Part shown: one piece after another, positions 1 through 64,000 of the stretch
Layout of the letters: every line of letters begins with the position of its first letter
How positions within the stretch are numbered: position 1 is the first letter of the stretch
Origin: Flavobacterium cheongpyeongense
GTDB taxonomy: Bacteria > Bacteroidota > Bacteroidia > Flavobacteriales > Flavobacteriaceae
Direction: 5' to 3'
Length of the DNA stretch: 64,000 nucleotides
NCBI RefSeq assembly: GCF_003202435.1
Contig: NZ_QJHK01000005.1
Span: forward strand, 186,001 to 250,000
The notes under the pieces: generated by a model
What the model was told of the DNA's origin: nothing
Databases searched by the model: none
Seen by the model: only the letters and a program-made list of their open reading frames with translations
Position numbers and translations under genes: made by a program

Positions 1-807
1 TTCAATATTGGAATCTTCTTTATTTATGAAATCTGTAATTTCCTTGCTATTAAAGTACTTTTTGTTTGAATTATCAATTTTCCAATCCTTAGGTTTGTCC
101 TTACGAATAGCATCAATATTTATTTCATCAATGTAATACTTTGGGTTTTCCGGATAATGCAATTTCAAGGCATATATTTTATGGTTGTAAACATAAATAT
201 CACTATAACGCGAGATAGTATCTTTTTCTTTGCCTAAATAGGTATGATTGATAATAATACTATTTTTAGTTGTTAATTTAATATGACCATTATCTTCAGT
301 TATATCACAATCAAGTAAAATGCTATATCCATTACTTCCGGTTTTTTCCTGCATTAAGTAGCATTTTTTGGCTTCAGCATCTATTGCGATTCCTTCTACT
401 CCGGAATCATCTTTCATACCGTTTATTTCCGGCACTGAAATAGGAATGATCGTTTTATTTGTAAAATCAATGATTGTAACATTTTTTTCATCGGAAAGAA
501 GAAAATGGTCTTTGTACACAGCAATACCTTCATATTCAGGTTTAGGTAATTCACTTAATAGAGGTATTTTGATTGAATCCACTAAATTAAATTGTGTATC
601 ATATTTAAGAATACGATTATCTTTCTCGCAAACAACATAAAAGTCGTTTTCTAACATAGTCATTCCAGAAATTTCAGGATGGTAATCCTTTTTTTTTAAA
701 TGATGATTAATCTCAATATCTAACTTCATTTCTTGTTGTGGAAAATTGAATTGGCTATAGCCCAAAGCTGAATAAAGAAGCCCCAAAAAAAGCAATATAT
801 TTTTCAT
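1..807 (-). CDS. Secreted SdiA-regulated/phytase-like beta-propeller protein (partial)
   Basis: The frame is open from the ATG at 805-807 down to base 1, 269 codons with no stop, so the C-terminus lies outside the window. The first ~19 residues (MKNILLFLGLLYSALGYSQ) form a signal peptide. The rest has short beta-strand repeats, and the segment PEYEGIAVYKDHFLLSDE resembles the 'EGIA...DE' signature of SdiA-regulated and esterase-like phytase propellers; a second 'GVEGIAID' follows. Family membership is inferred from this pattern only. It is the last gene of a minus-strand group, starting 11 bp after the stop of the 684-residue gene, which suggests co-transcription with the secreted and protease-domain proteins upstream. 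Confidence 0.7.
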   Translation of the reverse strand, partial: MKNILLFLGLLYSALGYSQFNFPQQEMKLDIEINHHLKKKDYHPEISGMTMLENDFYVVCEKDNRILKYDTQFNLVDSIKIPLLSELPKPEYEGIAVYKDHFLLSDEKNVTIIDFTNKTIIPISVPEINGMKDDSGVEGIAIDAEAKKCYLMQEKTGSNGYSILLDCDITEDNGHIKLTTKNSIIINHTYLGKEKDTISRYSDIYVYNHKIYALKLHYPENPKYYIDEINIDAIRKDKPKDWKIDNSNKKYFNSKEITDFINKEDSNIE

Positions 808-818
808 AATATGACTCA

Positions 819-2873
819 TTATTTAAATACATTAAAACTTATGGAAATACTATAGTAGTGGCCGGTTTTTAAAACTTTTTCGGTTAAAGCTTCATTGGTT
901 AGATTCAGGCCACTCAGATTTATGGATTGTCCTACATTGGCTGAAGCTGGGTCATGTTCTATATACTCATCTTTTATGCTATTGACTTTCCCCAATGATA
1001 TCCCCCATGAAAAATTTACTTTATAGTTTTTGCTGTAGAAGCCAATCCCTGGTCCGGTAGCTATAAAGGGTGTAATATCTTCTTCTAGTGGTACGAAAAA
1101 GCCAAAGTTAAAGGTAGGCCTCATGTGGATTCCGGTGCGGTAAGAGAGGCCAATATTCAGCCCAAAACCGATAGAATCGCCGTCTTTCGAAGACATATAT
1201 GCCCTTGTATCCTGATTATTGTCAGCTACTGTTCCTGTGGTTTTAGTATAAACCCTTTGGTTTTTTAAATCTGTTTGGTAGAATGCGGCTCCATAGTCAA
1301 CAGAAACACCACCAAAAGTCTTAAAATTCCCTAGCGGTTTGGTAACTGCATTGGCTCCTTTATTTTTCATAGTGTAGCTTATATCCACTTCATCCCTGTC
1401 TGGAATATCAATAGAAATAGGAGTTAGAGATACATATTTAGGAAACCAGGCCATTATTTTTTGTAAGTAACCTTTGGCTTGTTCATCAAAAAATGGCTCC
1501 TTGTCATTAAATTCCGATTTATGATTATTGTAATAAATTTCTAAATTATCCTTGTACTCTTCTAGTTTATATAAGTCATTCAGGTTTAAATATTCGTAGG
1601 TATCTAAAATGTCAATGATTCTCTTTAGGTAATTATTTAATGGTTTGCCATTTGAGCGTTCAGTAAGATCATTACCTGTGCCAGCACTTGAACCATCTGT
1701 TTTATTATCAGCTTTAGTTGGCTTAGCTAATGCAATTTCATATATTTTCTTCAAATCTTGGTCGTAGCTATAATTCTCGCCATTCATAGTAATTGAAAAC
1801 TGCTCTAGGTCATAAAAATTATAGTTCTCAATTAATACCGATAGATAACGGTTAATAGGTAAGGCCTCGGCATTCACTCTGGGACAGCTACAGGTTTTTT
1901 CTCCATTAGATGATGCCTCCCCTAATTTTTTATCAGCTCCATCTTGGATTGTACAGGACTCTTTCGTAATCTTTTTAAATTTATACAAGCCAGTTCCGTC
2001 ACAATTATGGCATTTTGAAGGATTGGCGTCTAGTATTAAAACACGATTTTTTTTATGTAATATACTGCACGAACCTTCTTTATTCCTGTCTTTATTCCTT
2101 TTCTCGTTTAAAGGAAAAAAAACAATGTCTTTAACTACTTTTTCAATCGGTTTTGCTATAAATTCAAATACTTTACTGTCTTTATTATATTTAAATTTAA
2201 AATTAAAATTTTCCTTTATAATTTTGCCTCGGAATATTGTTACTTCTTTATTATTACAATCCAAAACATAACTTAAAGAAGCACTAACAGAGACAGAATC
2301 TTTTTTGCAATCTTTTCCAAAACTATTTTCATCAACTGTAAATTTTGATTCTAATTTTTTAGTCTTAGGGTTATCGTCATAGAATAAGATTTTATTAAGG
2401 CTTCCTGTTGAATCAGCTTTAATCTCTTCATTTTCAATATACACCGAAACTTGGTTAGATAAATCGGTAGTTGCAGGCGGTGGTGGAGTTACTACTGGTG
2501 GTATCGTTATATCTTTTACCTGCTTAAATAACTCTTTGTCATAAGTGAAATTTAGTGTTGACTTTAAATAACCAATAACTACTGTTTTCTTATCGCAGTC
2601 AATGGCAAATGTAAATTCAAGACCTTCTTTTATTGCAATAACTTTTTTGTCTTTGATTTTTTCGCAGTCGGTAGTCAATACTTTTGCTTCTAATTTTTCG
2701 TCCGAAGTTTTTGTCTTTACACCACTAGGGTCGCCATCATGAAATGTAATAGTTCCAATAGTTCCAATTTTTGAAACTTGTAAAGCATCTTTATCAAGGA
2801 AAACGCCATATTGTCCATAGGAATAATTGTTAAAAAATGCACTAACGAATAATGCCAATAAATATTTTTTCAT
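819..2873 (-). CDS. Secreted protein with duplicated N-terminal domain and Cys cluster
   Basis: 684 residues with a signal peptide (about 1-20, ending SYGQ). I do not recognise a named family. Residues ~22-120 and ~141-240 look like two copies of one domain: both begin with an F/Y-x-DxxP strand region and carry a spaced cysteine pair (C70/C93 and C189/C206). A proline-rich linker (about 124-134) joins them. Six cysteines follow at 269, 288, 291, 307, 328 and 330, the CHNC part resembling a zinc ribbon. The C-terminal ~200 residues alternate polar and aromatic residues and end in ...SISFNVFK, suggesting an outer-membrane beta-barrel or similar fold. It starts 18 bp after the stop of the protease-domain gene, so it is probably the middle gene of a three-gene unit. 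Function unknown. Confidence 0.8.
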   Translation of the reverse strand: MKKYLLALFVSAFFNNYSYGQYGVFLDKDALQVSKIGTIGTITFHDGDPSGVKTKTSDEKLEAKVLTTDCEKIKDKKVIAIKEGLEFTFAIDCDKKTVVIGYLKSTLNFTYDKELFKQVKDITIPPVVTPPPPATTDLSNQVSVYIENEEIKADSTGSLNKILFYDDNPKTKKLESKFTVDENSFGKDCKKDSVSVSASLSYVLDCNNKEVTIFRGKIIKENFNFKFKYNKDSKVFEFIAKPIEKVVKDIVFFPLNEKRNKDRNKEGSCSILHKKNRVLILDANPSKCHNCDGTGLYKFKKITKESCTIQDGADKKLGEASSNGEKTCSCPRVNAEALPINRYLSVLIENYNFYDLEQFSITMNGENYSYDQDLKKIYEIALAKPTKADNKTDGSSAGTGNDLTERSNGKPLNNYLKRIIDILDTYEYLNLNDLYKLEEYKDNLEIYYNNHKSEFNDKEPFFDEQAKGYLQKIMAWFPKYVSLTPISIDIPDRDEVDISYTMKNKGANAVTKPLGNFKTFGGVSVDYGAAFYQTDLKNQRVYTKTTGTVADNNQDTRAYMSSKDGDSIGFGLNIGLSYRTGIHMRPTFNFGFFVPLEEDITPFIATGPGIGFYSKNYKVNFSWGISLGKVNSIKDEYIEHDPASANVGQSINLSGLNLTNEALTEKVLKTGHYYSISISFNVFK

Positions 2874-2891
2874 AATTTTTAAATTTTAAGA

Positions 2892-4562
2892 TTAGTTACT
2901 ATATCTGAACATAAAGGCGAAATTTTGACTTTTGGCGACAATGACTCCTTTTTTGATGGAAGTAGTCTGACCTGTTTTTATTTTGTAGTACACAAATGAA
3001 CCACTATCACCAAAATCTACATTATTGTCGTTTTGGCAATCAATTTTTATCAAGTTTAGTTGTTTGACAAATCCCTTATATTTGATACTACAATCCGTAG
3101 GTTGAAGGTCGCTAAACCGGGGTATTTCTAGATACTTGCTTGTAGCACCAAAAAGTACCATTCTTGAAGGACTAAAATTGTTTAAGTTATATTGACTTAA
3201 GAAGTTTTGGTGGGCAACATAAATATCTTTCGTTATTGGAGCAAAACATTGGTCTTTCCCTTCAAAATTCTTATTGCCAAACTGCAAACCATCTGCTTCA
3301 AAATCGCTTAAAAAAACCTTTCCTTGAATATTGAAGTGAATAGCTGTTTTGGTAAAATGGTTAATCTTCCCACTGTTAAAATCTATCAATTCCTTTTCAT
3401 CTGCAAAAACATGTAGGTTACTAACCGCATAGTATTTTTCATTTCTGATTAGCGTATTGAATGACCCCATGTTTGAAGTTGAATCGGCATTGCAGACATA
3501 ACACAATGGAGGTGTTTCAGTAGTGGTAAGTGCCCTCAAATAATCTGTTTTAAGAATTCTTAAATAATCCTTCAAATAAAAGGTGTTTAATTTCAAAACA
3601 ATACTACCACTGAATTTAAGCCTTTGCAGTTTTTCTTGTGCTTCAGGATTGGTAAATTCGACCTCGATAATTTTTTTATAAAGTTTGGTGGTATCATCTA
3701 AGACAGTGGTCAAACCATGTGAAACTACTCCTTCAATGTCCTTAATTTGATCCTTATATATGCCATATAATCCTTCTGCTATATCATATTGCGGGGTTTC
3801 AGCTAACGAAATTAATTTATCAGCACTATCATAATCCGTATAGGTCTTTTTGTCCGATAGTACTTGCTGTGTATTTTTTAACTGAAAGAAAATATCAAGT
3901 AAATCATGCCAAAATTTTGAACCTAGACTTAAGAATAATCCGGTAAAAATATAACCCATAACATGCCTAACGATTGACAAGAAGTCCAAATCGGTACGAA
4001 AAGGATCTTTCATGTTCTCACCAATCTTATAAACAATTACTATTATTACAGTTGTAACAAACCAAATAATTAAAGGAGTTTTATAATTCTTTTTTTTATT
4101 GTCACTTTCAAATTCAGGCAAGCGGCTAAAAAGAATTAAACTCATCGACCATAAAAAAAAGAGCATGTAAATCGCCCCAACAATTAGATTCCATGCATTA
4201 TCATTGTTAAAGAGAATTCCTTTAATGGCAATACTTTCATTTTCATTACTACTGATTTGTTTTATTAATTCGAAGAGACTGGCATTGGCGAGTGAGGCAA
4301 TAACGATTCCTACAAGAACGTTGATAATCATAACCCTATATTCTCTTTCTTTTTCAGCCATTTCAGTTGGCTGTTTATAAGCTAATATTTCAAGTCTAAC
4401 TTTTAAATAATATTGCCATTTCCCCTTTATCTTGGAAATGAAAGGAATGTAAATTTCTTTTCCCTGAAAATATAATTTAATAAAATTTGCAGCCCGTTCA
4501 GAAACTAAACTTAGCATCATCATTATGATGCTGAATGAAATAAAAAAATGTGTTGAGGACAT
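2892..4562 (-). CDS. Multi-pass membrane protein with C-terminal trypsin-like peptidase domain
   Basis: 556 residues. Hydrophobic segments at about 7-22, 77-98, 123-146, 163-180 and 197-215 predict around five membrane spans. A helical, charged stretch (about 240-345) links them to a C-terminal domain of about 200 residues that looks like a chymotrypsin-fold peptidase. H384 (in NLHVF), D446 (in KDIYVA) and S520 (in GDSGS) are in the right order and spacing for a His-Asp-Ser triad; the GDSG motif is the strongest evidence. The triad assignment is my reading. The gene probably leads a unit with the two secreted proteins downstream, so the protease could process or sense them, but the sequence does not show this. 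I know of no characterised protein with this layout. Confidence 0.75.
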   Translation of the reverse strand: MSSTHFFISFSIIMMMLSLVSERAANFIKLYFQGKEIYIPFISKIKGKWQYYLKVRLEILAYKQPTEMAEKEREYRVMIINVLVGIVIASLANASLFELIKQISSNENESIAIKGILFNNDNAWNLIVGAIYMLFFLWSMSLILFSRLPEFESDNKKKNYKTPLIIWFVTTVIIVIVYKIGENMKDPFRTDLDFLSIVRHVMGYIFTGLFLSLGSKFWHDLLDIFFQLKNTQQVLSDKKTYTDYDSADKLISLAETPQYDIAEGLYGIYKDQIKDIEGVVSHGLTTVLDDTTKLYKKIIEVEFTNPEAQEKLQRLKFSGSIVLKLNTFYLKDYLRILKTDYLRALTTTETPPLCYVCNADSTSNMGSFNTLIRNEKYYAVSNLHVFADEKELIDFNSGKINHFTKTAIHFNIQGKVFLSDFEADGLQFGNKNFEGKDQCFAPITKDIYVAHQNFLSQYNLNNFSPSRMVLFGATSKYLEIPRFSDLQPTDCSIKYKGFVKQLNLIKIDCQNDNNVDFGDSGSFVYYKIKTGQTTSIKKGVIVAKSQNFAFMFRYSN

Positions 4563-5072
4563 AATAAGTAATAATTAAAATTCAGCCTACTCTAAAAAAC
4601 CCTTTTCAGCATCCTGGTTTTATATAATAATTTAACTTAAAAGCATAGAAATTCTCAACACCTCTTTTAAGGTATTTCATTAATAATCATTAAGTTAAAC
4701 GGATTAATATTTGGTGGTGTACTAAAGTAGCGAAAAAAATAACAGTTGTTAGGGAGGGTTGAACTTTTAATAATTTAGTAATAATAATAGCTCAAAAATA
4801 AATTGTTAAAAAAATTAACATGAATAGCGTTGCTAAAAATGTGCGGTAATGCAAAAAATTAAGAATTATAAAGTTCTTCATAAAAGTACATAGTTAATTA
4901 TTTTTGATTCAATTCGCTAATAATCAGTGATTTTATGTAACTTTTACGATTTTAAAATTTGTAATTTAGTTTTACTCTTTTTAACTTCAAGGATGAAAAC
5001 AGAGTACTTTTGGTATTGAGAATTCTATTCTAAAATAGAATTCTCCGGGTAAATATGAATTTATAAAAGATG
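4563..5072. other. 510-bp non-coding gap with a minus-strand -7-like box
   Basis: No convincing gene on either strand. The sequence is very AT-rich. CAAAAATA at 4793-4800 reads TATTTTTG on the minus strand and fits the Bacteroidota -7 element TAnnTTTG, but no good -33 TTG lies at the usual distance and the box is ~230 bp from the start at 4562. A perfect palindrome lies near the NUDIX end (5018-5045). Confidence 0.4.
5018..5045. repeat. Perfect 12-bp inverted repeat downstream of NUDIX gene
   Basis: Arms 5018-5029 (GAGAATTCTATT) and 5034-5045 are perfect reverse complements around a 4-nt loop. It lies 28 bp past the stop of the minus-strand NUDIX gene, where a terminator is expected. Neither strand has a clear U-tract after the stem, so it may stabilise the mRNA 3' end rather than terminate transcription. 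Confidence 0.5.
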
Positions 5073-5660
5073 CTATTTTTCAAATAATAATTTGATGTTT
5101 TCATAAGAGTTTTTCAAGGCCTCTTTGATTTGTTCAGGATTTAGCCAGGCAACTTTTTCTATACCCTCTTCAAGCTGACCTTGTGGTATACCTTCAAAAT
5201 CTGAATGCATCTCAAACCAATGTGTGATTTTTAATTTATATTTTCCGTTACGTTTAAAGACGTGATATGTTTTTTGGAGTTTATTTGTAATTCGGAGTTT
5301 ACCAACACCGGTTTCTTCTTCAACTTCCCGCATGGCTGTATCTTCAATTTCTTCTCCTTTTTCAGTTCCGCCTTTTGGCAAGTCCCATTTTCCATTTCTA
5401 AAAATAAATAAAACTTCTCCTTTTTTATTATACACAAAGCCGCCACCTGCCTTATTTACCGGTATTTTGGCTTTCAAAGTTTTCATTATTTCCTTTTCAT
5501 CAGGGTGATACAGGTAAGCTTTCTGAATTTTATTTTGAAACATTTTCACGATTACCTGCTCTATATCAATACTTTCCAATAGGAATAATTGAAAATTAGT
5601 CTCTTTTGAGATTTCATTTGTCAAAAAAAGTGGTTTGTCGTTCACAAAAACTTTATACAT
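5073..5660 (-). CDS. NUDIX hydrolase
   Basis: 195 residues. The NUDIX box GX5EX7REUXEEXGU is complete, from G97 to V119 (REVEEETGV at 111-119), so catalytic Mg binding should be intact. The ~65 residues before it are not part of the NUDIX fold and resemble the N-terminal extension of flavobacterial NUDIX proteins often found beside pyrE. The substrate (a nucleoside diphosphate derivative or similar) cannot be read from sequence. The gene is divergent from pyrE; the two start codons are only 7 bp apart, so each promoter must overlap the other coding region. Confidence 0.9.
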   Translation of the reverse strand: MYKVFVNDKPLFLTNEISKETNFQLFLLESIDIEQVIVKMFQNKIQKAYLYHPDEKEIMKTLKAKIPVNKAGGGFVYNKKGEVLFIFRNGKWDLPKGGTEKGEEIEDTAMREVEEETGVGKLRITNKLQKTYHVFKRNGKYKLKITHWFEMHSDFEGIPQGQLEEGIEKVAWLNPEQIKEALKNSYENIKLLFEK

Positions 5661-5663
5661 TTG
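5634..5663 (+). promoter_or_regulatory. Promoter of pyrE, inside the NUDIX 5' coding region
   Basis: TTTG at 5634-5637 and TACATTTG at 5656-5663 match the Bacteroidota sigma-ABfr pattern (-33 TTTG, -7 TAnnTTTG) with an 18-bp gap. The predicted transcription start is about 5668-5671, at or next to the pyrE ATG (5668), so the mRNA would be nearly leaderless. Confidence 0.6.
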
Positions 5664-5667
5664 TACT

Positions 5668-6312
5668 ATGATTTTTAATAAAGATACCGCCGAAAAAACA
5701 GCAGAATTGCTTTTGCAAATAAATGCAATTAAATTGAATCCAGAAAATCCTTTTACATGGGCGTCTGGATGGAAATCACCTATTTATTGTGATAACAGGT
5801 TAATTCTTTCATTTCCTGCTATCCGAAATTATGTTCGTGATGAATTTGCTAAAAACATAGAAAGACAATTTGGAAAACCAGAGGTTATTGCTGGTGTTGC
5901 TACAGGAGCCATTGGAATTGGAATTCTTGTTGCCGAAAGTCTGGGATTACCATTTGTATATGTACGACCAGAAGCCAAAAAACATGGCAGACAAAACCAG
6001 GTTGAAGGTTTTTTGCACAAAGGCCAGAACGTTGTTGTTGTTGAAGATTTAATCAGCACAGGAAAAAGCAGCTTAATGGCTGTTGAAGCATTACGTAATG
6101 AAGGGGCTAATATTAAAGGAATGGCAGCTATTTTTACTTACGGTTTTAATGTTGCTGAAGAAAACTTCAAAAATGCAAATATTGACTTGTACACACTGAG
6201 TAATTATGCTAATTTATTGGATTTAGCAGTTCAAAAGCAATACATAAGCGAAGACCAACAAAGTGCCTTACAGGATTGGAGTGTCAGTCCATCTACTTGG
6301 AGACAGGAATAA
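5668..6312 (+). CDS. pyrE: Orotate phosphoribosyltransferase
   Basis: 214 residues. It converts orotate and PRPP to orotidine 5'-phosphate in pyrimidine synthesis. The PRPP-binding loop is visible as VVVVEDLISTGKSS, and the N-terminal region FTWASGWKSPIYCDNR is typical of PyrE. A longer frame opens at 5635, but that start would overlap the NUDIX start and sit inside the promoter. MIFNKDTAEKTAELL is the normal flavobacterial N-terminus, so I use 5668. The SRPBCC gene follows 29 bp downstream, before a strong terminator, so the two are probably co-transcribed. Confidence 0.95.
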   Translation: MIFNKDTAEKTAELLLQINAIKLNPENPFTWASGWKSPIYCDNRLILSFPAIRNYVRDEFAKNIERQFGKPEVIAGVATGAIGIGILVAESLGLPFVYVRPEAKKHGRQNQVEGFLHKGQNVVVVEDLISTGKSSLMAVEALRNEGANIKGMAAIFTYGFNVAEENFKNANIDLYTLSNYANLLDLAVQKQYISEDQQSALQDWSVSPSTWRQE

Positions 6313-6341
6313 TTTTACATTAAAACAAACAAAATAAAAAT

Positions 6342-6734
6342 ATGAACTTAGAAAGTCCAAAAGTTACCGTTCAGAAATCAGCTCAGGATTTATTTGATTT
6401 ATTGAGTGATGTAAAGAATTTTGAAAAATTAATGCCTGAAAACATTGCTAAATTTGAAGTAATTGGTGAAGATGCTTTTATTTTTGGACTGAAAGGTATG
6501 CCAGAAATAAAATTAAAAATGAAAGAAAAATCAGCCCCAAGCAAAATTGTTTTAGGAGCTGCAAGTGATAAACTACCTTTTACTCTAGTTTCAAATATCG
6601 AAAGCGTTACTGACTCTTCAAGTGCTGTTCAATTATTGTTTGAAGGAGAATTTAATCCAATGATGGCGATGATGATTAAGGGGCCAATTAGTAAATTTAT
6701 TGAAACTCTGGCGAACAATATGACTAAATTATAA
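6342..6734 (+). CDS. SRPBCC-family protein (START/polyketide-cyclase-like fold)
   Basis: 130 residues. The N-terminal pattern (a strand, then SAQDLFDLLSDVKNFEKLMP) and the C-terminal amphipathic helix (ISKFIETLANNM) are typical of the SRPBCC helix-grip fold, which binds hydrophobic ligands in a cavity. No catalytic residues are evident. It lies 29 bp after pyrE and ends before a terminator at 6756-6788, so it is the second gene of a pyrE unit. Role unknown; the pairing with pyrE is common in this group as far as I recall. Confidence 0.8.
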   Translation: MNLESPKVTVQKSAQDLFDLLSDVKNFEKLMPENIAKFEVIGEDAFIFGLKGMPEIKLKMKEKSAPSKIVLGAASDKLPFTLVSNIESVTDSSSAVQLLFEGEFNPMMAMMIKGPISKFIETLANNMTKL

Positions 6735-6755
6735 TTACTTATTATTGATAAAATT

Positions 6756-6788
6756 AAAAGTCCTGGCTATAAATCAGGACTTTTTTTA
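6756..6788 (+). terminator. Rho-independent terminator after pyrE unit
   Basis: AAAAGTCCTG (6756-6765) pairs with CAGGACTTTT (6775-6784) around a 9-nt loop, and the T-run continues to 6787. It lies 22 bp past the SRPBCC stop. Confidence 0.85.
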
Positions 6789-6920
6789 TTTCACCAACTT
6801 GAAAAAATATACTTTTCCGATACCGATTATAAATTTAATATGCGCTAAAAAAGTCTGTTATCATAGGATATCGACATTGTATCATAAAATTTCCGAACTA
6901 TAAAAGAATTTATTGGTATT

Positions 6921-6950
6921 ATAAAAAGTATCTGTTTTTGCAGATATTTT
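6921..6950 (-). terminator. Terminator of birA
   Basis: On the minus strand TATCTG (6946-6941) pairs with CAGATA (6934-6929) around a 6-nt loop and is followed by CTTTTTAT. It starts right after the birA stop. The stem is short, so it is moderately supported. Confidence 0.6.
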
Positions 6951-6952
6951 AA

Positions 6953-7681
6953 TTAATAAAGCATTTGGATTTGTTTAATATCAAATTCTGAAACCGAATC
7001 ATCTTCTAATAAAATTTGTATTTTTCCGACAGAAGAAACTCCTTTAATTATCCCCATGAAATTTTGATTATAAAGGTTTTTAAATGGTGTTGGAATCCCT
7101 CTTCGGAATAACGAATTGAAATATTCTTTCCAAAAAAGAGCAGAATTAGTTTCCCAGAACTCTATTTTTTCTTTTATTTTTTCAATAATTAAAAATGATA
7201 AAGAATCTTTGTCAAATTCAACGTTACAAATTACTTTTAAAGAAGAAGCTTGTTGCAAATGTCCAAAATTTATCTGATTAACATTTAACCCCAATCCAAT
7301 TACTGACACAATCCTGCCATCACTTTTAATCGTGTTTTCGATAAGTATGCCACCAATTTTTTTATTATCTGACATAATGTCGTTTGGCCATTTTATACTT
7401 AAACCAGGAATATCTAAAGATTTTAATGTTTCAATAACGGCTAATGAAACTATGACACTCATATTAAAAACCTGCTCATTATCATATAAAAAATCCTTCA
7501 CCAAAATACTCATAATTAAGTTTTTACCGGATTCAGACTCCCATTTAGCCCCCATCTGCCCCTTGCCTTTTGTCTGATTTTCAGCCGTTACCACTGTAAA
7601 ATTATCTAGTTCTTCCTGACTTGATAATGCCTTAAGAAAGTCGTTTGTTGAATCTATGGCATCGAGTTTGATTAGTTTCAT
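6953..7681 (-). CDS. birA: Biotin--[acetyl-CoA-carboxylase] ligase
   Basis: 242 residues. It activates biotin with ATP and attaches it to the carrier domain of biotin-dependent carboxylases. The biotin-ligase loop is GKGQMGAKW (39-47, the GRGRxGRxW motif) and KWPND is at 97-101. There is no N-terminal DNA-binding domain, so it is the catalytic-only type without repressor function. It is divergent from rsfS, with a candidate promoter between them. Confidence 0.93.
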   Translation of the reverse strand: MKLIKLDAIDSTNDFLKALSSQEELDNFTVVTAENQTKGKGQMGAKWESESGKNLIMSILVKDFLYDNEQVFNMSVIVSLAVIETLKSLDIPGLSIKWPNDIMSDNKKIGGILIENTIKSDGRIVSVIGLGLNVNQINFGHLQQASSLKVICNVEFDKDSLSFLIIEKIKEKIEFWETNSALFWKEYFNSLFRRGIPTPFKNLYNQNFMGIIKGVSSVGKIQILLEDDSVSEFDIKQIQMLY

Positions 7682-7723
7682 TCAAGTAATTTAAATAACT
7701 TAATTTAATATTTTGTTAAGGTT

Positions 7724-7757
7724 CAAAAATAATCACAAATTTTGGTAACTTTACAAA
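7724..7757 (-). promoter_or_regulatory. Candidate birA promoter
   Basis: On the minus strand, TTTG (7757-7754) and TATTTTTG (7731-7724) match the Bacteroidota -33 and -7 elements with a 22-bp gap. The predicted start gives a leader of about 35 nt to the birA ATG at 7681. Confidence 0.45.
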
Positions 7758-7774
7758 TTCATATAAAATAATTC

Positions 7775-8146
7775 ATGGCGAAAAAGACTATTAATAATGA
7801 TGTTCTATTGGCGAACATAATCAAAGGAATCGAAGAAGTAAAAGGAAACGATATCGATATTCTGGACTTAAGAGAAATAGAAACGGCAGTTTGTGACTAT
7901 TTTGTGATTTGTAACGGAAGTTCAAATACTCAGGTTAACGCCATTGTAAACTCAATTCAAAAAACAGTATCTAAAGACTTAAAAGATAAACCCTGGCACG
8001 TAGAAGGAACCGATAATGCAGAATGGGTACTTATGGATTATGTGCATATCGTAGTGCATGTTTTTCAAAAGCATATTCGTGAATACTACAATATCGAAAG
8101 CCTTTGGGGTGATGCCAAAATAACTACAATCGAAAACAAATACTAA
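7775..8146 (+). CDS. rsfS: Ribosomal silencing factor RsfS
   Basis: 123 residues. RsfS binds uL14 on the 50S subunit and blocks subunit joining when nutrients are short. The family core is clear: DILDLREIETAVCDYFVICNG, then KPWHVEG, and WVLMDYVHIVVHVFQ near the C-terminus. Length is normal. It precedes ftsH by 18 bp, so the two are almost surely co-transcribed, an arrangement common in Bacteroidota. Confidence 0.95.
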   Translation: MAKKTINNDVLLANIIKGIEEVKGNDIDILDLREIETAVCDYFVICNGSSNTQVNAIVNSIQKTVSKDLKDKPWHVEGTDNAEWVLMDYVHIVVHVFQKHIREYYNIESLWGDAKITTIENKY

Positions 8147-8164
8147 AAGAAACTTTCTCTACTA

Positions 8165-10090
8165 ATGGCTAAAGATAATAATCCAAATCCGGGTAAATTT
8201 AAGATAAGTCCCTGGTTAATATACACCGCTATACTCCTTGTATTTTTATTTATAAGTTTTGCAACAGGAGGGTCAAATTTAAGCGAACCTGCTCAATTAA
8301 AATCGTCTGACATTGATAATATGTTAGCTAAAGGGCAAATTAAAAATGTTATTATTTTCAATAATAAAGATGCTGAAATTTATCTTTCTGATGCAGCGTT
8401 AAAAGATCCAGCAAATAAAAAGGTTGCTAGGGATATGTTTGACCGGCCTAATAAGGGACCTCATTACACCACAAAGTTTGGTGATCTGAAATCTTTTCAG
8501 GAAAAACTTGACAAGGCGAAGGCTGCAAAAAAATTAGTCGATTATGATTTCAAGGAAGCAAGCAACTGGAGTGATATCTTAGTAAGCTTACTCCCTATCA
8601 TCATCATTATTGGTGTCTGGATTTTTATTATGCGCAAAATGTCAGGTGGTGCAGGTGGCGGTGGCGGACAAATTTTCAACATTGGAAAATCTAAAGCCAA
8701 ACTTTTTGATGAAAAAACAGATATTAAAACAACATTTAAGGATGTTGCAGGTTTAGAAGGTGCAAAAGAAGAAATTCAGGAAATTGTAGAATTCCTTAAA
8801 AACCCTGAAAAATATACTAACCTTGGCGGTAAAATTCCAAAAGGAGCTTTACTTGTAGGACCTCCGGGAACTGGTAAAACTTTATTAGCGAAAGCTGTTG
8901 CAGGCGAAGCTCAGGTACCTTTCTTCTCATTATCCGGTTCTGATTTTGTGGAAATGTTTGTAGGTGTTGGTGCTTCACGTGTTCGTGATTTATTCAAACA
9001 AGCCAAGGAAAAATCTCCGGCTATCATTTTCATTGATGAGATCGATGCTGTTGGTAGAGCAAGAGGAAAAAGCAATATGTCTGGCGGAAATGACGAAAGA
9101 GAAAACACCTTAAACCAATTACTAACCGAAATGGATGGTTTTGGTACAAACTCAAACGTAATTGTTTTAGCTGCAACCAACAGAGCCGATGTTCTTGACA
9201 AAGCTTTAATGCGTGCAGGCCGTTTTGACAGACAAATTTTTGTTGACTTACCGGATATTCGCGAAAGAGCTGAAATATTTGCTGTTCACCTCGCTCCTAT
9301 CAAAAAAGTAGAAGGTCTTGATCTGGATTTCTTAGCAAAACAAACCCCGGGATTCTCTGGTGCTGATATTGCAAACGTTTGTAATGAAGCTGCCTTAATT
9401 GCTGCCCGAAATAACAAAGCAGCAGTCGACAGACAAGATTTCTTAGATGCTGTTGACAGAATTATTGGTGGTCTTGAAAAGAAAAATAAAATTATTACTC
9501 CAGAAGAAAAAAGAGCAATCGCTATACATGAAGCCGGTCATGCAACTGTAAGCTGGATGCTAGAACACGCTGCTCCATTAATCAAAGTAACTATTGTTCC
9601 TCGTGGACAAAGCTTAGGAGCTGCCTGGTATTTACCAGAAGAAAGACAAATTGTACGAACTGACCAAATGCTGGACGAAATGTGTGCCACAATGGGCGGA
9701 AGAGCTGCTGAAAAAGTAACTTTTGACAGAATTTCGACAGGAGCATTAAGCGATTTGGAAAAAGTTACACGCCAGGCTCGAGCCATGGTAACGATTTACG
9801 GTCTGAATGATAAAATTGGAAACGTTACCTATTACGATTCAACAGGACAGAGTGAATATAACTTTTCTAAACCATATTCTGATGAAACAGCAAAAATTAT
9901 TGATGCCGAAATTTCAGAATTAATTGAAGGTCAATATCAAAGAGCCATTCAAATTTTAGAAGAGAACAAAGACAAGTTAAATCAGCTTGCCGATATATTG
10001 ATTGAAAAAGAAGTTATTTTTAAAGATGACTTAGAAACAATATTTGGGAAACGTACTTTTGACAAAAATTTAGGAGAAGTCGTTTCATAA
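8165..10090 (+). CDS. ftsH: ATP-dependent zinc metalloprotease FtsH
   Basis: 641 residues. Membrane-anchored AAA+ protease that degrades misfolded or short-lived membrane and cytosolic proteins as a hexamer. Two membrane segments (about 16-35 and 138-156) flank a periplasmic domain; a glycine-rich linker follows at about 160-168. Walker A is GPPGTGKT (232-239), Walker B ends in DEID (291-294), and the zinc site HEAGH is at 455-459. Full length, no anomalies. A long hairpin terminator follows, so it ends the rsfS-ftsH unit. Confidence 0.97.
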   Translation: MAKDNNPNPGKFKISPWLIYTAILLVFLFISFATGGSNLSEPAQLKSSDIDNMLAKGQIKNVIIFNNKDAEIYLSDAALKDPANKKVARDMFDRPNKGPHYTTKFGDLKSFQEKLDKAKAAKKLVDYDFKEASNWSDILVSLLPIIIIIGVWIFIMRKMSGGAGGGGGQIFNIGKSKAKLFDEKTDIKTTFKDVAGLEGAKEEIQEIVEFLKNPEKYTNLGGKIPKGALLVGPPGTGKTLLAKAVAGEAQVPFFSLSGSDFVEMFVGVGASRVRDLFKQAKEKSPAIIFIDEIDAVGRARGKSNMSGGNDERENTLNQLLTEMDGFGTNSNVIVLAATNRADVLDKALMRAGRFDRQIFVDLPDIRERAEIFAVHLAPIKKVEGLDLDFLAKQTPGFSGADIANVCNEAALIAARNNKAAVDRQDFLDAVDRIIGGLEKKNKIITPEEKRAIAIHEAGHATVSWMLEHAAPLIKVTIVPRGQSLGAAWYLPEERQIVRTDQMLDEMCATMGGRAAEKVTFDRISTGALSDLEKVTRQARAMVTIYGLNDKIGNVTYYDSTGQSEYNFSKPYSDETAKIIDAEISELIEGQYQRAIQILEENKDKLNQLADILIEKEVIFKDDLETIFGKRTFDKNLGEVVS

Positions 10091-10118
10091 ATTTTCAAGG
10101 AAATATTTAATATTTTTT

Positions 10119-10160
10119 AAAATCTTAATTCAAATACCTCTTTTGAATTAAGATTTTTTT
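10119..10160 (+). terminator. Strong terminator after ftsH
   Basis: A 16-bp perfect stem, 10119-10134 with 10142-10157, has a 7-nt loop and a T-run to 10160. TATCTTTG at 10160-10167 then looks like the -7 element for the next gene, although no good -33 element is at the usual distance. Confidence 0.85.
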
Positions 10161-10204
10161 ATCTTTGAACGTTTTCAATTAACATGTAAAGTATTTCACA
10201 TAAA

Positions 10205-10810
10205 ATGAGTTTTTTCAAAAAAATATTTGGCTCTGCCAATACTTCATCTGACGAAGAAAATGAAAGTGAGTATGGAAACAATCCTACCCCCAACAGTCAT
10301 TTATCTATAGATGAACAATTCATTTTTAATTTTAAGAAAAATGGAGGAAAATTTTTGTATTGCGAAAACAAACAGGAAGTTGAAGAACAGTTAGAAAATA
10401 TTTTAGAAGAAAATGATTGGTTTGAAAGTGAAGCTTTATGTTATGAATCAGGACTTTTTCCTTTATTAGAAGAGAACAAACTACTTTATATTTCGCCTAA
10501 AAGTCCAAAATTTTTATTGGCTTCCTGCGAAAATCTTATTGCTGATGAAGGTTCAATTTTATTTTCATCAAAACAAATCAGACAAGAGAAACCAAACGAG
10601 TTGCCGGCAAATATTGTCATAATAGCAACTACAAGCCAAATCCTGCCTATGAAAAGCGATGGTTTAAGCGCTATTAAAAGAAAATACGAAAGAGATTACC
10701 CTACGAATATTACCACCATAAAATATTTCGAAAAAGCAAAAGAAGAAGATTTTACCCAATACGGAAGTGTTGCAAAAAATTTGTATTTATTGCTCTTAGA
10801 GGACCTTTAA
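10205..10810 (+). CDS. LUD-domain (LutC/YkgG-like) protein
   Basis: 201 residues. The layout (acidic N-terminus, then LFPLLEENKLLYISPKSPKF, an ADEGSILFSS strand and PANIVIIATTSQILP) fits the LUD fold of LutC/YkgG proteins, which assist lactate oxidation in other bacteria. The lutA and lutB partners are absent, and the gene lies 1 bp before cdsA in a phospholipid cluster, so its role here is unclear. The same neighbourhood is common in Flavobacterium as far as I recall. Confidence 0.7.
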   Translation: MSFFKKIFGSANTSSDEENESEYGNNPTPNSHLSIDEQFIFNFKKNGGKFLYCENKQEVEEQLENILEENDWFESEALCYESGLFPLLEENKLLYISPKSPKFLLASCENLIADEGSILFSSKQIRQEKPNELPANIVIIATTSQILPMKSDGLSAIKRKYERDYPTNITTIKYFEKAKEEDFTQYGSVAKNLYLLLLEDL

Positions 10811-10811
10811 G

Positions 10812-11702
10812 ATGAATGAAACACTCAAGAGAACCATTTCTGGTGCTGTTTATATCGCTTTATTACTAACTTCTATTCTGTTTTCTACCGAAAGCTTTAT
10901 TATTCTTTTTGGCATTTTTTTAATTATTGCTACTTACGAATTTTGTAATTTAGTCAATCTTAATAAAGTATTTTCAATTCTTTTTGGCATTTTATTATAC
11001 ACAGCCATCATATTGGTTAGTCATTACAATAAAGAGATTACTCAATATTTGGACAGTACTTTTAATTCAAAATTAGATTTAAATACCAATATACAACAGT
11101 TAGACTTAATATTGCTTGCTGTAACTATTGTTATAGCTATTAAATGTATTTTATTTTTATTTTATGATAATGTACAGAAAATAAGTACTTCTTCAAAATA
11201 CTTGTATTTATTGGGATACATTACATTACCTTTTGTATTTATTATTAAAATTTCTTTTGGCACCAATGACTATAATCCGAAAATTATTATCGGATTATTT
11301 ATTTTGATCTGGACCAATGATACATTTGCCTATTTAGTAGGGAAATCTATTGGAAAACACAAACTATTTGAACGCATTTCTCCAAAAAAAACCATTGAAG
11401 GATTTCTTGGAGGAACAGTTTTTGCCGCTTTTGCAGGTTTTTTAATTTCAAAATTATACATTCAGCCCAATCCTGATTTCAGCAGCAGATCTATTTTAAT
11501 CTGGATGATTATTGCTTTAATTGCCAGTATCTTTGGAACAATAGGAGATTTAATTGAATCTAAGTTTAAAAGAATTGCAGGTGTAAAAGATAGTGGAGCA
11601 ATAATGCCGGGTCATGGTGGTGTTTTAGATCGATTAGATAGTGTTATATTTGTAGCACCAGTTATATTTTTATTTTATCAAATTTTATATTATGTTTCAT
11701 AA
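10812..11702 (+). CDS. cdsA: Phosphatidate cytidylyltransferase
   Basis: 296 residues with about eight membrane spans. It makes CDP-diacylglycerol from phosphatidate and CTP. The family signature is intact: SPKKTIEGFLGG, then the C-terminal GDLIESKFKRIAGVKDSG..PGHGGVLDRLDS, which binds Mg and CTP. It is the second gene of a tight LUD-cdsA-psd-ACBP-SOD group and overlaps psd by 11 bp. Confidence 0.95.
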   Translation: MNETLKRTISGAVYIALLLTSILFSTESFIILFGIFLIIATYEFCNLVNLNKVFSILFGILLYTAIILVSHYNKEITQYLDSTFNSKLDLNTNIQQLDLILLAVTIVIAIKCILFLFYDNVQKISTSSKYLYLLGYITLPFVFIIKISFGTNDYNPKIIIGLFILIWTNDTFAYLVGKSIGKHKLFERISPKKTIEGFLGGTVFAAFAGFLISKLYIQPNPDFSSRSILIWMIIALIASIFGTIGDLIESKFKRIAGVKDSGAIMPGHGGVLDRLDSVIFVAPVIFLFYQILYYVS

Positions 11703-12345
11703 AGAAGGAGGACCATCGATTTTATTAGGTGTAGTTTTTACTGTTATTGTAGTTTTATTAGCTGACCAGTTTATTAATATTTATTGGTTACAGAAACTAG
11801 TGCAAATTTTTGCTTTGGCTGTTTTAATTATTATTCTACAATTTTTCAGAAATCCGAAAAGGATTGCAATCAGAAATAGCGACCAAATTCTTGCCCCGGT
11901 AGACGGAAAAGTAGTAGTTATTGAAGAAGTTTATGAAGGTGAGTTTTTTAAAGATAAACGTTTACAGGTTTCTATTTTTATGTCTCCAATTAACGTACAC
12001 GTAACACGTTATGCAATGGATGGCATTATTAAATTTAGTAAATATCACCCTGGTAAATTCTTAGTTGCATGGCATCCAAAAGCTAGTGAAGAAAACGAGC
12101 GAACTACTGTTGTAATTGAGAACGATACCTTTGGACAAATACTTTACAGACAAATTGCTGGTGCATTGGCACGCAGAATTGTAAATTACGCAAAGGAAGG
12201 AATGCAGGTTATTCAGGGAACCGATGCAGGTTTTATTAAATTTGGCTCGAGAGTAGATTTATTTTTACCTTTGGGTACTCCAATCGATGTGGTTTTAGGC
12301 CAAAAAGCAATTGGAGGTAAAACTATTATCGCCACAAAAGCTTAA
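11692..12345 (+). CDS. psd: Phosphatidylserine decarboxylase proenzyme
   Basis: 217 residues. It makes phosphatidylethanolamine from phosphatidylserine. It is the short form, with two N-terminal membrane segments. The Gly-Ser self-cleavage site that yields the pyruvoyl group is KFGSRVD near the C-terminus, and the catalytic His region is INVHVTRYAMDG. It overlaps cdsA by 11 bp and the next gene by one base, showing translational coupling in a phospholipid operon. Confidence 0.95.
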   Translation: MFHKEGGPSILLGVVFTVIVVLLADQFINIYWLQKLVQIFALAVLIIILQFFRNPKRIAIRNSDQILAPVDGKVVVIEEVYEGEFFKDKRLQVSIFMSPINVHVTRYAMDGIIKFSKYHPGKFLVAWHPKASEENERTTVVIENDTFGQILYRQIAGALARRIVNYAKEGMQVIQGTDAGFIKFGSRVDLFLPLGTPIDVVLGQKAIGGKTIIATKA

Positions 12346-12614
12346 TGACTAAAAAAGATTTAGATATTCGTTTTTCTGAAGCTGTAGAAATAGCTATGAA
12401 AATGACACAGGCCTCACTTCCACAAGATGTGCAGCTAAGGCTTTATGCTTATTATAAACAAGCTACATTTGGTACAGCTGTATACAATCAATCTGAAAGT
12501 TTTGGTCTACGAGATGCATTTAAAACAAATGCATGGATGCAAATTAGTCATATATCAATTGAAGAAGCAAAAGAGAATTATATTGAAATAATCAATTCAC
12601 TTACATCAAAATAA
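12345..12614 (+). CDS. Acyl-CoA-binding protein
   Basis: 89 residues, the normal size for the four-helix ACBP fold. LRLYAYYKQATFG matches the ligand-binding YxxYKQAT signature, and the later AWMQISHISIEEAKENYI helix also fits. Such proteins carry long-chain acyl-CoA and are uncommon in bacteria outside this phylum. The ATG shares its A with the psd stop (TAATG), so translation is probably coupled. Confidence 0.9.
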   Translation: MTKKDLDIRFSEAVEIAMKMTQASLPQDVQLRLYAYYKQATFGTAVYNQSESFGLRDAFKTNAWMQISHISIEEAKENYIEIINSLTSK

Positions 12615-12621
12615 TTAGATT

Positions 12622-13401
12622 ATGAAGAAAAACATCATTCGTTTTACTCTCACAACTTCGTTACTGATGTTATTTTCCTGTAATGAAAATAAGTTAACCG
12701 AAGTTGTTGAAGTTCCTTTGCCAACAAAAGAAGAAAAGATTATAATAGGAACGCCTGCAGACGTAAAGGCAGATGAAGGTTCATTTGCATTAACAAAATT
12801 ACCTTTTGGATACGATGCTTTAGCTCCGGCTATAAGATCATTGACTTTAGAAACTCATTATTCTAAACATTATTTAACCTATACCAATAACCTAAACAAA
12901 GAAATAGCATCAACTGAGTTTGAAAATGCTTCTATTGAAGATATCCTGAAAAAAATGGATCTGAATAATGCCAAACTTCGTCAAAATGCTGGAGGTTATT
13001 ATAATCACACTCTTTATTTTGATATTTTAACTCCTAAAGAACAAACTCCTAAAGATACTTTAGCCGGATCTATTAACAAAGAATTTGGTTCTTTTAAGAA
13101 TCTTACTACTCAATTTAAAAATGAGGCAACCAAACAATTCGGTTCCGGATGGGTTTGGTTAATTGTTGACAAAGCAGGAAAGCTACAAATTACAACTACC
13201 GAAAATCAGGATAATCCTCTAATGAGAAATGCCCTGATACCAGGTACGCCTATTTTAGGAATTGACTTATGGGAACACGCCTACTATCTGGATTATCAGA
13301 ATAGAAAAGGAAGTTATATTGATGCTTTTTACAAATTAATCAATTGGGAGAAAGTAAATGAAAATTATAAAACTGCTCTCAGCAAGGTTAAAAAGTATTA
13401 A
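12622..13401 (+). CDS. Fe/Mn superoxide dismutase, lipoprotein form
   Basis: 259 residues. A lipoprotein signal (LMLFSC, Cys at 20) and a ~35-residue linker precede a Fe/Mn-SOD domain. Metal ligands can be placed at H79 (ETHYSKH), H129 (YYNHTLYF) and D215/H219 (GIDLWEHAYYLDY). It should therefore act in the cell envelope, unlike the usual cytosolic enzyme. The second His of the N-terminal HHxKHH pattern is Tyr (HYSKHY), a variation near the active-site gateway. It follows the ACBP gene by 7 bp and ends at a shared terminator. Confidence 0.9.
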   Translation: MKKNIIRFTLTTSLLMLFSCNENKLTEVVEVPLPTKEEKIIIGTPADVKADEGSFALTKLPFGYDALAPAIRSLTLETHYSKHYLTYTNNLNKEIASTEFENASIEDILKKMDLNNAKLRQNAGGYYNHTLYFDILTPKEQTPKDTLAGSINKEFGSFKNLTTQFKNEATKQFGSGWVWLIVDKAGKLQITTTENQDNPLMRNALIPGTPILGIDLWEHAYYLDYQNRKGSYIDAFYKLINWEKVNENYKTALSKVKKY

Positions 13402-13417
13402 AAAAATTGAATTAGAA

Positions 13418-13458
13418 AAAAAAAGTTTGATGAACTAAATTTTCATCAAACTTTTTTT
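13418..13458. terminator. Bidirectional terminator between SOD and glmM
   Basis: GTTTGATGA (13425-13433) pairs with TCATCAAAC (13443-13451); flanking A and T runs extend the stem to 16 bp. The T-run on each strand suits both convergent genes. Confidence 0.85.
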
Positions 13459-13476
13459 CTAACTGATATTGAAAAC

Positions 13477-14865
13477 TTAAATACCGGCAATAACTTTTAT
13501 TTCATCAATTATTCGAAGTGCTAAAACATCAGCTTTTTCCTGAGAAGGGGCTTCAGTATAAATTCGAATAATGGGTTCTGTATTTGATTTTCTTAAATGA
13601 ACCCATTCTCCCGCAAAATCAATTTTTACTCCATCAATTGTCGAAATGTCTTCATTTTTATATTTTTCAGTCATGGCAACTAAAATCGTATCAACATCAA
13701 TTTGTGGTGTCAATTCTATTTTATTTTTACTCATATAATATTCAGGGTAGGAAGCACGCAATGCTGAAACTGATATCTTTTTGTTTGCTAAATGTGTTAA
13801 AAACAATGCTACACCAACCAAACTATCCCTGCCGTAGTGTGATTCAGGATAAATAATTCCACCATTGCCCTCACCACCAATAATAGCATTATTTTTCTTC
13901 ATCAGCTCTACAACATTTACTTCACCTACTGCACTTGCTTCGTAGTTACCGCTATGTGCATTAGTTACATCGCGTAATGCACGTGATGATGACATATTCG
14001 AAACTGTGTTTCCTGGAGTTTTACTTAAAACATAATCTGCACAAGCCACCAAAGTGTATTCTTCTCCAAACATTTCACCGTCTTCGCAAATAAAGGCTAA
14101 GCGGTCAACATCAGGATCGACTACTATCCCTAAATGTGCTTTCTCTTTAACAACCAATTCTGAAATATCTGTCAAATGTTCTTTTAAAGGTTCCGGGTTA
14201 TGAGGAAAATGTCCGTTTGGTTCGCAGTATAGCTTTACAACTTCAACGCCCATTTGTTCTAATAGTTTCGGAATAATGATTCCTCCAGATGAATTTACCC
14301 CATCTACAACAACCTTAAATTTTGCAGATTTTACAAGTTCAGTATCTACCAATGGTAAATTCAAGACTTCATCAATATGAATGTCCATATAGGCATCATT
14401 TACTATAATATCCCCTAAATTATCTACATCAGAGAAATCGAAAGCTTCAGCATCTGCAATCTCAAGAATTTTTGAACCTTCAGCACCACTTAAAAACTCC
14501 CCTTTTTCATTCAGTAACTTTAGCGCATTCCATTGTTTTGGATTATGAGAAGCAGTTAGAATTATTCCACCATCTGCTTTTTCTAATGGCACAGCAATCT
14601 CTACAGTTGGCGTTGTCGAAAGTCCGAGATCAATTACATTAATTCCTAAACCTATCAAAGTATTTACGACCAGATTATGGATCATTGGTCCTGAAATTCT
14701 GGCATCTCTACCAATTACAACGGTCAGTTTTTCTTTTGAAGTATTATTTTTCAGAAAGGTTCCGTATGCCGATGCAAATTTCACAGCATCCAAAGGAGTC
14801 AGGTTATCTCCTACTTTCCCTCCGATTGTTCCTCTTATTCCTGAAATTGATTTTATTAAAGTCAT
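13477..14865 (-). CDS. glmM: Phosphoglucosamine mutase / phosphohexomutase
   Basis: 462 residues, alpha-D-phosphohexomutase superfamily. The catalytic Ser is S106 in TASHNP; the metal loop is DPDVDR; the sugar loop is GGEGNGG; the phosphate loop near the C-terminus is SNTEPIIRIYTEA. All four domains are present. The sugar loop differs from the GEQSGH form of proteobacterial GlmM, so phosphomannomutase or phosphoglucomutase activity is possible; GlmM is the usual annotation in this genus. Confidence 0.85.
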   Translation of the reverse strand: MTLIKSISGIRGTIGGKVGDNLTPLDAVKFASAYGTFLKNNTSKEKLTVVIGRDARISGPMIHNLVVNTLIGLGINVIDLGLSTTPTVEIAVPLEKADGGIILTASHNPKQWNALKLLNEKGEFLSGAEGSKILEIADAEAFDFSDVDNLGDIIVNDAYMDIHIDEVLNLPLVDTELVKSAKFKVVVDGVNSSGGIIIPKLLEQMGVEVVKLYCEPNGHFPHNPEPLKEHLTDISELVVKEKAHLGIVVDPDVDRLAFICEDGEMFGEEYTLVACADYVLSKTPGNTVSNMSSSRALRDVTNAHSGNYEASAVGEVNVVELMKKNNAIIGGEGNGGIIYPESHYGRDSLVGVALFLTHLANKKISVSALRASYPEYYMSKNKIELTPQIDVDTILVAMTEKYKNEDISTIDGVKIDFAGEWVHLRKSNTEPIIRIYTEAPSQEKADVLALRIIDEIKVIAGI

Positions 14866-14890
14866 TTTTGTGAGTTATGGTTATTTGTTA

Positions 14891-14898
14891 CAAATATA
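14891..14898 (-). promoter_or_regulatory. -7 element upstream of glmM
   Basis: CAAATATA reads TATATTTG on the minus strand, a perfect TAnnTTTG, 26 bp before the ATG. No good TTG was seen at the -33 position. Confidence 0.45.
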
Positions 14899-15076
14899 AA
14901 AAAGTTGCTGAGTTACTGGGATATTGAAACACTAAGATTTTAAAATAATCGTTAAATAAATAGGATTAAATGACGGCTTGTTTATTTAACAAAAATGATT
15001 TAAAAAGTTTTTTTTATATATTTACCTGACGATCATAATTCCTTCATTCTCCAGAATCCTAAATATTACAAAAACA

Positions 15077-15664
15077 ATGAATTTCCTTGCTCATATATAT
15101 CTTTCAGGCGAAAATGATTTAATTAAAATTGGTAATTTTATGGCCGATGGCATTCGTGGAAAACAATTTGAACATTTCCCGGATGATGTGCAAAAAGGAA
15201 TTATTTTGCATCGTTTTATAGATACATACACTGATTCTCATGTTGTTTTCAGACAAAGTACCAAACGATTACATGAAAAATACCATCATTATGCCGGAGT
15301 GATTGTAGATATTATTTATGATCATTTTTTAGCCAAAAACTGGACGAAATATTCGGATGAAAAATTAGAAGAATTTATCAATCGGTTTTATAATTCATTA
15401 CATCATAATTACTCTATACTTACTGAAAAAACACAAAGCTTAATGCCTTATATGATTGAAAGAAACTGGCTTTTGAGTTATCAGACAGTCGAAGGAATTC
15501 ATCAAATTTTAACTCAGATGGACCGAAGGTCTAAAAATATATCCAAGATGCAGTTTGCGAGTGTGGAATTAATAGAATTTTATAACGAATTTGAACAGGA
15601 ATTTACTATTTTTTTTGAAGATATTCAAAAGCAGACCAAGCAAAAACTCCTTTTAGAAAACTAA
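15077..15664 (+). CDS. acpH: Acyl carrier protein phosphodiesterase
   Basis: 195 residues. It removes the phosphopantetheine arm from ACP. The HD-like family signature is present: MNFLAHIYLSG, GNFMADGIRG, GIILHRFIDTYTD, and DIIYDHFLAKNW. The histidines and aspartates in HRFIDTYTD and DHFL are the likely metal ligands. Length is normal. The gene stands alone between glmM and the CLC gene. Confidence 0.9.
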   Translation: MNFLAHIYLSGENDLIKIGNFMADGIRGKQFEHFPDDVQKGIILHRFIDTYTDSHVVFRQSTKRLHEKYHHYAGVIVDIIYDHFLAKNWTKYSDEKLEEFINRFYNSLHHNYSILTEKTQSLMPYMIERNWLLSYQTVEGIHQILTQMDRRSKNISKMQFASVELIEFYNEFEQEFTIFFEDIQKQTKQKLLLEN

Positions 15665-15748
15665 AATTATCTTTAAAATAACAAATCCGTAAAATAAATT
15701 TTGAGCCTATTTTTTCTCGAAAACAACTCTTTTTCAAATGTTATGAGC

Positions 15749-15756
15749 TAAATTTG
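15749..15756 (+). promoter_or_regulatory. -7 element upstream of CLC gene
   Basis: TAAATTTG is a perfect TAnnTTTG, 28 bp before the ATG at 15785. The -33 region has only T-runs, with no TTG. Confidence 0.4.
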
Positions 15757-15784
15757 CAATATCCCCCTTAATTTTAGATACAGA

Positions 15785-17569
15785 ATGCTTAAAAAATATT
15801 TTAGAAAACTTGAAAGTATAATTGCTCTGGCTCAGTCCTTAATGACTCAAAAACAATTTATTTTTTTATCAAGCGTTTTAATCGGAATTTCGTGTTCACT
15901 TGCCGTTATTGTTTTAAAAACATTTGCCCACAGTGTTTTTTCTTTTGCAACTTATATAAACGGAATTCTAAAATTAAGTTTCATTAATAGTATTCTACCA
16001 ATTATCGGAATACTATTAACCGTTTTTGTAGTAAAAAAAATACTGTATGGCACTATTCAAAAAGGAACTTCTCAAATTTTGTATGCTGTAGCAAAAAAAG
16101 CGAGTATTATACCGAAAAAACAAATGTATGCCCAGATTGTAACGAGTTCATTAACTGTTGGCTTAGGGGGTTCCGCAGGTTTAGAAAGTCCAATTGTGAT
16201 TACAGGAGCTGCGTTTGGATCTAACTTTGCACAAAACTACAAACTAGCTTATAAAGACAGAACTTTATTGATTGGCTGTGGCGTTGCAGCCGGAATTGCA
16301 GCCGCATTTAACGCACCAATAGCCGGAGTATTATTTGCAATTGAGGTTTTATTAGTTGATGTCAGTATTTCAGCCTTTACTCCTATTATGATTTCTGCAG
16401 CTACAGGTGCTTTGGTTTCTGCGATTGTATTAGACGAAAGCATTTTATTATCTTTCAAAAAGCAGGAAGCTTTTAATTTTCATAACATTCCTTTTTATAT
16501 CCTTTTAGGCATATTGACTGGTTTTATGGCCGTTTATTATGCGCGAAATTTTCAAAAGGTCGAGCATTACTTTTCAAAACTGAATATGGATCCTTACAAA
16601 AAGGCTTTATTTGGCTCATCGCTTCTGGCATTACTAATTTTTGTTTTCCCAACTCTTTTTGGTGAAGGTTATGAAAGTATTAGAACTTTATCCGAAACTG
16701 ATCCGGGAAAATTATTAGACAATACATTGTTTTCTGATTTTAGAAACAATCAATGGATTTTGCTTCTTTTTGTAGGATGCACTATGCTGATTAAAGTATT
16801 TGCTTCGGGACTTACAATTGGAAGTGGCGGAAATGGAGGGAATTTTGCACCATCTTTATTTTTAGGTTCTTATTTAGGCTATTTCTTTTCAAAATTCATT
16901 ACTCTCATTGGTTTATCAAAACTGCCTGTTACTAATTTTACCATGGTTGGAATGGCAGGCATATTGAGCGGATTATTTCATGCACCGCTTACAGCTATCT
17001 TTCTAATTGCAGAAATAACAGGAGGTTACAGCTTAATGATTCCGCTTATGATTGTCTCTTCAATAAGTTTTGCTATTTCTAAAAAATTCGAAAAATACTC
17101 GCTTGATGTAAAAGGTCTTGCCAAAAAAGGTCATGCTTTTACCAGTAATAAAGACTCAAATATCTTATCAACTCTCGACATTAACACGATCATTCAATGC
17201 GATTATTTAACAGTATACCCAGATGAAAATTTAGGTAGGCTTGTTGATTTGATTTCACATTCAAATCAGGTTGTTTTTGCCGTAATAAATAATGAAAAAG
17301 ACTTAATGGGCATAGTTCATTTTAACGATATCAGGGAAATTATTTTTAATGAATACCGAGTAAAATATACCCAGATCAAAGATGTAATGAAAGAACCTTT
17401 GGCAACTATTTACTCCTTTGACAGCATGGAAACAGTCATGAGTAAGTTTGAAAAATCTAAATCAGCTTTTCTTCCTGTTATACGAAATGAGAAATACTAT
17501 GGTTTTATCTCCAAATCCATTGCACTTGAAGCCTACAGAATGAAATTGCGTTCCATGACTATTGAATAA
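15785..17569 (+). CDS. CLC-family chloride channel/antiporter with CBS domains
   Basis: 594 residues: a CLC membrane domain of about ten or more helices, then a C-terminal CBS pair (about 460-590). Ion-path motifs are GSAGLESPIV (keeping the gating Glu of the GxEGP motif), AAGIAAAFNAPIAGVLFAIE, and GSGGNGGNFAPSLFLG (the GxFxP motif). The gating Glu suggests H+/Cl- exchange rather than a channel, by analogy. The CBS pair may sense nucleotides. An inverted repeat separates it from fic. Confidence 0.9.
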   Translation: MLKKYFRKLESIIALAQSLMTQKQFIFLSSVLIGISCSLAVIVLKTFAHSVFSFATYINGILKLSFINSILPIIGILLTVFVVKKILYGTIQKGTSQILYAVAKKASIIPKKQMYAQIVTSSLTVGLGGSAGLESPIVITGAAFGSNFAQNYKLAYKDRTLLIGCGVAAGIAAAFNAPIAGVLFAIEVLLVDVSISAFTPIMISAATGALVSAIVLDESILLSFKKQEAFNFHNIPFYILLGILTGFMAVYYARNFQKVEHYFSKLNMDPYKKALFGSSLLALLIFVFPTLFGEGYESIRTLSETDPGKLLDNTLFSDFRNNQWILLLFVGCTMLIKVFASGLTIGSGGNGGNFAPSLFLGSYLGYFFSKFITLIGLSKLPVTNFTMVGMAGILSGLFHAPLTAIFLIAEITGGYSLMIPLMIVSSISFAISKKFEKYSLDVKGLAKKGHAFTSNKDSNILSTLDINTIIQCDYLTVYPDENLGRLVDLISHSNQVVFAVINNEKDLMGIVHFNDIREIIFNEYRVKYTQIKDVMKEPLATIYSFDSMETVMSKFEKSKSAFLPVIRNEKYYGFISKSIALEAYRMKLRSMTIE

Positions 17570-17570
17570 A

Positions 17571-17612
17571 TTAATATCGGATATGGAAAATATTTTTATT
17601 ACCCGATATTAA
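17571..17612 (+). promoter_or_regulatory. Perfect 10-bp inverted repeat in front of fic
   Basis: TTAATATCGG (17571-17580) and CCGATATTAA (17603-17612) are exact reverse complements, 22 bp apart, ending 4 bp before the -7 box of fic. It could be an operator or a terminator of the CLC gene; there is no T-run after the right arm, which favours an operator. Confidence 0.5.
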
Positions 17613-17616
17613 GAAG

Positions 17617-17624
17617 TATCTTTG
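17617..17624 (+). promoter_or_regulatory. -7 element of fic, predicting a leaderless mRNA
   Basis: TATCTTTG is a perfect TAnnTTTG ending 4 bp before the ATG at 17629, so transcription should start at or near the start codon. A -33 TTG is not evident. Confidence 0.45.
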
Positions 17625-17628
17625 TGGC

Positions 17629-18582
17629 ATGTGGAATATAGACCTCTCATACCGATCAGAATTTGAATCAACCTTTAACAGGTTATATCAAAAAAGACAG
17701 GATTTGCAAAAAAGCAGACCCCTCCCAAATATCGCTTTGAATAAAATCAGAGAAAGCTTATCATTAGAATGGACCTATAATTCGAACAGCATCGAAGGAA
17801 ACACCATGAGTTTACGTGAAACTCAAATGGTTATTCAGGAAGGAATTACCATTAAAGGAAAATCTTTAAGAGAACATTTCGAAACCCATAATCACGATAA
17901 AGCCATTGACTATTTATATTCAATTGTAGATGATACTTATCAACTTAGAAGCATTGATATTCTTTCTATTCATGGTTTAGTTTTACGTTCTATTGAAGAT
18001 GATTTTGCTGGGCGTCTAAGAAACGGAGGTGTTCGGATTTCAGGAGCCAATTTTGTTCCTCCAAATGCGAATAAAGTTTCTGATTATCTGGATGAATTGA
18101 TTGATTTTATAAATACCAACCCACTTAATCTCAACGATATTGAACTTGCTACAGTTTTTCATCACAAACTGGTCTGGATACATCCGTTCTTTGATGGAAA
18201 CGGGCGAACGGTACGTTTGAGTATGAATCTGTTATTAATGCGTTGTGGTTTTCCTCCGGCAATTATCCTCAAAAATGACAGAAAAAAATATTATGAAGCC
18301 CTTAATCAGGCCAACAATGGCAATTATCAAAAGCTGACCCTTTTGATGTGTCAGGCACTTGAAAGAACAATTAATATTTATTTAAATGCCATGCCAGGAA
18401 GTGACTACGAGTATCAGAAAATCTCTGATATTGTTAGTGAACCAGAAACTCCTTATGGTCAGGAATATGTAAGTTTACTAGCCAGAACCGGAAAAATAGA
18501 TGCTTATAAAGAAGGCAGAAACTGGTATACAACCAGAGAAGCTATCGAAGAATATATGGCAACAAGAAAAAGGAAACGCTAA
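17629..18582 (+). CDS. Fic-domain protein (class II, N-terminal inhibitory motif)
   Basis: 317 residues. Fic proteins transfer AMP or related groups to target hydroxyls. The active-site loop HPFFDGNGR (185-193) matches HxFx(D/E)GNGR. The inhibitory (S/T)xxxE(G/N) motif is S52-E56-G57 in the N-terminal helix, making it class II, which is normally held inactive by that Glu. A C-terminal winged-helix-like region (about 245-317) ends in KRKR. No antitoxin gene is adjacent, as expected when inhibition is internal. The target is unknown. Confidence 0.92.
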   Translation: MWNIDLSYRSEFESTFNRLYQKRQDLQKSRPLPNIALNKIRESLSLEWTYNSNSIEGNTMSLRETQMVIQEGITIKGKSLREHFETHNHDKAIDYLYSIVDDTYQLRSIDILSIHGLVLRSIEDDFAGRLRNGGVRISGANFVPPNANKVSDYLDELIDFINTNPLNLNDIELATVFHHKLVWIHPFFDGNGRTVRLSMNLLLMRCGFPPAIILKNDRKKYYEALNQANNGNYQKLTLLMCQALERTINIYLNAMPGSDYEYQKISDIVSEPETPYGQEYVSLLARTGKIDAYKEGRNWYTTREAIEEYMATRKRKR

Positions 18583-18585
18583 AAT

Positions 18586-18618
18586 TAATCCTTTCAAATT
18601 AAAAATTTGAAAGGATTA
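18586..18618. promoter_or_regulatory. 33-bp perfect palindrome upstream of LytTR regulator
   Basis: The 15-bp arms 18586-18600 and 18604-18618 are exact reverse complements with a 3-nt loop. It begins 4 bp past the fic stop and ends 17 bp before the response regulator ATG. No T-run follows the stem, so it could be a terminator variant or an operator; LytTR proteins usually bind direct repeats, so self-binding is not the obvious reading. Confidence 0.5.
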
Positions 18619-18635
18619 TAATTCAAATTTTAAAC

Positions 18636-19391
18636 ATGAAAATTAAAACCATTATTATTGATGATGAATCTCATGCACGTAGTTTTCTAAAAAAATTATG
18701 CAATAGATATTTTCCAGATAAAATCGAAATCGTCGATGAATGCAATTCTGTTGCTTCGGCTTTAATTTCAATAAAAAATAATACTCCAAATCTTGTTTTT
18801 CTGGATATTCAGATGCCCGATGAAAATGGATTTGAATTGCTTTCTCAATTTGAAAATATTCCTTTTGAAATCATTTTTACAACAGCTCATAAAGAATTTG
18901 CAATTGAAGCAATTCGCAAAAGTGCCTTAGATTATCTGGTAAAACCAATTGATGTACAAGATTTTAAAACTGCTATTAACAGACTTGAATCTGTTTTAGA
19001 AAACAAACACAACTTAGACCGATATCAATTACTGACCGAAAATTTAAACCAGCCGACTTCAGCAAAACAAAGAATTGCATTTCCTACCAAAACTGGTTTT
19101 GAAATAATTCATATAAATAAAATTGTCTTTTGTAAATCTGATGGTTCTTATACTTTCATTCAAACTACAGAACAACAACATTATACTTCCAAATCGTTTA
19201 AAGAAATAGGTGAATTATTAGAATCTGAAATCAAATTTCTAAAAGTGCACAGAAGCTATTTGATTAATGCGGAATATGTAAAGAATTTCAAATCTGACGT
19301 TTATGTTTTAGAAATGACTTCTGGTGATAAAATTCCTGTTTCAGACAAATCATTTAATAAAAAAGAACTTATTGATGCGATTACAAAATAA
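18636..19391 (+). CDS. LytTR-family response regulator
   Basis: 251 residues. A receiver domain (about 1-120) has the acidic pair D9-D10 and phospho-acceptor D57 in FLDIQMP. A LytTR DNA-binding domain (about 145-245) contains KVHRSYLIN. The start lies after a perfect palindrome, and the 3' end overlaps the histidine kinase by 17 bp, so the two form a two-component pair. Targets are not evident. Confidence 0.93.
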   Translation: MKIKTIIIDDESHARSFLKKLCNRYFPDKIEIVDECNSVASALISIKNNTPNLVFLDIQMPDENGFELLSQFENIPFEIIFTTAHKEFAIEAIRKSALDYLVKPIDVQDFKTAINRLESVLENKHNLDRYQLLTENLNQPTSAKQRIAFPTKTGFEIIHINKIVFCKSDGSYTFIQTTEQQHYTSKSFKEIGELLESEIKFLKVHRSYLINAEYVKNFKSDVYVLEMTSGDKIPVSDKSFNKKELIDAITK

Positions 19392-22371
19392 GTTTTTTTT
19401 AGCATCACTATTTCTTTTAATTACATCTTCTATTTTTGGTCAATATTTTCCATCGAGAAATTTTACGACTGCTGATGGTTTACCCAATAATGCCGTCCGT
19501 TCTTTATTTTTAGATTCTAAAAACATATTATGGATAGGAACTGAAAACGGTGTTTCAAGAATGGAAAACGGAATATTTACTACCATTGATGAAAGCAGTG
19601 GCTTAGGTCATAATAGCTGTTGGGATATTACTGAAGATACAGATGGAAATATGTGGTTTGCCAGTTATGGCGGAGGCGTAAGTAAATTTGACGGAAAAAA
19701 ATTCACTGTTTTCACAACCAAAAATGGGCTTTTAGCCAATAAAACTAGGAAAGTTTTTTCGTCTAAAGGCAAAATCTACGTTGGTACCGAGCAAGGTATT
19801 TCTATAATTGATATAAAAACGAACAGGCTCATTACTCCAAAAGTTCCAGAGCACAAAGAAGATTTTATTTCTATAGCCTTTGTTGAATATAATGGTACTG
19901 TATATTTCACTTCTATTTTTGAAGGTTTATTTAAAATTGATGAGTCATTTTCAACTCCTCGCATTAGGTCTGTGATTTTACATAAAAATTCCTATTCATT
20001 AGGACTCTTCGGTTCTACACTTTATAGCGGAAACGAAACCTATATTAATAAATTTGACTTTAATAAAATTTCAAAAGGAGACAAATCATCAATAAACTTT
20101 GGAAAATCTTTTGTTTGGCAATTTGCAAAAGACAATAGAAATACCATTTTTGCTGCAGCTTGGGGCGTCTACACTCCTAATGGAGGACTTTATACTATTG
20201 CAAATGATAAAATGACAGATGTTTCTACTATATATGGAATTGATTCCAAAAATTTACTAAATGTTGTTTATGATCAATTTAATGACATACTTTATGTTGG
20301 TTCGAACAATAATGGAATTTATCAGATAAGATTGGATCAAATCATTAATTATAATTTATTCAATACTACATCCATCATAGATTTTGAAAATTTTAATAAT
20401 CATAAATTAATTTTAGAAACCACAGGAGTAAAAGTTCTAAACCCAAAACAACAAATTATTAATTCAATTTCACTTGAAGATTTTAAGAAAATTGAAATGA
20501 ATTTTTATAGAAAGGGAAAAAATATCTCAAATAAACAGGGGGCAGAATCGCGAGATTTTGAGTTAAATTTTAATATTCCGACAAATGAAATTGAGTTTTA
20601 CGAAATCGTAAAAAATCAAAATTCTTTATGGATTAATAGTAACATTGGAATTTTTGAAATTGATAAAAATTATAAAATAATTAATTACTTACCAAAACAT
20701 AGCTTAAAAATTGGTTTTACATATAATGGTAAATTAATTGAAACTATTACTTATGCCGGAGTTCGCGTTTACGAAAATTTAAAAACTTTAGAAAACACAC
20801 ATTATTCAAAGTTCCAGAAAAACACTCCACAATACATCGTAAAAATTTTAAACAACAATAATAAGACTTATCTTTTATCTGTTTTTAATGGCGTGTATGT
20901 TTATAAAAACAATCAATTTCAATCCTATTTGGCTAATGGAATCTGGAACGAAAAAAAGTTCAAACACATTACAAAAAACAATAAAGGGCAGCTTATCTTA
21001 GGGGCAGAATTTGGCGATGTTTTTATTGTTGATGATTCAAAATCTTTTAAGATTCTGGAAACTATTTCTAAAAAAGAAATTACCGGGAATACTATTTTAT
21101 TTCTCGAAGCCTACAAAGATTACATTTTGATAGGTACCGAAAAAGGAATTAATATTTATAAAAATGGAGTTACCAGGCTTATTGATAAAGAGCAAGGATT
21201 AAAAGACTGTAATATAACCACGTCGCAAATTTTTGGAAATGCTTTGTGGCTCGGAACAAAAAAAGGTTTTTATACCATTGATTTAAATCGATTAATTTCT
21301 ACTCAACTCACAGTTTCTGAAATAGGTATCAGCAAAATTTCAATAAATAACGTACCGTTAAGCCCCAACAATTATAAATGGTTTCGCTACAACTCAAAAA
21401 CAATAGTTTGCGACTATAAGCACAATTCACTTTCGATCGATTTTATTCCGAAAGGGCATTCTTTTCCCAATAAACTAAAATTTCGTTACCGTCTAAAATC
21501 AAATGAGCGATGGAGTCCTTATAGTGAAAAAACGAACTTATTTTTACCTTATCTGCCCTACGGAAACTATAATGTACAAATTGAAATTTTTGATATGAAT
21601 GCCGGAAAATCAAGAATTTTTACAATTTTACAACTTCAAATTCAGCCGCCAATTTGGTTGAGTTGGTGGTTTATAACATTAACTATTCTATTTTTATTAG
21701 CTTTAATAATATTCGTTTTTCTAAGAATTAAAAGAAAATCTAATGAAAAAACCATCATTCAGCAACGTATTGCCGAGACAAAATTGGAAGCATTATTAAG
21801 TCAAATGAACCCCCATTTTACTTTTAACGCAATGAATGCCATTCAGGATTTCATCATTAGTAACGATATTGACAACTCCTTGCTCTACATTAGCGAATTT
21901 TCAAAATTAATTCGGAAAACATTGGAAAATTCGTCAAAACAAAAGATTACAATTGATGAAGAAATAGAGTACCTGGAGGCATACATTACAATCGAAAATA
22001 TGCGATTTGATAATCTAATCGATTTTGAAATTGAAATTTCGCCAGAAGTTGACACTTGTTTTACAAAAATTCCAACAATGTTATTACAGCCTTTTGTAGA
22101 AAATGTTTTTGTTCATGCTTTCAATGAATCTATTCCTTCTCCAAAATTGATAATTTCGTTTAAAATGATTTCAGAAACCATTTTAGAATGCAAAATTATT
22201 GACAACGGAATGGGACTCAAGGCATCTAAAAAAAACAAACTACATCAATCAAAAGGAATTGAGCTTACCAAAGAGCGGCTTTTGCTTTTGCAAGATTTGA
22301 ATAGTAGCCCTATTGAAACTACGTTTTCAGAAAATGATGGCACAACGGTAACGATACTGTTGATGGTTTAA
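19375..22371 (+). CDS. LytS-type histidine kinase with two-component propeller
   Basis: 998 residues from the ATG at 19375. An earlier in-frame start lies deep inside the regulator gene; the ATG at 19375 is followed by a good signal peptide (FFLASLFLLITSSIFGQ), so it is preferred. Outside the cell: Reg_prop repeats from GLPNNAVRSLF onward, forming a propeller, then a Y_Y_Y domain (YRLKSNERWSPYS). One membrane span (WWFITLTILFLLALIIFVFL), then a His_kinase domain with H814 in QMNPHFTFNAMNAI and an HATPase region (DNGMG). It lacks the AraC output domain of hybrid PUL regulators and passes the signal to the adjacent LytTR protein instead. Confidence 0.92.
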   Translation: MRLQNKFFLASLFLLITSSIFGQYFPSRNFTTADGLPNNAVRSLFLDSKNILWIGTENGVSRMENGIFTTIDESSGLGHNSCWDITEDTDGNMWFASYGGGVSKFDGKKFTVFTTKNGLLANKTRKVFSSKGKIYVGTEQGISIIDIKTNRLITPKVPEHKEDFISIAFVEYNGTVYFTSIFEGLFKIDESFSTPRIRSVILHKNSYSLGLFGSTLYSGNETYINKFDFNKISKGDKSSINFGKSFVWQFAKDNRNTIFAAAWGVYTPNGGLYTIANDKMTDVSTIYGIDSKNLLNVVYDQFNDILYVGSNNNGIYQIRLDQIINYNLFNTTSIIDFENFNNHKLILETTGVKVLNPKQQIINSISLEDFKKIEMNFYRKGKNISNKQGAESRDFELNFNIPTNEIEFYEIVKNQNSLWINSNIGIFEIDKNYKIINYLPKHSLKIGFTYNGKLIETITYAGVRVYENLKTLENTHYSKFQKNTPQYIVKILNNNNKTYLLSVFNGVYVYKNNQFQSYLANGIWNEKKFKHITKNNKGQLILGAEFGDVFIVDDSKSFKILETISKKEITGNTILFLEAYKDYILIGTEKGINIYKNGVTRLIDKEQGLKDCNITTSQIFGNALWLGTKKGFYTIDLNRLISTQLTVSEIGISKISINNVPLSPNNYKWFRYNSKTIVCDYKHNSLSIDFIPKGHSFPNKLKFRYRLKSNERWSPYSEKTNLFLPYLPYGNYNVQIEIFDMNAGKSRIFTILQLQIQPPIWLSWWFITLTILFLLALIIFVFLRIKRKSNEKTIIQQRIAETKLEALLSQMNPHFTFNAMNAIQDFIISNDIDNSLLYISEFSKLIRKTLENSSKQKITIDEEIEYLEAYITIENMRFDNLIDFEIEISPEVDTCFTKIPTMLLQPFVENVFVHAFNESIPSPKLIISFKMISETILECKIIDNGMGLKASKKNKLHQSKGIELTKERLLLLQDLNSSPIETTFSENDGTTVTILLMV

Positions 22372-22392
22372 AATTTCTAATTATTATTTTAT

Positions 22393-22426
22393 AAGCACTT
22401 GTTTTTTTAGCAAGTGCTTTTTTTTT
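22393..22426 (+). terminator. Terminator after histidine kinase
   Basis: AAGCACTTG (22393-22401) pairs with CAAGTGCTT (22411-22419) around a 9-nt loop, followed by a T-run to 22426. Confidence 0.88.
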
Positions 22427-22505
22427 GTTTATTGGGTAGAATGATACTTTCAAAGTATTTTATAGTGCTTTTATAAAGTAAAAAAGCAACAAATAAGTAT
22501 TAGAG

Positions 22506-22513
22506 TATTTTTG
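22506..22513 (+). promoter_or_regulatory. -7 element for the small-gene cluster
   Basis: TATTTTTG is a perfect TAnnTTTG, 26 bp before the 18-codon ORF at 22540. A -33 TTG was not found at the usual distance. Confidence 0.4.
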
Positions 22514-22539
22514 AATCATAACCATAAAACTAAAAAAAT

Positions 22540-22596
22540 ATGCCCAATTTTTATTGCGAATACAACAACATCAAAATTATTAACAAATTAAAATAA
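22540..22596 (+). CDS. 18-residue micro-ORF ahead of TM2 gene
   Basis: ATG at 22540 to TAA at 22594-22596, giving MPNFYCEYNNIKIINKLK. It ends 3 bp before the TM2 start. The opening MPNFYCEY resembles the start of small C2H2-like zinc-binding proteins of Bacteroidota (MPN-Y-C-x-Y-C), as I recall them, but the later Cys/His are missing. It may be a truncated relic, a leader peptide, or chance. Confidence 0.3.
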   Translation: MPNFYCEYNNIKIINKLK

Positions 22597-22599
22597 AAA

Positions 22600-23007
22600 A
22601 TGGAAAGATTAAATTCTGTAGAACGAATATTAGCATATCTAATGCTCGTTGTAATAATTGTTGCAATAATAATTATCAAAAGAAATAAAATAACTAATAA
22701 CAGCAATTCAAACATGAACAAACATTACTTACAATCACAAATAAAATCATCTGGAACAACATATCTATTATGGTTCTTTTTTGGATTTCATTATGCTTAT
22801 CTCGGCAAATGGGGACTTCAAATTTTATATTGGATTACTTTCGGAGGTTTCTTTATATGGGCAATTATAGATTTATTTACTCTTTCAGGAAGAATTGCTA
22901 ATCATAATGCTCTAATTTTTCAACAAATTGACGAAATAGAAAAAAGAGACAGAGATGCCGAACAGGCAAGAAATTTGGCAATGTTACTTGCTGCAAAAGG
23001 GAATTAA
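22600..23007 (+). CDS. TM2-domain membrane protein
   Basis: 135 residues. An N-terminal hydrophobic helix (about 10-26), then a TM2 domain (about 53-92): two close spans with WFFFGFHYAYLGKWGLQILYW and a following FIWAIIDLF, matching the family GxHxxYLG...Q pattern. A charged helical tail (about 100-135) is cytoplasmic or coiled. TM2 proteins often occur with small unknown genes; role unknown. First sizeable gene of a cluster of small genes on the plus strand. Confidence 0.8.
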   Translation: MERLNSVERILAYLMLVVIIVAIIIIKRNKITNNSNSNMNKHYLQSQIKSSGTTYLLWFFFGFHYAYLGKWGLQILYWITFGGFFIWAIIDLFTLSGRIANHNALIFQQIDEIEKRDRDAEQARNLAMLLAAKGN

Positions 23008-23019
23008 AAAACTAAAATT

Positions 23020-23172
23020 ATGGGAATATTTGACAGCTTCATCACTTTTCTAACCGAAGGAGGCAAAAAAGAAGGCTTTAGATTGTGGGAAGGCAAAAGT
23101 GGAAGTTATATCAAAAAAGGAGGAAGTGGAAGAAAAGGTAAAACGATATCATTTTTTAAAAAGAAAAAATAA
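23020..23172 (+). CDS. Small basic Gly/Lys-rich protein (50 aa)
   Basis: ATG at 23020 to TAA at 23170-23172. It starts MGIFDSFITFLTEGGKKEGF and ends in FFKKKK; the middle is rich in Gly, Ser and Lys. A 12-bp gap on each side and the same strand as its neighbours suggest a real gene in the TM2 unit. No known family recognised. Confidence 0.55.
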   Translation: MGIFDSFITFLTEGGKKEGFRLWEGKSGSYIKKGGSGRKGKTISFFKKKK

Positions 23173-23183
23173 TTAATTATAAA

Positions 23184-23939
23184 ATGAGTATGAAAGCAAA
23201 AATAATTTTAAAATGGATTATAGGAATATATTTTTTACTAGTAGCGTTAGGCTCTATAATTCAACAAAATTTTATAGGTTTAATTTTAATTCCATTTGGT
23301 TTATTTATAATTCCATCAACATATCAGTTTTTAATAGAAGAAAAAGCTAATTTAAAACTTACAGCCAAAACAAAATGGATTGTTGCTATTATTGGATTAT
23401 TAATTTTAGGAAAAACGATAGTGAAAAATGAATTATCAAAGAACGAAGCTAGTAATTCGATAGAACAAATATTTAAAATCAATGACAACAATACAGAAAA
23501 TATCCAAACACAGGAAGAATCAAAAATCTTAAACTTCATCCAAGTTGATACCAATCCTACATCAGAACCAAGACTTTCAGGAGAATTCATGTCAAAATTG
23601 AATCTTAACGAATTTAAAATATTTACAGTAAGAGTTAAAAATAAAAATGGTTTAGAACCTGAAGAAAAAGAAAAAACTTTTGAAGTACTTGCTTATAAAA
23701 CCATAGAAGGTTATAAAGAAAATAGAGGTATTACCATAGAATATGAACATGATTATGGATTTAGAGATTCATCAGGATACTGTGTAGATAAAGTTATTTT
23801 TCACAATAATATATATGAAGTAGAACCTGAATGCAACTATCAAATACTATCCAGCAGAAGGTTTATTTATGAGAATGAAAAAGAAAACATTCCTTTTCAA
23901 CTAGTTTATCCACAGAGACTTTTAAGATTATGCAAATAA
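23184..23939 (+). CDS. Uncharacterised membrane protein
   Basis: 251 residues. Two or three hydrophobic segments at about 9-25, 29-47 and 64-80, then a soluble C-terminal region of ~160 residues with two cysteines (in GYCVDK and PECNYQ). I do not recognise the family. It follows the 50-residue gene by 11 bp and belongs to the same small-gene group. Confidence 0.65.
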   Translation: MSMKAKIILKWIIGIYFLLVALGSIIQQNFIGLILIPFGLFIIPSTYQFLIEEKANLKLTAKTKWIVAIIGLLILGKTIVKNELSKNEASNSIEQIFKINDNNTENIQTQEESKILNFIQVDTNPTSEPRLSGEFMSKLNLNEFKIFTVRVKNKNGLEPEEKEKTFEVLAYKTIEGYKENRGITIEYEHDYGFRDSSGYCVDKVIFHNNIYEVEPECNYQILSSRRFIYENEKENIPFQLVYPQRLLRLCK

Positions 23940-23981
23940 AATTCTAATCTTATTTTAAAAAAAATATTAATCTAAACAAAA

Positions 23982-24080
23982 ATGAAAAATTTAAAAAGAT
24001 TCTTAAATAAAGCTATCTATTTGTATTGCAAACGATGTGATGAATGGGAATGGAATTGTCATTGTGAAAAGAATAATTAA
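23982..24080 (+). CDS. 32-residue Cys-rich microprotein
   Basis: ATG at 23982 to TAA at 24078-24080. A basic amphipathic N-terminus (MKNLKRFLNKAIYLY) is followed by CKRCDEWEWNCHCEK, with four cysteines and one His in 13 residues, which could hold one zinc ion. A terminator follows at 24124-24154, so it lies at the end of the transcript. It is short, so it could be chance, but the composition is not random. Confidence 0.45.
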   Translation: MKNLKRFLNKAIYLYCKRCDEWEWNCHCEKNN

Positions 24081-24123
24081 GTATCAGATTATTTAAAAAA
24101 ATCTAAACTTATTCAAATTATCG

Positions 24124-24154
24124 AAAACGCTAACCTCAAAACTTAGCGTTTTTT
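24124..24154 (+). terminator. Terminator of the small-gene cluster
   Basis: AAAACGCTAA (24124-24133) pairs with TTAGCGTTTT (24143-24152) around a 9-nt loop, with a T-run at the right arm. Confidence 0.85.
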
Positions 24155-24212
24155 GTTACAATTTTTAACATAAACTTCTATACTCTAGCAACAAAAGAAT
24201 AAATCAAAGTGG

Positions 24213-24220
24213 TAACTTTG
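24213..24220 (+). promoter_or_regulatory. -7 element of uvrA
   Basis: TAACTTTG is a perfect TAnnTTTG, 16 bp before the ATG at 24237, giving a leader of about 10 nt. The -33 position lacks TTG. Confidence 0.45.
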
Positions 24221-24236
24221 CGTTTTGCTCAAAATT

Positions 24237-27068
24237 ATGTTAGAAAAAGACAATACTATTGAAGTTCTTGGCGCAAGAGTTCATAATCTGAAAAATATCG
24301 ATATTTCGATTCCGAGAGAAAAACTGGTCGTAATTACCGGTTTATCAGGCTCAGGAAAATCCTCTTTGGCTTTTGATACTATTTATGCTGAAGGACAGCG
24401 TCGATATGTAGAAACTTTTTCGGCTTATGCCAGACAATTTCTTGGCGGGCTGGAACGTCCGGATGTTGACAAAATCGACGGACTTTCGCCTGTAATTGCG
24501 ATTGAACAAAAAACAACAAGTAAAAGTCCACGCTCGACCGTTGGGACAATTACAGAAATATATGATTTCCTTAGACTTCTTTTTGCCCGTGGTGCCGATG
24601 CTTACAGCTACAATACAGGCGAAAAAATGGTTTCTTACTCTGATGAACAAATTAAAAATTTGATTATTCAGGATTTTAACGGAAAACGAATTAACATTTT
24701 AGCGCCAATTATTAGAGCCAGAAAAGGGCATTATGCCGAATTATTCCAACAAATTACCAAGCAGGGTTTTCTGAAAGTTCGTGTAAATAGCGAAGTTCAG
24801 GATTTGGTTTCCGGAATGAAATTAGACCGTTATAAAACGCACGATATTGAAATTGTTGTTGACAGAATGGTCATAGATGATACTGCCGAAACTCAAAAAA
24901 GATTGGCAGAAAGTATTAATACGGCCATGCATCATGGTGAAGATGTCCTGATGATTTTGGATCAGGATTCTAACGAAGTACGCTATTTCAGCAGAAACTT
25001 AATGTGTCCTTCGACAGGGATTTCGTATCAAAATCCTGAACCAAATTTATTTTCATTCAACTCTCCAAAAGGTGCTTGCCCACATTGTAATGGATTAGGT
25101 ACTGTGCATGAAATCAATGTAAAAAAAATTATTCCGAATCCTAAATTATCTATAAAAGCTGGTGGTTTTGCTCCTCTTGGTGAATATAAATCTTCGTGGA
25201 TTTTTAAGCAATTAGAAACTATAGGAGAAAAATTCGGATTTAAAATTACAGATCCAATTGAAAAAATTCCTGAAGAAGCCATGCAGATGATTCTTCACGG
25301 CGGAAAAGATAAATTTACGATAAGCTCTAAAGATCTGGGGGTTACAAGGGATTATAAAATTGATTTTGAAGGAATTTCTAATTTCATCAAAAATCAATAT
25401 GATGAAAGTTCCTCGACAACTTTAAAGCGTTGGGCAAAAGATTTCATGGACGAAATTGATTGTCCGGTTTGCGATGGTTCCCGCTTAAAGAAAGAAGCCC
25501 AGTTTTTTAGGGTTAATGGAAAAAACATCACTGAGCTGTGTGAAATGGATATTTCTGATCTGACAGCCTGGTTTCTGGATCTGAACAATCATTTATCAGA
25601 CAAACAGCTTTTAATTGCTTCAGAAGTAGTTAAGGAAATCAAAGACCGTTTGAACTTTTTAATGAATGTAGGGCTGAATTACCTGGCTTTAAGCCGAAGT
25701 TCAAAATCACTTTCGGGTGGCGAGGCTCAGCGTATTCGCCTTGCAACACAAATTGGTTCACAATTGGTTGGTGTTTTATATATTTTGGATGAGCCAAGTA
25801 TTGGTTTACACCAAAGAGATAATGAAAAACTGATTCATTCATTGGAACAATTACGTGATATCGGAAACTCCGTTATTGTAGTAGAACACGACAAAGACAT
25901 GATCGAACGTGCTGATTATGTAATTGATATTGGTCCAAAAGCAGGAAAATACGGTGGTGAAATCATCAGTATTGGAACTCCTGCCGAGACTTTAAAATCG
26001 AACACGATTACTGCTCAATATCTGAATGGTAAAATGAAATTAGAGATTCCAAAAGAACGTAGAAAAGGAAATGGAAAATTCCTTAAACTGACCGGAGCAA
26101 CAGGAAATAATCTTAAAAATGTCTCCATTGAAATTCCGTTAGGACAATTAATCTGTGTCACTGGAGTTTCAGGAAGCGGAAAATCCACTTTGATTAATGA
26201 AACGCTCTACCCTATTTTGAATGCCTATTATTTTAATGGCGTAAAAAAACCACAACCATACAAAAAAATAGAAGGTTTAGAACATATTGACAAAGTAATT
26301 GATATTGACCAAAGCCCGATTGGCAGAACACCACGTTCTAATCCCGCGACTTATACGGAGGTTTTTACAGAAATCCGAAATCTGTTTACGATGACTTCTG
26401 AAAGTATGATCAGGGGGTACAAAGCAGGTCGTTTCAGTTTTAATGTAAAAGGCGGTCGCTGCGAAACTTGTGAAGGTTCCGGTGTAAGAACAATCGAAAT
26501 GAACTTTTTACCGGATGTTTATGTGGAATGCGAAACCTGTCAGGGAAAACGCTTTAACAGAGAAACTTTAGAAATTCGATATAAAGGGAAATCTATTTCG
26601 GATGTACTGAATATGACGGTTGATGAAGCGGTTCCGTTTTTTGAAAACATTCCGAAGATTTACAGAAAAGTAAAAACCATTCAGGATGTTGGTTTAGGCT
26701 ACATTACCCTGGGTCAGCAAAGCACCACACTTTCGGGGGGTGAAGCACAGCGTATCAAACTGGCAGGAGAATTGTCTAAAAAAGATACCGGAAATACATT
26801 CTATATTTTAGACGAACCAACTACAGGACTTCATTTTGAAGACATTAGAGTTTTAATGGACGTTATCAATAAACTCGTTGATAAAGGAAACACAATTCTG
26901 GTAATCGAACATAATATGGACGTTATCAAACTTGCCGATTACATTATCGATATAGGTCCGGAAGGCGGAAAAGGCGGCGGACAGCTTGTTGCCAAAGGGA
27001 CTCCTGAAGAAGTTGCACAAAACAAAAAAAGCTACACCGCTAAATTTTTGAAGAAAGAGCTCCGTTAA
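24237..27068 (+). CDS. uvrA: Excinuclease ABC subunit A
   Basis: 943 residues. DNA-damage recognition ATPase of nucleotide excision repair. Both ABC modules are complete: Walker A GLSGSGKS and [11 protein letters not shown] signatures SLSGGEAQR and TLSGGEAQR. Two zinc modules are seen (CPHC..., and CETC...CETC). A TTG at 24225 could extend it by four codons, but the ATG fits the -7 box better. It is 13 bp ahead of an alkyladenine glycosylase gene, a DNA-repair pair. Confidence 0.97.
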
Positions 27069-27081
27069 CGCTACAAAATTT

Positions 27082-27714
27082 ATGTCGGCATCTCCCAAAA
27101 ATAATCCGGAAAAATTACAATTTTCTTATTATCAAAATCAGGATGTCCTTTTCCTTGCTAAAGATCTTTTGGGAAAGGTACTTTTTACCCAAATTAATGG
27201 AGAATTAACTGCTGGTATCATTACAGAAACCGAAGCCTATTTTGGAGTAACTGATAAAGCTTCACATGCCTATGGCGGTAAACGTACTAACCGAACCGAA
27301 ACGATGTATAGCGAAGGAGGCGTTTCATACGTTTATCTATGTTATGGAATTCATCATCTTTTTAATGTTGTTACTTCAGTGGCGGGTGAACCTCATGCTA
27401 TATTGATACGCAGTATTGAACCCTTCATTGGAAAAGATATTATGGAAATCAGACGTAAGATTCCTTCCACGAAAGCAGCAATCTCATCAGGTCCGGGATC
27501 TGCTGCCAAAGCACTGGGTATCGACAGGTCTTTTAATCAAAAAGATTTAACTGGAGAGGAAATCTGGATTGAGAATCATGGCATTCGGTATAATACGCAT
27601 GAAATTGTTTCAACTCCTCGTATTGGCGTAGCGTATGCACAGGAAGATTCACTTTTACCCTGGAGATTTTTTATTAAGGGTACTAAATATGTAAGCAAAC
27701 CCAACAAGATATAA
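27082..27714 (+). CDS. DNA-3-methyladenine glycosylase (AAG/MPG family)
   Basis: 210 residues. It excises alkylated purines. The family core is clear: FLAKDLLGKVL, then ITETEAYFGVTDKASHAYGGKRTNRTETMY (with the catalytic Glu in ETEAY) and VYLCYGIHHLFNVVT. Length is normal for the bacterial type. It follows uvrA by 13 bp and is probably co-transcribed. Confidence 0.93.
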   Translation: MSASPKNNPEKLQFSYYQNQDVLFLAKDLLGKVLFTQINGELTAGIITETEAYFGVTDKASHAYGGKRTNRTETMYSEGGVSYVYLCYGIHHLFNVVTSVAGEPHAILIRSIEPFIGKDIMEIRRKIPSTKAAISSGPGSAAKALGIDRSFNQKDLTGEEIWIENHGIRYNTHEIVSTPRIGVAYAQEDSLLPWRFFIKGTKYVSKPNKI

Positions 27715-27781
27715 CACAAAATTATTTACTCAATATAAAAGTATATCCGAAGGATTATATGGAAGAAAGTAACATCCAAAC

Positions 27782-28318
27782 TTATTTATTCGGGAGTCCC
27801 CATTTTTTAACGAGTTCAGCGTTTAATCCGCCTTCCTTACCATTCGGTTTTCCAGTTCCGGTTTCTATTAATTTTTTCAGACTTCCCTGAATATAACCTG
27901 TCCAGGCATCGTTACATACTTCATAACATTCATATTGCGGAATTAAACCTTCATGCGTGAAGGTTATTTTGCAATGTTCGCCTTCTTTCAAAATATCAAA
28001 AATAAGTTTCGTGTTTATCCATTCGGTTTTATCTTTTGTGAAATTAAATGCATTATCTATAACCAGATAAACCAATTTCTTGTTTGGAATTTCTTCAATA
28101 AGCTTTAGTTTGCAAACATGAACATCTTTGTAATGATAGAAAAATGTTTCATCAAGTTTATCAGTATTGCCCTCGATTTCTTCTGACCACCAGGCTCTAA
28201 AGTTTTTAATAGCTTTGAAAGATGTTTCGGTATCTTTATTTACTGCAATTATCGACGTATAATTTTTGTCTTTCATTATTGTTACTTTTAAAGTCTGATC
28301 TCCTGTTTTGTTATTCAT
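27782..28318 (-). CDS. SRPBCC-family protein with an apparently disabled lipoprotein start
   Basis: SRPBCC/AHSA1-like fold (about 178 residues from the ATG at 28318; another ATG is at 28276). The domain starts near YTSIIAVNKDTETSF and includes NFRAWWSEEIEGN. Upstream in frame is a lipoprotein-like signal, TAIFLIIVLISC, but no ATG or GTG exists between it and the tandem stops TAA-TAA at 28372-28367 that end the upstream gene; only a TTG at 28333, inside the lipobox, is available. The protein may have lost its export signal by start-codon loss. It is a paralogue of the gene just upstream. Confidence 0.65.
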   Translation of the reverse strand: MNNKTGDQTLKVTIMKDKNYTSIIAVNKDTETSFKAIKNFRAWWSEEIEGNTDKLDETFFYHYKDVHVCKLKLIEEIPNKKLVYLVIDNAFNFTKDKTEWINTKLIFDILKEGEHCKITFTHEGLIPQYECYEVCNDAWTGYIQGSLKKLIETGTGKPNGKEGGLNAELVKKWGLPNK

Positions 28319-28369
28319 ATTGCAGGAAATCAATACGATTATTAAAAATATTGCTGTTGGTGTTTTTTA

Positions 28370-28795
28370 TTAATTATTTAGTTTTTGTTCCAGATTTTGA
28401 AAATATTGTTTCCAGGCTGTCGAACATCCTCCATAACATTCATTTTGTGGTTCTAACCCCAAATGCATAAACTGAATTTGTGTTTCTCCTTTATTTTCTA
28501 AAATATCAAAAGTAAGCTTTGTGCCTGCCCATTCTTTTGGGTTATCCAAAAAAGAAAGATTACTTTCTGTGACCTCCCAAACAATCCTTTTATAAGGAAC
28601 TAATTCTACCAATTTTTGCTTTGAAAAATGCATGCCATCTCCAGCAGAAAAAGTAAATTCATCACCAATTTTTCGGCTGTTACCTGTAATGGTTTCTCCA
28701 AAAATACCAGACCACCATTTATCTATATCTAATAATAAATCAAATATTTCCTTTGACGGTTTATGTGTTGCGAAACAAAATGTATAATTGCTCAT
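28370..28795 (-). CDS. SRPBCC-family protein (AHSA1-like)
   Basis: 141 residues from MSNYTFCFATHKPSKEIF at 28795; a longer frame begins at 28843 but its first 16 residues do not fit the fold. SRPBCC signature: DIDKWWSGIFGETITGN, then GDEFTFSAGDGMHF and KRIVWEVTES. The downstream gene is a paralogue sharing WW, GN and the C-terminal ECY-C-WxxYxQxL pattern. It is divergent from the GlxA-type regulator at 28925, which may control both. Confidence 0.8.
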   Translation of the reverse strand: MSNYTFCFATHKPSKEIFDLLLDIDKWWSGIFGETITGNSRKIGDEFTFSAGDGMHFSKQKLVELVPYKRIVWEVTESNLSFLDNPKEWAGTKLTFDILENKGETQIQFMHLGLEPQNECYGGCSTAWKQYFQNLEQKLNN

Positions 28796-28820
28796 GTTTC
28801 TAAATTTTATATTTGAATGA

Positions 28821-28828
28821 CAAAGATA
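28821..28828 (-). promoter_or_regulatory. -7 element for the SRPBCC pair
   Basis: CAAAGATA reads TATCTTTG on the minus strand (TAnnTTTG), 26 bp before the start at 28795. The only nearby TTG is 12 bp upstream, too close for a -33 element. Confidence 0.4.
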
Positions 28829-28924
28829 ATTTCTAATACACAATTTATCAGAGTGTTATTTAGACATTGTAAGGGGTTGATTTAGCCATTCGTTTGATTT
28901 ATCTTTATACCAAATTTTACTCAA

Positions 28925-29911
28925 ATGAAACAGTTGGGGATATTAGTTCCGGATGATCAGACAAGTATGAGTACCATTGCTTGTATTGTTGGAAGCTATC
29001 AGGTATTTAGTGCTGCTAATGCTTTTTTTGAAAAGCTGGGCAGAAAACCTGTATTTAAAGTCGATTTGGTAAGTGCTTCGGATGAAAAAGTGCTTAAAAA
29101 TGGATTCTTATCCATAAACTCTAATCTTACTATAAAAGAAAGCCGGGAAAACGACCTTATTATTATTCCCGCCACATTGATTCGGAGTTATGAAACGGCT
29201 ACAGAAAACAATAAATTACTCATTAACTGGATAAAACTACAATACAAACAAGGAGCAGAAGTTGCAAGTATGTGTGCTGGCGGATTTATGCTGGCTTCAA
29301 CAGGACTGCTTTCGGGAAGGATTTGCTCTACTCATTGGGCATTGGCAGAAGAGTTTAAGAGCTTATTTCCTAATGTCGATTTGCAGACTGATAAACTGAT
29401 AACTGACGACAACGGAATATATACCAATGGCGGAGCATATTCTTTTTTGCATTTATTGATGTATTTGGTCGAAAAATTTTATGACCGAAAAGCGGCTATT
29501 TATTGTGCCAAATACTTTCAGATTGATCTGGATAGAAATTTACAATCCGAATTTTTAATTTTTAAAGGCCATAAAAATCATAATGATGATGTTATTCTTG
29601 AAGCACAAACTTTTATGGAAGATAATTATCAGGACAAGATTTCTATTGAAGATTTATCCTTAAAATTTGGATTAAGCAGACGAAACTTTGACAGAAGATT
29701 TATTAAAGCAACAGGTCTCAGACCTTTTGATTATTTACAAAGGATAAAAGTTGAAGTTGCTAAAAAGGAATTTGAAAATTCGCGAAAATCCGTCAATGAA
29801 GTAATGTATGAAGTGGGTTATATGGATGCAAAAGCATTTCGGGAAGTTTTTACTCGAATAACCGGAACAACTCCTATCGACTACAAGGAAAAATATAATA
29901 TAGGAAGTTGA
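28925..29911 (+). CDS. GlxA-type transcriptional regulator (DJ-1/PfpI + AraC)
   Basis: 328 residues. The N-terminal DJ-1/PfpI-like domain (about 1-190) has the nucleophile-elbow-like ASMCAGGFMLASTG and a THWAL follow-up. The C-terminal AraC domain (about 220-325) has two HTH motifs, including SIEDLSLKFGLSRRNFDRRF and SVNEVMYEVGYMDAKAFREVF. It probably binds DNA near the divergent SRPBCC pair. The ligand is unknown. Confidence 0.9.
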   Translation: MKQLGILVPDDQTSMSTIACIVGSYQVFSAANAFFEKLGRKPVFKVDLVSASDEKVLKNGFLSINSNLTIKESRENDLIIIPATLIRSYETATENNKLLINWIKLQYKQGAEVASMCAGGFMLASTGLLSGRICSTHWALAEEFKSLFPNVDLQTDKLITDDNGIYTNGGAYSFLHLLMYLVEKFYDRKAAIYCAKYFQIDLDRNLQSEFLIFKGHKNHNDDVILEAQTFMEDNYQDKISIEDLSLKFGLSRRNFDRRFIKATGLRPFDYLQRIKVEVAKKEFENSRKSVNEVMYEVGYMDAKAFREVFTRITGTTPIDYKEKYNIGS

Positions 29912-29958
29912 ATTTTGATATATTTATTTAGCTGCTAACCTATAAAGCTCTCTTTACC

Positions 29959-30128
29959 TGTACAAACTAAGTGAATGCGTTTGCAATATTGGTCTTTAAA
30001 TAATTACAACTTAATAAAACGTATCAAGAACCTTTTGTTTTGGTAACACACAAACGCTACAATTATCTTTTTAAATTTATGTAGGTACTCGTTGAGAAAC
30101 GAGCACCAGAAGAGAGTACGTGTTAGTT
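29959..30128 (-). repeat. Type-2 palindromic repeat, copy 1
   Basis: It shares GTACAAACTAA, GCGTTTGCAAT, then TTAATAAAACG, AAGAACCTTTTGTTTTGG, AACGCTACAATTATC and TTTTTAAATTTATG with the copy at 32027-32213, in the same order and orientation. GCGTTTG and CAAACGC make an outer inverted pair, and a nested hairpin (CTCGTT/AACGAG) lies near 30088-30103. It lies just past the stop of the YozG-like gene. Confidence 0.65.
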
Positions 30129-30151
30129 CTACATGCCTAATAAATTTTAGC

Positions 30152-30379
30152 TTAATGGTTCTCCGTTGTTTTACTATCGCTTATGTATTCTAAAATATCA
30201 CCTGGCTGACAGTCCAAGGCTTTACAGATTGCATCTAAAGTGCTAAAACGGATTGCTTTTGCCTTTCCAGTCTTTAAGATTGAAAGGTTAGATAATGTCA
30301 AATCAACTCTTTCAGAAAGTTCATTGAGAGAAATTTTTCTTTTGGCCATCATCACATCTAAATTTACAATTATTGACAT
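30152..30379 (-). CDS. XRE-type regulator, YozG-like
   Basis: 75 residues, nearly all HTH_XRE: MAKRKISLNELSERVDLTLSNLSILKTGKAKAIRFSTLDAICKAL, then CQPGDILEY. This is the short YozG-like type that usually accompanies a DUF2975 membrane protein, which is exactly the gene just upstream (3-bp gap). It probably regulates the pair, although its DNA target cannot be read. Confidence 0.88.
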   Translation of the reverse strand: MSIIVNLDVMMAKRKISLNELSERVDLTLSNLSILKTGKAKAIRFSTLDAICKALDCQPGDILEYISDSKTTENH

Positions 30380-30382
30380 AGA

Positions 30383-30919
30383 TCAAACAGTTAAATCGTT
30401 TTCGTTTTGAATATCTACTCCTTTTTTGAAAATTGTCGCAATAATATAAATTACAGCTCCCATTAAAATAAAAGCCTGACTGTCTGCCCAAAACTGGTTT
30501 AAGTTGTCGGGAACAAAACCATGATGCTTTAAATTTTCAACTAATTGTCTGGCAATGCAACTCAAAAATCCTATCGAAAGGGTATAATAGCTAATTTGTG
30601 AAATTTGTCCTGCTACAAAAGTACTGAATGGTTTTGACAAATCCATTTTGTGCATTAGTACGGTAACTGTATAAAACAGCCAGGCTTTTAAAATTGAAAT
30701 GATTAAAATAAAACTATAAACAGCGAAAAAAGCTAATTTACTGCTTTGATACATATTAATTAAGTCCAGCTTTTGATAAAGATTATGGATAAATTCAGGT
30801 CTATACAAGCTGAAAACGAAATTAACAATTAAACCTCCTGCTTCAATGCACAAGCCAACAAAAATCATCCAGGCCACTATATATAGCCCCCAAAATACGA
30901 AGTTATTAGTTTTTGACAT
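30383..30919 (-). CDS. DUF2975 membrane protein
   Basis: 178 residues with four hydrophobic segments (about 9-33, 62-86, 103-123 and 147-163), matching DUF2975. DUF2975 genes commonly pair with a YozG-like XRE regulator, as here. Function unknown. A TATATTTA box and an upstream TTG lie just before the start, close to but not matching the -7 consensus. Confidence 0.85.
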   Translation of the reverse strand: MSKTNNFVFWGLYIVAWMIFVGLCIEAGGLIVNFVFSLYRPEFIHNLYQKLDLINMYQSSKLAFFAVYSFILIISILKAWLFYTVTVLMHKMDLSKPFSTFVAGQISQISYYTLSIGFLSCIARQLVENLKHHGFVPDNLNQFWADSQAFILMGAVIYIIATIFKKGVDIQNENDLTV

Positions 30920-31315
30920 AAATATTAAATTTAAAATAACTTTGTAAATATAATAAACAATTATTGATAAACAATAAATTTTTATTAAAAAACAAGCGAA
31001 ACAATAAAATCACTCCAAAACATCTGTTAGAGTGTGCACGTGAGTATCATTTTTCTGGCATGCCGGGACTCTCAATAGATCTATTGATTTTTGCATTTGT
31101 TCTTCAGTTTTTTTTAAACCTTTTAGGTATTTCAGCTTAATTAATTATATCTACAAGTCGAAAAAGACACAGGATTAGTAAAGTGTTGAAGTTATTTCGA
31201 AATCGAAAGAACCAAATTTTCACTTTCATAAATTATTTTAAGCTAATTTATTGGATTGTGAATGCAGGTACAGCAAGCCATTCTGCCATCATTGAGACAT
31301 ATCGTGATCGGGTTT
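30920..31315. other. 396-bp gap without a convincing gene
   Basis: AT-rich, with stops in all frames at short intervals. The only notable items are a CTGTTAGAGTG string at 31023-31033, similar to unit ends in the cassette-like array, and a short open frame reading IVNAGTASHSAIIETYRDR that I cannot match to any protein. Confidence 0.4.
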
Positions 31316-31987
31316 TTATTCTACAAATTTCCAGTTAAAATTATCTTGTAAAATATTTTGCTCTTTTCTGGTTAGTCTCATTATTAATATTGATTGTCCA
31401 AATCCATATTGGCTATCACCTAAACAATCAACAAGTCTAATATTTTTTTCTTTGATTTTCTTTTCACAAACTTTGAAAACAATTTCATCTAACCAATCAT
31501 CATTATATTTAGGTTTGAATTTTGACTTTATATTTTCGAGTTCAAATTCGATTTCTATTGGTCCAGTTTCTCCAATCCAATTTTCTTTTATTCTTTTTGG
31601 ATTAAAAACATTATTTGTTAGCACAGAAAATGCTTTTATTACTTTTGTATATACTTTATTTTCCCTGCAAACATCAGCCTCTAAATCAATAAAGATAGCT
31701 TTGGTTTTGTCAATACAAGCTAATTCAAATTCATCTAACTCCATTCCTGGGTCGTATTTTTTTTCAAATATTTTTGCATACTTGGCTTTTCTTTCTAAAT
31801 GTATTTTCTCAAATATTTCATAGTCATTTAATTTTTCATAAGATTTGAAAAAACCACATTTTCTCAATATTGAAATATTCTTAATTACTTTTTCTTTTGT
31901 TATTTTTTGCTCTTTATTTATGTTCTTCTTGGACTCTAAATTATTACAAGAGTTAAATAAAATCACTATTAAAAAAAAATATTTCAT
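31316..31987 (-). CDS. Uncharacterised lipoprotein
   Basis: 223 residues from MKYFFLIVILFNSCNN, a lipoprotein signal with the lipobox Cys at 14. The frame runs back to 32032, but that extension has no secretion signal and includes the GTTGGCA boundary, so I prefer 31987. The mature protein is rich in Lys and Glu; two cysteines occur in ELACID and ADVCREN and others in FKVCEKK and LVDCLGD. No known family recognised. Its start lies just inside the type-2 repeat boundary. Confidence 0.7.
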   Translation of the reverse strand: MKYFFLIVILFNSCNNLESKKNINKEQKITKEKVIKNISILRKCGFFKSYEKLNDYEIFEKIHLERKAKYAKIFEKKYDPGMELDEFELACIDKTKAIFIDLEADVCRENKVYTKVIKAFSVLTNNVFNPKRIKENWIGETGPIEIEFELENIKSKFKPKYNDDWLDEIVFKVCEKKIKEKNIRLVDCLGDSQYGFGQSILIMRLTRKEQNILQDNFNWKFVE

Positions 31988-32026
31988 TTTAGAAGTTTTA
32001 TTTTTCGAGTTCTCACACAAAATCTC

Positions 32027-32213
32027 TGCCAACGTCAGTTTGTCTTAAAATCAAAGTGTTTGCAATGTGTTTTTTAGATAATTACAACTTAATAAAACGT
32101 TTCAAGAACCTTTTGTTTTGGTAACACGAAAACGCTACAATTATCTTTTTAAATTTATGTAGGCACTCGTTGCGAAACGAGCACCAGAGGGGAGCCGCCT
32201 ACCCGACTGAATG
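32027..32213 (-). repeat. Type-2 palindromic repeat, copy 2
   Basis: It contains GTGTTTGCAATGTG, TTACAACTTAATAAAACG, AAGAACCTTTTGTTTTGG, AACGCTACAATTATC and TTTTTAAATTTATG. The nested hairpin is CTCGTT-gcga-AACGAG at 32166-32181. One side ends in GTTGGCA (32033-32027, minus), the start of the lipoprotein unit. It lies between the nucleoside hydrolase stop and the lipoprotein start. Confidence 0.65.
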
Positions 32214-32222
32214 CTGTTTTTT

Positions 32223-33245
32223 TTATTTTTTCATATTCAACAAAACTAGTTTTGCAACCAAATCGTCAAGCATTAATCGAGTATCTAAACTGGTATAAAC
32301 TCTAATTTTACGACCCTCCGAAGTTTCTTCATATAATCCAGAATCATTAATGCCTGGAGCTCGTTTTATTGCATATTTACAAGATGCCGGGTCTGATTCC
32401 CATGAAGTTTGCAAAGCAGTTAGTAAAACTAAAGGACTATCACCTAAAACATACGCTTCTCCAAGAGAACGTTTTGACCTTTTCATTAAATCCTCAAGGT
32501 TTTCAATTAAAAATTCCCCAGTTGAGCCATTTGCTTTAAATTTATAAACTAATTCTGAATATGAATATAATGCTTGTCGGTATGCATCTCTTGGTACCTG
32601 CCAAATTGAAATATCAGAAACATTAAAAATTACCTGAGTGGCTTTTATATCAATCCCTAAATTATATTCAAGATTTTTGCCCTTGGGAGGTGGTAATGCT
32701 AATCCTTGATATTCTGCACCTCCAATCCAAACCAATATAATTTTTTTAGCTATTCGAGGTTCCAAAAGATAAGCACTCGCTATATTGGTTAAGCCTGCAC
32801 CGCAAACCACATATAGTGGCATTTTTGTATCCTCACGCATTGCTTCTTGCACAATAGCCTTAGCACCATCTGATACAATTGGTGTTTTAATATCTGCCAA
32901 CCCTGAAGCACCACCCTCATAAACAGGCAGTTTTCCGGTTAATTGCATTATACTTAATAATTCATTTACTTTGGTACATGCATAAGCTACAGTACCCGGT
33001 GAACCATAAAATCCATCTTTATAATGTTGAGAACCTATTATTCCTTTAATTTCAACCGATGGCGATAGTATATGATGCACCAATTGAAATAAACCATCGG
33101 GGTCTCCGCCAAAGTCATTATCAATTATTACACGAATTCTCGATTTAACAGTTTCATTAAAATATACAGTGTTTTTTTGAGCGTAGACAGAAAATCCTTG
33201 TAGCAGAATTATTCCAATTAGACATCTTTGAATAATATGTTTCAT
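32223..33245 (-). CDS. Secreted nucleoside hydrolase-like protein
   Basis: 340 residues with a signal peptide (about 1-22, ending VYAQ). The IUNH signature is seen as RVIIDNDFGGDPDGLFQLVH (the DxDxxxDD calcium site as DNDFGGDPDG), then VVCGAGLTNIASAYLLEP. It may hydrolyse nucleosides or similar glycosides outside the cytoplasm. The spacing DNDFGGDPDG differs a little from the usual DTDxGxDDA, so activity is less sure. It stands alone, next to the cassette-like array. Confidence 0.8.
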   Translation of the reverse strand: MKHIIQRCLIGIILLQGFSVYAQKNTVYFNETVKSRIRVIIDNDFGGDPDGLFQLVHHILSPSVEIKGIIGSQHYKDGFYGSPGTVAYACTKVNELLSIMQLTGKLPVYEGGASGLADIKTPIVSDGAKAIVQEAMREDTKMPLYVVCGAGLTNIASAYLLEPRIAKKIILVWIGGAEYQGLALPPPKGKNLEYNLGIDIKATQVIFNVSDISIWQVPRDAYRQALYSYSELVYKFKANGSTGEFLIENLEDLMKRSKRSLGEAYVLGDSPLVLLTALQTSWESDPASCKYAIKRAPGINDSGLYEETSEGRKIRVYTSLDTRLMLDDLVAKLVLLNMKK

Positions 33246-33463
33246 TAATTTAAATATTTAATCCTTTTAATTCTGTAAAGTAAAAATCTTTTTTAAATTT
33301 TTGATGACTATTTTGTTAAAAGTCTCATGTCCTGCGGTTCCTAAAATGGCATCCGGCGTCTGTCTGTAAAAAACTAAAATCAGCCTCTTGAGAATCTCTT
33401 ATTTGAGTTTTTTCTTTGGCAGCCCTCCCAATACTTTTTAAATTTGAAGCGTTTTTTTTCACA

Positions 33464-33600
33464 GCCTGACGTTCTTCACTACCGCAGATTTGGGACTAAA
33501 TTAACCTCATTTTTCGGATTTACCACCCGAGATAGTGAACAGACGAAGAAATCATCACTAATACAAAACCAATTACCCAAATACGTTGTAGCTGTTTGCA
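33464..33600 (-). repeat. attC-like palindrome A
   Basis: Minus-strand ends are TGCAAAC (33600-33594, weak core) and GTCAGGC (33470-33464, one base from GTTAGGC). Inside: CTACAACG, ATTTGGG and CCCAAAT near the ends, as in the other copies. It closes the array at the low-coordinate end. Confidence 0.6.
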
Positions 33601-33606
33601 GTAGTA

Positions 33607-34071
33607 TTATTTCCATTCTTTAATTAATTTTCCTTTTGAATATTTTTGAGCTTTTGAAGAAAATCCTTTTTGAATAGTTTCATCATTGTAATTTTCGACA
33701 TCATTTAGGGATTCTGTTTTTAGAAATTTTATAATTCCAATAATTCTATTTTCTTTTGGTTCATAAAAGAGCATATAAAAATTATTTTCAGTAGCTAAAT
33801 TTAAAATTCCAATATTTTCAGATTTAACTTTAGAAATATTATTAACACAACTTTTAGAATCTAAAATTTCATTTTCTGAAAGTTTTTTATTTTCTTCTGC
33901 AATTTCTAATCTTATTGTATAAATATCCAGTACGTGTTCATAAGGCATAATTATTCCTGATGAATAAATACAATCTGAATCTTTTGTTATATTTAGTAAT
34001 TCAGGAACATATGCATTTTCTGTGTTTAGTTTGCAAAGCTCTATAAAGTCCTCAAAAGTTGGTTTACTCAT
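33607..34071 (-). CDS. Cassette gene, unknown protein (154 aa)
   Basis: 154 residues, soluble, acidic, no signal or membrane segment, no known family recognised. Two cysteine sites (ELCKLN, DSDCIY) are seen. The stop lies 6 bp before palindrome A. Compact fit between two palindromes supports a real cassette gene. Function unknown. Confidence 0.6.
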   Translation of the reverse strand: MSKPTFEDFIELCKLNTENAYVPELLNITKDSDCIYSSGIIMPYEHVLDIYTIRLEIAEENKKLSENEILDSKSCVNNISKVKSENIGILNLATENNFYMLFYEPKENRIIGIIKFLKTESLNDVENYNDETIQKGFSSKAQKYSKGKLIKEWK

Positions 34072-34100
34072 TTACAAATGAATTGTTGATTCTGCGTGGT

Positions 34101-34237
34101 CATTCTAACTAAAGTCATGGTAATCAAAGGGTTTAGGTTCTAAATTAAGATTTATTTTTCGGTTATCACTAAACTGCCAAATACAAAACCAACTTTCCAT
34201 TAAGCCAATTACCCAAATCCGTTGTAGCTGTTGGCGG
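34101..34237 (-). repeat. attC-like palindrome B
   Basis: Minus-strand ends are CCGCCAAC (34237-34230) and GTTAGAA (34109-34103). The left half has CTACAACGG and ATTTGGGTAATTGGC; the right half is the most degenerate of the set, so folding may be impaired. Confidence 0.55.
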
Positions 34238-34247
34238 ATAGTGGCTT

Positions 34248-34703
34248 TTATTCCATTGCTTCTCTAATTTGAGTTTCCAAATCTTCTAAATTCTCAAACT
34301 TTTCAAAGACTAAATCTTTATTATTCTTCTTTAATTCTTCTATTAATTCTAGAATAAGTTCATAACCTTCAATTTCATAGCCAAACATATTTTGGTCAAA
34401 ATTTGTTCCAACTAATAATTCATCATTGTCAATTCCGATACACCAATTCTCAATAAATTCGGCTAGGTTTATTTCTGTTGTTTCGTATACTTCCCAACCA
34501 TTTTTAGCACATGATTTTGCTAAAGCTTTTTCTGACCAAAAACATATTATTCCAATCGGTTCTCCGTCTTCATCTTCCAAATCATTTGAACTTGAAGTTG
34601 CAAATCCATCTTCATTTTCTAATCCGTAAACCAAACTTGTTTCACAAACTTTTTTAACGAATTTCTCATGTTTCAATTTTACGTCAATATGATTTTTAAA
34701 CAT
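34248..34703 (-). CDS. DUF2750 family protein (cassette gene)
   Basis: 151 residues. The DUF2750 pattern is clear: KFVKKVCETSLVYGLENEDG, ICFWSEKALAKSCAKNGWEVYETTEINLAEFIENW, and NDELLVGTNFDQN. Small, acidic, soluble. Function unknown. It starts 59 bp after the unit boundary GTTGTCGG and ends 10 bp before CCGCCAAC, so the cassette is compact. Confidence 0.85.
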   Translation of the reverse strand: MFKNHIDVKLKHEKFVKKVCETSLVYGLENEDGFATSSSNDLEDEDGEPIGIICFWSEKALAKSCAKNGWEVYETTEINLAEFIENWCIGIDNDELLVGTNFDQNMFGYEIEGYELILELIEELKKNNKDLVFEKFENLEDLETQIREAME

Positions 34704-34761
34704 CTTCGTTTCTATTAGATTTCTGTTGAATTTCTGTTTTCGTTGTTTTCTGTTGCTATTT

Positions 34762-34917
34762 CCGACAACACCTTGATAATCAGTAGTTTTTTAGTTAAAT
34801 TAAGCCCATTCTTCGGATTTACCACCCGAGCGAATCGAACAGACGAAGTAAATCATCCCAAATACAAACCATTTTTCCATTAAGCGAAATGCCCAAATCC
34901 GTTGTAGCTGCTACCGG
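34762..34917 (-). repeat. attC-like palindrome C
   Basis: Minus-strand ends CCGGTAGC (34917-34910, AAC changed to AGC) and GTTGTCGG (34769-34762). It includes the insert ACCCGAGCGAA...CAGACGAAGTAAAT also seen in palindromes I and K, so it belongs to the longer subtype. Confidence 0.6.
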
Positions 34918-35375
34918 TAGTTTTTTATCTTCTCAAACAATTCTGCTACATATATTTCAACAAATTTAGAATTCAGAGTCCTGCTAAAATATTTTCCGTA
35001 TTCATCATTAGTTTTTCCAAATATTCCACTCATTTTTCCACTAAAGCAAAACCTTTCTTTTCCGTTTAGCGTTTTTCCATTTTCAAAGTCAAATTCATTT
35101 GTACGCCAAAAATCTTCAGGCATTGAACTATTTTCTCGGGTTGAAATTTTATAAGATGACTTATCAAATTTTAAATAAGCAACACTTAATTTGGTTTTAC
35201 TTTTTTCAAAATAACTTTCAGTTACAATTTCGCCGTATTCGTAAACGGAAACATGAACTTCTATACTATCAATTTTGACATGTCCTGATTTTAACAACTT
35301 AGATTTTGCAGGGTGATTCTGTCCAAATGAACATAAGCCATTAAATAGTAAAATAAGTAATACTAAGTTTTTCAT
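34911..35375 (-). CDS. Cassette gene, small secreted protein
   Basis: 154 residues with a signal peptide (MKNLVLLILLFNGLCSFGQ). The mature part is beta-rich, with repeated VKIDSIEVHVSVYEYGE and YIAELFEKI-like segments; no family recognised. Its stop codon TAG lies inside the downstream core site (CCGGTAGC), which shows how tightly the cassette is packed. Probably periplasmic; function unknown. Confidence 0.65.
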   Translation of the reverse strand: MKNLVLLILLFNGLCSFGQNHPAKSKLLKSGHVKIDSIEVHVSVYEYGEIVTESYFEKSKTKLSVAYLKFDKSSYKISTRENSSMPEDFWRTNEFDFENGKTLNGKERFCFSGKMSGIFGKTNDEYGKYFSRTLNSKFVEIYVAELFEKIKNYR

Positions 35376-35416
35376 TTTATTGATTCTGTTTCAAGTCCGT
35401 TCGTCCGCGAAAATTA

Positions 35417-35546
35417 CCGGTAACGTTCCGCGGCTTCGCGACAGTTGCGAAGCCAGCGAACTGATTATTTTCTGTTAAAGATAAAAGTTTTTCGTGAACG
35501 CGTAAAAATAAAAACCAGCAATTGCGCGAAACCGCTGTTATGCGCA
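35417..35546 (-). repeat. attC-like palindrome D (divergent interior)
   Basis: Minus-strand ends TGCGCATAAC (35546-35537) and GTTACCGG (35424-35417). The interior differs from palindromes F-L: GCGGTTTCGCG pairs with CGCGAAGCCGC, and CAATTG with CAACTG. Same architecture with unrelated arm sequence, as in real attC sites. Confidence 0.65.
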
Positions 35547-35550
35547 GATT

Positions 35551-36195
35551 TTATTTTGTTTTCACGATTAACATTCCATCTCTTCCTCGGTAACCATAAG
35601 TTTTAGGACATTCTTCTTTCGACACAAATCCTATGTAAAGAATATTAAATTGATAAAGATACTCTTTAAGCTTGTCTTTTTCATATTCTGTGAGATCGTA
35701 GCCATTGAGACTAAGTATTGGATTTGCTCCTAATTTATTTTCTTTTACGTAATTGTCAATCACTTCAGCTATTTTCTCCTTTGTGTAAATAGAACTTGGC
35801 GTAATATTCAATTTGTTGTCATTAATCATTTTCCAAAATTTTGGAGACCAATTGGAATTTAGTTCCCAAACGTCTCTTTTTTTATCTAAAATATTTTCAA
35901 TAATGTTTTTTTTGGTTTTTTGCTCAATAAGAATTTTAGATAAAAAATGTAAATCGATTGGCCATTTTGACGCTTCCATTTTTGCGATTAACTGTCTATT
36001 GTAATCTTTCAGATTCGCTAATTTTTCTTCCTCTATGTACAAAAGGAAATTGTATAAATTAAGCGATTCCATTTTCTGAATACTATCATTTATAACAATT
36101 TCTAGTTTTTCTTTCGTCAGTTTTTTTATTCCATTAAAACTATTGTCTTGCGAAAAAACTAATAAAGGGAAAAGTAAAAGAAAAGTCCATTTCAT
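35551..36195 (-). CDS. Cassette gene, secreted protein ending in a plug-like motif
   Basis: 214 residues from MKWTFLLLFPLLVFSQ, a signal peptide. The frame runs back to 36285, but that part is the palindrome sequence itself, so 36195 is preferred. The C-terminus GYRGRDGMLIVKTK resembles the end of TonB-receptor plug domains (YGSRGANGVILITTK), and a charged helical region precedes it. No known family recognised. Boundaries are perfect: start GTTATGCGCA, end TGCGCATAAC. Confidence 0.65.
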   Translation of the reverse strand: MKWTFLLLFPLLVFSQDNSFNGIKKLTKEKLEIVINDSIQKMESLNLYNFLLYIEEEKLANLKDYNRQLIAKMEASKWPIDLHFLSKILIEQKTKKNIIENILDKKRDVWELNSNWSPKFWKMINDNKLNITPSSIYTKEKIAEVIDNYVKENKLGANPILSLNGYDLTEYEKDKLKEYLYQFNILYIGFVSKEECPKTYGYRGRDGMLIVKTK

Positions 36196-36220
36196 AACTA
36201 AAGCTCTATTGTGGGAAATT

Positions 36221-36358
36221 TGCGCATAACGTCTTGGCGCTTGGCGAGGTTGGGGAATAAAGATGCGAGATTTTCGGTTGAACACAAATTTCCCAAATAC
36301 AAAACCATCTTTAAATTCAGCCTAAAACCTCAATCTCGCCAAACGGCTGTTAGCGGTA
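36221..36358 (-). repeat. attC-like palindrome E
   Basis: Minus-strand ends TACCGCTAAC (36358-36349) and GTTATGCGCA (36230-36221). Inner arms GTTTGGCGAG and CTCGCCAAGC pair with each other. The arms differ from those of D and F. Confidence 0.7.
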
Positions 36359-36366
36359 GTGCTTTT

Positions 36367-37044
36367 TTAATTGCAATATTTTTTTATCATTTTGTAAGCT
36401 TCTTCTAAGCCTAATTCGCCTGACTTGCTTAAATCAAGACATCCGCTATCTTTTTGATTTAATTTAATTTTGGCAATTCCCATGTTAAAATAAGCAATAT
36501 CAATTTCATATTCAGATACTGCTAAATTGTAATCATTTATTGCACTAGTTAAATCGTTAAGCATAAATTTTGCATTTCCTCTGTTTAATTGAATTTTCGC
36601 TTTTTCGCTTTTATAGTAATCATTAGGATCTTCTTCGATTAGTTTATCTATTTCAATTATTGCCATGTCATAGTCTTTTATTGCTCCTCTATAATCGTTT
36701 AATTTAAATTTAGAGATGCCACGATTATTATATGAGTAACTATTAGCATTGATTTTAATAGAAATACTATAATCTAATATTGCACCTCGAAAATCATCAA
36801 GTGCGAATTTTGCATCTGCTCTGTTGGCGTAAATATATTCCTCGTTCGGAGAAATTTCTATTGCTTTGTTAAATGCTAATATTGCACCACTAAAATCTCC
36901 AAATGAATATTTGTTCGTTCCTTCATTATAATAACTATTATTAAAACTCATATCCACACCTAAAAGATCTTTTTCTTGTTTTATAGTTTGTGCGAATGAG
37001 TTAATAGTAAATAAAAATAGAAGTGTTTTTTTTATAATTTTCAT
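36367..37044 (-). CDS. Secreted TPR-repeat protein (cassette gene)
   Basis: 225 residues with a signal peptide (MKIIKKTLLFLFTINSFAQ). About five TPR-like repeats of ~34 residues follow, each with a D(F/Y)RGAI or DLTSAI segment (for example NRADAKFALDDFRGAILDYS). Two Cys occur in the C-terminal DSGCLDLSKSGELG...KKYC segment. TPR proteins serve as protein-binding scaffolds; the partner is unknown. Cassette ends match 10 of 10. Confidence 0.8.
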   Translation of the reverse strand: MKIIKKTLLFLFTINSFAQTIKQEKDLLGVDMSFNNSYYNEGTNKYSFGDFSGAILAFNKAIEISPNEEYIYANRADAKFALDDFRGAILDYSISIKINANSYSYNNRGISKFKLNDYRGAIKDYDMAIIEIDKLIEEDPNDYYKSEKAKIQLNRGNAKFMLNDLTSAINDYNLAVSEYEIDIAYFNMGIAKIKLNQKDSGCLDLSKSGELGLEEAYKMIKKYCN

Positions 37045-37081
37045 AAATCACTTTATTGAATTCTCCGTCATTTTTCAACAT

Positions 37082-37220
37082 TACCGCTAACGTTCTCGCG
37101 CTACAAGCAGTTTGGGACTAAATTAAGCCCTATTTTCGGATTTGCCAAATCATCCCAAATACAAAACCATTTTTCCATTAAGCCAAATGCCCAAATCCGT
37201 TGTAGTGGCTGTTAGGCGAT
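37082..37220 (-). repeat. attC-like palindrome F
   Basis: Minus-strand ends ATCGCCTAAC (37220-37211, core GCCTAAC fits RYYYAAC exactly) and GTTAGCGGTA (37091-37082). Inside, CTACAACG / GCTTGTAGCG and ATTTGGG / CCCAAACT pair. The two flanks do not match each other, because each matches the far end of its own cassette. Confidence 0.75.
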
Positions 37221-38294
37221 GTACTTTATTTGTTGTATGTATATGGTATCCGTATTTTCTGTTATTAATTTAGGGAATGAATCATTTGAAGTTATTAATT
37301 CTATGGCTTTAATATATGGATGTCCAAATATATTCTCAGTACCAAAAGAGATTGGACAAATTAGGCTATTTTCTAAAAGAAAATTTTGATTAAAATCTTT
37401 TTTTGAACCGTGATGTGGAATCTGAACAGTACCAACTAACTTCCATTTCTTTTTAAAAACTTCTTTTATATTCACGATATTAAAGTTGGTATCTCCAGTA
37501 AATATACACGCAACTTTGTCATTTATAAACCAATGGTTGAGAAATATTGGACATTCAAGTAAAATATGACTTGTTACGTTTTCTAAAGGACCAGAATATA
37601 CAATTAATGAATTTTCATTTATATTACCAGATAATTCTTTATATATTTTTCGAATAGTACTTATGTTTTTTAGGCCATAGTTTAGGTCTGATTTTAAGTT
37701 TTCAACATCTATTGTGTTAGCTTTTAGTAAATTAATCAATTCCTCATTGCGTTGAGTATATAAATGATTATATGGAATGTATTCCCAAAATTCATTTATC
37801 AATATTTTTGTTTTACTTTTTAAAGTTGTGATACTATTAGTTTCTAATTCTTTTAAAGTTATACTTGTTTCGTCTTCATCATTTTTAATATCTTCATCAG
37901 GACTGACATAAATAATTTTTGTATTGTCCGAAAAAAATGAATCAGGATTATTAATTAAGCTTGCAACTTCATTAAATCCTATAGAAAGATAAAAGTTATA
38001 TAACAATTGTCTTTCGTCGTCGTGTAATAAAGGTAAGATTACAATGTTTACGGTATTATTTTGTATTAATAAGTGAATTTTATTAATATGGTCTTCATCA
38101 TAATGTGAAATGAATAGTATGTTAATTACTTCATTGTTAAATGAATTTATAATCTTCTTATCCACTTTATTTTTATTTGATTTACTTCCGCAATCATATA
38201 CAATATTAATATTGTTATCGTGTTTTTCTGTGTAGAAGGCACCTTGCCCAATCGGATAAAATGTTCTTATCATTATTTCTGTCATTTTTGTCAT
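37212..38294 (-). CDS. Metallo-beta-lactamase-fold protein (cassette gene)
   Basis: 360 residues. The MBL signature is SHYDEDHIN (HxHxDH-like, first His replaced by a YDEDH form), with TGDTN and PHHGSKKDF further on, as in the ComEC/Rec2 C-terminal domain group. The residues 'FYPIGQGAFY...VYDCGS' open the fold. Likely a nucleic-acid or phosphodiester hydrolase, but the substrate is not shown. The stop TAA lies inside the GCCTAAC core. Starts at 38294; a Met at 38282 is another option. This is the largest cassette gene. Confidence 0.82.
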   Translation of the reverse strand: MTKMTEIMIRTFYPIGQGAFYTEKHDNNINIVYDCGSKSNKNKVDKKIINSFNNEVINILFISHYDEDHINKIHLLIQNNTVNIVILPLLHDDERQLLYNFYLSIGFNEVASLINNPDSFFSDNTKIIYVSPDEDIKNDEDETSITLKELETNSITTLKSKTKILINEFWEYIPYNHLYTQRNEELINLLKANTIDVENLKSDLNYGLKNISTIRKIYKELSGNINENSLIVYSGPLENVTSHILLECPIFLNHWFINDKVACIFTGDTNFNIVNIKEVFKKKWKLVGTVQIPHHGSKKDFNQNFLLENSLICPISFGTENIFGHPYIKAIELITSNDSFPKLITENTDTIYIQQIKYIA

Positions 38295-38296
38295 AT

Positions 38297-38433
38297 ATCG
38301 CCTAACGTTCTCGCGCTACAAGCAGTTTGGGATTAAATAAGCGTTATCTTTCGGATTTGCCAAATCTTCCAAATACAAACCAATATTTAAACTAAGCCAA
38401 ATACCCAAATTGCTTGTAGCGTGTGTTGTATGC
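38297..38433 (-). repeat. attC-like palindrome G
   Basis: Minus-strand ends GCATACAAC (38433-38425) and GTTAGGCGAT (38306-38297). The inner arms CGCTACAAGCAATTTGGG (minus, right side of the plus strand) and CGCTACAAGCAGTTTGGG on the plus left side differ in one base, a near-perfect 18-bp pairing. Confidence 0.75.
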
Positions 38434-38448
38434 TGTGTTTTTTATGTT

Positions 38449-38916
38449 CTAAAATTTGTATTTATCTAATTCTATTGCTTCGTCAAAGTGATTCTTAAAT
38501 TTTTCTGATAATTCTGCATCTTTAAATTTCACAATTGTATATGAACTATCCCAAGCAGTTATTTCAAAAACTGCGTTTTCCACTTGAAATTGGTCATTGT
38601 TCCAAACGTTATCATTTCCTTCAACGTAAGGAAAGTTTTCTTTGTCAAATTTCGGATTTTCAGTTTTTTTTACGGCAGAAATCACACCCCAAATAATTTG
38701 AAGATTTGATTCGATTATTTTTTTGAAATTTTCGGAAGAAAGTATTGAATAATTTTCACGGAAGTCAATAGGGAGTTCTTGTTTTGAAAAGTTTACAACG
38801 TCTAAATCTGACACTAACCAATTAAATTCTGATATGTCTATCCACGACGAATCTAAAAGATTATTTAGATTTGTATGACAATACAATTTCTTAGTGCTTC
38901 TAATTATCCAATTCAA
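38449..38916 (-). CDS. Cassette gene, unknown protein (155 aa)
   Basis: 155 residues, soluble, Trp- and Asn-rich, no signal. Family not recognised; it ends in ELDKYKF. Cassette start GTTGTATGCT (38960 downward) and end AGCATACAAC agree at 10 of 10 bases. Confidence 0.65.
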   Translation of the reverse strand: MNWIIRSTKKLYCHTNLNNLLDSSWIDISEFNWLVSDLDVVNFSKQELPIDFRENYSILSSENFKKIIESNLQIIWGVISAVKKTENPKFDKENFPYVEGNDNVWNNDQFQVENAVFEITAWDSSYTIVKFKDAELSEKFKNHFDEAIELDKYKF

Positions 38917-38951
38917 ATTTTCTCTTTATTAGGTTCTGTTCTTTTAACATA

Positions 38952-38985
38952 GCATACAACTAGCATATAGGTCTGATAAAATCAG
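38952..38985 (-). repeat. Type-3 cassette boundary, copy 1
   Basis: GCATACAAC (38952-38960) is followed by TAGCATATAGGTCTGATAAA. The boundary at 45439 is followed by the similar TCGCACATATGTCTGGCAAA, so a third palindrome family is likely. A short perfect hairpin, AGGTCTGATaaAATCAGACCT-like, lies inside. Confidence 0.45.
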
Positions 38986-39098
38986 ACCTATCACGACTAA
39001 ATTACAGAGATAGTTCTGACTAAAGTCAGATTTTATTTTAACCAAATATAAAAAAAATCACCCTAAATCATCAAAATGACTCTTGATTTATCAGATAT

Positions 39099-39314
39099 TC
39101 AATACTGTACTTTTGCTCTTATGAAAACCGTAAATCTAATAAAAGTCTCCTGACTTTTCCGTAAACGGCTTAAGAATACATGTTGTCGACTCATGAAATT
39201 ACAAAATTCTCTACTCAGACTATGTCTTTCGAAATATCCATTTTCGTCATTATGGTATTCATCAGAAAAAACAATTTCGTCATTATTTACTCCAATATTA
39301 ATGTCAAGTCCCAT
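39099..39314 (-). pseudogene. Truncated cassette gene fused to a 56-bp repeat
   Basis: 71-codon frame. Residues 1-46 (MGLDINIGV...HSLSREFCNFMSRQHV) read as a normal small soluble protein start. The last 25 are encoded by the 56-bp repeat at 39123-39178 and beyond, which recurs at 41638-41693 outside any gene. So the original gene appears cut and its tail replaced. No functional claim is made. Confidence 0.6.
39123..39178. repeat. 56-bp dispersed repeat, copy A
   Basis: It starts GAAAACCGTAAATCTAATAA and ends TTAAGAAT. The copy at 41638-41693 differs at a handful of positions. The core AAAAGTC-nnnn-GACTTTT is a hairpin. It interrupts the truncated gene. Confidence 0.7.
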
Positions 39315-39340
39315 TTTTTATCGTTCAGTTTTTTTAATTA

Positions 39341-39616
39341 CTGCTAATCAGTTTGTCTCAAAACCTCCATTTTTTATTATTTTGAACATAAATATAGCTG
39401 ATTTAAACTACAAAAAAACTTGCTGTAAAACTCAATCCGTTGATTGTTTTGAACGAGTACCGTTTTACTTGTACAAACTAAACCAAAGCGTTTGCAATGT
39501 GGCTTTTTAGATAGTTACTACTTGATAAAACAGATTAAGAATCTTTTTTTATTAGCCCGCATTGCAAACGCTACAATTATCTTTTTAAATATTATGAGGG
39601 ATGGTTATTATGGGCT
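39341..39616 (-). repeat. Type-2 palindromic repeat, copy 3
   Basis: The part 39351-39557 is nearly identical to 40308-40516. It also contains GCGTTTGCAATG and CATTGCAAACGC as an outer inverted pair, and ACGCTACAATTATC near 39579-39592 as in copies 1 and 2. Boundary sequences: AGCCCATAAT (39616-39607, minus) and TGATTAGCAG (39350-39341, minus). Confidence 0.7.
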
Positions 39617-39622
39617 GTTTTT

Positions 39623-40252
39623 TTATTGTTTTTCATTCCACTCTGCTAGATATTTTAGAATTGTTTCCATTTTATTCTTTTCTGGATCTTGATTGTATTT
39701 ATCCAATAGTTCTTTGTCATTTGTTAAAATTTCTGTTATGTTTTTTTCAGAAACTAAAGTTATCTTTTTATTTGACTTTTCCATAATATAAGGAAATCTC
39801 AACATTGCTAATTTCATTGCACTTAATCCTCCACCCAATCCACCAAACATAAAGGGCAATTTATCAATTTCTAATCCATACTCTTTATATTTATTTGGAA
39901 ATGAACCACTAAAAACAAAATATTTTTTAGCGCTTATTACTTTAGCGTACCATTTACTAATTTCTAGTTTAGTACAATTTAAATATAAATTTTCTCCGTC
40001 GGAATACGCTTCAACTACTTTTTTTAATTCACCTCTGTTAGTTGATTTATCTAATGAATTTAATTGATAATCATTTCCGCCATTCATTTTAATTTCACCT
40101 TCGGTTCTTTTTTCTAATTCAACGTTATAATTTGCACTCGGTTTATTTTGAATTATTTCTTCATAATTTAAATAAATTCCTTTTTGATATTTTGTTTGTC
40201 CGTAACTGTTGACACTCAAAAGTATTAATAATGCTATAATTGTATTTCTCAT
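39623..40252 (-). CDS. Cassette gene, secreted protein (DUF6563-like)
   Basis: 209 residues from MRNTIIALLILLSVNSYGQ, a signal peptide. The frame runs back to 40327, into the repeat, so 40252 is used. The mature start YQKGIYLNYEEIIQNKPS resembles secreted DUF6563-type proteins, as I recall them; GGLGGGLSAMKLAMLRFPYI is a hydrophobic glycine-rich segment. It sits between two nearly identical ~200-bp repeats. Cassette ends match at 9 of 10 bases. Confidence 0.7.
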   Translation of the reverse strand: MRNTIIALLILLSVNSYGQTKYQKGIYLNYEEIIQNKPSANYNVELEKRTEGEIKMNGGNDYQLNSLDKSTNRGELKKVVEAYSDGENLYLNCTKLEISKWYAKVISAKKYFVFSGSFPNKYKEYGLEIDKLPFMFGGLGGGLSAMKLAMLRFPYIMEKSNKKITLVSEKNITEILTNDKELLDKYNQDPEKNKMETILKYLAEWNEKQ

Positions 40253-40293
40253 TTTTTTATTACTTGATTTTCTTTCAGTTTGCTGATGCAAAA

Positions 40294-40600
40294 TAGCCCA
40301 TAACATCGTTTGTCTCAAAACCTCCATTTTTTATTATTTTGAACGTAAATATAGCTGATTTAAACTACAAAAAAAACTTGCTGTAAAACTCAATCCGTTG
40401 ATTGTTTTGAACGAGTACCGTTTTACTTGTACAAACTAAACCAAAGCGTTTGCAATGTGTCTTTTTAGAAATGTACTACTTGATAAAACAGATTAAGAAT
40501 CTTTTATTTTGGTAGCCCCATTACAGTGTTGCGGTCTCAGTGGTTCCGTTCAACACGGGTTTCATTGTTCGTGCTGCGCATGCAACTAATCTGTTAGCTA
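40294..40600 (-). repeat. Type-2 palindromic repeat, copy 4 (right arm lost)
   Basis: 40308-40516 repeats 39351-39557 at about 95% identity. After GGTAGCCC the sequence diverges and the CATTGCAAACGC arm of copy 3 is absent, so the hairpin is broken. Boundaries: GTTATGGGCTA (40304-40294, minus) and TAGCTAAC (40600-40593, minus). Confidence 0.65.
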
Positions 40601-41437
40601 TTAGCTATAGTTTTTATTATGTCGTATTCTATATGTTCTTAATATATTCTCTAATTCTCTGTGTGTTACATTCAGAGAGTCAATTTCTATCTTTTCAAAC
40701 TCTTCTTCATCGTAAAAGTAAATCAGGTAGGATTTTGAGGATTTACCGTAACCTTCTTGAACTACTTCCTCAAGTTCTATATTTGACCAGTCTCTAAATT
40801 CAACATTTTTAGTTTGGATTCCTTTCGAGTCAATTATTATTTGTGGTTTGTTGTTAAATGCTTTTCGGTATTGTTTTATTGTGCTGTAAATTCCAATTAC
40901 AGCCATAATTGCTCCCAAAATATATTGTTTTTTTTCCCCTATAGTGAATAAATAAATACCGACTCCAATTATTAAAACTGAAATTCCGAGTTCAAAATAA
41001 ATATACGCTTTTGAAAAGTGAATTTCTATTTTTGGAGGAAGTGAATAATCCTCTCTGTATTCATCTTCTTGCTCAAATTTCTTTTCAAGGTCTTTGAGTT
41101 TTCTTTTATCATCGGTATTTCTAATTTCAGTTTTTTCGAAAATGTTTCCATCATTCCAAATCAGTTTTTCTTGAATTGCTCTTTTCTTTAACTCGTGAAC
41201 ATTTCTAACATTTTCAAAAGCCCAAACTCTCCATTTGGTTATCATAAAACTCCAAATTAACCAAGCTAACACAAATCCAATTAGGAAAGCAATTCCAATT
41301 CCCCAACCAGGAATCAAGTTCTGTTCTGATAAATAAAGAGCTAAAGCTGGACAACCGATTATTGCAATGAATACAGGGACATTTACAATCAAGTGTCCTC
41401 TTTTTATTGCTTTATCAACTGATATTTGTTCTCTCAT
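40601..41437 (-). CDS. Cassette gene, membrane protein (278 aa)
   Basis: 278 residues. Hydrophobic segments at about 17-34, 46-66, 151-167 and 171-188 give four spans; a charged ~75-residue loop lies between the second and third, and the C-terminal ~80 residues (IIIDSKGIQTKN...DWSNIELEEVV) look like a PH-like domain facing the cytoplasm. The stop is directly at TAGCTAAC. Family not recognised. Confidence 0.7.
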   Translation of the reverse strand: MREQISVDKAIKRGHLIVNVPVFIAIIGCPALALYLSEQNLIPGWGIGIAFLIGFVLAWLIWSFMITKWRVWAFENVRNVHELKKRAIQEKLIWNDGNIFEKTEIRNTDDKRKLKDLEKKFEQEDEYREDYSLPPKIEIHFSKAYIYFELGISVLIIGVGIYLFTIGEKKQYILGAIMAVIGIYSTIKQYRKAFNNKPQIIIDSKGIQTKNVEFRDWSNIELEEVVQEGYGKSSKSYLIYFYDEEEFEKIEIDSLNVTHRELENILRTYRIRHNKNYS

Positions 41438-41476
41438 AAAATTTTCGGTTCTGCGGTTTCAAATTACTGCTAATCA

Positions 41477-41546
41477 AGTCACGCAAGGGAATTTCACCCT
41501 TACGTTCTCACGGAACCGTGCTTGAAAGTCTCACTTCATATAGCTC
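41477..41546 (-). mobile_element. Group II intron remnant (domains V and VI)
   Basis: On the minus strand the 34-nt stretch 41546-41513 starts GAGCTATATG and ends CACGGTTC, matching domain V of bacterial group II introns in length, terminal GAGC/GTTC pairing and the ATGAA...CTTTCA middle. Domain VI follows (41509-41477), as ACGTAAGGG...TTCCCTTGCGT, ending in GACT. The next bases, TGATTAGCAG, are the same as an intron-free boundary at 39350-39341. Most of the intron and its reverse transcriptase are gone. Group IIC introns are known to insert at integron attC sites. Confidence 0.7.
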
Positions 41547-41637
41547 TTCATGTTCATAAATCACACTAAATTAATTCAATTTATGAATATCCCGCTGGCA
41601 AAGTCTGAAGACTTTACGTATTTTTTTAAATGTTCTC

Positions 41638-41693
41638 GAAAACCGTAAATCTAATAAAAGTCACCTGACTTTTTCGTGAATGGTTTAAGAATT
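41638..41693. repeat. 56-bp dispersed repeat, copy B
   Basis: Same length and order as 39123-39178, again with a hairpin around AAAAGTC-nnnn-GACTTTT. It lies in the 343-bp gene-free gap 41438-41780, between the intron remnant and the GTTATACGG end of the PNPOx cassette (41701-41715). Confidence 0.7.
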
Positions 41694-41780
41694 CAACACT
41701 GTTATACGGCGTATTTTTAACCATAAAGTTGGTCCCTTATAATCGATTAAGTAAGGCTCAAACTTTTTGTGTTGGTGTTT

Positions 41781-42242
41781 CTATATTCTATAAACTTTTT
41801 TTGCATTTTCAATTTGTTCAATTTCTGTTGTTTCTGGATATAAAATATATTTCGGAGCTATAATCCTTTTAACTTGTGCTATCGTAATTTTGGTTATAGA
41901 TTTAAAAGGAAATTTGCCTTCAGTCATTTTTGATAATATTTTTTCCATTGCTAAAAATTCGGTGTCAGTTTCATCAATGATTTCAGCTTTCCCTTTAATT
42001 TGAAATCCTTTCTGTAACAGAATATCGATAAAACTTATGCATACATTTTCATTAATTTTAATATTACAAACCGTTTGCGGAGAAGCTATATTTGCAATAA
42101 TTACCTTGTCTGTTCCATAATAATTAAAAATTTCTTTTGGCGAAACATTTGGTATGTTTTCTACTGATACTGTTGCGAGCCAACAAAGTACGCTTTTGTC
42201 AATAGATTCCTTAATCTCTTTAGTTAGTTCGATTTTAGCCAC
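41781..42242 (-). CDS. PNPOx-like flavin-binding protein (cassette gene)
   Basis: 153 residues. The split-barrel fold of pyridoxamine 5'-phosphate oxidase-like proteins is suggested by SVLCWLATVSVENIPNVSPKEIF, DKVIIANIASPQTVCNI and NVCISFIDILLQKGFQIKGKA. This group binds FMN; the substrate is unknown. It follows the 42260 gene by 17 bp and both are enclosed by one pair of ends (GTTATGCGG/CCGTATAAC), so they form a two-gene cassette. Confidence 0.82.
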   Translation of the reverse strand: MAKIELTKEIKESIDKSVLCWLATVSVENIPNVSPKEIFNYYGTDKVIIANIASPQTVCNIKINENVCISFIDILLQKGFQIKGKAEIIDETDTEFLAMEKILSKMTEGKFPFKSITKITIAQVKRIIAPKYILYPETTEIEQIENAKKVYRI

Positions 42243-42259
42243 AGTTTTTGTTTATTGGG

Positions 42260-42604
42260 TTAGTTAATTTCAATGTATTCAGATTTGCCTTTTTCGTTAC
42301 CGTTTGTTAGCCATTCCCAATCTAAACTCAATTTTATTTTCCCGCTATCTGTTAAAGAAATTTTAGCTATTGCTTTTCCCGCTTTCAATAAATTATCTGT
42401 TGTCAAACATTGATATAACATATTTAATTCATCTCCTTTCAAGTCAGCAATAATTTTTCCATATTTTATTGTTCCACCAAAATAGTCAGCGGTTACAAGA
42501 TTGCTGTCTTGTCTATATTCAAAAACAGTTTCCGAGTTTACTTGTCCACTTTCGGAGTTTTCAATTAGTACAAATTTCTTGTTGTTAAAGTCGTAGTTAT
42601 TCAT
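42260..42604 (-). CDS. Small protein of the 'N-acetylglutamate synthase' annotation group
   Basis: 114 residues. The pattern KFVLIENSESGQVNSETVFEYRQDSNLVTADYFGGTIKYG, then GKIKLSLDWEWL, matches short Bacteroidota proteins often labelled N-acetylglutamate synthase; the label is doubtful because no acetyltransferase core is present. Beta-rich, soluble. First gene of the two-gene cassette. Confidence 0.65.
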   Translation of the reverse strand: MNNYDFNNKKFVLIENSESGQVNSETVFEYRQDSNLVTADYFGGTIKYGKIIADLKGDELNMLYQCLTTDNLLKAGKAIAKISLTDSGKIKLSLDWEWLTNGNEKGKSEYIEIN

Positions 42605-42644
42605 TGTGTCTATTTTCTGTAGGGTTTCGGTTTTTCGGAATATA

Positions 42645-42806
42645 CCGCATAACGTCTTTGCAATACAGCGGGTTTGGGACTAAATTAAGACCTGTTTTCG
42701 GATTTGCCACCCGAGCGAAGCGAACAGACGAAGTAAATCGTCCCAAATACAGAACCAATTTCAAATTAAGCCTAATGCCCAAATTGCTTGTAGCGTGTGT
42801 TAGCGG
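42645..42806 (-). repeat. attC-like palindrome I
   Basis: Minus-strand ends CCGCTAAC (42806-42799) and GTTATGCGG (42653-42645). It holds the ACCCGAGCGAAGCGAACAG insert of the longer subtype. Palindrome K is almost the same sequence. Confidence 0.72.
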
Positions 42807-42844
42807 TTTGGGCTTGTTTCGGGCTGGTTTTTGTCCTGTCGTTG

Positions 42845-43291
42845 TTACTTTGAATAAACGTTTTTATCATGAAGTTCCATCCATTTGGTTGGGTCTGCAA
42901 TGTCTATCCACCCAAATTTACGATATAGCTCGTGTGCGTCTCCTGTGAGTAAAATCCAACGTCTTAAACCTTGTAGACTCGGATAGTTCATAACCGTTTC
43001 CATTAACCATTTAGAAAGCCCCAATCCTCTGAATTCTTCTAAAATATATACGTCGCCCAAATAGGCAATCGTTGAAAAATCGGTAATGATTCTTGCAAGG
43101 CCAATTTGTTTTTCGTCTTGGTAAACACCAAAGCAGAATGAATTTTCAATAGCAGTTTGCACCTTGTCTTTCGGAATATTTATGCACCAATACGCTCTGG
43201 TTGATAAAAATTCGTGAATGGCGTCAAGGTCTAATTTTACCTTGTCGGTTGAAATGCAAAACTCGCCTTTGTATATGTTTATGTCTGTCAT
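42845..43291 (-). CDS. GNAT acetyltransferase, copy 1
   Basis: 148 residues. The GNAT acetyl-CoA motif is GDVYILEEFRGLGLSKWLME (R/QxxGxG/A type: RGLGLS), with LVDAIHEFLS-type N-terminal helices and LTGDAHELYRKFGW at the end. The substrate is unknown. The protein at 44269 is identical except one residue (F to Y at EEFRGLG). The cassette ends are GTTAGTGG and CCGCTAAC (7 of 8). Confidence 0.9.
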   Translation of the reverse strand: MTDINIYKGEFCISTDKVKLDLDAIHEFLSTRAYWCINIPKDKVQTAIENSFCFGVYQDEKQIGLARIITDFSTIAYLGDVYILEEFRGLGLSKWLMETVMNYPSLQGLRRWILLTGDAHELYRKFGWIDIADPTKWMELHDKNVYSK

Positions 43292-43326
43292 AGTTTCTGT
43301 TTACTTTCCGTGTCGATTTAGCCTGA

Positions 43327-43460
43327 CCACTAACGTCCCGCCACTACAGCGGGTTTGGGACTAAATTAAGCCCTATTTTCGGATTTGCCAAATCTTCCAA
43401 ATACAAGACCAATTTTCCATTAAGCCGAATGTCCAAATCCGTTGTAGCTGTTAGGTGAGG
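43327..43460 (-). repeat. attC-like palindrome J
   Basis: Minus-strand ends CTCACCTAAC (core ACCTAAC fits RYYYAAC exactly, 43459-43450) and GTTAGTGG (43334-43327). Same shorter subtype as F and L. Confidence 0.75.
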
Positions 43461-43464
43461 TTCC

Positions 43465-43758
43465 TTATAGTCTACTTTTTAAATCCATTATTCCATGAAG
43501 AATTCTTGCGATTTCTATTTCGTTCTTTGATATAATTGAGTAGAAGATAATATGTTCACCTGATTTAAAACCTAATATTCCTTTCGTAACTATAGTATAG
43601 TTTCTACCAAGTTCTGGATTATTTGCTAAATCATCACATGCTGCCATAAGTAAATCATAATACTTTTCAGCTTGCATTTCTGACCAAGTTTCGATTGTAT
43701 AATCCCAAATTTCAGTTAAGTCATCAACAGCTTTATTGGTAAAATAATATTTAGCCAT
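43465..43758 (-). CDS. parE: ParE-family toxin (cassette gene)
   Basis: 97 residues. The RelE/ParE fold is seen as YYFTNKAVDDLTEIWDYTIETWSEMQAEKYYDLL, then NPELGRNYTIV and EHIIFYSIISKNEIEIARILHG. ParE poisons DNA gyrase. It overlaps the ParD-like gene by 8 bp, and the pair fills one cassette (ends match 13 of 15), a toxin-antitoxin cassette as in large chromosomal integrons, where such pairs stabilise the array. Confidence 0.9.
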   Translation of the reverse strand: MAKYYFTNKAVDDLTEIWDYTIETWSEMQAEKYYDLLMAACDDLANNPELGRNYTIVTKGILGFKSGEHIIFYSIISKNEIEIARILHGIMDLKSRL

Positions 43759-44002
43759 TTGATGTTTTTCTTGCTTTTAAAACGTTGAGATGTTTTTTAG
43801 CATCAAAATCTACTGCACGCCCACTTTCAACTCCATCATTGATTGCTTTTCTTAAAGCTACAATTTTATTTTCCTCATCTTCTAAAAGACGAAGACCGGC
43901 TCTGATAACTTCACTTGCATTATTAAATCTTCCATCATTTACACTGTGTTCGATAAAATTTTCGAAATGATTACCAAGCGATATAGAAGTATTTCGTCCC
44001 AT
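43751..44002 (-). CDS. parD: ParD-family antitoxin (cassette gene)
   Basis: 83 residues from MGRNTSISLGNHFENFIEHSV. The frame reaches back to 44044, but the canonical ParD start is MxxNTSISLG, so 44002 is chosen. A ribbon-helix-helix N-terminus (NTSISLGNHFENFI...NASEVIRAGLRLLE) binds DNA; the C-terminal tail binds the toxin. Overlaps parE by 8 bp and lies upstream of it, in the usual antitoxin-first order. Confidence 0.88.
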   Translation of the reverse strand: MGRNTSISLGNHFENFIEHSVNDGRFNNASEVIRAGLRLLEDEENKIVALRKAINDGVESGRAVDFDAKKHLNVLKARKTSNG

Positions 44003-44067
44003 AATTTTTTTAGCTAAGTTACCAAAAAATGGTAACTTCTTCAATTATTCCTTATTTTTTTTGGAAT

Positions 44068-44230
44068 CTCACATAACGTTCTGTTACTATAGCGGGTTTG
44101 AGACTAAATTAAGGCCAGTTTTCGGTTTTGCCACCCGAGCGAAGCGAACAGACGAAGTAAATCGTCCCAAATACAGAACCAATTTCAAATTAAGCCTAAT
44201 GCCCAAATTGCTTGTAGCGTGTGTTAGGGG
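44068..44230 (-). repeat. attC-like palindrome K
   Basis: Minus-strand ends CCCCTAAC (44230-44223) and GTTATGTGAG (44077-44068). It is a near copy of palindrome I, including the ACCCGAGCGAAGCGAACAG insert, with a handful of changes. Confidence 0.72.
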
Positions 44231-44268
44231 TTTGGGCTTGTTTCGGGCTGGTTTTTGTCCTGTCGTTG

Positions 44269-44715
44269 TTACTTTGAATAAACGTTTTTATCATGAAGTT
44301 CCATCCATTTGGTTGGGTCTGCAATGTCTATCCACCCAAATTTACGATATAGCTCGTGTGCGTCTCCTGTGAGTAAAATCCAACGTCTTAAACCTTGTAG
44401 ACTCGGATAGTTCATAACCGTTTCCATTAACCATTTAGAAAGCCCCAATCCTCTGTATTCTTCTAAAATATATACGTCGCCCAAATAGGCAATCGTTGAA
44501 AAATCGGTAATGATTCTTGCAAGGCCAATTTGTTTTTCGTCTTGGTAAACACCAAAGCAGAATGAATTTTCAATAGCAGTTTGCACCTTGTCTTTCGGAA
44601 TATTTATGCACCAATACGCTCTGGTTGATAAAAATTCGTGAATGGCGTCAAGGTCTAATTTTACCTTGTCGGTTGAAATGCAAAACTCGCCTTTGTATAT
44701 GTTTATGTCTGTCAT
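44269..44715 (-). CDS. GNAT acetyltransferase, copy 2
   Basis: 148 residues, the same protein as that at 42845-43291 except EEYRGLG in place of EEFRGLG. The two ~800-bp blocks 42656-43460 and 44080-44870, each with a palindrome on both sides of the gene, are nearly identical, so the whole cassette was duplicated. The ParDE cassette lies between them. Confidence 0.9.
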   Translation of the reverse strand: MTDINIYKGEFCISTDKVKLDLDAIHEFLSTRAYWCINIPKDKVQTAIENSFCFGVYQDEKQIGLARIITDFSTIAYLGDVYILEEYRGLGLSKWLMETVMNYPSLQGLRRWILLTGDAHELYRKFGWIDIADPTKWMELHDKNVYSK

Positions 44716-44750
44716 AGTTTCTGTTTACTTTCCGTGTCGATTTAGCCTGA

Positions 44751-44885
44751 CCACTAACGTCCCGCCACTACCAGCGGGTTTGGGACTAAATTAAGCCCTA
44801 TTTTCGGATTTGCCAAATCTTCCAAATACAAGACCAATTTTCCATTAAGCCGAATGCAAAGCTTGCTTTTAGCTGTTGTAGGTAG
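44751..44885 (-). repeat. attC-like palindrome L
   Basis: Minus-strand ends TACCTACAAC (44884-44875) and GTTAGTGG (44758-44751). Shorter subtype, nearly the same interior as J, but the CCGAATG segment is followed by a different right arm (AAGCTTGCTTTTAGC). Confidence 0.7.
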
Positions 44886-44890
44886 TTTTT

Positions 44891-45391
44891 TTAGCTTTCC
44901 ATTGTCATATAGTCCAATTGCCCGTTCTCATCAGTTTTTATTACAACTAAATAGTCGGTCAATTCACGTCCAATTGTGTAATCAAATATTGCAAAATTAT
45001 CTTCATCGTGAGGATAAAGCCCAACTCTTACTAATTTCAATTTTGTCAAAAGTTGCTGTTCAGGTTCTGTTGATATGTCGTCAAAGTTTATGAGTATTGA
45101 AATTTCGTCTTTACTAATTTCTTTAAGATGATGTTCTAAGTAAAATTTTACAGTGTCACCATCTTCGTCACTGTAATCATCATGAATATACGACTTGTTT
45201 AGCTTGTCAAATTTATCAATATTCTCAATAAAGTTTTTTACTTTATCCATTGTTAACGTTTCAATAGTTGTGTCTTCAAAATTTAGGTCTACCTGAATTT
45301 CGCTTTCGTTGCATTCAATATCAACATCATAATAGTCTTCCAAATTTTCTGTTGGTAATTTTCCGAAATGTGGTAATGTATATTCTGTCAT
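44891..45391 (-). CDS. DUF2004 family protein (cassette gene)
   Basis: 166 residues, acidic and soluble. LPHFGKLPTENLEDYYDVDIECNESEIQVDLNFED matches DUF2004, as I recall the family; DFDDISTEPEQQLLTKL and VGLYPHDEDNFAIFDYTIG follow. Function unknown. First gene of the array; start GTTGTCGGTA (45448-45439), end TACCTACAAC (9 of 10). Confidence 0.8.
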   Translation of the reverse strand: MTEYTLPHFGKLPTENLEDYYDVDIECNESEIQVDLNFEDTTIETLTMDKVKNFIENIDKFDKLNKSYIHDDYSDEDGDTVKFYLEHHLKEISKDEISILINFDDISTEPEQQLLTKLKLVRVGLYPHDEDNFAIFDYTIGRELTDYLVVIKTDENGQLDYMTMES

Positions 45392-45438
45392 TTTTAAATG
45401 TTTATTTCTTTTTTATTTGGTGTCATTTGCACTAAACT

Positions 45439-45475
45439 TACCGACAACTCGCACATATGTCTGGCAAATGCAAGC
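45439..45475 (-). repeat. Type-3 cassette boundary, copy 2 (array right end)
   Basis: TACCGACAAC (45439-45448) followed by TCGCACATATGTCTGGCAAA, related to 38961-38981. No integrase or attI-like context is recognisable in the following ~250 bp. Confidence 0.45.
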
Positions 45476-45601
45476 ATTAGTAGTTTCAAATATATTTGTT
45501 TATTCTTACAAATCATCAAAGTTTACTTTTATTTGTATGATTACTACTAACAAACATCTTCTTATAAAAACCACTGCCCTAGCCCAGATGGAAACGGCAT
45601 C

Positions 45602-45628
45602 CTTTTGTGGCGGGGTTCGCCACAAAAG
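45602..45628. repeat. 11-bp perfect GC-rich hairpin
   Basis: CTTTTGTGGCG (45602-45612) and CGCCACAAAAG (45618-45628) around GGGTT. It sits between the array and the PUL; no T-run follows on either strand. It may be a REP-like unit. Confidence 0.5.
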
Positions 45629-45677
45629 ATAGAGTGTACAGCTGGAAACAGCTTCTGAGAAAAACCATCATAAAAAC

Positions 45678-45710
45678 AAAAAAACCACTCCCAAAAAAGA
45701 GAGTGGCTTT
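45678..45710 (-). terminator. Terminator of the PUL operon
   Basis: On the minus strand CCACTC (45706-45701) pairs with GAGTGG (45690-45685), followed by TTTTTTTG. It lies 22 bp after the GH43 stop. Confidence 0.75.
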
Positions 45711-45731
45711 AGACTGCTATCAAAGTTGAAA

Positions 45732-47663
45732 TTATTTAATCGGCTGGATTCCCTCGTGTGTTGGGGTTACCTGTTTTATGCTTCCATCTGGGTTGAATTC
45801 AAGTTTGTCGATGCAGACTTCGCGGTGAAAACCTCCTGCCTGCCCCATCTTGATTCCGGTTGGGTACGAAAATCGGTGGTAGGTGATGTACCATTCGTCT
45901 TTGTTTGGGATTTGTAAAACCGAATTATGTCCCGTAGCGTGGATTCCCTGATCTGCGATTCCCTGGATTACGATGTTGTTTTCGGGAATTTCAATGGGTC
46001 CCAGCGGTGATTTTGAAGTTCCGTAGCGTACTTTGTAGTTTGGGCTTCGGGTGTCGTCTTCGCTCCACATGAAATAATAGGTTCCTTTTCTGTAGATTAC
46101 ATACGTTCCCTCTCGGAAAGTTTTGTCGACTTTAATTAATTTGATGTCGCCTTTGAACGAAATCATATCGTCATTCAATTCGGCTACAGCCATATAACCG
46201 TTGCCCCAGTACAAATAACTTTTACCGGTTTTAGGGTCTGTAAAAACATCGGGATCGATTTCCTGACCTCCTTTTGCTCCTTGTGGTTTGGTCGCTACCA
46301 AGGCTTTTCCGCTGTCTTTGAATGGTCCTGTCGGATTATCTGAAACGGCAACGCCAATTTTTTGTGCGGCAGTGAAATAGTAGTAATATTTGTATTTTCC
46401 TTTTACCTTTTTCTCTACAATACAAGGTGCCCAGGCGTTTCTGTTGGCCCAGCTCAGGTCTTTTGGAAGGTCTAAAATAACGCCTTCGTCTTTCCAGTCT
46501 ACCAGATTTTCTGATGAAAAGGTTTTAAAATACGTCCCGGACCAGCCATCAAAACCATCGCTGGTTGGGTAGATGTAATATTTTTTTGTTTTGTTTGAAT
46601 ATAAAATGTCGGGATCGGCATAATAGCCTTCTAATACCGGATTGTTGTTTATTTTTGGAAACTTGGCCGGCATTCCCCATTTTGAAATCAGTCTTTTCAA
46701 TTCAGAACGTGTGATTGGCAAAATAGTTCCGTGACGCGGTTTAAAATCCATTGCAATTTCATCATCAATGGCTTTGAAGTTTTCTAAATCGGTACTTCTT
46801 GTAAACTGATAGCGGCCTTTTTTGTACACATCATACATCAAAATATAATCATCGGTATTGTTGAGTTTGAAAATACTTGAGCCTTCAACAGATTCTTTGG
46901 TTTGCTGCAGGTAATTGTCGTTTTCTGTCCATTTTCCAGATGTCAGATCCGTTGTGGTAGCCACTTTGATACCCGGATTATCGGTTTCGGTTTTATAAAA
47001 AAGATGGTAAACGCCGTCTTTTTCTATGATATCGCCGTCAATACAGGCTTTTTCGGACTTTGGAACGAACAATAATTTTGGAGCATTTTCCAGCGCTGTG
47101 AAGTCTTTATTGGCATAAGCGTAATAAATTTTGTCGGCTTCACTACCGTGCTGCATGCTGAAGTAAATCAGGTATTTTCCGGCTTTTGCATCGTAAATGG
47201 TCTGTGGTGCCCAAACACGTTTTAAATTTTCATTTCCGGGAAAAGCAGTCTGAATGTTAACCACACTGCTCTGCCATTTTACAAGGTCGGTACTTTTTAG
47301 CAACACCATGGCACGGTTGCTGTCCCATCCTTTTGAAGAAGTCATATCAGTTAAAACCATGTAGAATGTTTTGCCGTCATCGCCTCTTAAAATATGCGGG
47401 TCACGAACTCCTCCAGTTGAACTGATTGTTTTGCTTTCGATTACAGCTTTATCGTTATTAAGGGCATGATAATGGTATCCATCGGCACTTATGGCGTAAT
47501 GAACTGCTTCTTCTTCTACCCTGTTTCCTGTAAAATACACAAATAAATAAGCGGTCAAATCTTTTCCGGCAATAACCGGAGGTGTTCCCGGCAGTGTATT
47601 CTGGGCCTGTAAAAGATTAAAAAGGGATAAAAATAATACAAGACTAAATTGTGTTTTTTTCAT
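45732..47663 (-). CDS. Tandem-domain glycoside hydrolase family 43
   Basis: 643 residues with a signal peptide (about 1-21). Two five-blade GH43 domains. The C-terminal one has D350 (YYADPDILY), D470/D472 (EIDPDVF) and E518 (FREGTYVI) as base, modulator and acid. The N-terminal one also keeps D88 (VRDPH), D209/D211 (CIDGDII) and E260 (VEGSS). Likely arabinofuranosidase or exo-galactanase activity, secreted to the periplasm; the exact specificity is not readable. Last gene of the PUL, ending at a terminator. Confidence 0.88.
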   Translation of the reverse strand: MKKTQFSLVLFLSLFNLLQAQNTLPGTPPVIAGKDLTAYLFVYFTGNRVEEEAVHYAISADGYHYHALNNDKAVIESKTISSTGGVRDPHILRGDDGKTFYMVLTDMTSSKGWDSNRAMVLLKSTDLVKWQSSVVNIQTAFPGNENLKRVWAPQTIYDAKAGKYLIYFSMQHGSEADKIYYAYANKDFTALENAPKLLFVPKSEKACIDGDIIEKDGVYHLFYKTETDNPGIKVATTTDLTSGKWTENDNYLQQTKESVEGSSIFKLNNTDDYILMYDVYKKGRYQFTRSTDLENFKAIDDEIAMDFKPRHGTILPITRSELKRLISKWGMPAKFPKINNNPVLEGYYADPDILYSNKTKKYYIYPTSDGFDGWSGTYFKTFSSENLVDWKDEGVILDLPKDLSWANRNAWAPCIVEKKVKGKYKYYYYFTAAQKIGVAVSDNPTGPFKDSGKALVATKPQGAKGGQEIDPDVFTDPKTGKSYLYWGNGYMAVAELNDDMISFKGDIKLIKVDKTFREGTYVIYRKGTYYFMWSEDDTRSPNYKVRYGTSKSPLGPIEIPENNIVIQGIADQGIHATGHNSVLQIPNKDEWYITYHRFSYPTGIKMGQAGGFHREVCIDKLEFNPDGSIKQVTPTHEGIQPIK

Positions 47664-47701
47664 TATTCTGTTGCGTTTAATTATACTGTTTTAATCAAAA
47701 T

Positions 47702-50281
47702 TTAAAACGTTTCATTTAAAAGTATTTTTTCGTTTGCTTTCATACGGATTACGGCAAATGAATATGGAGGCAGCTCTTTTGAAAATGCTTCTTTAACATT
47801 CATTTTTTGAACCACGGGTCTGGCGGCTGTATTCCCGGGAGTTCCTGATAATAGTGTATAGCTTGCATTGTCTGCTGTTCCCAGACTGGTGATTTCTATT
47901 GATGGCGTTACGGCTACCGGAAGCACATTTACCAGTTTAATAATCAAATCGCCTGTTGCCTGATCCTTTACTGCAGAAACCCCAATTCGTTTGTTGACTT
48001 CGTTATTTGTATCCGATAATTTGATTGTGTTTTGAAGGTAAAAGTCACCCGGATTTTGTCCGTACAGTTGTTGTACAAAATAATTCACTGTTGGTTTTAC
48101 TTCATGTCCGTTAAAATAAATCAAATCGGGATTCCACTGCGTATGTTTTTCGCGTGCCAATAAGGGTGCATACGAAGCCATTGTAACCACATCGCCGTTT
48201 CGCTCAATTCCGGTCAGATATAAAGCTTCCGCTAAAGCATTGTAAAATTTATTGCCCCATGAAGCATATTCACCCAGATATACTTTTGATTCTGTGCGGT
48301 CGTAACTGTCATAAAAATCCTGATTGTTGATAAACCAGCCTGGACTTTGATAATAATGTTCATCTACCATTGGCAGTTTCAGATCATTTGCAATGCCCCA
48401 GCCTTCGTTATAATCTGTTCCTTCATTAAATGGTCCTACAGTACCAATTATAATGATTTCAGGATACTTTTGCTGAACGGCTTTTACGATCATTCGGTAA
48501 CGCTCTTCGAAAACATGGCTGATTAAGTCTTCATTTCCAATTCCGATATACTTTAACTTAAATGGCTTTGGGTGACCTGCTTCGGCACGTTTTTTACCCC
48601 AAACGGTGGTTATACTTCCGTTGGCATATTCGATCAGATCCAAAACATCCTGTACGTATTCGCCCATGTCTTCCATCGGGATGCCAAATTGCTGTCCGGC
48701 TCCTCCATCAGCTGAATTCTGGCAGGGAACTCCTGCGGCCAAAACCGGAACCGGCTCTGCTCCCAGATCTTCACAAAACTGAAAATATTCGAAATACCCC
48801 AACCCCATTGACTGGTGGTAATTCCAGATATTTCTTGACGGAATACGGCTTTCTAAAGTTCCAATCGTGTTTTTCCATTTGTAAATATTATGAATCCCGT
48901 CTCCGTGCGCTACGCAGCCACCCGGAAAACGTACAAATTTTGGGTGCAGATCTGCAATGGCTTCTGCTAAATCGGCACGCAATCCGTTTTTACGGTTTTT
49001 GAATGTTTTTTGAGGAAAAAGCGACACCATATCAACCGCTGTTTCGCCCGCTGTACTGATTTCTAAATGGGCATCGGTTACTGTTTTTGATGATTTTAAA
49101 ACAGCATTCATTTTTTTCCACGATGTATTCGGACTTAAGGTGGCCTCCGCCAAAGTTTCTCCGATGACACTTTTTAGTTTTACCGTAAACTTTGCCCCTT
49201 TTGCAAAAATGCTAAAATCATATTTTTCATTGGCTTTCAAAGCAATTCCGTCAAATCCGGTGTTGCTGATGATGGCTTTTGTAACTACAGCATAATTGGG
49301 ATTATTCTGATGAACTGGATGTTCTTTCGAAATTTTGAAATCACCGCTCCATGCCATCGTTGCATTCCATTTGTCGTCTCTGCCTTTTTTATCGCTTACA
49401 GCATATTCGAAATCACGGTTTTGAATTAATTCGGCATACAAGCCGCCATCTGCCGCATAATTGATGTCTTCGAAGAAAACACCCGTAAGCATGTTGCTGA
49501 TTTTTTTTGACTGCTGTCCGTTGATGGTAATTTGGGCTTTTACAGGTTTTAAACCCGCAAATAACAAACTGTCACTTTTGGGAGAAGTGTTGTTTTGCTT
49601 ATCCTTAAATTTTACGGCTTCCATCGTTTGGGTCAGCATTTCGACCACACTCCAGTCGACCTCAGTGATTGTTCCTTTTTGAACATCACCCTGTAGTGTA
49701 ATTTCAGTTAATTTAGGCGCTCCGTCTGGATCTGCTTTTGTTGCTGTATAAATTTTAAAATCTGCTGTAGTATTACCATATTTTACATTATTTGAAACCC
49801 AGTGAATATTGTATTTTCCGTCTTTTTTACTTACAGTTATATTTTGAATCAGCGGTTTTTTATCCAAATCTTTGGTTAGATTTTTCATGACCGGAACATA
49901 ACGCTGGCTTTTCCAGTTGATGAGGTCTTTGCTGGAGGCGTGGGCGATAACATCATCGTTTACACTCCATAAACAATGAAAAATTCCGTTATCATCCCTT
50001 ACAAGAAAAGCTTCCGACATACTTTTGCCGGTTGGTCCCCAGCTTCCGTAATCTGATTTTAAAAAACTGTGTTCCGGCCCAATACCAAACCAGTTTTTCT
50101 GATCAGTACTCCACGCAAAATGAAGTCCGTTTTTACCATTGTTTTTTAAAGTTGAATAGGCAAAAAGATACACTTTCTCCGGTTTTTCTATTCTGGATTT
50201 AAAAGAAAATCCCGAAAATAAAAAAACCATTGCAAAAAGTGCTGCCAAACCCAAAAAATGATGCTGTAAAAACTTGTTCAT
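47702..50281 (-). CDS. GH51 alpha-L-arabinofuranosidase with extra N-terminal domain
   Basis: 859 residues. A signal-like hydrophobic start, then an N-terminal region (about 30-210) resembling a GH43-like five-blade fold (FHCLWSVNDDVIAHASSKDLINW) without an obvious full catalytic set, then GH51. Catalytic residues are E584 (IGIGNED, acid/base) and E671 (YLGEYASWG, nucleophile). It removes arabinose side chains. The N-terminal module may bind or cleave a second linkage. It lies 2 bp from the GH27 gene and upstream of the GH43. Confidence 0.88.
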   Translation of the reverse strand: MNKFLQHHFLGLAALFAMVFLFSGFSFKSRIEKPEKVYLFAYSTLKNNGKNGLHFAWSTDQKNWFGIGPEHSFLKSDYGSWGPTGKSMSEAFLVRDDNGIFHCLWSVNDDVIAHASSKDLINWKSQRYVPVMKNLTKDLDKKPLIQNITVSKKDGKYNIHWVSNNVKYGNTTADFKIYTATKADPDGAPKLTEITLQGDVQKGTITEVDWSVVEMLTQTMEAVKFKDKQNNTSPKSDSLLFAGLKPVKAQITINGQQSKKISNMLTGVFFEDINYAADGGLYAELIQNRDFEYAVSDKKGRDDKWNATMAWSGDFKISKEHPVHQNNPNYAVVTKAIISNTGFDGIALKANEKYDFSIFAKGAKFTVKLKSVIGETLAEATLSPNTSWKKMNAVLKSSKTVTDAHLEISTAGETAVDMVSLFPQKTFKNRKNGLRADLAEAIADLHPKFVRFPGGCVAHGDGIHNIYKWKNTIGTLESRIPSRNIWNYHQSMGLGYFEYFQFCEDLGAEPVPVLAAGVPCQNSADGGAGQQFGIPMEDMGEYVQDVLDLIEYANGSITTVWGKKRAEAGHPKPFKLKYIGIGNEDLISHVFEERYRMIVKAVQQKYPEIIIIGTVGPFNEGTDYNEGWGIANDLKLPMVDEHYYQSPGWFINNQDFYDSYDRTESKVYLGEYASWGNKFYNALAEALYLTGIERNGDVVTMASYAPLLAREKHTQWNPDLIYFNGHEVKPTVNYFVQQLYGQNPGDFYLQNTIKLSDTNNEVNKRIGVSAVKDQATGDLIIKLVNVLPVAVTPSIEITSLGTADNASYTLLSGTPGNTAARPVVQKMNVKEAFSKELPPYSFAVIRMKANEKILLNETF

Positions 50282-50283
50282 TA

Positions 50284-51648
50284 TTATTTGGTTGTTAATT
50301 TATAAAGAACAGTACTGTGGGGTTTTAACGTTGCAGCAATTTCATTAGAAGAAATATTCAGATTTTCACCTGTCCATATATTTATACCTCCTTTAAAACC
50401 AGGAATATCAAGATCGGTAAGATTTACTGAAATCTTTTGTTCAGCCGAATCTGAAATATTAAATAAAGCCAGATAAACACTACCGTCTTTAGGATTTTGG
50501 GAAGTCACGACAATTTTTCCGTCCTGATGAAAAAGCTGTTTTACATTCGTGCTTTCATTGTGCATTTTTACTACTTCCTTATTTGTTAATAATGATAAGG
50601 TAAAAGCATCGTTACTTGGCAAATCCCCGCCAAAGAATAAAGGCGATTTGAAAATAGTAAAGAACGTAATCAGTGTATATTGTTCGTCTTTTGTCAAACG
50701 TGTCATTCTGTCTTCTCCGCGTTCTCCCCTAACTGAAATGCGTCCCAGAGGAATCATATCACAATCCGGCCATGTTCCCGGAGCTATGTAAGGGTACCAT
50801 TTTTGGGCAACATCCATCAAATGGGTAATGTGAGGCCAGGTATCCCAAACGTCATCGACCATACGCCACATATTGGCATGTTCTTTTACATGTGCAGCGG
50901 CCGAAATTGGTGTTTCTCCCGGTGAAGTACTTAAAACAATTTTTCGTCCGCATTTATCGATGGCGTTTCTGATTAAGTTGATTTCGCCTTCGTGATACGG
51001 TCTTGATAAATCGTCAATTTTAATAAAATCTACGCCCCATTGTGCGTACAATTCAAAAACAGAGTTGTAATATTCCTGTGCTCCCTGTTTGTCAGCCAGA
51101 ATAGTATAATTGTCTTTCAGCCATTCGCATTGCAAAGCTGTTGTATAAATTTGATCTGCAGTAACACCGTTTGCACCTTTGACTGGCATTTTTTCCTCAA
51201 CAGCTTTTTTAGGAATGCCACGCATGATGTGTATTCCGAATTTTAATCCTTTTTTGTGAATGTAATCAGCTAAAGGTTTGAAACCCTGTCCGTCTTTTGC
51301 AGAAGGAAAACGGTTTATTGCAGGCAGATAACGTCCGTATTGGTCTATTACATAACGTGGATTTGTCTGATTGTACCCGCCAGCTTTATCATTTTCTACA
51401 AACCATCTGATGTCGACCACTATATATTCCCATCCAAATTTCTTCAGGTTTTTTGCCATGTAATCAGCATTGGCTTTTACTTCATGTTCTTCGACAGTTG
51501 GGCCATAGCAATCCCAGCTGTTCCAACCCATTGGAGGGGTTTTCGCCCATTGCTTAAATTCACCTTGTTTAACTGCTTTTTGAGCATTTAAAAAAAAGGG
51601 TATTAAAAAAATTCCTAAACCTAATAATAGTATGCTTTTAATCTTCAT
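50284..51648 (-). CDS. GH27 alpha-galactosidase / beta-L-arabinopyranosidase
   Basis: 454 residues with a signal peptide (about 1-22, ending NAQ). GH27 start TPPMGWNSWDCYGPTVEEHEV and YIVVDIRWF; nucleophile D212 in FIKIDDL; acid/base D265/D266 in RMVDDVWD. In a locus rich in arabinose and galactose enzymes it might act on either alpha-galactose or beta-L-arabinopyranose; sequence alone does not decide. First gene of the GH27-GH51-GH43 group, with its own -7 box upstream. Confidence 0.88.
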   Translation of the reverse strand: MKIKSILLLGLGIFLIPFFLNAQKAVKQGEFKQWAKTPPMGWNSWDCYGPTVEEHEVKANADYMAKNLKKFGWEYIVVDIRWFVENDKAGGYNQTNPRYVIDQYGRYLPAINRFPSAKDGQGFKPLADYIHKKGLKFGIHIMRGIPKKAVEEKMPVKGANGVTADQIYTTALQCEWLKDNYTILADKQGAQEYYNSVFELYAQWGVDFIKIDDLSRPYHEGEINLIRNAIDKCGRKIVLSTSPGETPISAAAHVKEHANMWRMVDDVWDTWPHITHLMDVAQKWYPYIAPGTWPDCDMIPLGRISVRGERGEDRMTRLTKDEQYTLITFFTIFKSPLFFGGDLPSNDAFTLSLLTNKEVVKMHNESTNVKQLFHQDGKIVVTSQNPKDGSVYLALFNISDSAEQKISVNLTDLDIPGFKGGINIWTGENLNISSNEIAATLKPHSTVLYKLTTK

Positions 51649-51680
51649 GTTGGTAAAAAATAAGTGTTAATAGTACACTT

Positions 51681-51712
51681 CAAATATAATAAACTTTTTA
51701 TCATTATAGCAA
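51681..51712 (-). promoter_or_regulatory. Candidate internal promoter of GH27-GH51-GH43
   Basis: On the minus strand, TTG (51712-51710) and TATATTTG (51688-51681) match -33 and -7 elements with a 21-bp gap. It overlaps the hairpin at 51711-51751, so read-through and initiation could both occur. Confidence 0.45.
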
Positions 51713-51751
51713 TAAACCTGTCTGCGAATACCAAATGCAGACAGGTTTATT
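51711..51751 (-). terminator. 15-bp stem hairpin after GH2
   Basis: Arms 51711-51725 and 51737-51751 are perfect reverse complements with an 11-nt loop. On the minus strand it starts 24 bp after the GH2 stop. There is no long T-run, so it may attenuate rather than stop transcription between the two halves of the PUL. Confidence 0.6.
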
Positions 51752-51774
51752 GAGAATTTTAAAAAACAACTAAT

Positions 51775-54198
51775 TTATCTTACATTCACGGTAACCTCGG
51801 CCGGTTTAAGCCATTGGCTTGTAAATCTTACCTTGATTGGTTCTGTAGAATCTCCTTTTGTCTGAACATAGGCCGCAATATGACCATGATATACTCTCTG
51901 AACGTTATCGGTATAATCGGTCATATCGCTGTTGTTTCCGGCTTCAAGTCCTAATAAAATTCCCGGACCACTGATCGTACAGGTTACTTCATTATCAGAA
52001 AGCATTACCGGTACTCCGTTTTGATCTTTTACCTGAATCATGATTTTGGCAACGCCTTTATCTTTGGTAATCGTAATATCTTTATCAGCAATAGTCAGTT
52101 CAGCCGGCTGTTGTGATGATGTAATTGCGTAACGGCTCACTTCTTTATCCTTTGTATCTAAACCAATTACTTCTAATTTTCCTGCGGTAAAAGGGATATC
52201 CCAATACATAATTCCGGTTTTTTCGTCGTAAGATTTGGTTTCGCCTACAACTTTTCCGTTCAATTCCAAACGTGCTTTGTCAGCATTGGTATAACAAACC
52301 ACACGGATTTTTTGCCCTGCTTCGTAATTCCAGATTGCCCAGGCATCTTTCGAAATGTCTTTTTCGTTTTTCAACGGATATGTTCCTAAATACGCCATTG
52401 GTTTATCTGACCATAATGACTGACGGAAATAGCCTCTTGGTTTGATAACGCCTGCAAAATCAACCAATCCGGAGTAAAAACCTCTTGAAGGCCATCTTCC
52501 TGACTCTCCTAAATAATCGATTCCTGTCCATAAAAACTGTCCGAAAATGTGTTTGTTGTTTTTTACGGCTAACCAGGGTTCCATATCGTGCACATTTTCA
52601 CTTCCGAAAATCACTCTGTTTGGATATTTTTCGTGATCCGACTGGTATTTGCTTTCGGTGTAATTGTATCCTGTAATGTCTAAAGCACCCGGATATTCTG
52701 TTTCATTAGACATCGCAACTCCTGCTAAACCTGCCGTTGTTGGGCGTGATTTATCGTATTTTTTAACGGCAGCAACCAGACGTTTTGCAATCGCTCCCAG
52801 GCGCATCGCATCCGGAGCATCTTTTTTGTAGCCCCCATAATTGGCCTGCCCAAAACCATCTTTTCCTTTATCCAGAACAGGATGCGAATACGGATCGTTT
52901 GGATAATCTACTTCGTTACCAATACTCCAGCCAAATACTGAAAGATGGTTTCTGTCACGACGAACGAAATCTTCCATATCTTTTTCTGCCCAGTTGGCAA
53001 AAATATCAAACGTACCTTCGAATCCCGGAGTTCCGTAATTCCAGCCTTCCAGCCATTTACGCTTTGGGAATTCCCATTCGTCATACGCTTCGTTCAATAC
53101 CAATAAACCTAATTCATCGCAAAGCTCATAAAAATCAGGAGCTTGTGGATTATGACTGGTACGAATTGCATTTACACCAATTTCTTTTAATGTCTCTAAT
53201 CTGGTTTTCCAAACTTCACGAGGAACTGCTGAACCCAAAACTCCTGCATCGTGATGCAAACAAACTCCTTTCATTTTCATCCATTTATCATTCAGTGCAA
53301 AACCATTATTGGGATCGAAAGTGAATTTTCTGAAACCTGTTTTTGTAACCGTTTGATCGATTTGCTTTCCATCTTTTAAAACCGTGGTTTTTAGCTGATA
53401 TAAATTTGGATGCTCTAAATCCCATAATTGTGGATTTTTTACATTTATCTTAGCTGACACTTTACCGCTTTGATTCGCTGCAACGGCTACTTTTCCAGAA
53501 GCTTTGGCAACTAATTTTCCGTCTTTTGAAATCAATTCGTTTACAACCGTAAGAGTTGATTTTGTTTTAGTATCGTTTTCAACCTCAACTTCAACATTCA
53601 AAGTACCATTTCCTTTATTCATTTCCGCATAGGCGTAAACTCCCCATTGTGCAATGTGTACGGGATTTGAATAGACCAGCCAGACGTTTCTGTAAATTCC
53701 GGAACCGCTGTACCATCTTGAATCGGCACTCTGGCTATGGTCAACGCGTACTGAGATCGTATTTTCTTCTCCGTATTTTATGTACGGAGTCGCATCATAA
53801 GCAAAAGAAATATAACCGTTTGGTCGTTTTCCTAAAGAATGACCGTTGATAAAAACTTCACTTCTGTTGTAAACCCCTTCAAAATATAAAAATACTTTTT
53901 CTCCCGATTTGCTTTGCGGAATATTGATTGATTTTCTGTACCAGGCTATTCCTCCGGGCAAATATCCGGTGCAGCTTGCCAGTGTTGGACTTAGTTGTCC
54001 TTTTACGCTCCAGTCATGAGGCACATTTATCTTTTGCCACTTACTGTCGTCAAAAGCTGCGTTTTTTGCATCCGGAGTTTCCTGTAGACTGAACTTCCAG
54101 TTGTCATTAATTTTTTTAGAATCTCCAAACGAAATCTGGCTGCTTGCCGACAGACACGAAAAGAGTAATACGGGTAATAAGATCTTTTTTGTGAACAT
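51775..54198 (-). CDS. GH2 beta-galactosidase-like enzyme
   Basis: 807 residues with a signal peptide (about 1-21). A jelly-roll sugar-binding domain, an Ig-like domain, a TIM barrel, then C-terminal DUF4982-like and Ig-like domains. Acid/base E429 (SIGNEVDYP) and nucleophile E534 (FGSENVHD). IRTSHNPQAPDFYELCDELG is the classic GH2 signature. Expected to remove terminal beta-linked galactose (or glucuronate) from the polymer. It precedes the hairpin at 51711. Confidence 0.92.
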   Translation of the reverse strand: MFTKKILLPVLLFSCLSASSQISFGDSKKINDNWKFSLQETPDAKNAAFDDSKWQKINVPHDWSVKGQLSPTLASCTGYLPGGIAWYRKSINIPQSKSGEKVFLYFEGVYNRSEVFINGHSLGKRPNGYISFAYDATPYIKYGEENTISVRVDHSQSADSRWYSGSGIYRNVWLVYSNPVHIAQWGVYAYAEMNKGNGTLNVEVEVENDTKTKSTLTVVNELISKDGKLVAKASGKVAVAANQSGKVSAKINVKNPQLWDLEHPNLYQLKTTVLKDGKQIDQTVTKTGFRKFTFDPNNGFALNDKWMKMKGVCLHHDAGVLGSAVPREVWKTRLETLKEIGVNAIRTSHNPQAPDFYELCDELGLLVLNEAYDEWEFPKRKWLEGWNYGTPGFEGTFDIFANWAEKDMEDFVRRDRNHLSVFGWSIGNEVDYPNDPYSHPVLDKGKDGFGQANYGGYKKDAPDAMRLGAIAKRLVAAVKKYDKSRPTTAGLAGVAMSNETEYPGALDITGYNYTESKYQSDHEKYPNRVIFGSENVHDMEPWLAVKNNKHIFGQFLWTGIDYLGESGRWPSRGFYSGLVDFAGVIKPRGYFRQSLWSDKPMAYLGTYPLKNEKDISKDAWAIWNYEAGQKIRVVCYTNADKARLELNGKVVGETKSYDEKTGIMYWDIPFTAGKLEVIGLDTKDKEVSRYAITSSQQPAELTIADKDITITKDKGVAKIMIQVKDQNGVPVMLSDNEVTCTISGPGILLGLEAGNNSDMTDYTDNVQRVYHGHIAAYVQTKGDSTEPIKVRFTSQWLKPAEVTVNVR

Positions 54199-54232
54199 GC
54201 TTTAATTAATTTTTGTTTCAGGTTTTAAGCTT

Positions 54233-54260
54233 CAGGTTTCGGTCTCAAACGTGAAACCTG
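54233..54260. repeat. 8-bp inverted repeat between GH30 and GH2
   Basis: CAGGTTTC (54233-54240) and GAAACCTG (54253-54260), 12 bp apart. No T-run on the minus strand after it; probably a processing or REP-like hairpin. Confidence 0.4.
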
Positions 54261-54272
54261 ACATTATTTTTA

Positions 54273-55856
54273 TTATTGTAACTCTCCCACAAACGTCACG
54301 ACAGACCTTGCCGGAATTTCGAGGTTATCTGTTTTCTGAATTGTTCCTCTTTTTAAATTAGAACTTTCAGAAGTGGTATACGGTGTGACTTCATTGTTTT
54401 TTACGGTTCCTTTAGACAAATCAACTTTGTATTGCTGTGCTTCTTTTCCACAGTTTACAGCAACTATTATCAGTTTTTTGTTCTGAGCATCTTTGTAAGC
54501 GGTTATCATTACATCATTCGCAGCGGCGGCTTCATCCTGATTTGGCACCTCTATTCTCAACATGCCCGGACGAACAAACAAAGAATAATTTCCTAAAGCC
54601 CAAAGCAGTTTTGAATCGTGAAATTCGCCGTCATTTCTCACATAGTCAGGAGCAGTTGAACCCGTGCTTTTTCCATCGTCCAGATAAATCAGACCGTCTT
54701 TGTAATCTGCACGTGTCATAGACGTCCACCATTGCCATGATGCGGCGTTGGCAACCGCAATGTCATTATGAATTAATCTTGCTACAAATAAAGCGGTCTG
54801 CATTCCTAAATCCCTTCCTCCGCCTGAACCACCCGGAATTTCTGCTTCTCCAGGGTTTTCCAGAATACAATATTCAGACTGCCAGTATTTTAACCCTGGT
54901 TGCTGCTTCACTTTGGCTGCGATTAATTTTCGGCTTAACACCTGTTTGTCAATTGGCCAGGTCGTGAAATACGAATGGCCTAAAATAACATTTTTAACAT
55001 TTGAAAATTTAGAAATATTCGTTTTTGTTTTCCCGAAAAAATAATCGATTTGATTATCGCGATTTTCATCATTTACATTTTCATACAAATAATTGATTTG
55101 TGCAGCTTCGACAATTACTATTTCTGTATTTATTTTTTTTATTTTGAGTTTTTCAGAAAGTGCTTTCGTTACCTCGTATATCTCCTGATTTGTAGCTGGA
55201 GTACCTTCCTGACTGTTGGTGTCACCGCTTTTTGGCATCCACTCCCACTGCGGTTCATTTAATGGGCTGACATAATCGAATTTAATTCCTTCTTTTTTTT
55301 CCAGTCCCTGAATACTTTGAACTAAAAAATCGGCAAATTGTGGAATTGCACCATCTTTTAGATTCAGTTTATTTTTTCGGGAAGAAAAAGATAATCCGTT
55401 ATGCGTCATGTAAACCGGTGGGCTGTTTGTAAAAATAAGAAATTTCTCAACGCCTCGTTTTTTGGCTGCCTGCAAAAACCATCTTTGCCCTTCCTGCTTC
55501 GAGAAATCATAAGTGCCATCAGCATTCAGAAAACATTCGCTTCTTCTCCATTCGTCATAAATTTTGCTGGTTTTACCTTGTTCCGTACTTCCGGCTCCGA
55601 GATTAAAACGCCAGATCGATAGTCCGATTCCTTTTGGATTGCCCTGCGAATCAATTTCTTTGCTAAATAATAAATCGGCAATGGCGTTCTTTTTTTCTTC
55701 TGGCCAGTTTTTACCCACGAACTGTGTTCTCCAGGCATCTGAACCGCCAAAACCATCCATGGTCTGAACTACATTATCTGTACTAATAGTAATGGTTCGC
55801 TGCCCATAAGACAGCGAACTCATTAGTACTAAAAGTGAGAGATATACTTTTCTCAT
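54273..55856 (-). CDS. GH30 endo-beta-1,6-galactanase-like enzyme, periplasmic
   Basis: 527 residues with a signal peptide (about 1-18, ending SYG|Q). (Beta/alpha)8 barrel with the GH30 side beta-domain; QTMDGFGGSDAWRTQFVGKNW is the family opening. Acid/base E201 (SPLNEPQW) and nucleophile E328 (WQSEYC). It resembles endo-beta-1,6-galactanases. About half identical by eye to the next GH30, but with an ordinary secretion signal rather than a lipoprotein signal. Confidence 0.88.
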   Translation of the reverse strand: MRKVYLSLLVLMSSLSYGQRTITISTDNVVQTMDGFGGSDAWRTQFVGKNWPEEKKNAIADLLFSKEIDSQGNPKGIGLSIWRFNLGAGSTEQGKTSKIYDEWRRSECFLNADGTYDFSKQEGQRWFLQAAKKRGVEKFLIFTNSPPVYMTHNGLSFSSRKNKLNLKDGAIPQFADFLVQSIQGLEKKEGIKFDYVSPLNEPQWEWMPKSGDTNSQEGTPATNQEIYEVTKALSEKLKIKKINTEIVIVEAAQINYLYENVNDENRDNQIDYFFGKTKTNISKFSNVKNVILGHSYFTTWPIDKQVLSRKLIAAKVKQQPGLKYWQSEYCILENPGEAEIPGGSGGGRDLGMQTALFVARLIHNDIAVANAASWQWWTSMTRADYKDGLIYLDDGKSTGSTAPDYVRNDGEFHDSKLLWALGNYSLFVRPGMLRIEVPNQDEAAAANDVMITAYKDAQNKKLIIVAVNCGKEAQQYKVDLSKGTVKNNEVTPYTTSESSNLKRGTIQKTDNLEIPARSVVTFVGELQ

Positions 55857-55890
55857 TTTTTAAATTCTTTCTACATTTATCAATACTGTT

Positions 55891-55991
55891 TTTGTCATTC
55901 CGACGCAGAAGGAATCTCCGCAAGCCTGAATCAAAAGCAAAAATAGTTGTCGATCTTGCACCGGAGATTCTTCGTTCCTCAGGATGACAAA
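55891..55991. repeat. 101-bp imperfect palindrome between the GH30 genes
   Basis: TTTGTCATTCCGACG at the left pairs with ...AGGATGACAAA at the right, and GGAATCTCCG with CGGAGATTC; the middle ~35 bp is unpaired. It is the kind of dispersed GTCATTCC...GGATGAC element often seen between genes in Bacteroidota. Confidence 0.7.
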
Positions 55992-56009
55992 CATTACGGA
56001 TAAAACCTG

Positions 56010-57647
56010 TTATTTATACGTTCCCACATACGTCACAACTGACCTTGCCGGAATTTCTAAATTCGTAGCATCGACAGCTGTTCCTTTTTTAAGACTCAAC
56101 GTTTCAGAAGTTGTGTAAGGTGTTAATTTATTATCTGTTAACGCGCCTCCTGAAAGGTTAAATTTGTATGTTTTTGCTGCTTTACTGATGTTTACTGCAA
56201 CAATTACCAATTTTTTCGCAGCAACATCCTTATAAGCGGTTACCATAACATCGTTTACTGCTTTTGCACTATCAACACTCGGAATCTGAACTCTTATCAT
56301 TCCCGGTTTTACGAAGAAAGAAAAGTTTCCTAATGCCCAAAGTGTTTTAGAATCCCTGATAAATCCGTCATTTTTACAATAATTGGCATCTCCGGCACCA
56401 TTGCTTGAGCCGTTGTCGACGTGAATTAATCCGTCTTTGTAATCACCACGGCTAATGGCTGTCCACCATTGCCATGAAGTGACACCTCCAACCGCAATAT
56501 CTGTACTGATGATACGGGCTGTCCAAAGCGCCAAAGAAATTCCTAAATCCCTTCCAGGACCTGCACCACCTGGCAATTCAGCCGTTCCTGGGCTTTCTAA
56601 AACACAATATTCTGTAGACCAAAGACTCAATCCTCCAATAGATTGTGCTCGAGTAGCAGCTAATTCCCTTGAATTTACTAACTCTCTTAAAGGCCATGCC
56701 TGCCAGTAACTGTGTGCTGAAATGGTTTTCTTTACATTGCTTAAACCTGCAATATTTTTAGCTGAATTTGCAGCAAAGAAATAATCGATCTGGTTGGATC
56801 TGTTTTCTTTACCTGAAATCGTTTTGTACAAAGGCTCATAAGATCCGCCTTCTCCTACTACAATCTGCGAACTCAGTCCTTTTGACTGCAATTTTGGCGA
56901 AAGCACATTCACAAAACTGTAAATATTGGCGTTTGTAGCCGGAGACCCTTCCTGACCGGAACCGTCCCATTCGTATTGCGGTTCGTTAAACGGACTCACA
57001 TAATCGATTGTTAATCCGTGTTCTGTTTTTAATTTGTCTAAAGATGTGGCCCAAAAATCAGCCAGTTCTGACATTTTGCCTTCTTTCAGGTTGTAATATT
57101 CTTTGATACTCGCATGCGCTTTTCCGTTTTGTGTTAAATAAACCGGTGCACTGTTCGCAAAAGCCAATAATTTGTTTACACCACGCTCTTTGGCCGCTTT
57201 CATAAACCAAACCTGACCTGCTTGTTTGGTCATATCGTAATCGACACCGTTGGTAGTGAAGCATTCTGTACGTCTCCATTCGTCACCAATATCGCTTGCC
57301 TCGCCTTGTTCTGTACTTCCTGACCCCAGATTAAAACGCCATAACGACAAACCAATTCCTTTTGGGTTTCCTTCTGCATCCAGATCATTACTGAAAAGCA
57401 AATCGGCCATTTTATTTTTTTTATCCGAAGGCCAGTTTTTTCCAATAAAATTACACTGCCACGCATCAGAAGCTCCAAAACTTTCCATGGTCTGAAGATT
57501 CGCATCCAGGTTAATTTTGAGTTCTGCAACAGCATTATCAGAATCAGAATTTTCGTTTTTATCAGAATCACAGCTCACAAAAAGAGAGCTTGCTAAAAGC
57601 AAGCCTGCACACAGCAGACTTACTTTATTATTTTTATATAATTTCAT
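56010..57647 (-). CDS. GH30 endo-beta-1,6-galactanase-like enzyme, lipoprotein
   Basis: 545 residues. Lipoprotein signal LFVSC with Cys at 26, then an acidic stretch (DSDKNENSDSD) that suits export to the cell surface in Bacteroidota. GH30 domain: ESFGASDAWQCNFIGKNW, acid/base E222 (SPFNEPQYEW) and nucleophile E346 (WSTEYC). It lies 1 bp from susD, so it is probably the surface endo-enzyme that cuts the polymer before SusCD import. Confidence 0.9.
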   Translation of the reverse strand: MKLYKNNKVSLLCAGLLLASSLFVSCDSDKNENSDSDNAVAELKINLDANLQTMESFGASDAWQCNFIGKNWPSDKKNKMADLLFSNDLDAEGNPKGIGLSLWRFNLGSGSTEQGEASDIGDEWRRTECFTTNGVDYDMTKQAGQVWFMKAAKERGVNKLLAFANSAPVYLTQNGKAHASIKEYYNLKEGKMSELADFWATSLDKLKTEHGLTIDYVSPFNEPQYEWDGSGQEGSPATNANIYSFVNVLSPKLQSKGLSSQIVVGEGGSYEPLYKTISGKENRSNQIDYFFAANSAKNIAGLSNVKKTISAHSYWQAWPLRELVNSRELAATRAQSIGGLSLWSTEYCVLESPGTAELPGGAGPGRDLGISLALWTARIISTDIAVGGVTSWQWWTAISRGDYKDGLIHVDNGSSNGAGDANYCKNDGFIRDSKTLWALGNFSFFVKPGMIRVQIPSVDSAKAVNDVMVTAYKDVAAKKLVIVAVNISKAAKTYKFNLSGGALTDNKLTPYTTSETLSLKKGTAVDATNLEIPARSVVTYVGTYK

Positions 57648-57648
57648 C

Positions 57649-59250
57649 TTAATAATTAGGGTTTTGAGTAATTACACCTCCACTTAAATCTCTCTCAATT
57701 TGTGGTATTGGCCAAAGTAAATGTTTAGCTGGATCAAAATTAATTCCCTTATCCTGGGCTTCTTTTGTATTTGTTGTTTCGTAGGGATCCGTAGAACTTA
57801 AATTGTATTTCACAAAAGTACCATTTGGCCCCATCAAAGTTTCAATTACTCTTTTTCCTGTTGTTGGATCTTTTTCACGACGGATATCAAACAGACGCAA
57901 TCCTTCAAAAGCCAATTCTAAGCGGCGCTCTTTGTAGATTTGTTTTAAAAGCGTTGGCCCTGAAATTCCTGTTTTAGGTTCTAAATCTACACGATCACGA
58001 ATAATATTGATATCAGCCAAAGCGTCTCCGCTGGTGTGATAACTTGCTTCTGCTCTTGTCAGGTACATTTCAGCCAGACGAATCAACGGAACATTTAATG
58101 GTAAATGACCATCTTTTTTATCTAATGTACGACGTGTAGCGATTGGAATGTAATATTTACGGCAGATACGTCCTGATTTATTATCATTTAAACTGAATTT
58201 ATGAGTTGGGTTTAAAACCTCATCTCCATAAGCAGCTTCTCCCCATTTGGTAATGGTGCTTCTGCGTCGAATCACATCATTTTCTGAAAGATAAGCATTC
58301 TCCAGGTCACTGGTTGGCATACACCATCCCCAACCGTCAATAACATCCTTAGCATCATTACTCGGGAAGTTTTTCTTGTCTTCTCCCCTTGCTCCCGATA
58401 AAGTTGGCAGCATAGATCCTAAAGCTTCATTTTGTACAGAAGATGACTGAGCCTCCAGAATAGATTCTTTACCATTATGATTGTTTACATTCCAGATATC
58501 CAGGAAATTTTCTTCCAATGAATATGGTCCTTCTGTAATTACTTTATTCGAATACAATTTTGCATCTGCCCATTTTTCCTGAAATAAGGTCACACGGGCC
58601 AATAAAGCATAAGCAGCCCATTTGTTTATTCTTCCGTTTCTGGCTACCGGAATTCCTTCCAGCTTCGCAGCAGACTCTTTTAAGTCGGCTTCAATTTGCG
58701 CATATACCTCTGTAGCAGGGCTTCTCTGTAATTTTAGATCACCTGTTCCCAAAGATTTTGTATATAATGGGACTGCTCCAAAAAGATTAACCAATTCATA
58801 GTAGCAATAGGCACGAACAAATAAGGATTCACCCATATATTGATTTTTCTGAGCATCGGTAATTGGTGAATTTACCATTTTTTCCAAACCGATATTTGCT
58901 GATTGAATCGTGTAATAATGTGCCGTGTAAATACTATTCATATCCCCCATATTATCCGGAGTAACGATGTATTGCGAACAAGGTCTGTGGGCTGAATTAT
59001 CCTGACCTGTATTACCCATCCAGGCATCATCTGTTGCCATTTCGTTTGTAATTCTTGGAGCAAGCAATGTGTACCAGTCTTTAGAAAGCAATAACCTTTG
59101 TGTTAATTCATTGGTGTATTTTTCGCATTCCTGCGCTGTCTGAAAGTAGTTGTCCAGCGTCTGTGTTCCTCTTTCTTCTTTTTCAATAAAATCCTCACAG
59201 GAAACTGCAAACATTGAAAAAGCTAGTATTGATAAAATTATTTTTTTCAT
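57649..59250 (-). CDS. susD: SusD/RagB-family outer-membrane lipoprotein
   Basis: 533 residues. Lipobox AVSC, then EDFIEKEERGTQ. Typical SusD features: an N-terminal TPR-like helical region (EKYTNELTQRLL), RAYCYYELVNLFGAVPLY, RLAEMYLTRAEASYHTSGDALADINIIRDR, and ERRLELAFEGLRLFDIRR near the C-terminus. It binds the glycan at the surface as the lid of SusC. Starts 12 bp after susC ends. Confidence 0.95.
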   Translation of the reverse strand: MKKIILSILAFSMFAVSCEDFIEKEERGTQTLDNYFQTAQECEKYTNELTQRLLLSKDWYTLLAPRITNEMATDDAWMGNTGQDNSAHRPCSQYIVTPDNMGDMNSIYTAHYYTIQSANIGLEKMVNSPITDAQKNQYMGESLFVRAYCYYELVNLFGAVPLYTKSLGTGDLKLQRSPATEVYAQIEADLKESAAKLEGIPVARNGRINKWAAYALLARVTLFQEKWADAKLYSNKVITEGPYSLEENFLDIWNVNNHNGKESILEAQSSSVQNEALGSMLPTLSGARGEDKKNFPSNDAKDVIDGWGWCMPTSDLENAYLSENDVIRRRSTITKWGEAAYGDEVLNPTHKFSLNDNKSGRICRKYYIPIATRRTLDKKDGHLPLNVPLIRLAEMYLTRAEASYHTSGDALADINIIRDRVDLEPKTGISGPTLLKQIYKERRLELAFEGLRLFDIRREKDPTTGKRVIETLMGPNGTFVKYNLSSTDPYETTNTKEAQDKGINFDPAKHLLWPIPQIERDLSGGVITQNPNY

Positions 59251-59262
59251 GTCTTTCTATTA

Positions 59263-62200
59263 TTAAAATGCTACATTAAGCCCCATCAAAATGGTTGGCT
59301 GAACCGGATAATTCCATCCTCCAAAACCTGATCCTTTAACTCTGTCATCCTTATCAGGATCTCCTCCTGCAACTTCAGGATCTACACCTGAATAGTTTGT
59401 CCATGTCCATAAATTCTGTCCTGACAACGATATTCTCAATTTGTCTAAGCCAAACTTATTCTGGAACGTATATCCTAACTGAATGTTCTTCATACGGACA
59501 AATGACCCATCCTCTACATAAAAAGAAGAGAACTTAGTAAAGTTTTCATTGTTGTCATCTTTAGACAAACGAGGAACATAATTTGAAGTTCCTTCTCCAT
59601 GCCATGCCATTTGATCTAATCCGTCTACTTTGTTTGTTAAGCTTGCACCATTATATAAATCTGAGATGTTCTGGTTTACGATATCATTTCCGATACTTGA
59701 ATAAAAATTAGCCACCAAATCAAATTGTTTATAACCGAAATTAAAATTCAGACCTACATTGTAATCTGCCCATGGAGAACCAATTTTAGTTCTGTCTTTA
59801 TCATCTAATTTTCCGTCACCATTGATATCCTTAAAACGAATATCACCCTCTTTTGCGTACGGCTGTAATTTAGTTCCGTGTTCATCTGTATGTGCATTCA
59901 GTTCTGTCTGATTTTGGAATAAGCCATCTGCTACATACCCGTAAAAATAACCAGGTTCATCGCCTTTAACCGTCAAAGTTCTGTTTCCTGCCCCATAAAG
60001 TCTTTCTCCTTCAGATGATAATGACAACATTTCAACATTAACTGTTGTAAAAGTCAGGTCTACACCATATGAGAAATCGCCTTTTTTATCTTTATAAGAA
60101 AGTAATAAATCTATACCGCTGGACTGCATGGAACCAACGTTTGTCCAGATAGTTGAATAACCAGGAAAACCGCTGTATGTTGGAAATTGTTTCTTGAACA
60201 ACATATCATTTGTTTTCTTTTGATAGTATTCTAATGATCCTGAAAGTTTATTTTTCCATAATGCGAAATCAACTCCAAAATTGATATCCTCAACCGTTTC
60301 CCATTTGATATCTTTGTTAGCCATGGATGAAGGATAAGAAGTATCTACCATTTCACCTCCAATTACGTAGTAACCTTGACCAATATTAGACTGATAAACA
60401 GAAGTCGGAAGCCCCTGATTACCAACTTTACCCCAGCCAGCTCTTAATCTAAGGTCATTTATAACTTCTTTTGTATTCTCCATAAAACCTTCATTCGAAA
60501 TTCTCCATGATGCAGAAGCAGATGGGAAATTGGCCCATTTGTTGTTTGCCATAAACTTAGAAGAACCATCGCGTCTGAAAGTACCTGTAAAATAATATTT
60601 ACTGTCGTAGTTGTATGAAAAACGTGAAATATAAGACATCACAGAACTGGACCAGCTGTTCCCTCCGCTGTCCCGGTTTTTAGTAGCTGCATTTACCTCT
60701 CTCATTGATTCTGAATTGTTAGGTACACCTTCACCATACGCCCAGGTATCATTGCCATTATATTCTTCCATAGTGCTACCAATCATCAGGGAAGCATTGT
60801 GTTTTTCTGCAAATGTTCTGGAATACGTTGCGGTACTTTGCCATGTCCAGTCATGATTTGTAGTTGCTTTTCTTTCCACACTGTTAATTTCAGCTTTTTC
60901 GTGCGCCGCATCGATTACAAAGTCAGGTCTGAAAATACTTTGTACTTTATTCCCTACCTCAATAGAAGCCTGAGTACGAATTACCAAACCTTTAACAGGC
61001 TTATATTGTAAATAACCATTGGTGTTTAAGTTATACTGATCTGTATAGTCATCATACCTTTTTACAGCCGCAACCGGATTCCATACATACGAAGGAGAAC
61101 GTGCATAAATGCTGTATTCATTTTCTAACCCTGTCAATTGATCTGCGGGTTTGTAAATTGGCGTGATTGGATCAATTTTAACAAAATCAGCCCAGTTTCC
61201 TGGTCCTCCCCAACTTTCATAACGTGGGTTTAAAGTAACTCCTGCTGAAAATTTATCCGAGAATTTAAAATCATTATTGATTCTCATTGTGATTCTCTCC
61301 CATCCTCCTATTTCATAAAAAGATTCTGAGTCGTAATAGTTTAAGCTAACCGCATACGTGTGTTTGTCTGAACCTCCCGAAGCTCCTAGAGAAGCATTTG
61401 TTACCGGAGCACTTTTTCTGATTCCCGCACCCCACCAGTCTGTAGTTTTTCCTCTGTACTGAGAAGCATCTGGTAAATAATCTGAATAGCCCGAATTATT
61501 ATAAGCCGTATTCATAATGTTAGCATAGCCTTCAGCATTTGCCATATCGTATGGATTCTCCATCATCTGCATACCTGAACTCAGATCAAAAGTAAATCTT
61601 GTTTTTCCTGATTTACCCTTTTTTGTTGTAATAAGAATAACCCCATTAGAAGCACGAGAACCGTAAATAGCACTCGCAGAAGCATCTTTTAAAACTTCCA
61701 TCGACTCAATTTCGTTATTACTCAAAAAGTTGATACTGGTTCCCATCGGAATACCATCTACCACATAAAGCGGATCAGTACTAAGGTTGATCGTAGAAAT
61801 ACCTCGAATCAATACCCTTGGCTGCGCACCCGGACCTCCCTGTCCAGTTACCTGAACCCCGGCAACTTTTCCCTGTAAGGATTCTGTAACGTTACCCACT
61901 GTCATGGTTTGCAGTTCTTTTCCTTTTACTGAAGAAATAGAACTCGTTACATCGCTCTTTTTTACAGAAGCATATCCTACTACTACAATTTCATCCAAAA
62001 CCTGGCTGGATTCTTCTAAAGTTACATCAAGAGTAGTTTTATCTCCGGCAGCAACGACTTTCGTTGTAAAACCAATGAAAGAAAATTCGATCTGAGTATT
62101 TTTATTAGGGACAGAAATCGAAAACTTTCCATCAAAATCTGTTGCTGTTGAGTTAGAAGTTCCTTTAACAATTACATTGACCCCCGGAATTGGCACATTG

Positions 62201-62295
62201 GCCTTATCCTTAACAGTTCCTTTGATTGTTATTTGCCCAAATGATGCAGCACTGCACAATACGGCAATAAAAAACCATATATATTTAAATTTCAT
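59263..62295 (-). CDS. susC: SusC-type TonB-dependent outer-membrane receptor
   Basis: 1010 residues with a signal peptide (about 1-20). A carboxypeptidase-like regulatory domain (ITIKGTVKDKANVPIPGVNVIVKG...) precedes the TonB box (DEIVVVGYASVKKSDVTSSIS), the plug (LIRGISTINLSTDPLYVVDGIPM, IYGSRASNGVILITTKKG) and a large beta-barrel ending in ...LMGLNVAF. It imports oligosaccharides with SusD. Full length. Confidence 0.96.
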   Translation of the reverse strand: MKFKYIWFFIAVLCSAASFGQITIKGTVKDKANVPIPGVNVIVKGTSNSTATDFDGKFSISVPNKNTQIEFSFIGFTTKVVAAGDKTTLDVTLEESSQVLDEIVVVGYASVKKSDVTSSISSVKGKELQTMTVGNVTESLQGKVAGVQVTGQGGPGAQPRVLIRGISTINLSTDPLYVVDGIPMGTSINFLSNNEIESMEVLKDASASAIYGSRASNGVILITTKKGKSGKTRFTFDLSSGMQMMENPYDMANAEGYANIMNTAYNNSGYSDYLPDASQYRGKTTDWWGAGIRKSAPVTNASLGASGGSDKHTYAVSLNYYDSESFYEIGGWERITMRINNDFKFSDKFSAGVTLNPRYESWGGPGNWADFVKIDPITPIYKPADQLTGLENEYSIYARSPSYVWNPVAAVKRYDDYTDQYNLNTNGYLQYKPVKGLVIRTQASIEVGNKVQSIFRPDFVIDAAHEKAEINSVERKATTNHDWTWQSTATYSRTFAEKHNASLMIGSTMEEYNGNDTWAYGEGVPNNSESMREVNAATKNRDSGGNSWSSSVMSYISRFSYNYDSKYYFTGTFRRDGSSKFMANNKWANFPSASASWRISNEGFMENTKEVINDLRLRAGWGKVGNQGLPTSVYQSNIGQGYYVIGGEMVDTSYPSSMANKDIKWETVEDINFGVDFALWKNKLSGSLEYYQKKTNDMLFKKQFPTYSGFPGYSTIWTNVGSMQSSGIDLLLSYKDKKGDFSYGVDLTFTTVNVEMLSLSSEGERLYGAGNRTLTVKGDEPGYFYGYVADGLFQNQTELNAHTDEHGTKLQPYAKEGDIRFKDINGDGKLDDKDRTKIGSPWADYNVGLNFNFGYKQFDLVANFYSSIGNDIVNQNISDLYNGASLTNKVDGLDQMAWHGEGTSNYVPRLSKDDNNENFTKFSSFYVEDGSFVRMKNIQLGYTFQNKFGLDKLRISLSGQNLWTWTNYSGVDPEVAGGDPDKDDRVKGSGFGGWNYPVQPTILMGLNVAF

Positions 62296-62341
62296 ATTTC
62301 GCTATTTTATTTATTAATGTTATAACAAAGACTATAACAAC

Positions 62342-63742
62342 CTATTTTTTTGTTATAAAGGCTCTTTCCAACTCGGTATCAACAATAACTTTGTAAACAC
62401 CCGCAGCTGCTGTGTATGCACCATTACCATTTTCTCCTGGAGACATAGTGGCAATACCATTATTAATCAATCTCCATTGTGGATTCCACCACTGCCCTGT
62501 GAAAGTAATTTTCATAGTTGATCCTGTAAGTGTAATCTCTCCAACTAATTGGTACGGATTATCTGGATTATTAGCCAGGTGTAAACTTCCCATAACCCAT
62601 GCATTCCATGTGTCCCAGTTAGCGTCTTTGACTCCTTCACCACAAACACTCACAAAAGTTTTTCTTAGTGCTTCATCATCATTCCATGATCCGTTAGCAA
62701 CATCTGCCCAAACTTTGCTTGATGGCGTATATTTAGTAACCGTGTAAGTCATTGTGTTTGGGTTCATTTTAATGTTGTAATACCCTTTTGTCGGCAAAAT
62801 AATTGGTGATGAAGAAGCAGCATCAATAATATTTCCTGAGGCATCCAATCCAAAACAATGTGGGGCAAAGTCAGATTCCTGTCCTAAGAAATAAATTTCT
62901 TTATTATCCTTATCAGCATAATATTTAAATTCAAAATTCTGCCCGTTTTTCTCATGGAAATACATCGGAACACCTGCTGCATCCGTTTTGAGGTTAGTCC
63001 CTTTTGGCTGGTCACATAAATAAATGGCAGGATACTCATTTGTAGCCACCACATTGATATTTAAAGATCCTGTATTCGGAATTTTAAATTTATCTTTAGC
63101 CGTAATTGTCAATACATAATTTGCTGCAGTAACTGGTAAAACATATTCTTTACTGAATGTATACGTTTGCGGTGAGCCTTCTAACTGAACAGTTTCATTA
63201 ATACCAAGAGCAGCACATTGAACCTGAACGTAATCGATACCTGAATCATCATTCACAACAAAATTTACCGGCATTATGTTACTTGTCGATAATAAAATAA
63301 CAGCTCCATCATTTGGGGAAAGCATACTTATTGCAGGGGCAGCAAATTCTCCGTCTAAGCGCAAGTCTATTTCCTTATCAACAGTATTACCAGAAACGTC
63401 TGTAATGGTTAATTTAATTTTGAAAGTTTCAGAAGTTCCTCTGTCTGCAGGAACTTCAAAAAAATAACTTAGGTTGTAGGTTTCAAGCAACGGATCTGTT
63501 GCAAACGTAATGACTTTATCAAGTGACAATTCAGGTATTTGAATTTGTACACTTTTTAATCCTAAGTCATCTGCCAAAGCGGCCTTTATTTCAAATTTTC
63601 TGGTTGGAGCACCATAAATTTCAGTTGTCGCAACCACAATCGTAGGGTCGTCAGAACTTGGAAAATCAGCTTCATTATTTTGACATCCTGTAAACAGGAG
63701 GGCAAAAAAAGCAAGAAAAAATAAAAATACATTTTTTTTCAT
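62342..63742 (-). CDS. SusE/F-like surface glycan-binding lipoprotein
   Basis: 466 residues. Lipobox FTGC (Cys 19), then QNNEADFPSSDD. Two or three Ig-like domains (for example AAPAISMLSPNDGAVILLSTSN and TITAKDKFKIPNTGS), then a C-terminal domain with TLTGSTMKITFTGQWWNPQW and aromatic residues that could bind sugar. Placed before susC, in the order opposite to sus operons of Bacteroides. Probably a surface glycan-binding protein; its glycan is not readable. Confidence 0.78.
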   Translation of the reverse strand: MKKNVFLFFLAFFALLFTGCQNNEADFPSSDDPTIVVATTEIYGAPTRKFEIKAALADDLGLKSVQIQIPELSLDKVITFATDPLLETYNLSYFFEVPADRGTSETFKIKLTITDVSGNTVDKEIDLRLDGEFAAPAISMLSPNDGAVILLSTSNIMPVNFVVNDDSGIDYVQVQCAALGINETVQLEGSPQTYTFSKEYVLPVTAANYVLTITAKDKFKIPNTGSLNINVVATNEYPAIYLCDQPKGTNLKTDAAGVPMYFHEKNGQNFEFKYYADKDNKEIYFLGQESDFAPHCFGLDASGNIIDAASSSPIILPTKGYYNIKMNPNTMTYTVTKYTPSSKVWADVANGSWNDDEALRKTFVSVCGEGVKDANWDTWNAWVMGSLHLANNPDNPYQLVGEITLTGSTMKITFTGQWWNPQWRLINNGIATMSPGENGNGAYTAAAGVYKVIVDTELERAFITKK

Positions 63743-63929
63743 TTCTTTAATTTTAAGGTTAGGTTAGTTTGTTTGTTTTTAGAATTCTAAAAGTGATTGC
63801 AATCTTGTAGGTTTTATAATTTTTGGGGTAAAACAGAATGGATTATAAGATTCTTTTCATTTTTTATTTGATTATTCTTTTAGGTTTATTTCTTTTTATA
63901 TTCTTTCGTTATGAACTTGTTTTGTTTAA

Positions 63930-63955
63930 AACCCGCAATTTTTCAACTGCGGGTT
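63930..63955 (-). terminator. Terminator of the gene entering from the right edge
   Basis: AACCCGCA (63930-63937) pairs with TGCGGGTT (63948-63955) around a 10-nt loop, followed on the minus strand by TTTTAAAC. It lies 22 bp past the stop at 63977. Confidence 0.6.
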
Positions 63956-63976
63956 AGATAAGTAATTGTGTAAAAA

Positions 63977-64000
63977 CTAACTCTCACTATCTTCATTTAA
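63977..64000 (-). CDS. C-terminal end of a gene beyond the right edge
   Basis: Minus-strand codons TTA AAT GAA GAT AGT GAG AGT TAG give LNEDSES and a stop at 63979-63977, followed by a hairpin terminator. Only seven codons are visible, so this is a guess at a frame. A regulator of the PUL would be a natural neighbour, but nothing in the sequence shows it. Confidence 0.3.
   Translation of the reverse strand, partial: LNEDSES

Follow-up and report, generated by a model that had tools for sequence, protein, structure and literature searches.

Two headless cassette arrays in Flavobacterium cheongpyeongense point to an integron-like system with a tyrosine recombinase other than IntI

The window analysed here, a stretch of 64,000 nucleotides from Flavobacterium cheongpyeongense, carries what reads as two tandem, back-to-back cassette arrays, each with the stump of an integrase-like gene at its head. 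We consider it very probable that these arrays have lost their integrase gene and that their cassettes are inserted and excised at G|TT by a tyrosine recombinase that is not IntI. The sequence comparisons are best read as evidence of an integron lineage of its own, in which the integrase probably acts on folded sites although it has no counterpart of the additional domain (I2) specific to IntI.

Results

The arrays lie on the minus strand. Because an attI-like site preceded by a 3' stub occurs twice, they were divided into one segment that begins at 45448 (U1-U7) and another that begins at 38960 (U8-U14). Each platform remnant (45535-45449 and 39089-38961) combines the final codons of a gene for a 347-aa tyrosine recombinase with a promoter-like sequence and with an attI-like site whose terminal GTT is that of the first cassette. 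In platform 1, which as a whole has a local score of 81 where 200 shuffles reached at most 49, the stub (45506..45535, ending ...TTTGATGATTTGTAA) was identified by alignment to 20 recombinase genes at their 3' ends. The stub is overlapped by the promoter-like TTTG-N-TATATTTG (45487..45520), a Pc candidate, and followed by a shortened attI-like site (45449..45486), which reads ...TATGTGCGA before G45448|TT and is based on the 22-platform alignment, in which AGTT is invariant. Platform 2 (local score of the platform 113, maximum 56 in 200 shuffles) has a second stub (39061..39089) and, by alignment, an attI-like site with promoter-like TATATTTG (38961..39059), ending TATATGCTAGTT, which is nearly identical to the attI that belongs to the second array of the genome, located on this contig too. 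The initial annotation had found no integrase in the window; this is correct insofar as no complete gene is present, although the 3' stubs of one precede both attI-like sites.

In the first segment, U1 (44758..45447) codes for a 166-aa protein with a weak DUF2262 match, U2 (44077..44757) for a GNAT acetyltransferase, U3 (43334..44076) for a ParD/ParE toxin-antitoxin pair and U4 (42653..43333) for a second GNAT copy, a near-duplicate of U2, each followed by the putative attC of the same number (A1-A4). U5 (41468..42652) encodes a 114-aa protein and a PNPOx-family protein and has an interrupted end palindrome; U6 (40305..41467), read from the sequence, encodes a 278-aa protein, and its ends are not clearly complementary; U7 (39351..40304) is a DUF6563 cassette with the start GTTATGGGC and the end GCCCATAAT. 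Both U6 and U7 have a different palindrome type. The second segment comprises U8 (38306..38959; 155-aa protein, weak DUF2691), U9 (37091..38305; metallo-beta-lactamase-fold protein), U10 (36230..37090; TPR protein), U11 (35424..36229; 244-aa protein), U12 (34769..35423; 154-aa protein), U13 (34109..34768; DUF2750 protein) and U14 (33464..34108; 154-aa protein), with the putative attC sites A8-A14, of which A14 is the last. Apart from U6, all units were tested for the match of their own ends, which is weak in U14.

In relatives, the recombinase gene is located just upstream of the arrays and on the array strand. At all 20 loci examined first, the recombinase is 347-349 aa long, and 73/73 site matches are on its strand. 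A further 20 recombinase loci were then examined, of which 17 come from one- or two-contig genomes and 6 have a broken gene. Sites were found downstream on the recombinase strand in 19/20 of them (one only weak and distant), and 0/110 matches were on the opposite strand; the locus L124, with a full-length recombinase, had no site. The recombinase lacks the I2 domain: the KDR to HxLRH spacing is 58-59 residues in 56 recombinase proteins, compared with 100 in 9 Bacteroidota IntI and 66 and 64 in the XerC and XerD of F. cheongpyeongense itself, and alignment with IntI4 skips chain residues 177-238 of the latter against 20 in the query. Three whole recombinases score 206-219 bits, compared with the TIGR02249 cut-off of 265. 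Residues R204, K229, K232, H294, R297, H320 and Y329 are invariant in 25/25 recombinases, and an N-terminal domain of ~56 residues is predicted. By sequence and fold, the closest solved relatives are XerA/XerC/XerD, together with IntI4, and in our tree the recombinase branches outside the IntI clade.

Alignment of 22 platforms, namely 20 recombinase loci and the 2 window remnants, revealed AGTT in 22/22, after which the sequences diverge. A conserved attI-like site, to which the recombinase putatively binds, lies between the recombinase gene and the first cassette. TTTG-N16-24-TAnnTT[TA]G is present in 20/22 platforms, compared with 0.4% of mononucleotide shuffles, and the strict form TAnnTTTG in 14/22; TTTG / TAnnTTTG is the Bacteroidota-type promoter consensus. 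Located next to the stop codon of the integrase gene, this promoter-like sequence probably drives expression of the first cassettes.

Judged by its sites and recombinases, the integron-like system is widespread in Flavobacterium and extends to relatives. Sites are carried by 243 of 299 genus genomes. In a comparison with the recombinase, 124 of 242 site-bearing genus genomes have no recombinase relative at E 1e-80 or better (110 at 1e-65), and 9 genomes have a recombinase without a site at E 1e-80 (12 at 1e-65). The same anatomy is seen in Pedobacter, Pelobium and other Bacteroidota, and family-wide, related recombinases were found in 84/299 genomes at E 1e-65, two of them Flavobacterium. When 8 non-genus loci were searched for exact cassette-end pairs, 5 had pairs on the recombinase strand (1, 1, 7, 2 and 1), of which the single ones may be due to chance, and 3/8 had none.

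The start and end of each unit had been described as reverse complements, and this is borne out for 13 units, anchored by eye and excluding U6, in which the 7 bases after GTT agree with the unit's own end at 77/91 bases. Permuted pairings gave a mean of 42 (sd 4.9), and 0/200,000 reached 77. Without two units of uncertain anchor and one duplicate GNAT unit, the count is 62/70, compared with 33 permuted; the weak members are U14 (3/7) and U2, U4, U5 and U13 (5/7 each). The two halves of the resident palindromes, which in each case belong to different cassettes, match at only 35/84 bases. The window array is therefore not one repeat, in agreement with the earlier description. Among 181 cassettes from 36 sources (61 cassettes from the F. 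cheongpyeongense genome), 154 match their own end at >=9/10 positions, compared with 3.2% of mismatched pairs. For the 162 cassettes anchored at >=8/10, with 19 left out, the match at positions 1-10 is 1.00, 1.00, 1.00,.99,.99,.96,.98,.98,.95 and.72, falls to.01 at position 11, where the start base is A in 162/162, and is.90,.84,.83 and.75 thereafter. The cassette ends hence pair over ~15 nt apart from an unpaired A at position 11, and the sites are attC-like imperfect palindromes with paired L and R arms, the arm length being unlike the canonical one.

The window palindromes form one sequence family at 11 places, and our site model R1 was built from these, so that its 11 window matches are the same sites. 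As for the folding of the palindromes, 3/11 resident ones reach z <= -2 (bottom strand, free energy against dinucleotide shuffles) and most are no more stable than shuffles, which makes free energy weak evidence. RNAalifold found no pairs in a first alignment, in part because its R arms were misaligned. In an alignment of 150 sites fitted to a structure drawn by us, the L-arm helix is 91.7% paired, with 274 double-change cells, compared with 53 in shuffled and <=46 in slid alignments. When cassette ends were joined in silico to their own partners, the bottom strand was more stable than the top in 152/160; the advantage was 4.4 kcal/mol, compared with 2.3 for resident and 2.1 for swapped sites, which also favour the bottom strand, and is therefore partly due to composition. 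It is conceivable, though rather unlikely, that the enzyme acts like Xer on double-stranded sites, with no role for hairpins folded from single strands. The recombinase indeed lacks I2 and resembles XerA, and integron integrases retain a double-strand pathway (passages in PMC4792948), but neither the L-arm covariation nor the unit-specific 15-nt arm complementarity with its fixed mismatch nor the bottom-strand bias has an evident use in double-strand recombination.

The initial annotation had also classed the array as CALIN-type and proposed looking for intI elsewhere in the genome. The window is headless, but it retains two attI-like sites with stubs, and the lost integrase appears to belong to a different family of tyrosine recombinases. 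Canonical intI gave 12 partial matches in the genome, 0 over the cut-off, and the best of them is the truncated recombinase; an intact recombinase gene was also not found in the genome, which holds only residues 178-347 beside the second array. A lost recombinase of this kind would escape a search limited to intI. We regard it as very unlikely that the window is an ordinary CALIN, that is, the array of a canonical integron with IntI lost or located elsewhere, for although a whole integrase gene is missing, 2961 CALIN are given for IntegronFinder 2.0 (in part of PMC9024848) and canonical IntI occurs in the phylum (84/296 genomes over the cut-off), the IntI (TIGR02249) cut-off is passed by 0/298 genus genomes, whereas 127 have a complete or partial copy of the other recombinase (E 1e-80 or better), and both segments are headed by remnants of this recombinase and not of intI.

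The cassettes appear to be mobile as single units. Besides a tandem duplicate and cassettes common to different contexts, two species share one cassette at 99.8% identity over 605 nt, with identity breaking at GTT. Of three cross-genome cassette matches of >=88% identity and >=250 nt, however, only one covers an entire cassette. Among the window cassettes, U1 is 90% identical in relative G060, with homology beginning at 45448, the predicted GTT, and U3 is 91% identical in relative G066 from 44077 to 43445, again beginning at the predicted GTT, whereas a partial match of U8 in G162 stops short of the predicted start. The identity breaks adjoin GTT, from which we infer the exact crossover base. 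GTT junctions, cassette-specific complementary ends, attC-like palindromes and these cross-genome tests agree with the earlier description of an integron-like array in a Bacteroidota. It is highly improbable that genes are moved among scattered palindromes by homologous recombination between repeats or by a transposase of the REP/IS200 type. Although the sites have much sequence in common and number at least 92 in the genome, the breaks lie at GTT between otherwise different flanks, homologous exchange would not preserve the complementarity of each unit's two ends, and a Pfam scan of 15 array proteins revealed no transposase.

Discussion

We propose that excision would yield a circle in which the two complementary ends of a cassette are joined into one long hairpin. 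The bottom strand would fold best, since the A.C mismatch of the top strand becomes a G.T wobble there, and might be recombined with double-stranded attI, as in integrons. At the window locus, cassettes were probably inserted in trans, because six species have the same headless platform but different first cassettes. Another protein could substitute for I2. With about equal measures of belief and doubt, we suggest that an I2-less second integron lineage extends across Bacteroidota, in which a Xer-like recombinase acts on folded single-stranded sites and recognises them by a long R arm in which one fixed base is unpaired, in place of the I2 helix. Cassette capture would then not require I2, which would not be universal either, and the lineage may be similar to the state that preceded the gain of I2.

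The system shares with canonical integrons, large sedentary ones included, the promoter-attI-cassette layout, complementary ends, GTT junctions, imperfect palindromes and small cassettes with toxin-antitoxin and acetyltransferase genes. It differs in its integrase, which is not IntI, lacks the IntI-specific domain and branches outside the IntI clade in our tree; in the orientation of the integrase gene, which is co-directional with the cassettes; and in the R arm, which is ~15 nt long with the unpaired A at position 11, whereas the canonical R box has ~7 nt. The integrases of inverted-IntI integrons are IntI proteins with the additional domain, unlike the recombinase described here. These integrons, from Spirochaetota and others, have the same inverted integrase orientation (parts of PMC8352920, PMC9668308). 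XerA/XerC/XerD are the closest solved relatives of the recombinase, and the IMEX CTXphi relies on a stem site and on XerCD, enzymes devoid of I2 (PMC4792948); here, in contrast, a dedicated recombinase with a predicted ~56-residue N-terminal domain heads a many-cassette array with its own attI. Like a CALIN, the window has clustered attC-like sites and no whole integrase gene, but it differs in that two attI-like sites with integrase stubs persist.

Among the open-access PMC papers listed by literature searches and judged by title and abstract opening, none was on Flavobacterium integrons. The string 'flavobact' occurs 0 times in the IntegronFinder 2.0 paper (PMC9024848), in parts of which a complete integron in Bacteroidetes proper is named only for Salinibacter ruber, and neither 'Bacteroid' nor 'flavobac' appears in PMC8352920 or PMC7370490. 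According to portions of PMC9668308 and PMC7790495, the extra domain defines integron integrases and the searches for them and is held necessary for cassette capture; surveys requiring it would not recognise the integrases described here. If our reading is true, integrons can work without a domain held essential for capture. The joint origin of I2 and folded sites has been called a 'chicken-egg paradox' (in a section of PMC4792948), a question that a large natural family heading cassette arrays without I2 makes testable.

Among 10 array proteins scanned with PADLOC, the metallo-beta-lactamase-fold protein was the sole match, and a partial one (LmuA, PDC-M48B). An Rfam scan reached no attC family and returned Flavo-1 plus sub-threshold matches to a group II intron and mir-155. 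The palindromes between ~41.7 and 39.35 kb differ from the main family, and one of them holds a stretch resembling domain V of a group II intron, a possible remnant (41473..41548, minus strand; 31.3 bits with RF00029, whose gathering score is 40).

Cassette ends and site anatomy

The cassette units of the window share one strand and, as the initial annotation had claimed, each carries complementary ends of its own. In 13 units anchored by eye, 77 of 91 positions beyond the GTT junction core agree between the unit's start and the reverse complement of its own end, compared with a mean of 42.1 (sd 4.9) for permuted pairings, none of which reached the observed value in 200,000 trials. Within a resident palindrome the halves come from different cassettes, and there the agreement is 35 of 84 positions. 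Own-end complementarity is the cassette logic of integrons, and the anatomy, conservation and clean junctions of the arrays, as read from the sequences, indicate that the system behaves like an integron at this level. Despite this likeness in its workings, we keep it apart from canonical integrons because its integrase is not IntI and fails the defining test of that family. We infer that this recombinase would catalyse cassette recombination on a folded bottom-strand substrate, and that the promoter-like sequence of the platform preceding the first cassette would be active.

Profile searches gave 256 site matches in 46 of 51 sources, of which 241 were full length and 225 had GTT in the expected position, yielding 181 cassettes from 36 sources. 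Own ends agree at no fewer than 9 of 10 positions in 154 of the 181, against 3.2% of mismatched pairs. When profiled by position in the 162 cassettes that remain once 19 anchored below 8/10 are dropped, own-end pairing extends to position 15 and skips position 11, where the start base is always A (162/162), is paired in one cassette and faces C in 125; A.C corresponds to a T.G wobble on the bottom strand. In 80 named-genome loci, partly the same records as those of the relatives' genomes, exact pairs found with position 11 left unconstrained have A there in 78 of 89 cases downstream of the recombinase, with 70-85% pairing at positions 12-15, and in 12 of 37 upstream cases, with 16-33% pairing. 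The L-arm helix covaries when the sites are aligned to a structure of our own drawing. With own ends joined in silico, the bottom strand folds better in 152 of 160 cassettes, a bias for which composition accounts in part.

Units U6 and U7 end in a second palindrome-repeat type of approximately 200 bp (39351-39550 and 40308-40508, minus strand; copies 96-99% identical). As a similar repeat, seen by eye, closes the ParDE cassette in the relative G066, this gene may have a different site type in each of the two species. The palindrome of U5 contains a group II intron domain V-like remnant (41473-41548, minus strand), which we liken to the introns known to target attC sites; no reverse transcriptase was found among the array proteins scanned.

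Platforms and recombinase

The window holds two headless platforms. Directly ahead of the first cassette (G45448), the minus strand resembles the 3' end of a recombinase gene known from relatives; a promoter-like TATATTTG comes next, and then the end of an attI-like site. A second remnant of the same layout (39089-38961, minus strand) precedes the cassette that begins at G38960. Local alignment to 20 relatives' platforms scored 81 and 113, respectively, compared with 49 and 56 for the best of 200 mononucleotide shuffles. The same contig carries a further array, located behind a 5'-truncated recombinase (82% identity over residues 178-347), and the attI of that array is nearly identical to that of the second remnant. 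A degenerate ACTAATC-type repeat replaces the 5' half of this truncated gene on its upstream side (L076:6500-6815). A Flavo-1 RNA (RF01705; 45577-45652, plus strand) lies directly upstream of the first window platform, and Flavo-1 also precedes the gene by no more than about 200 nt in 3 of 11 other recombinase loci (L098, L102, L104), an association that could be due to chance.

The initial annotation saw no integrase in the window and advised looking for intI elsewhere. The search with the IntI model put 0 of 298 genus genomes above the cut-off. Another recombinase heads arrays in relatives: many genomes encode an open-frame protein of approximately 350-380 aa that fits the IntI model except in its middle. 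A recombinase of 347-349 aa is present at all of the first 20 loci, 11 of which were chosen with the gene already seen near a site and nine from the match list without a known nearby site. Six of these nine have a downstream site (L111 only at 33 bits), and the other three contigs end within 230 nt. All 73 site matches in these 20 loci share the recombinase strand. The stop-to-GTT distance is 95-102 nt in 18 loci; the remaining two were read as 62 and 75 nt, ending at an earlier AGTT, and both align with the rest. Of a further 20 recombinase loci, 17 come from genomes with no more than two contigs, six have a broken gene, and one, in G150, had sites listed beforehand. Downstream sites on the recombinase strand occur at 19 of them, at L131 by a weak distant match only, and none was found at L124; 0 of 110 site matches lie on the opposite strand.

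Seven catalytic-site residues are invariant in 25 recombinase sequences. The segment containing the IntI-specific domain is 58-59 residues long in 56 such proteins, compared with 66 and 64 in the host's own XerC and XerD and 100 in nine canonical IntI of Bacteroidota, those caught by the open-frame rule among 20 fetched loci. A quick tree built from 70 rows, with two partial ones dropped, groups IntI in one clade with an SH-aLRT of 100 but leaves the deeper branches open, and several rows are long, so the tree supports placing the recombinase outside IntI and not a branching order. The divergent Flavobacterium recombinases L132-L134 fall, with a long-branch warning, on an open branch with IntI and the long recombinases. 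The predicted structure (mean pLDDT 82.6, pTM 0.51) has an extra alpha/beta domain of about 56 residues at the N terminus, and among solved structures XerA and IntI4 match it best (TM-scores 0.41-0.56). The genus also has larger recombinases, of 575-586 aa (L083, L084, L086, L090, L093), that share the core of the same family.

Cassette mobility and distribution

One cassette of 605 nt is 99.8% identical in two species, with flanks that diverge directly outside GTT on both sides; the other two cross-genome cassette matches are partial. A tandem duplicate of a cassette was also seen, and its ends are exact. We compared the chromosomal site of the window arrays, beside the GH43 gene, in nine relatives. 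Five (G060, G066, G248, G185, G162) hold, as judged by eye, the same remnant platform, each with a different first cassette, and gave no recombinase match there at E 1e-3; the site matches of G248 are weak only. In the other four (G108, G183, G079, G008), no site was found in approximately 11 kb at this locus. Window cassette U1 sits later in the G060 array, with homology beginning at 45448, and U3 later in that of G066, from 44077, both predicted starts; the partial match of U8 in G162 stops short of the unit's start. Because the integrase is gone from the locus in all six genomes yet the first cassettes differ, the simplest reading is that these cassettes would have been inserted in trans, although separate integrase losses are a possible alternative. 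Among the window cassettes, one encodes a metallo-beta-lactamase-fold protein (37212-38294, minus strand) with partial matches to the defence models LmuA and PDC-M48B.

The host genome has at least 92 site-model matches over many contigs, among the 150 candidates scored out of 5,769, and sites occur in 243 of 299 genus genomes. When complete and partial recombinase matches are both counted at E 1e-80, 118 of 298 genomes have recombinase and sites, 124 sites only, nine recombinase only and 47 neither; at 1e-65, which adds divergent full-length recombinases such as that of G073, the counts are 132, 110, 12 and 44. Relatives of the recombinase occur in Pedobacter, Pelobium, Kaistella, Hufsiella, Frigoriflavimonas and MAGs titled as several orders. 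Among 50 loci without Flavobacterium in the title, where some MAG titles may be wrong and many other contigs end too soon to show cassette pairs, 15 have downstream pairs, and in 14 of these a cassette starts 87-118 nt after the recombinase gene.
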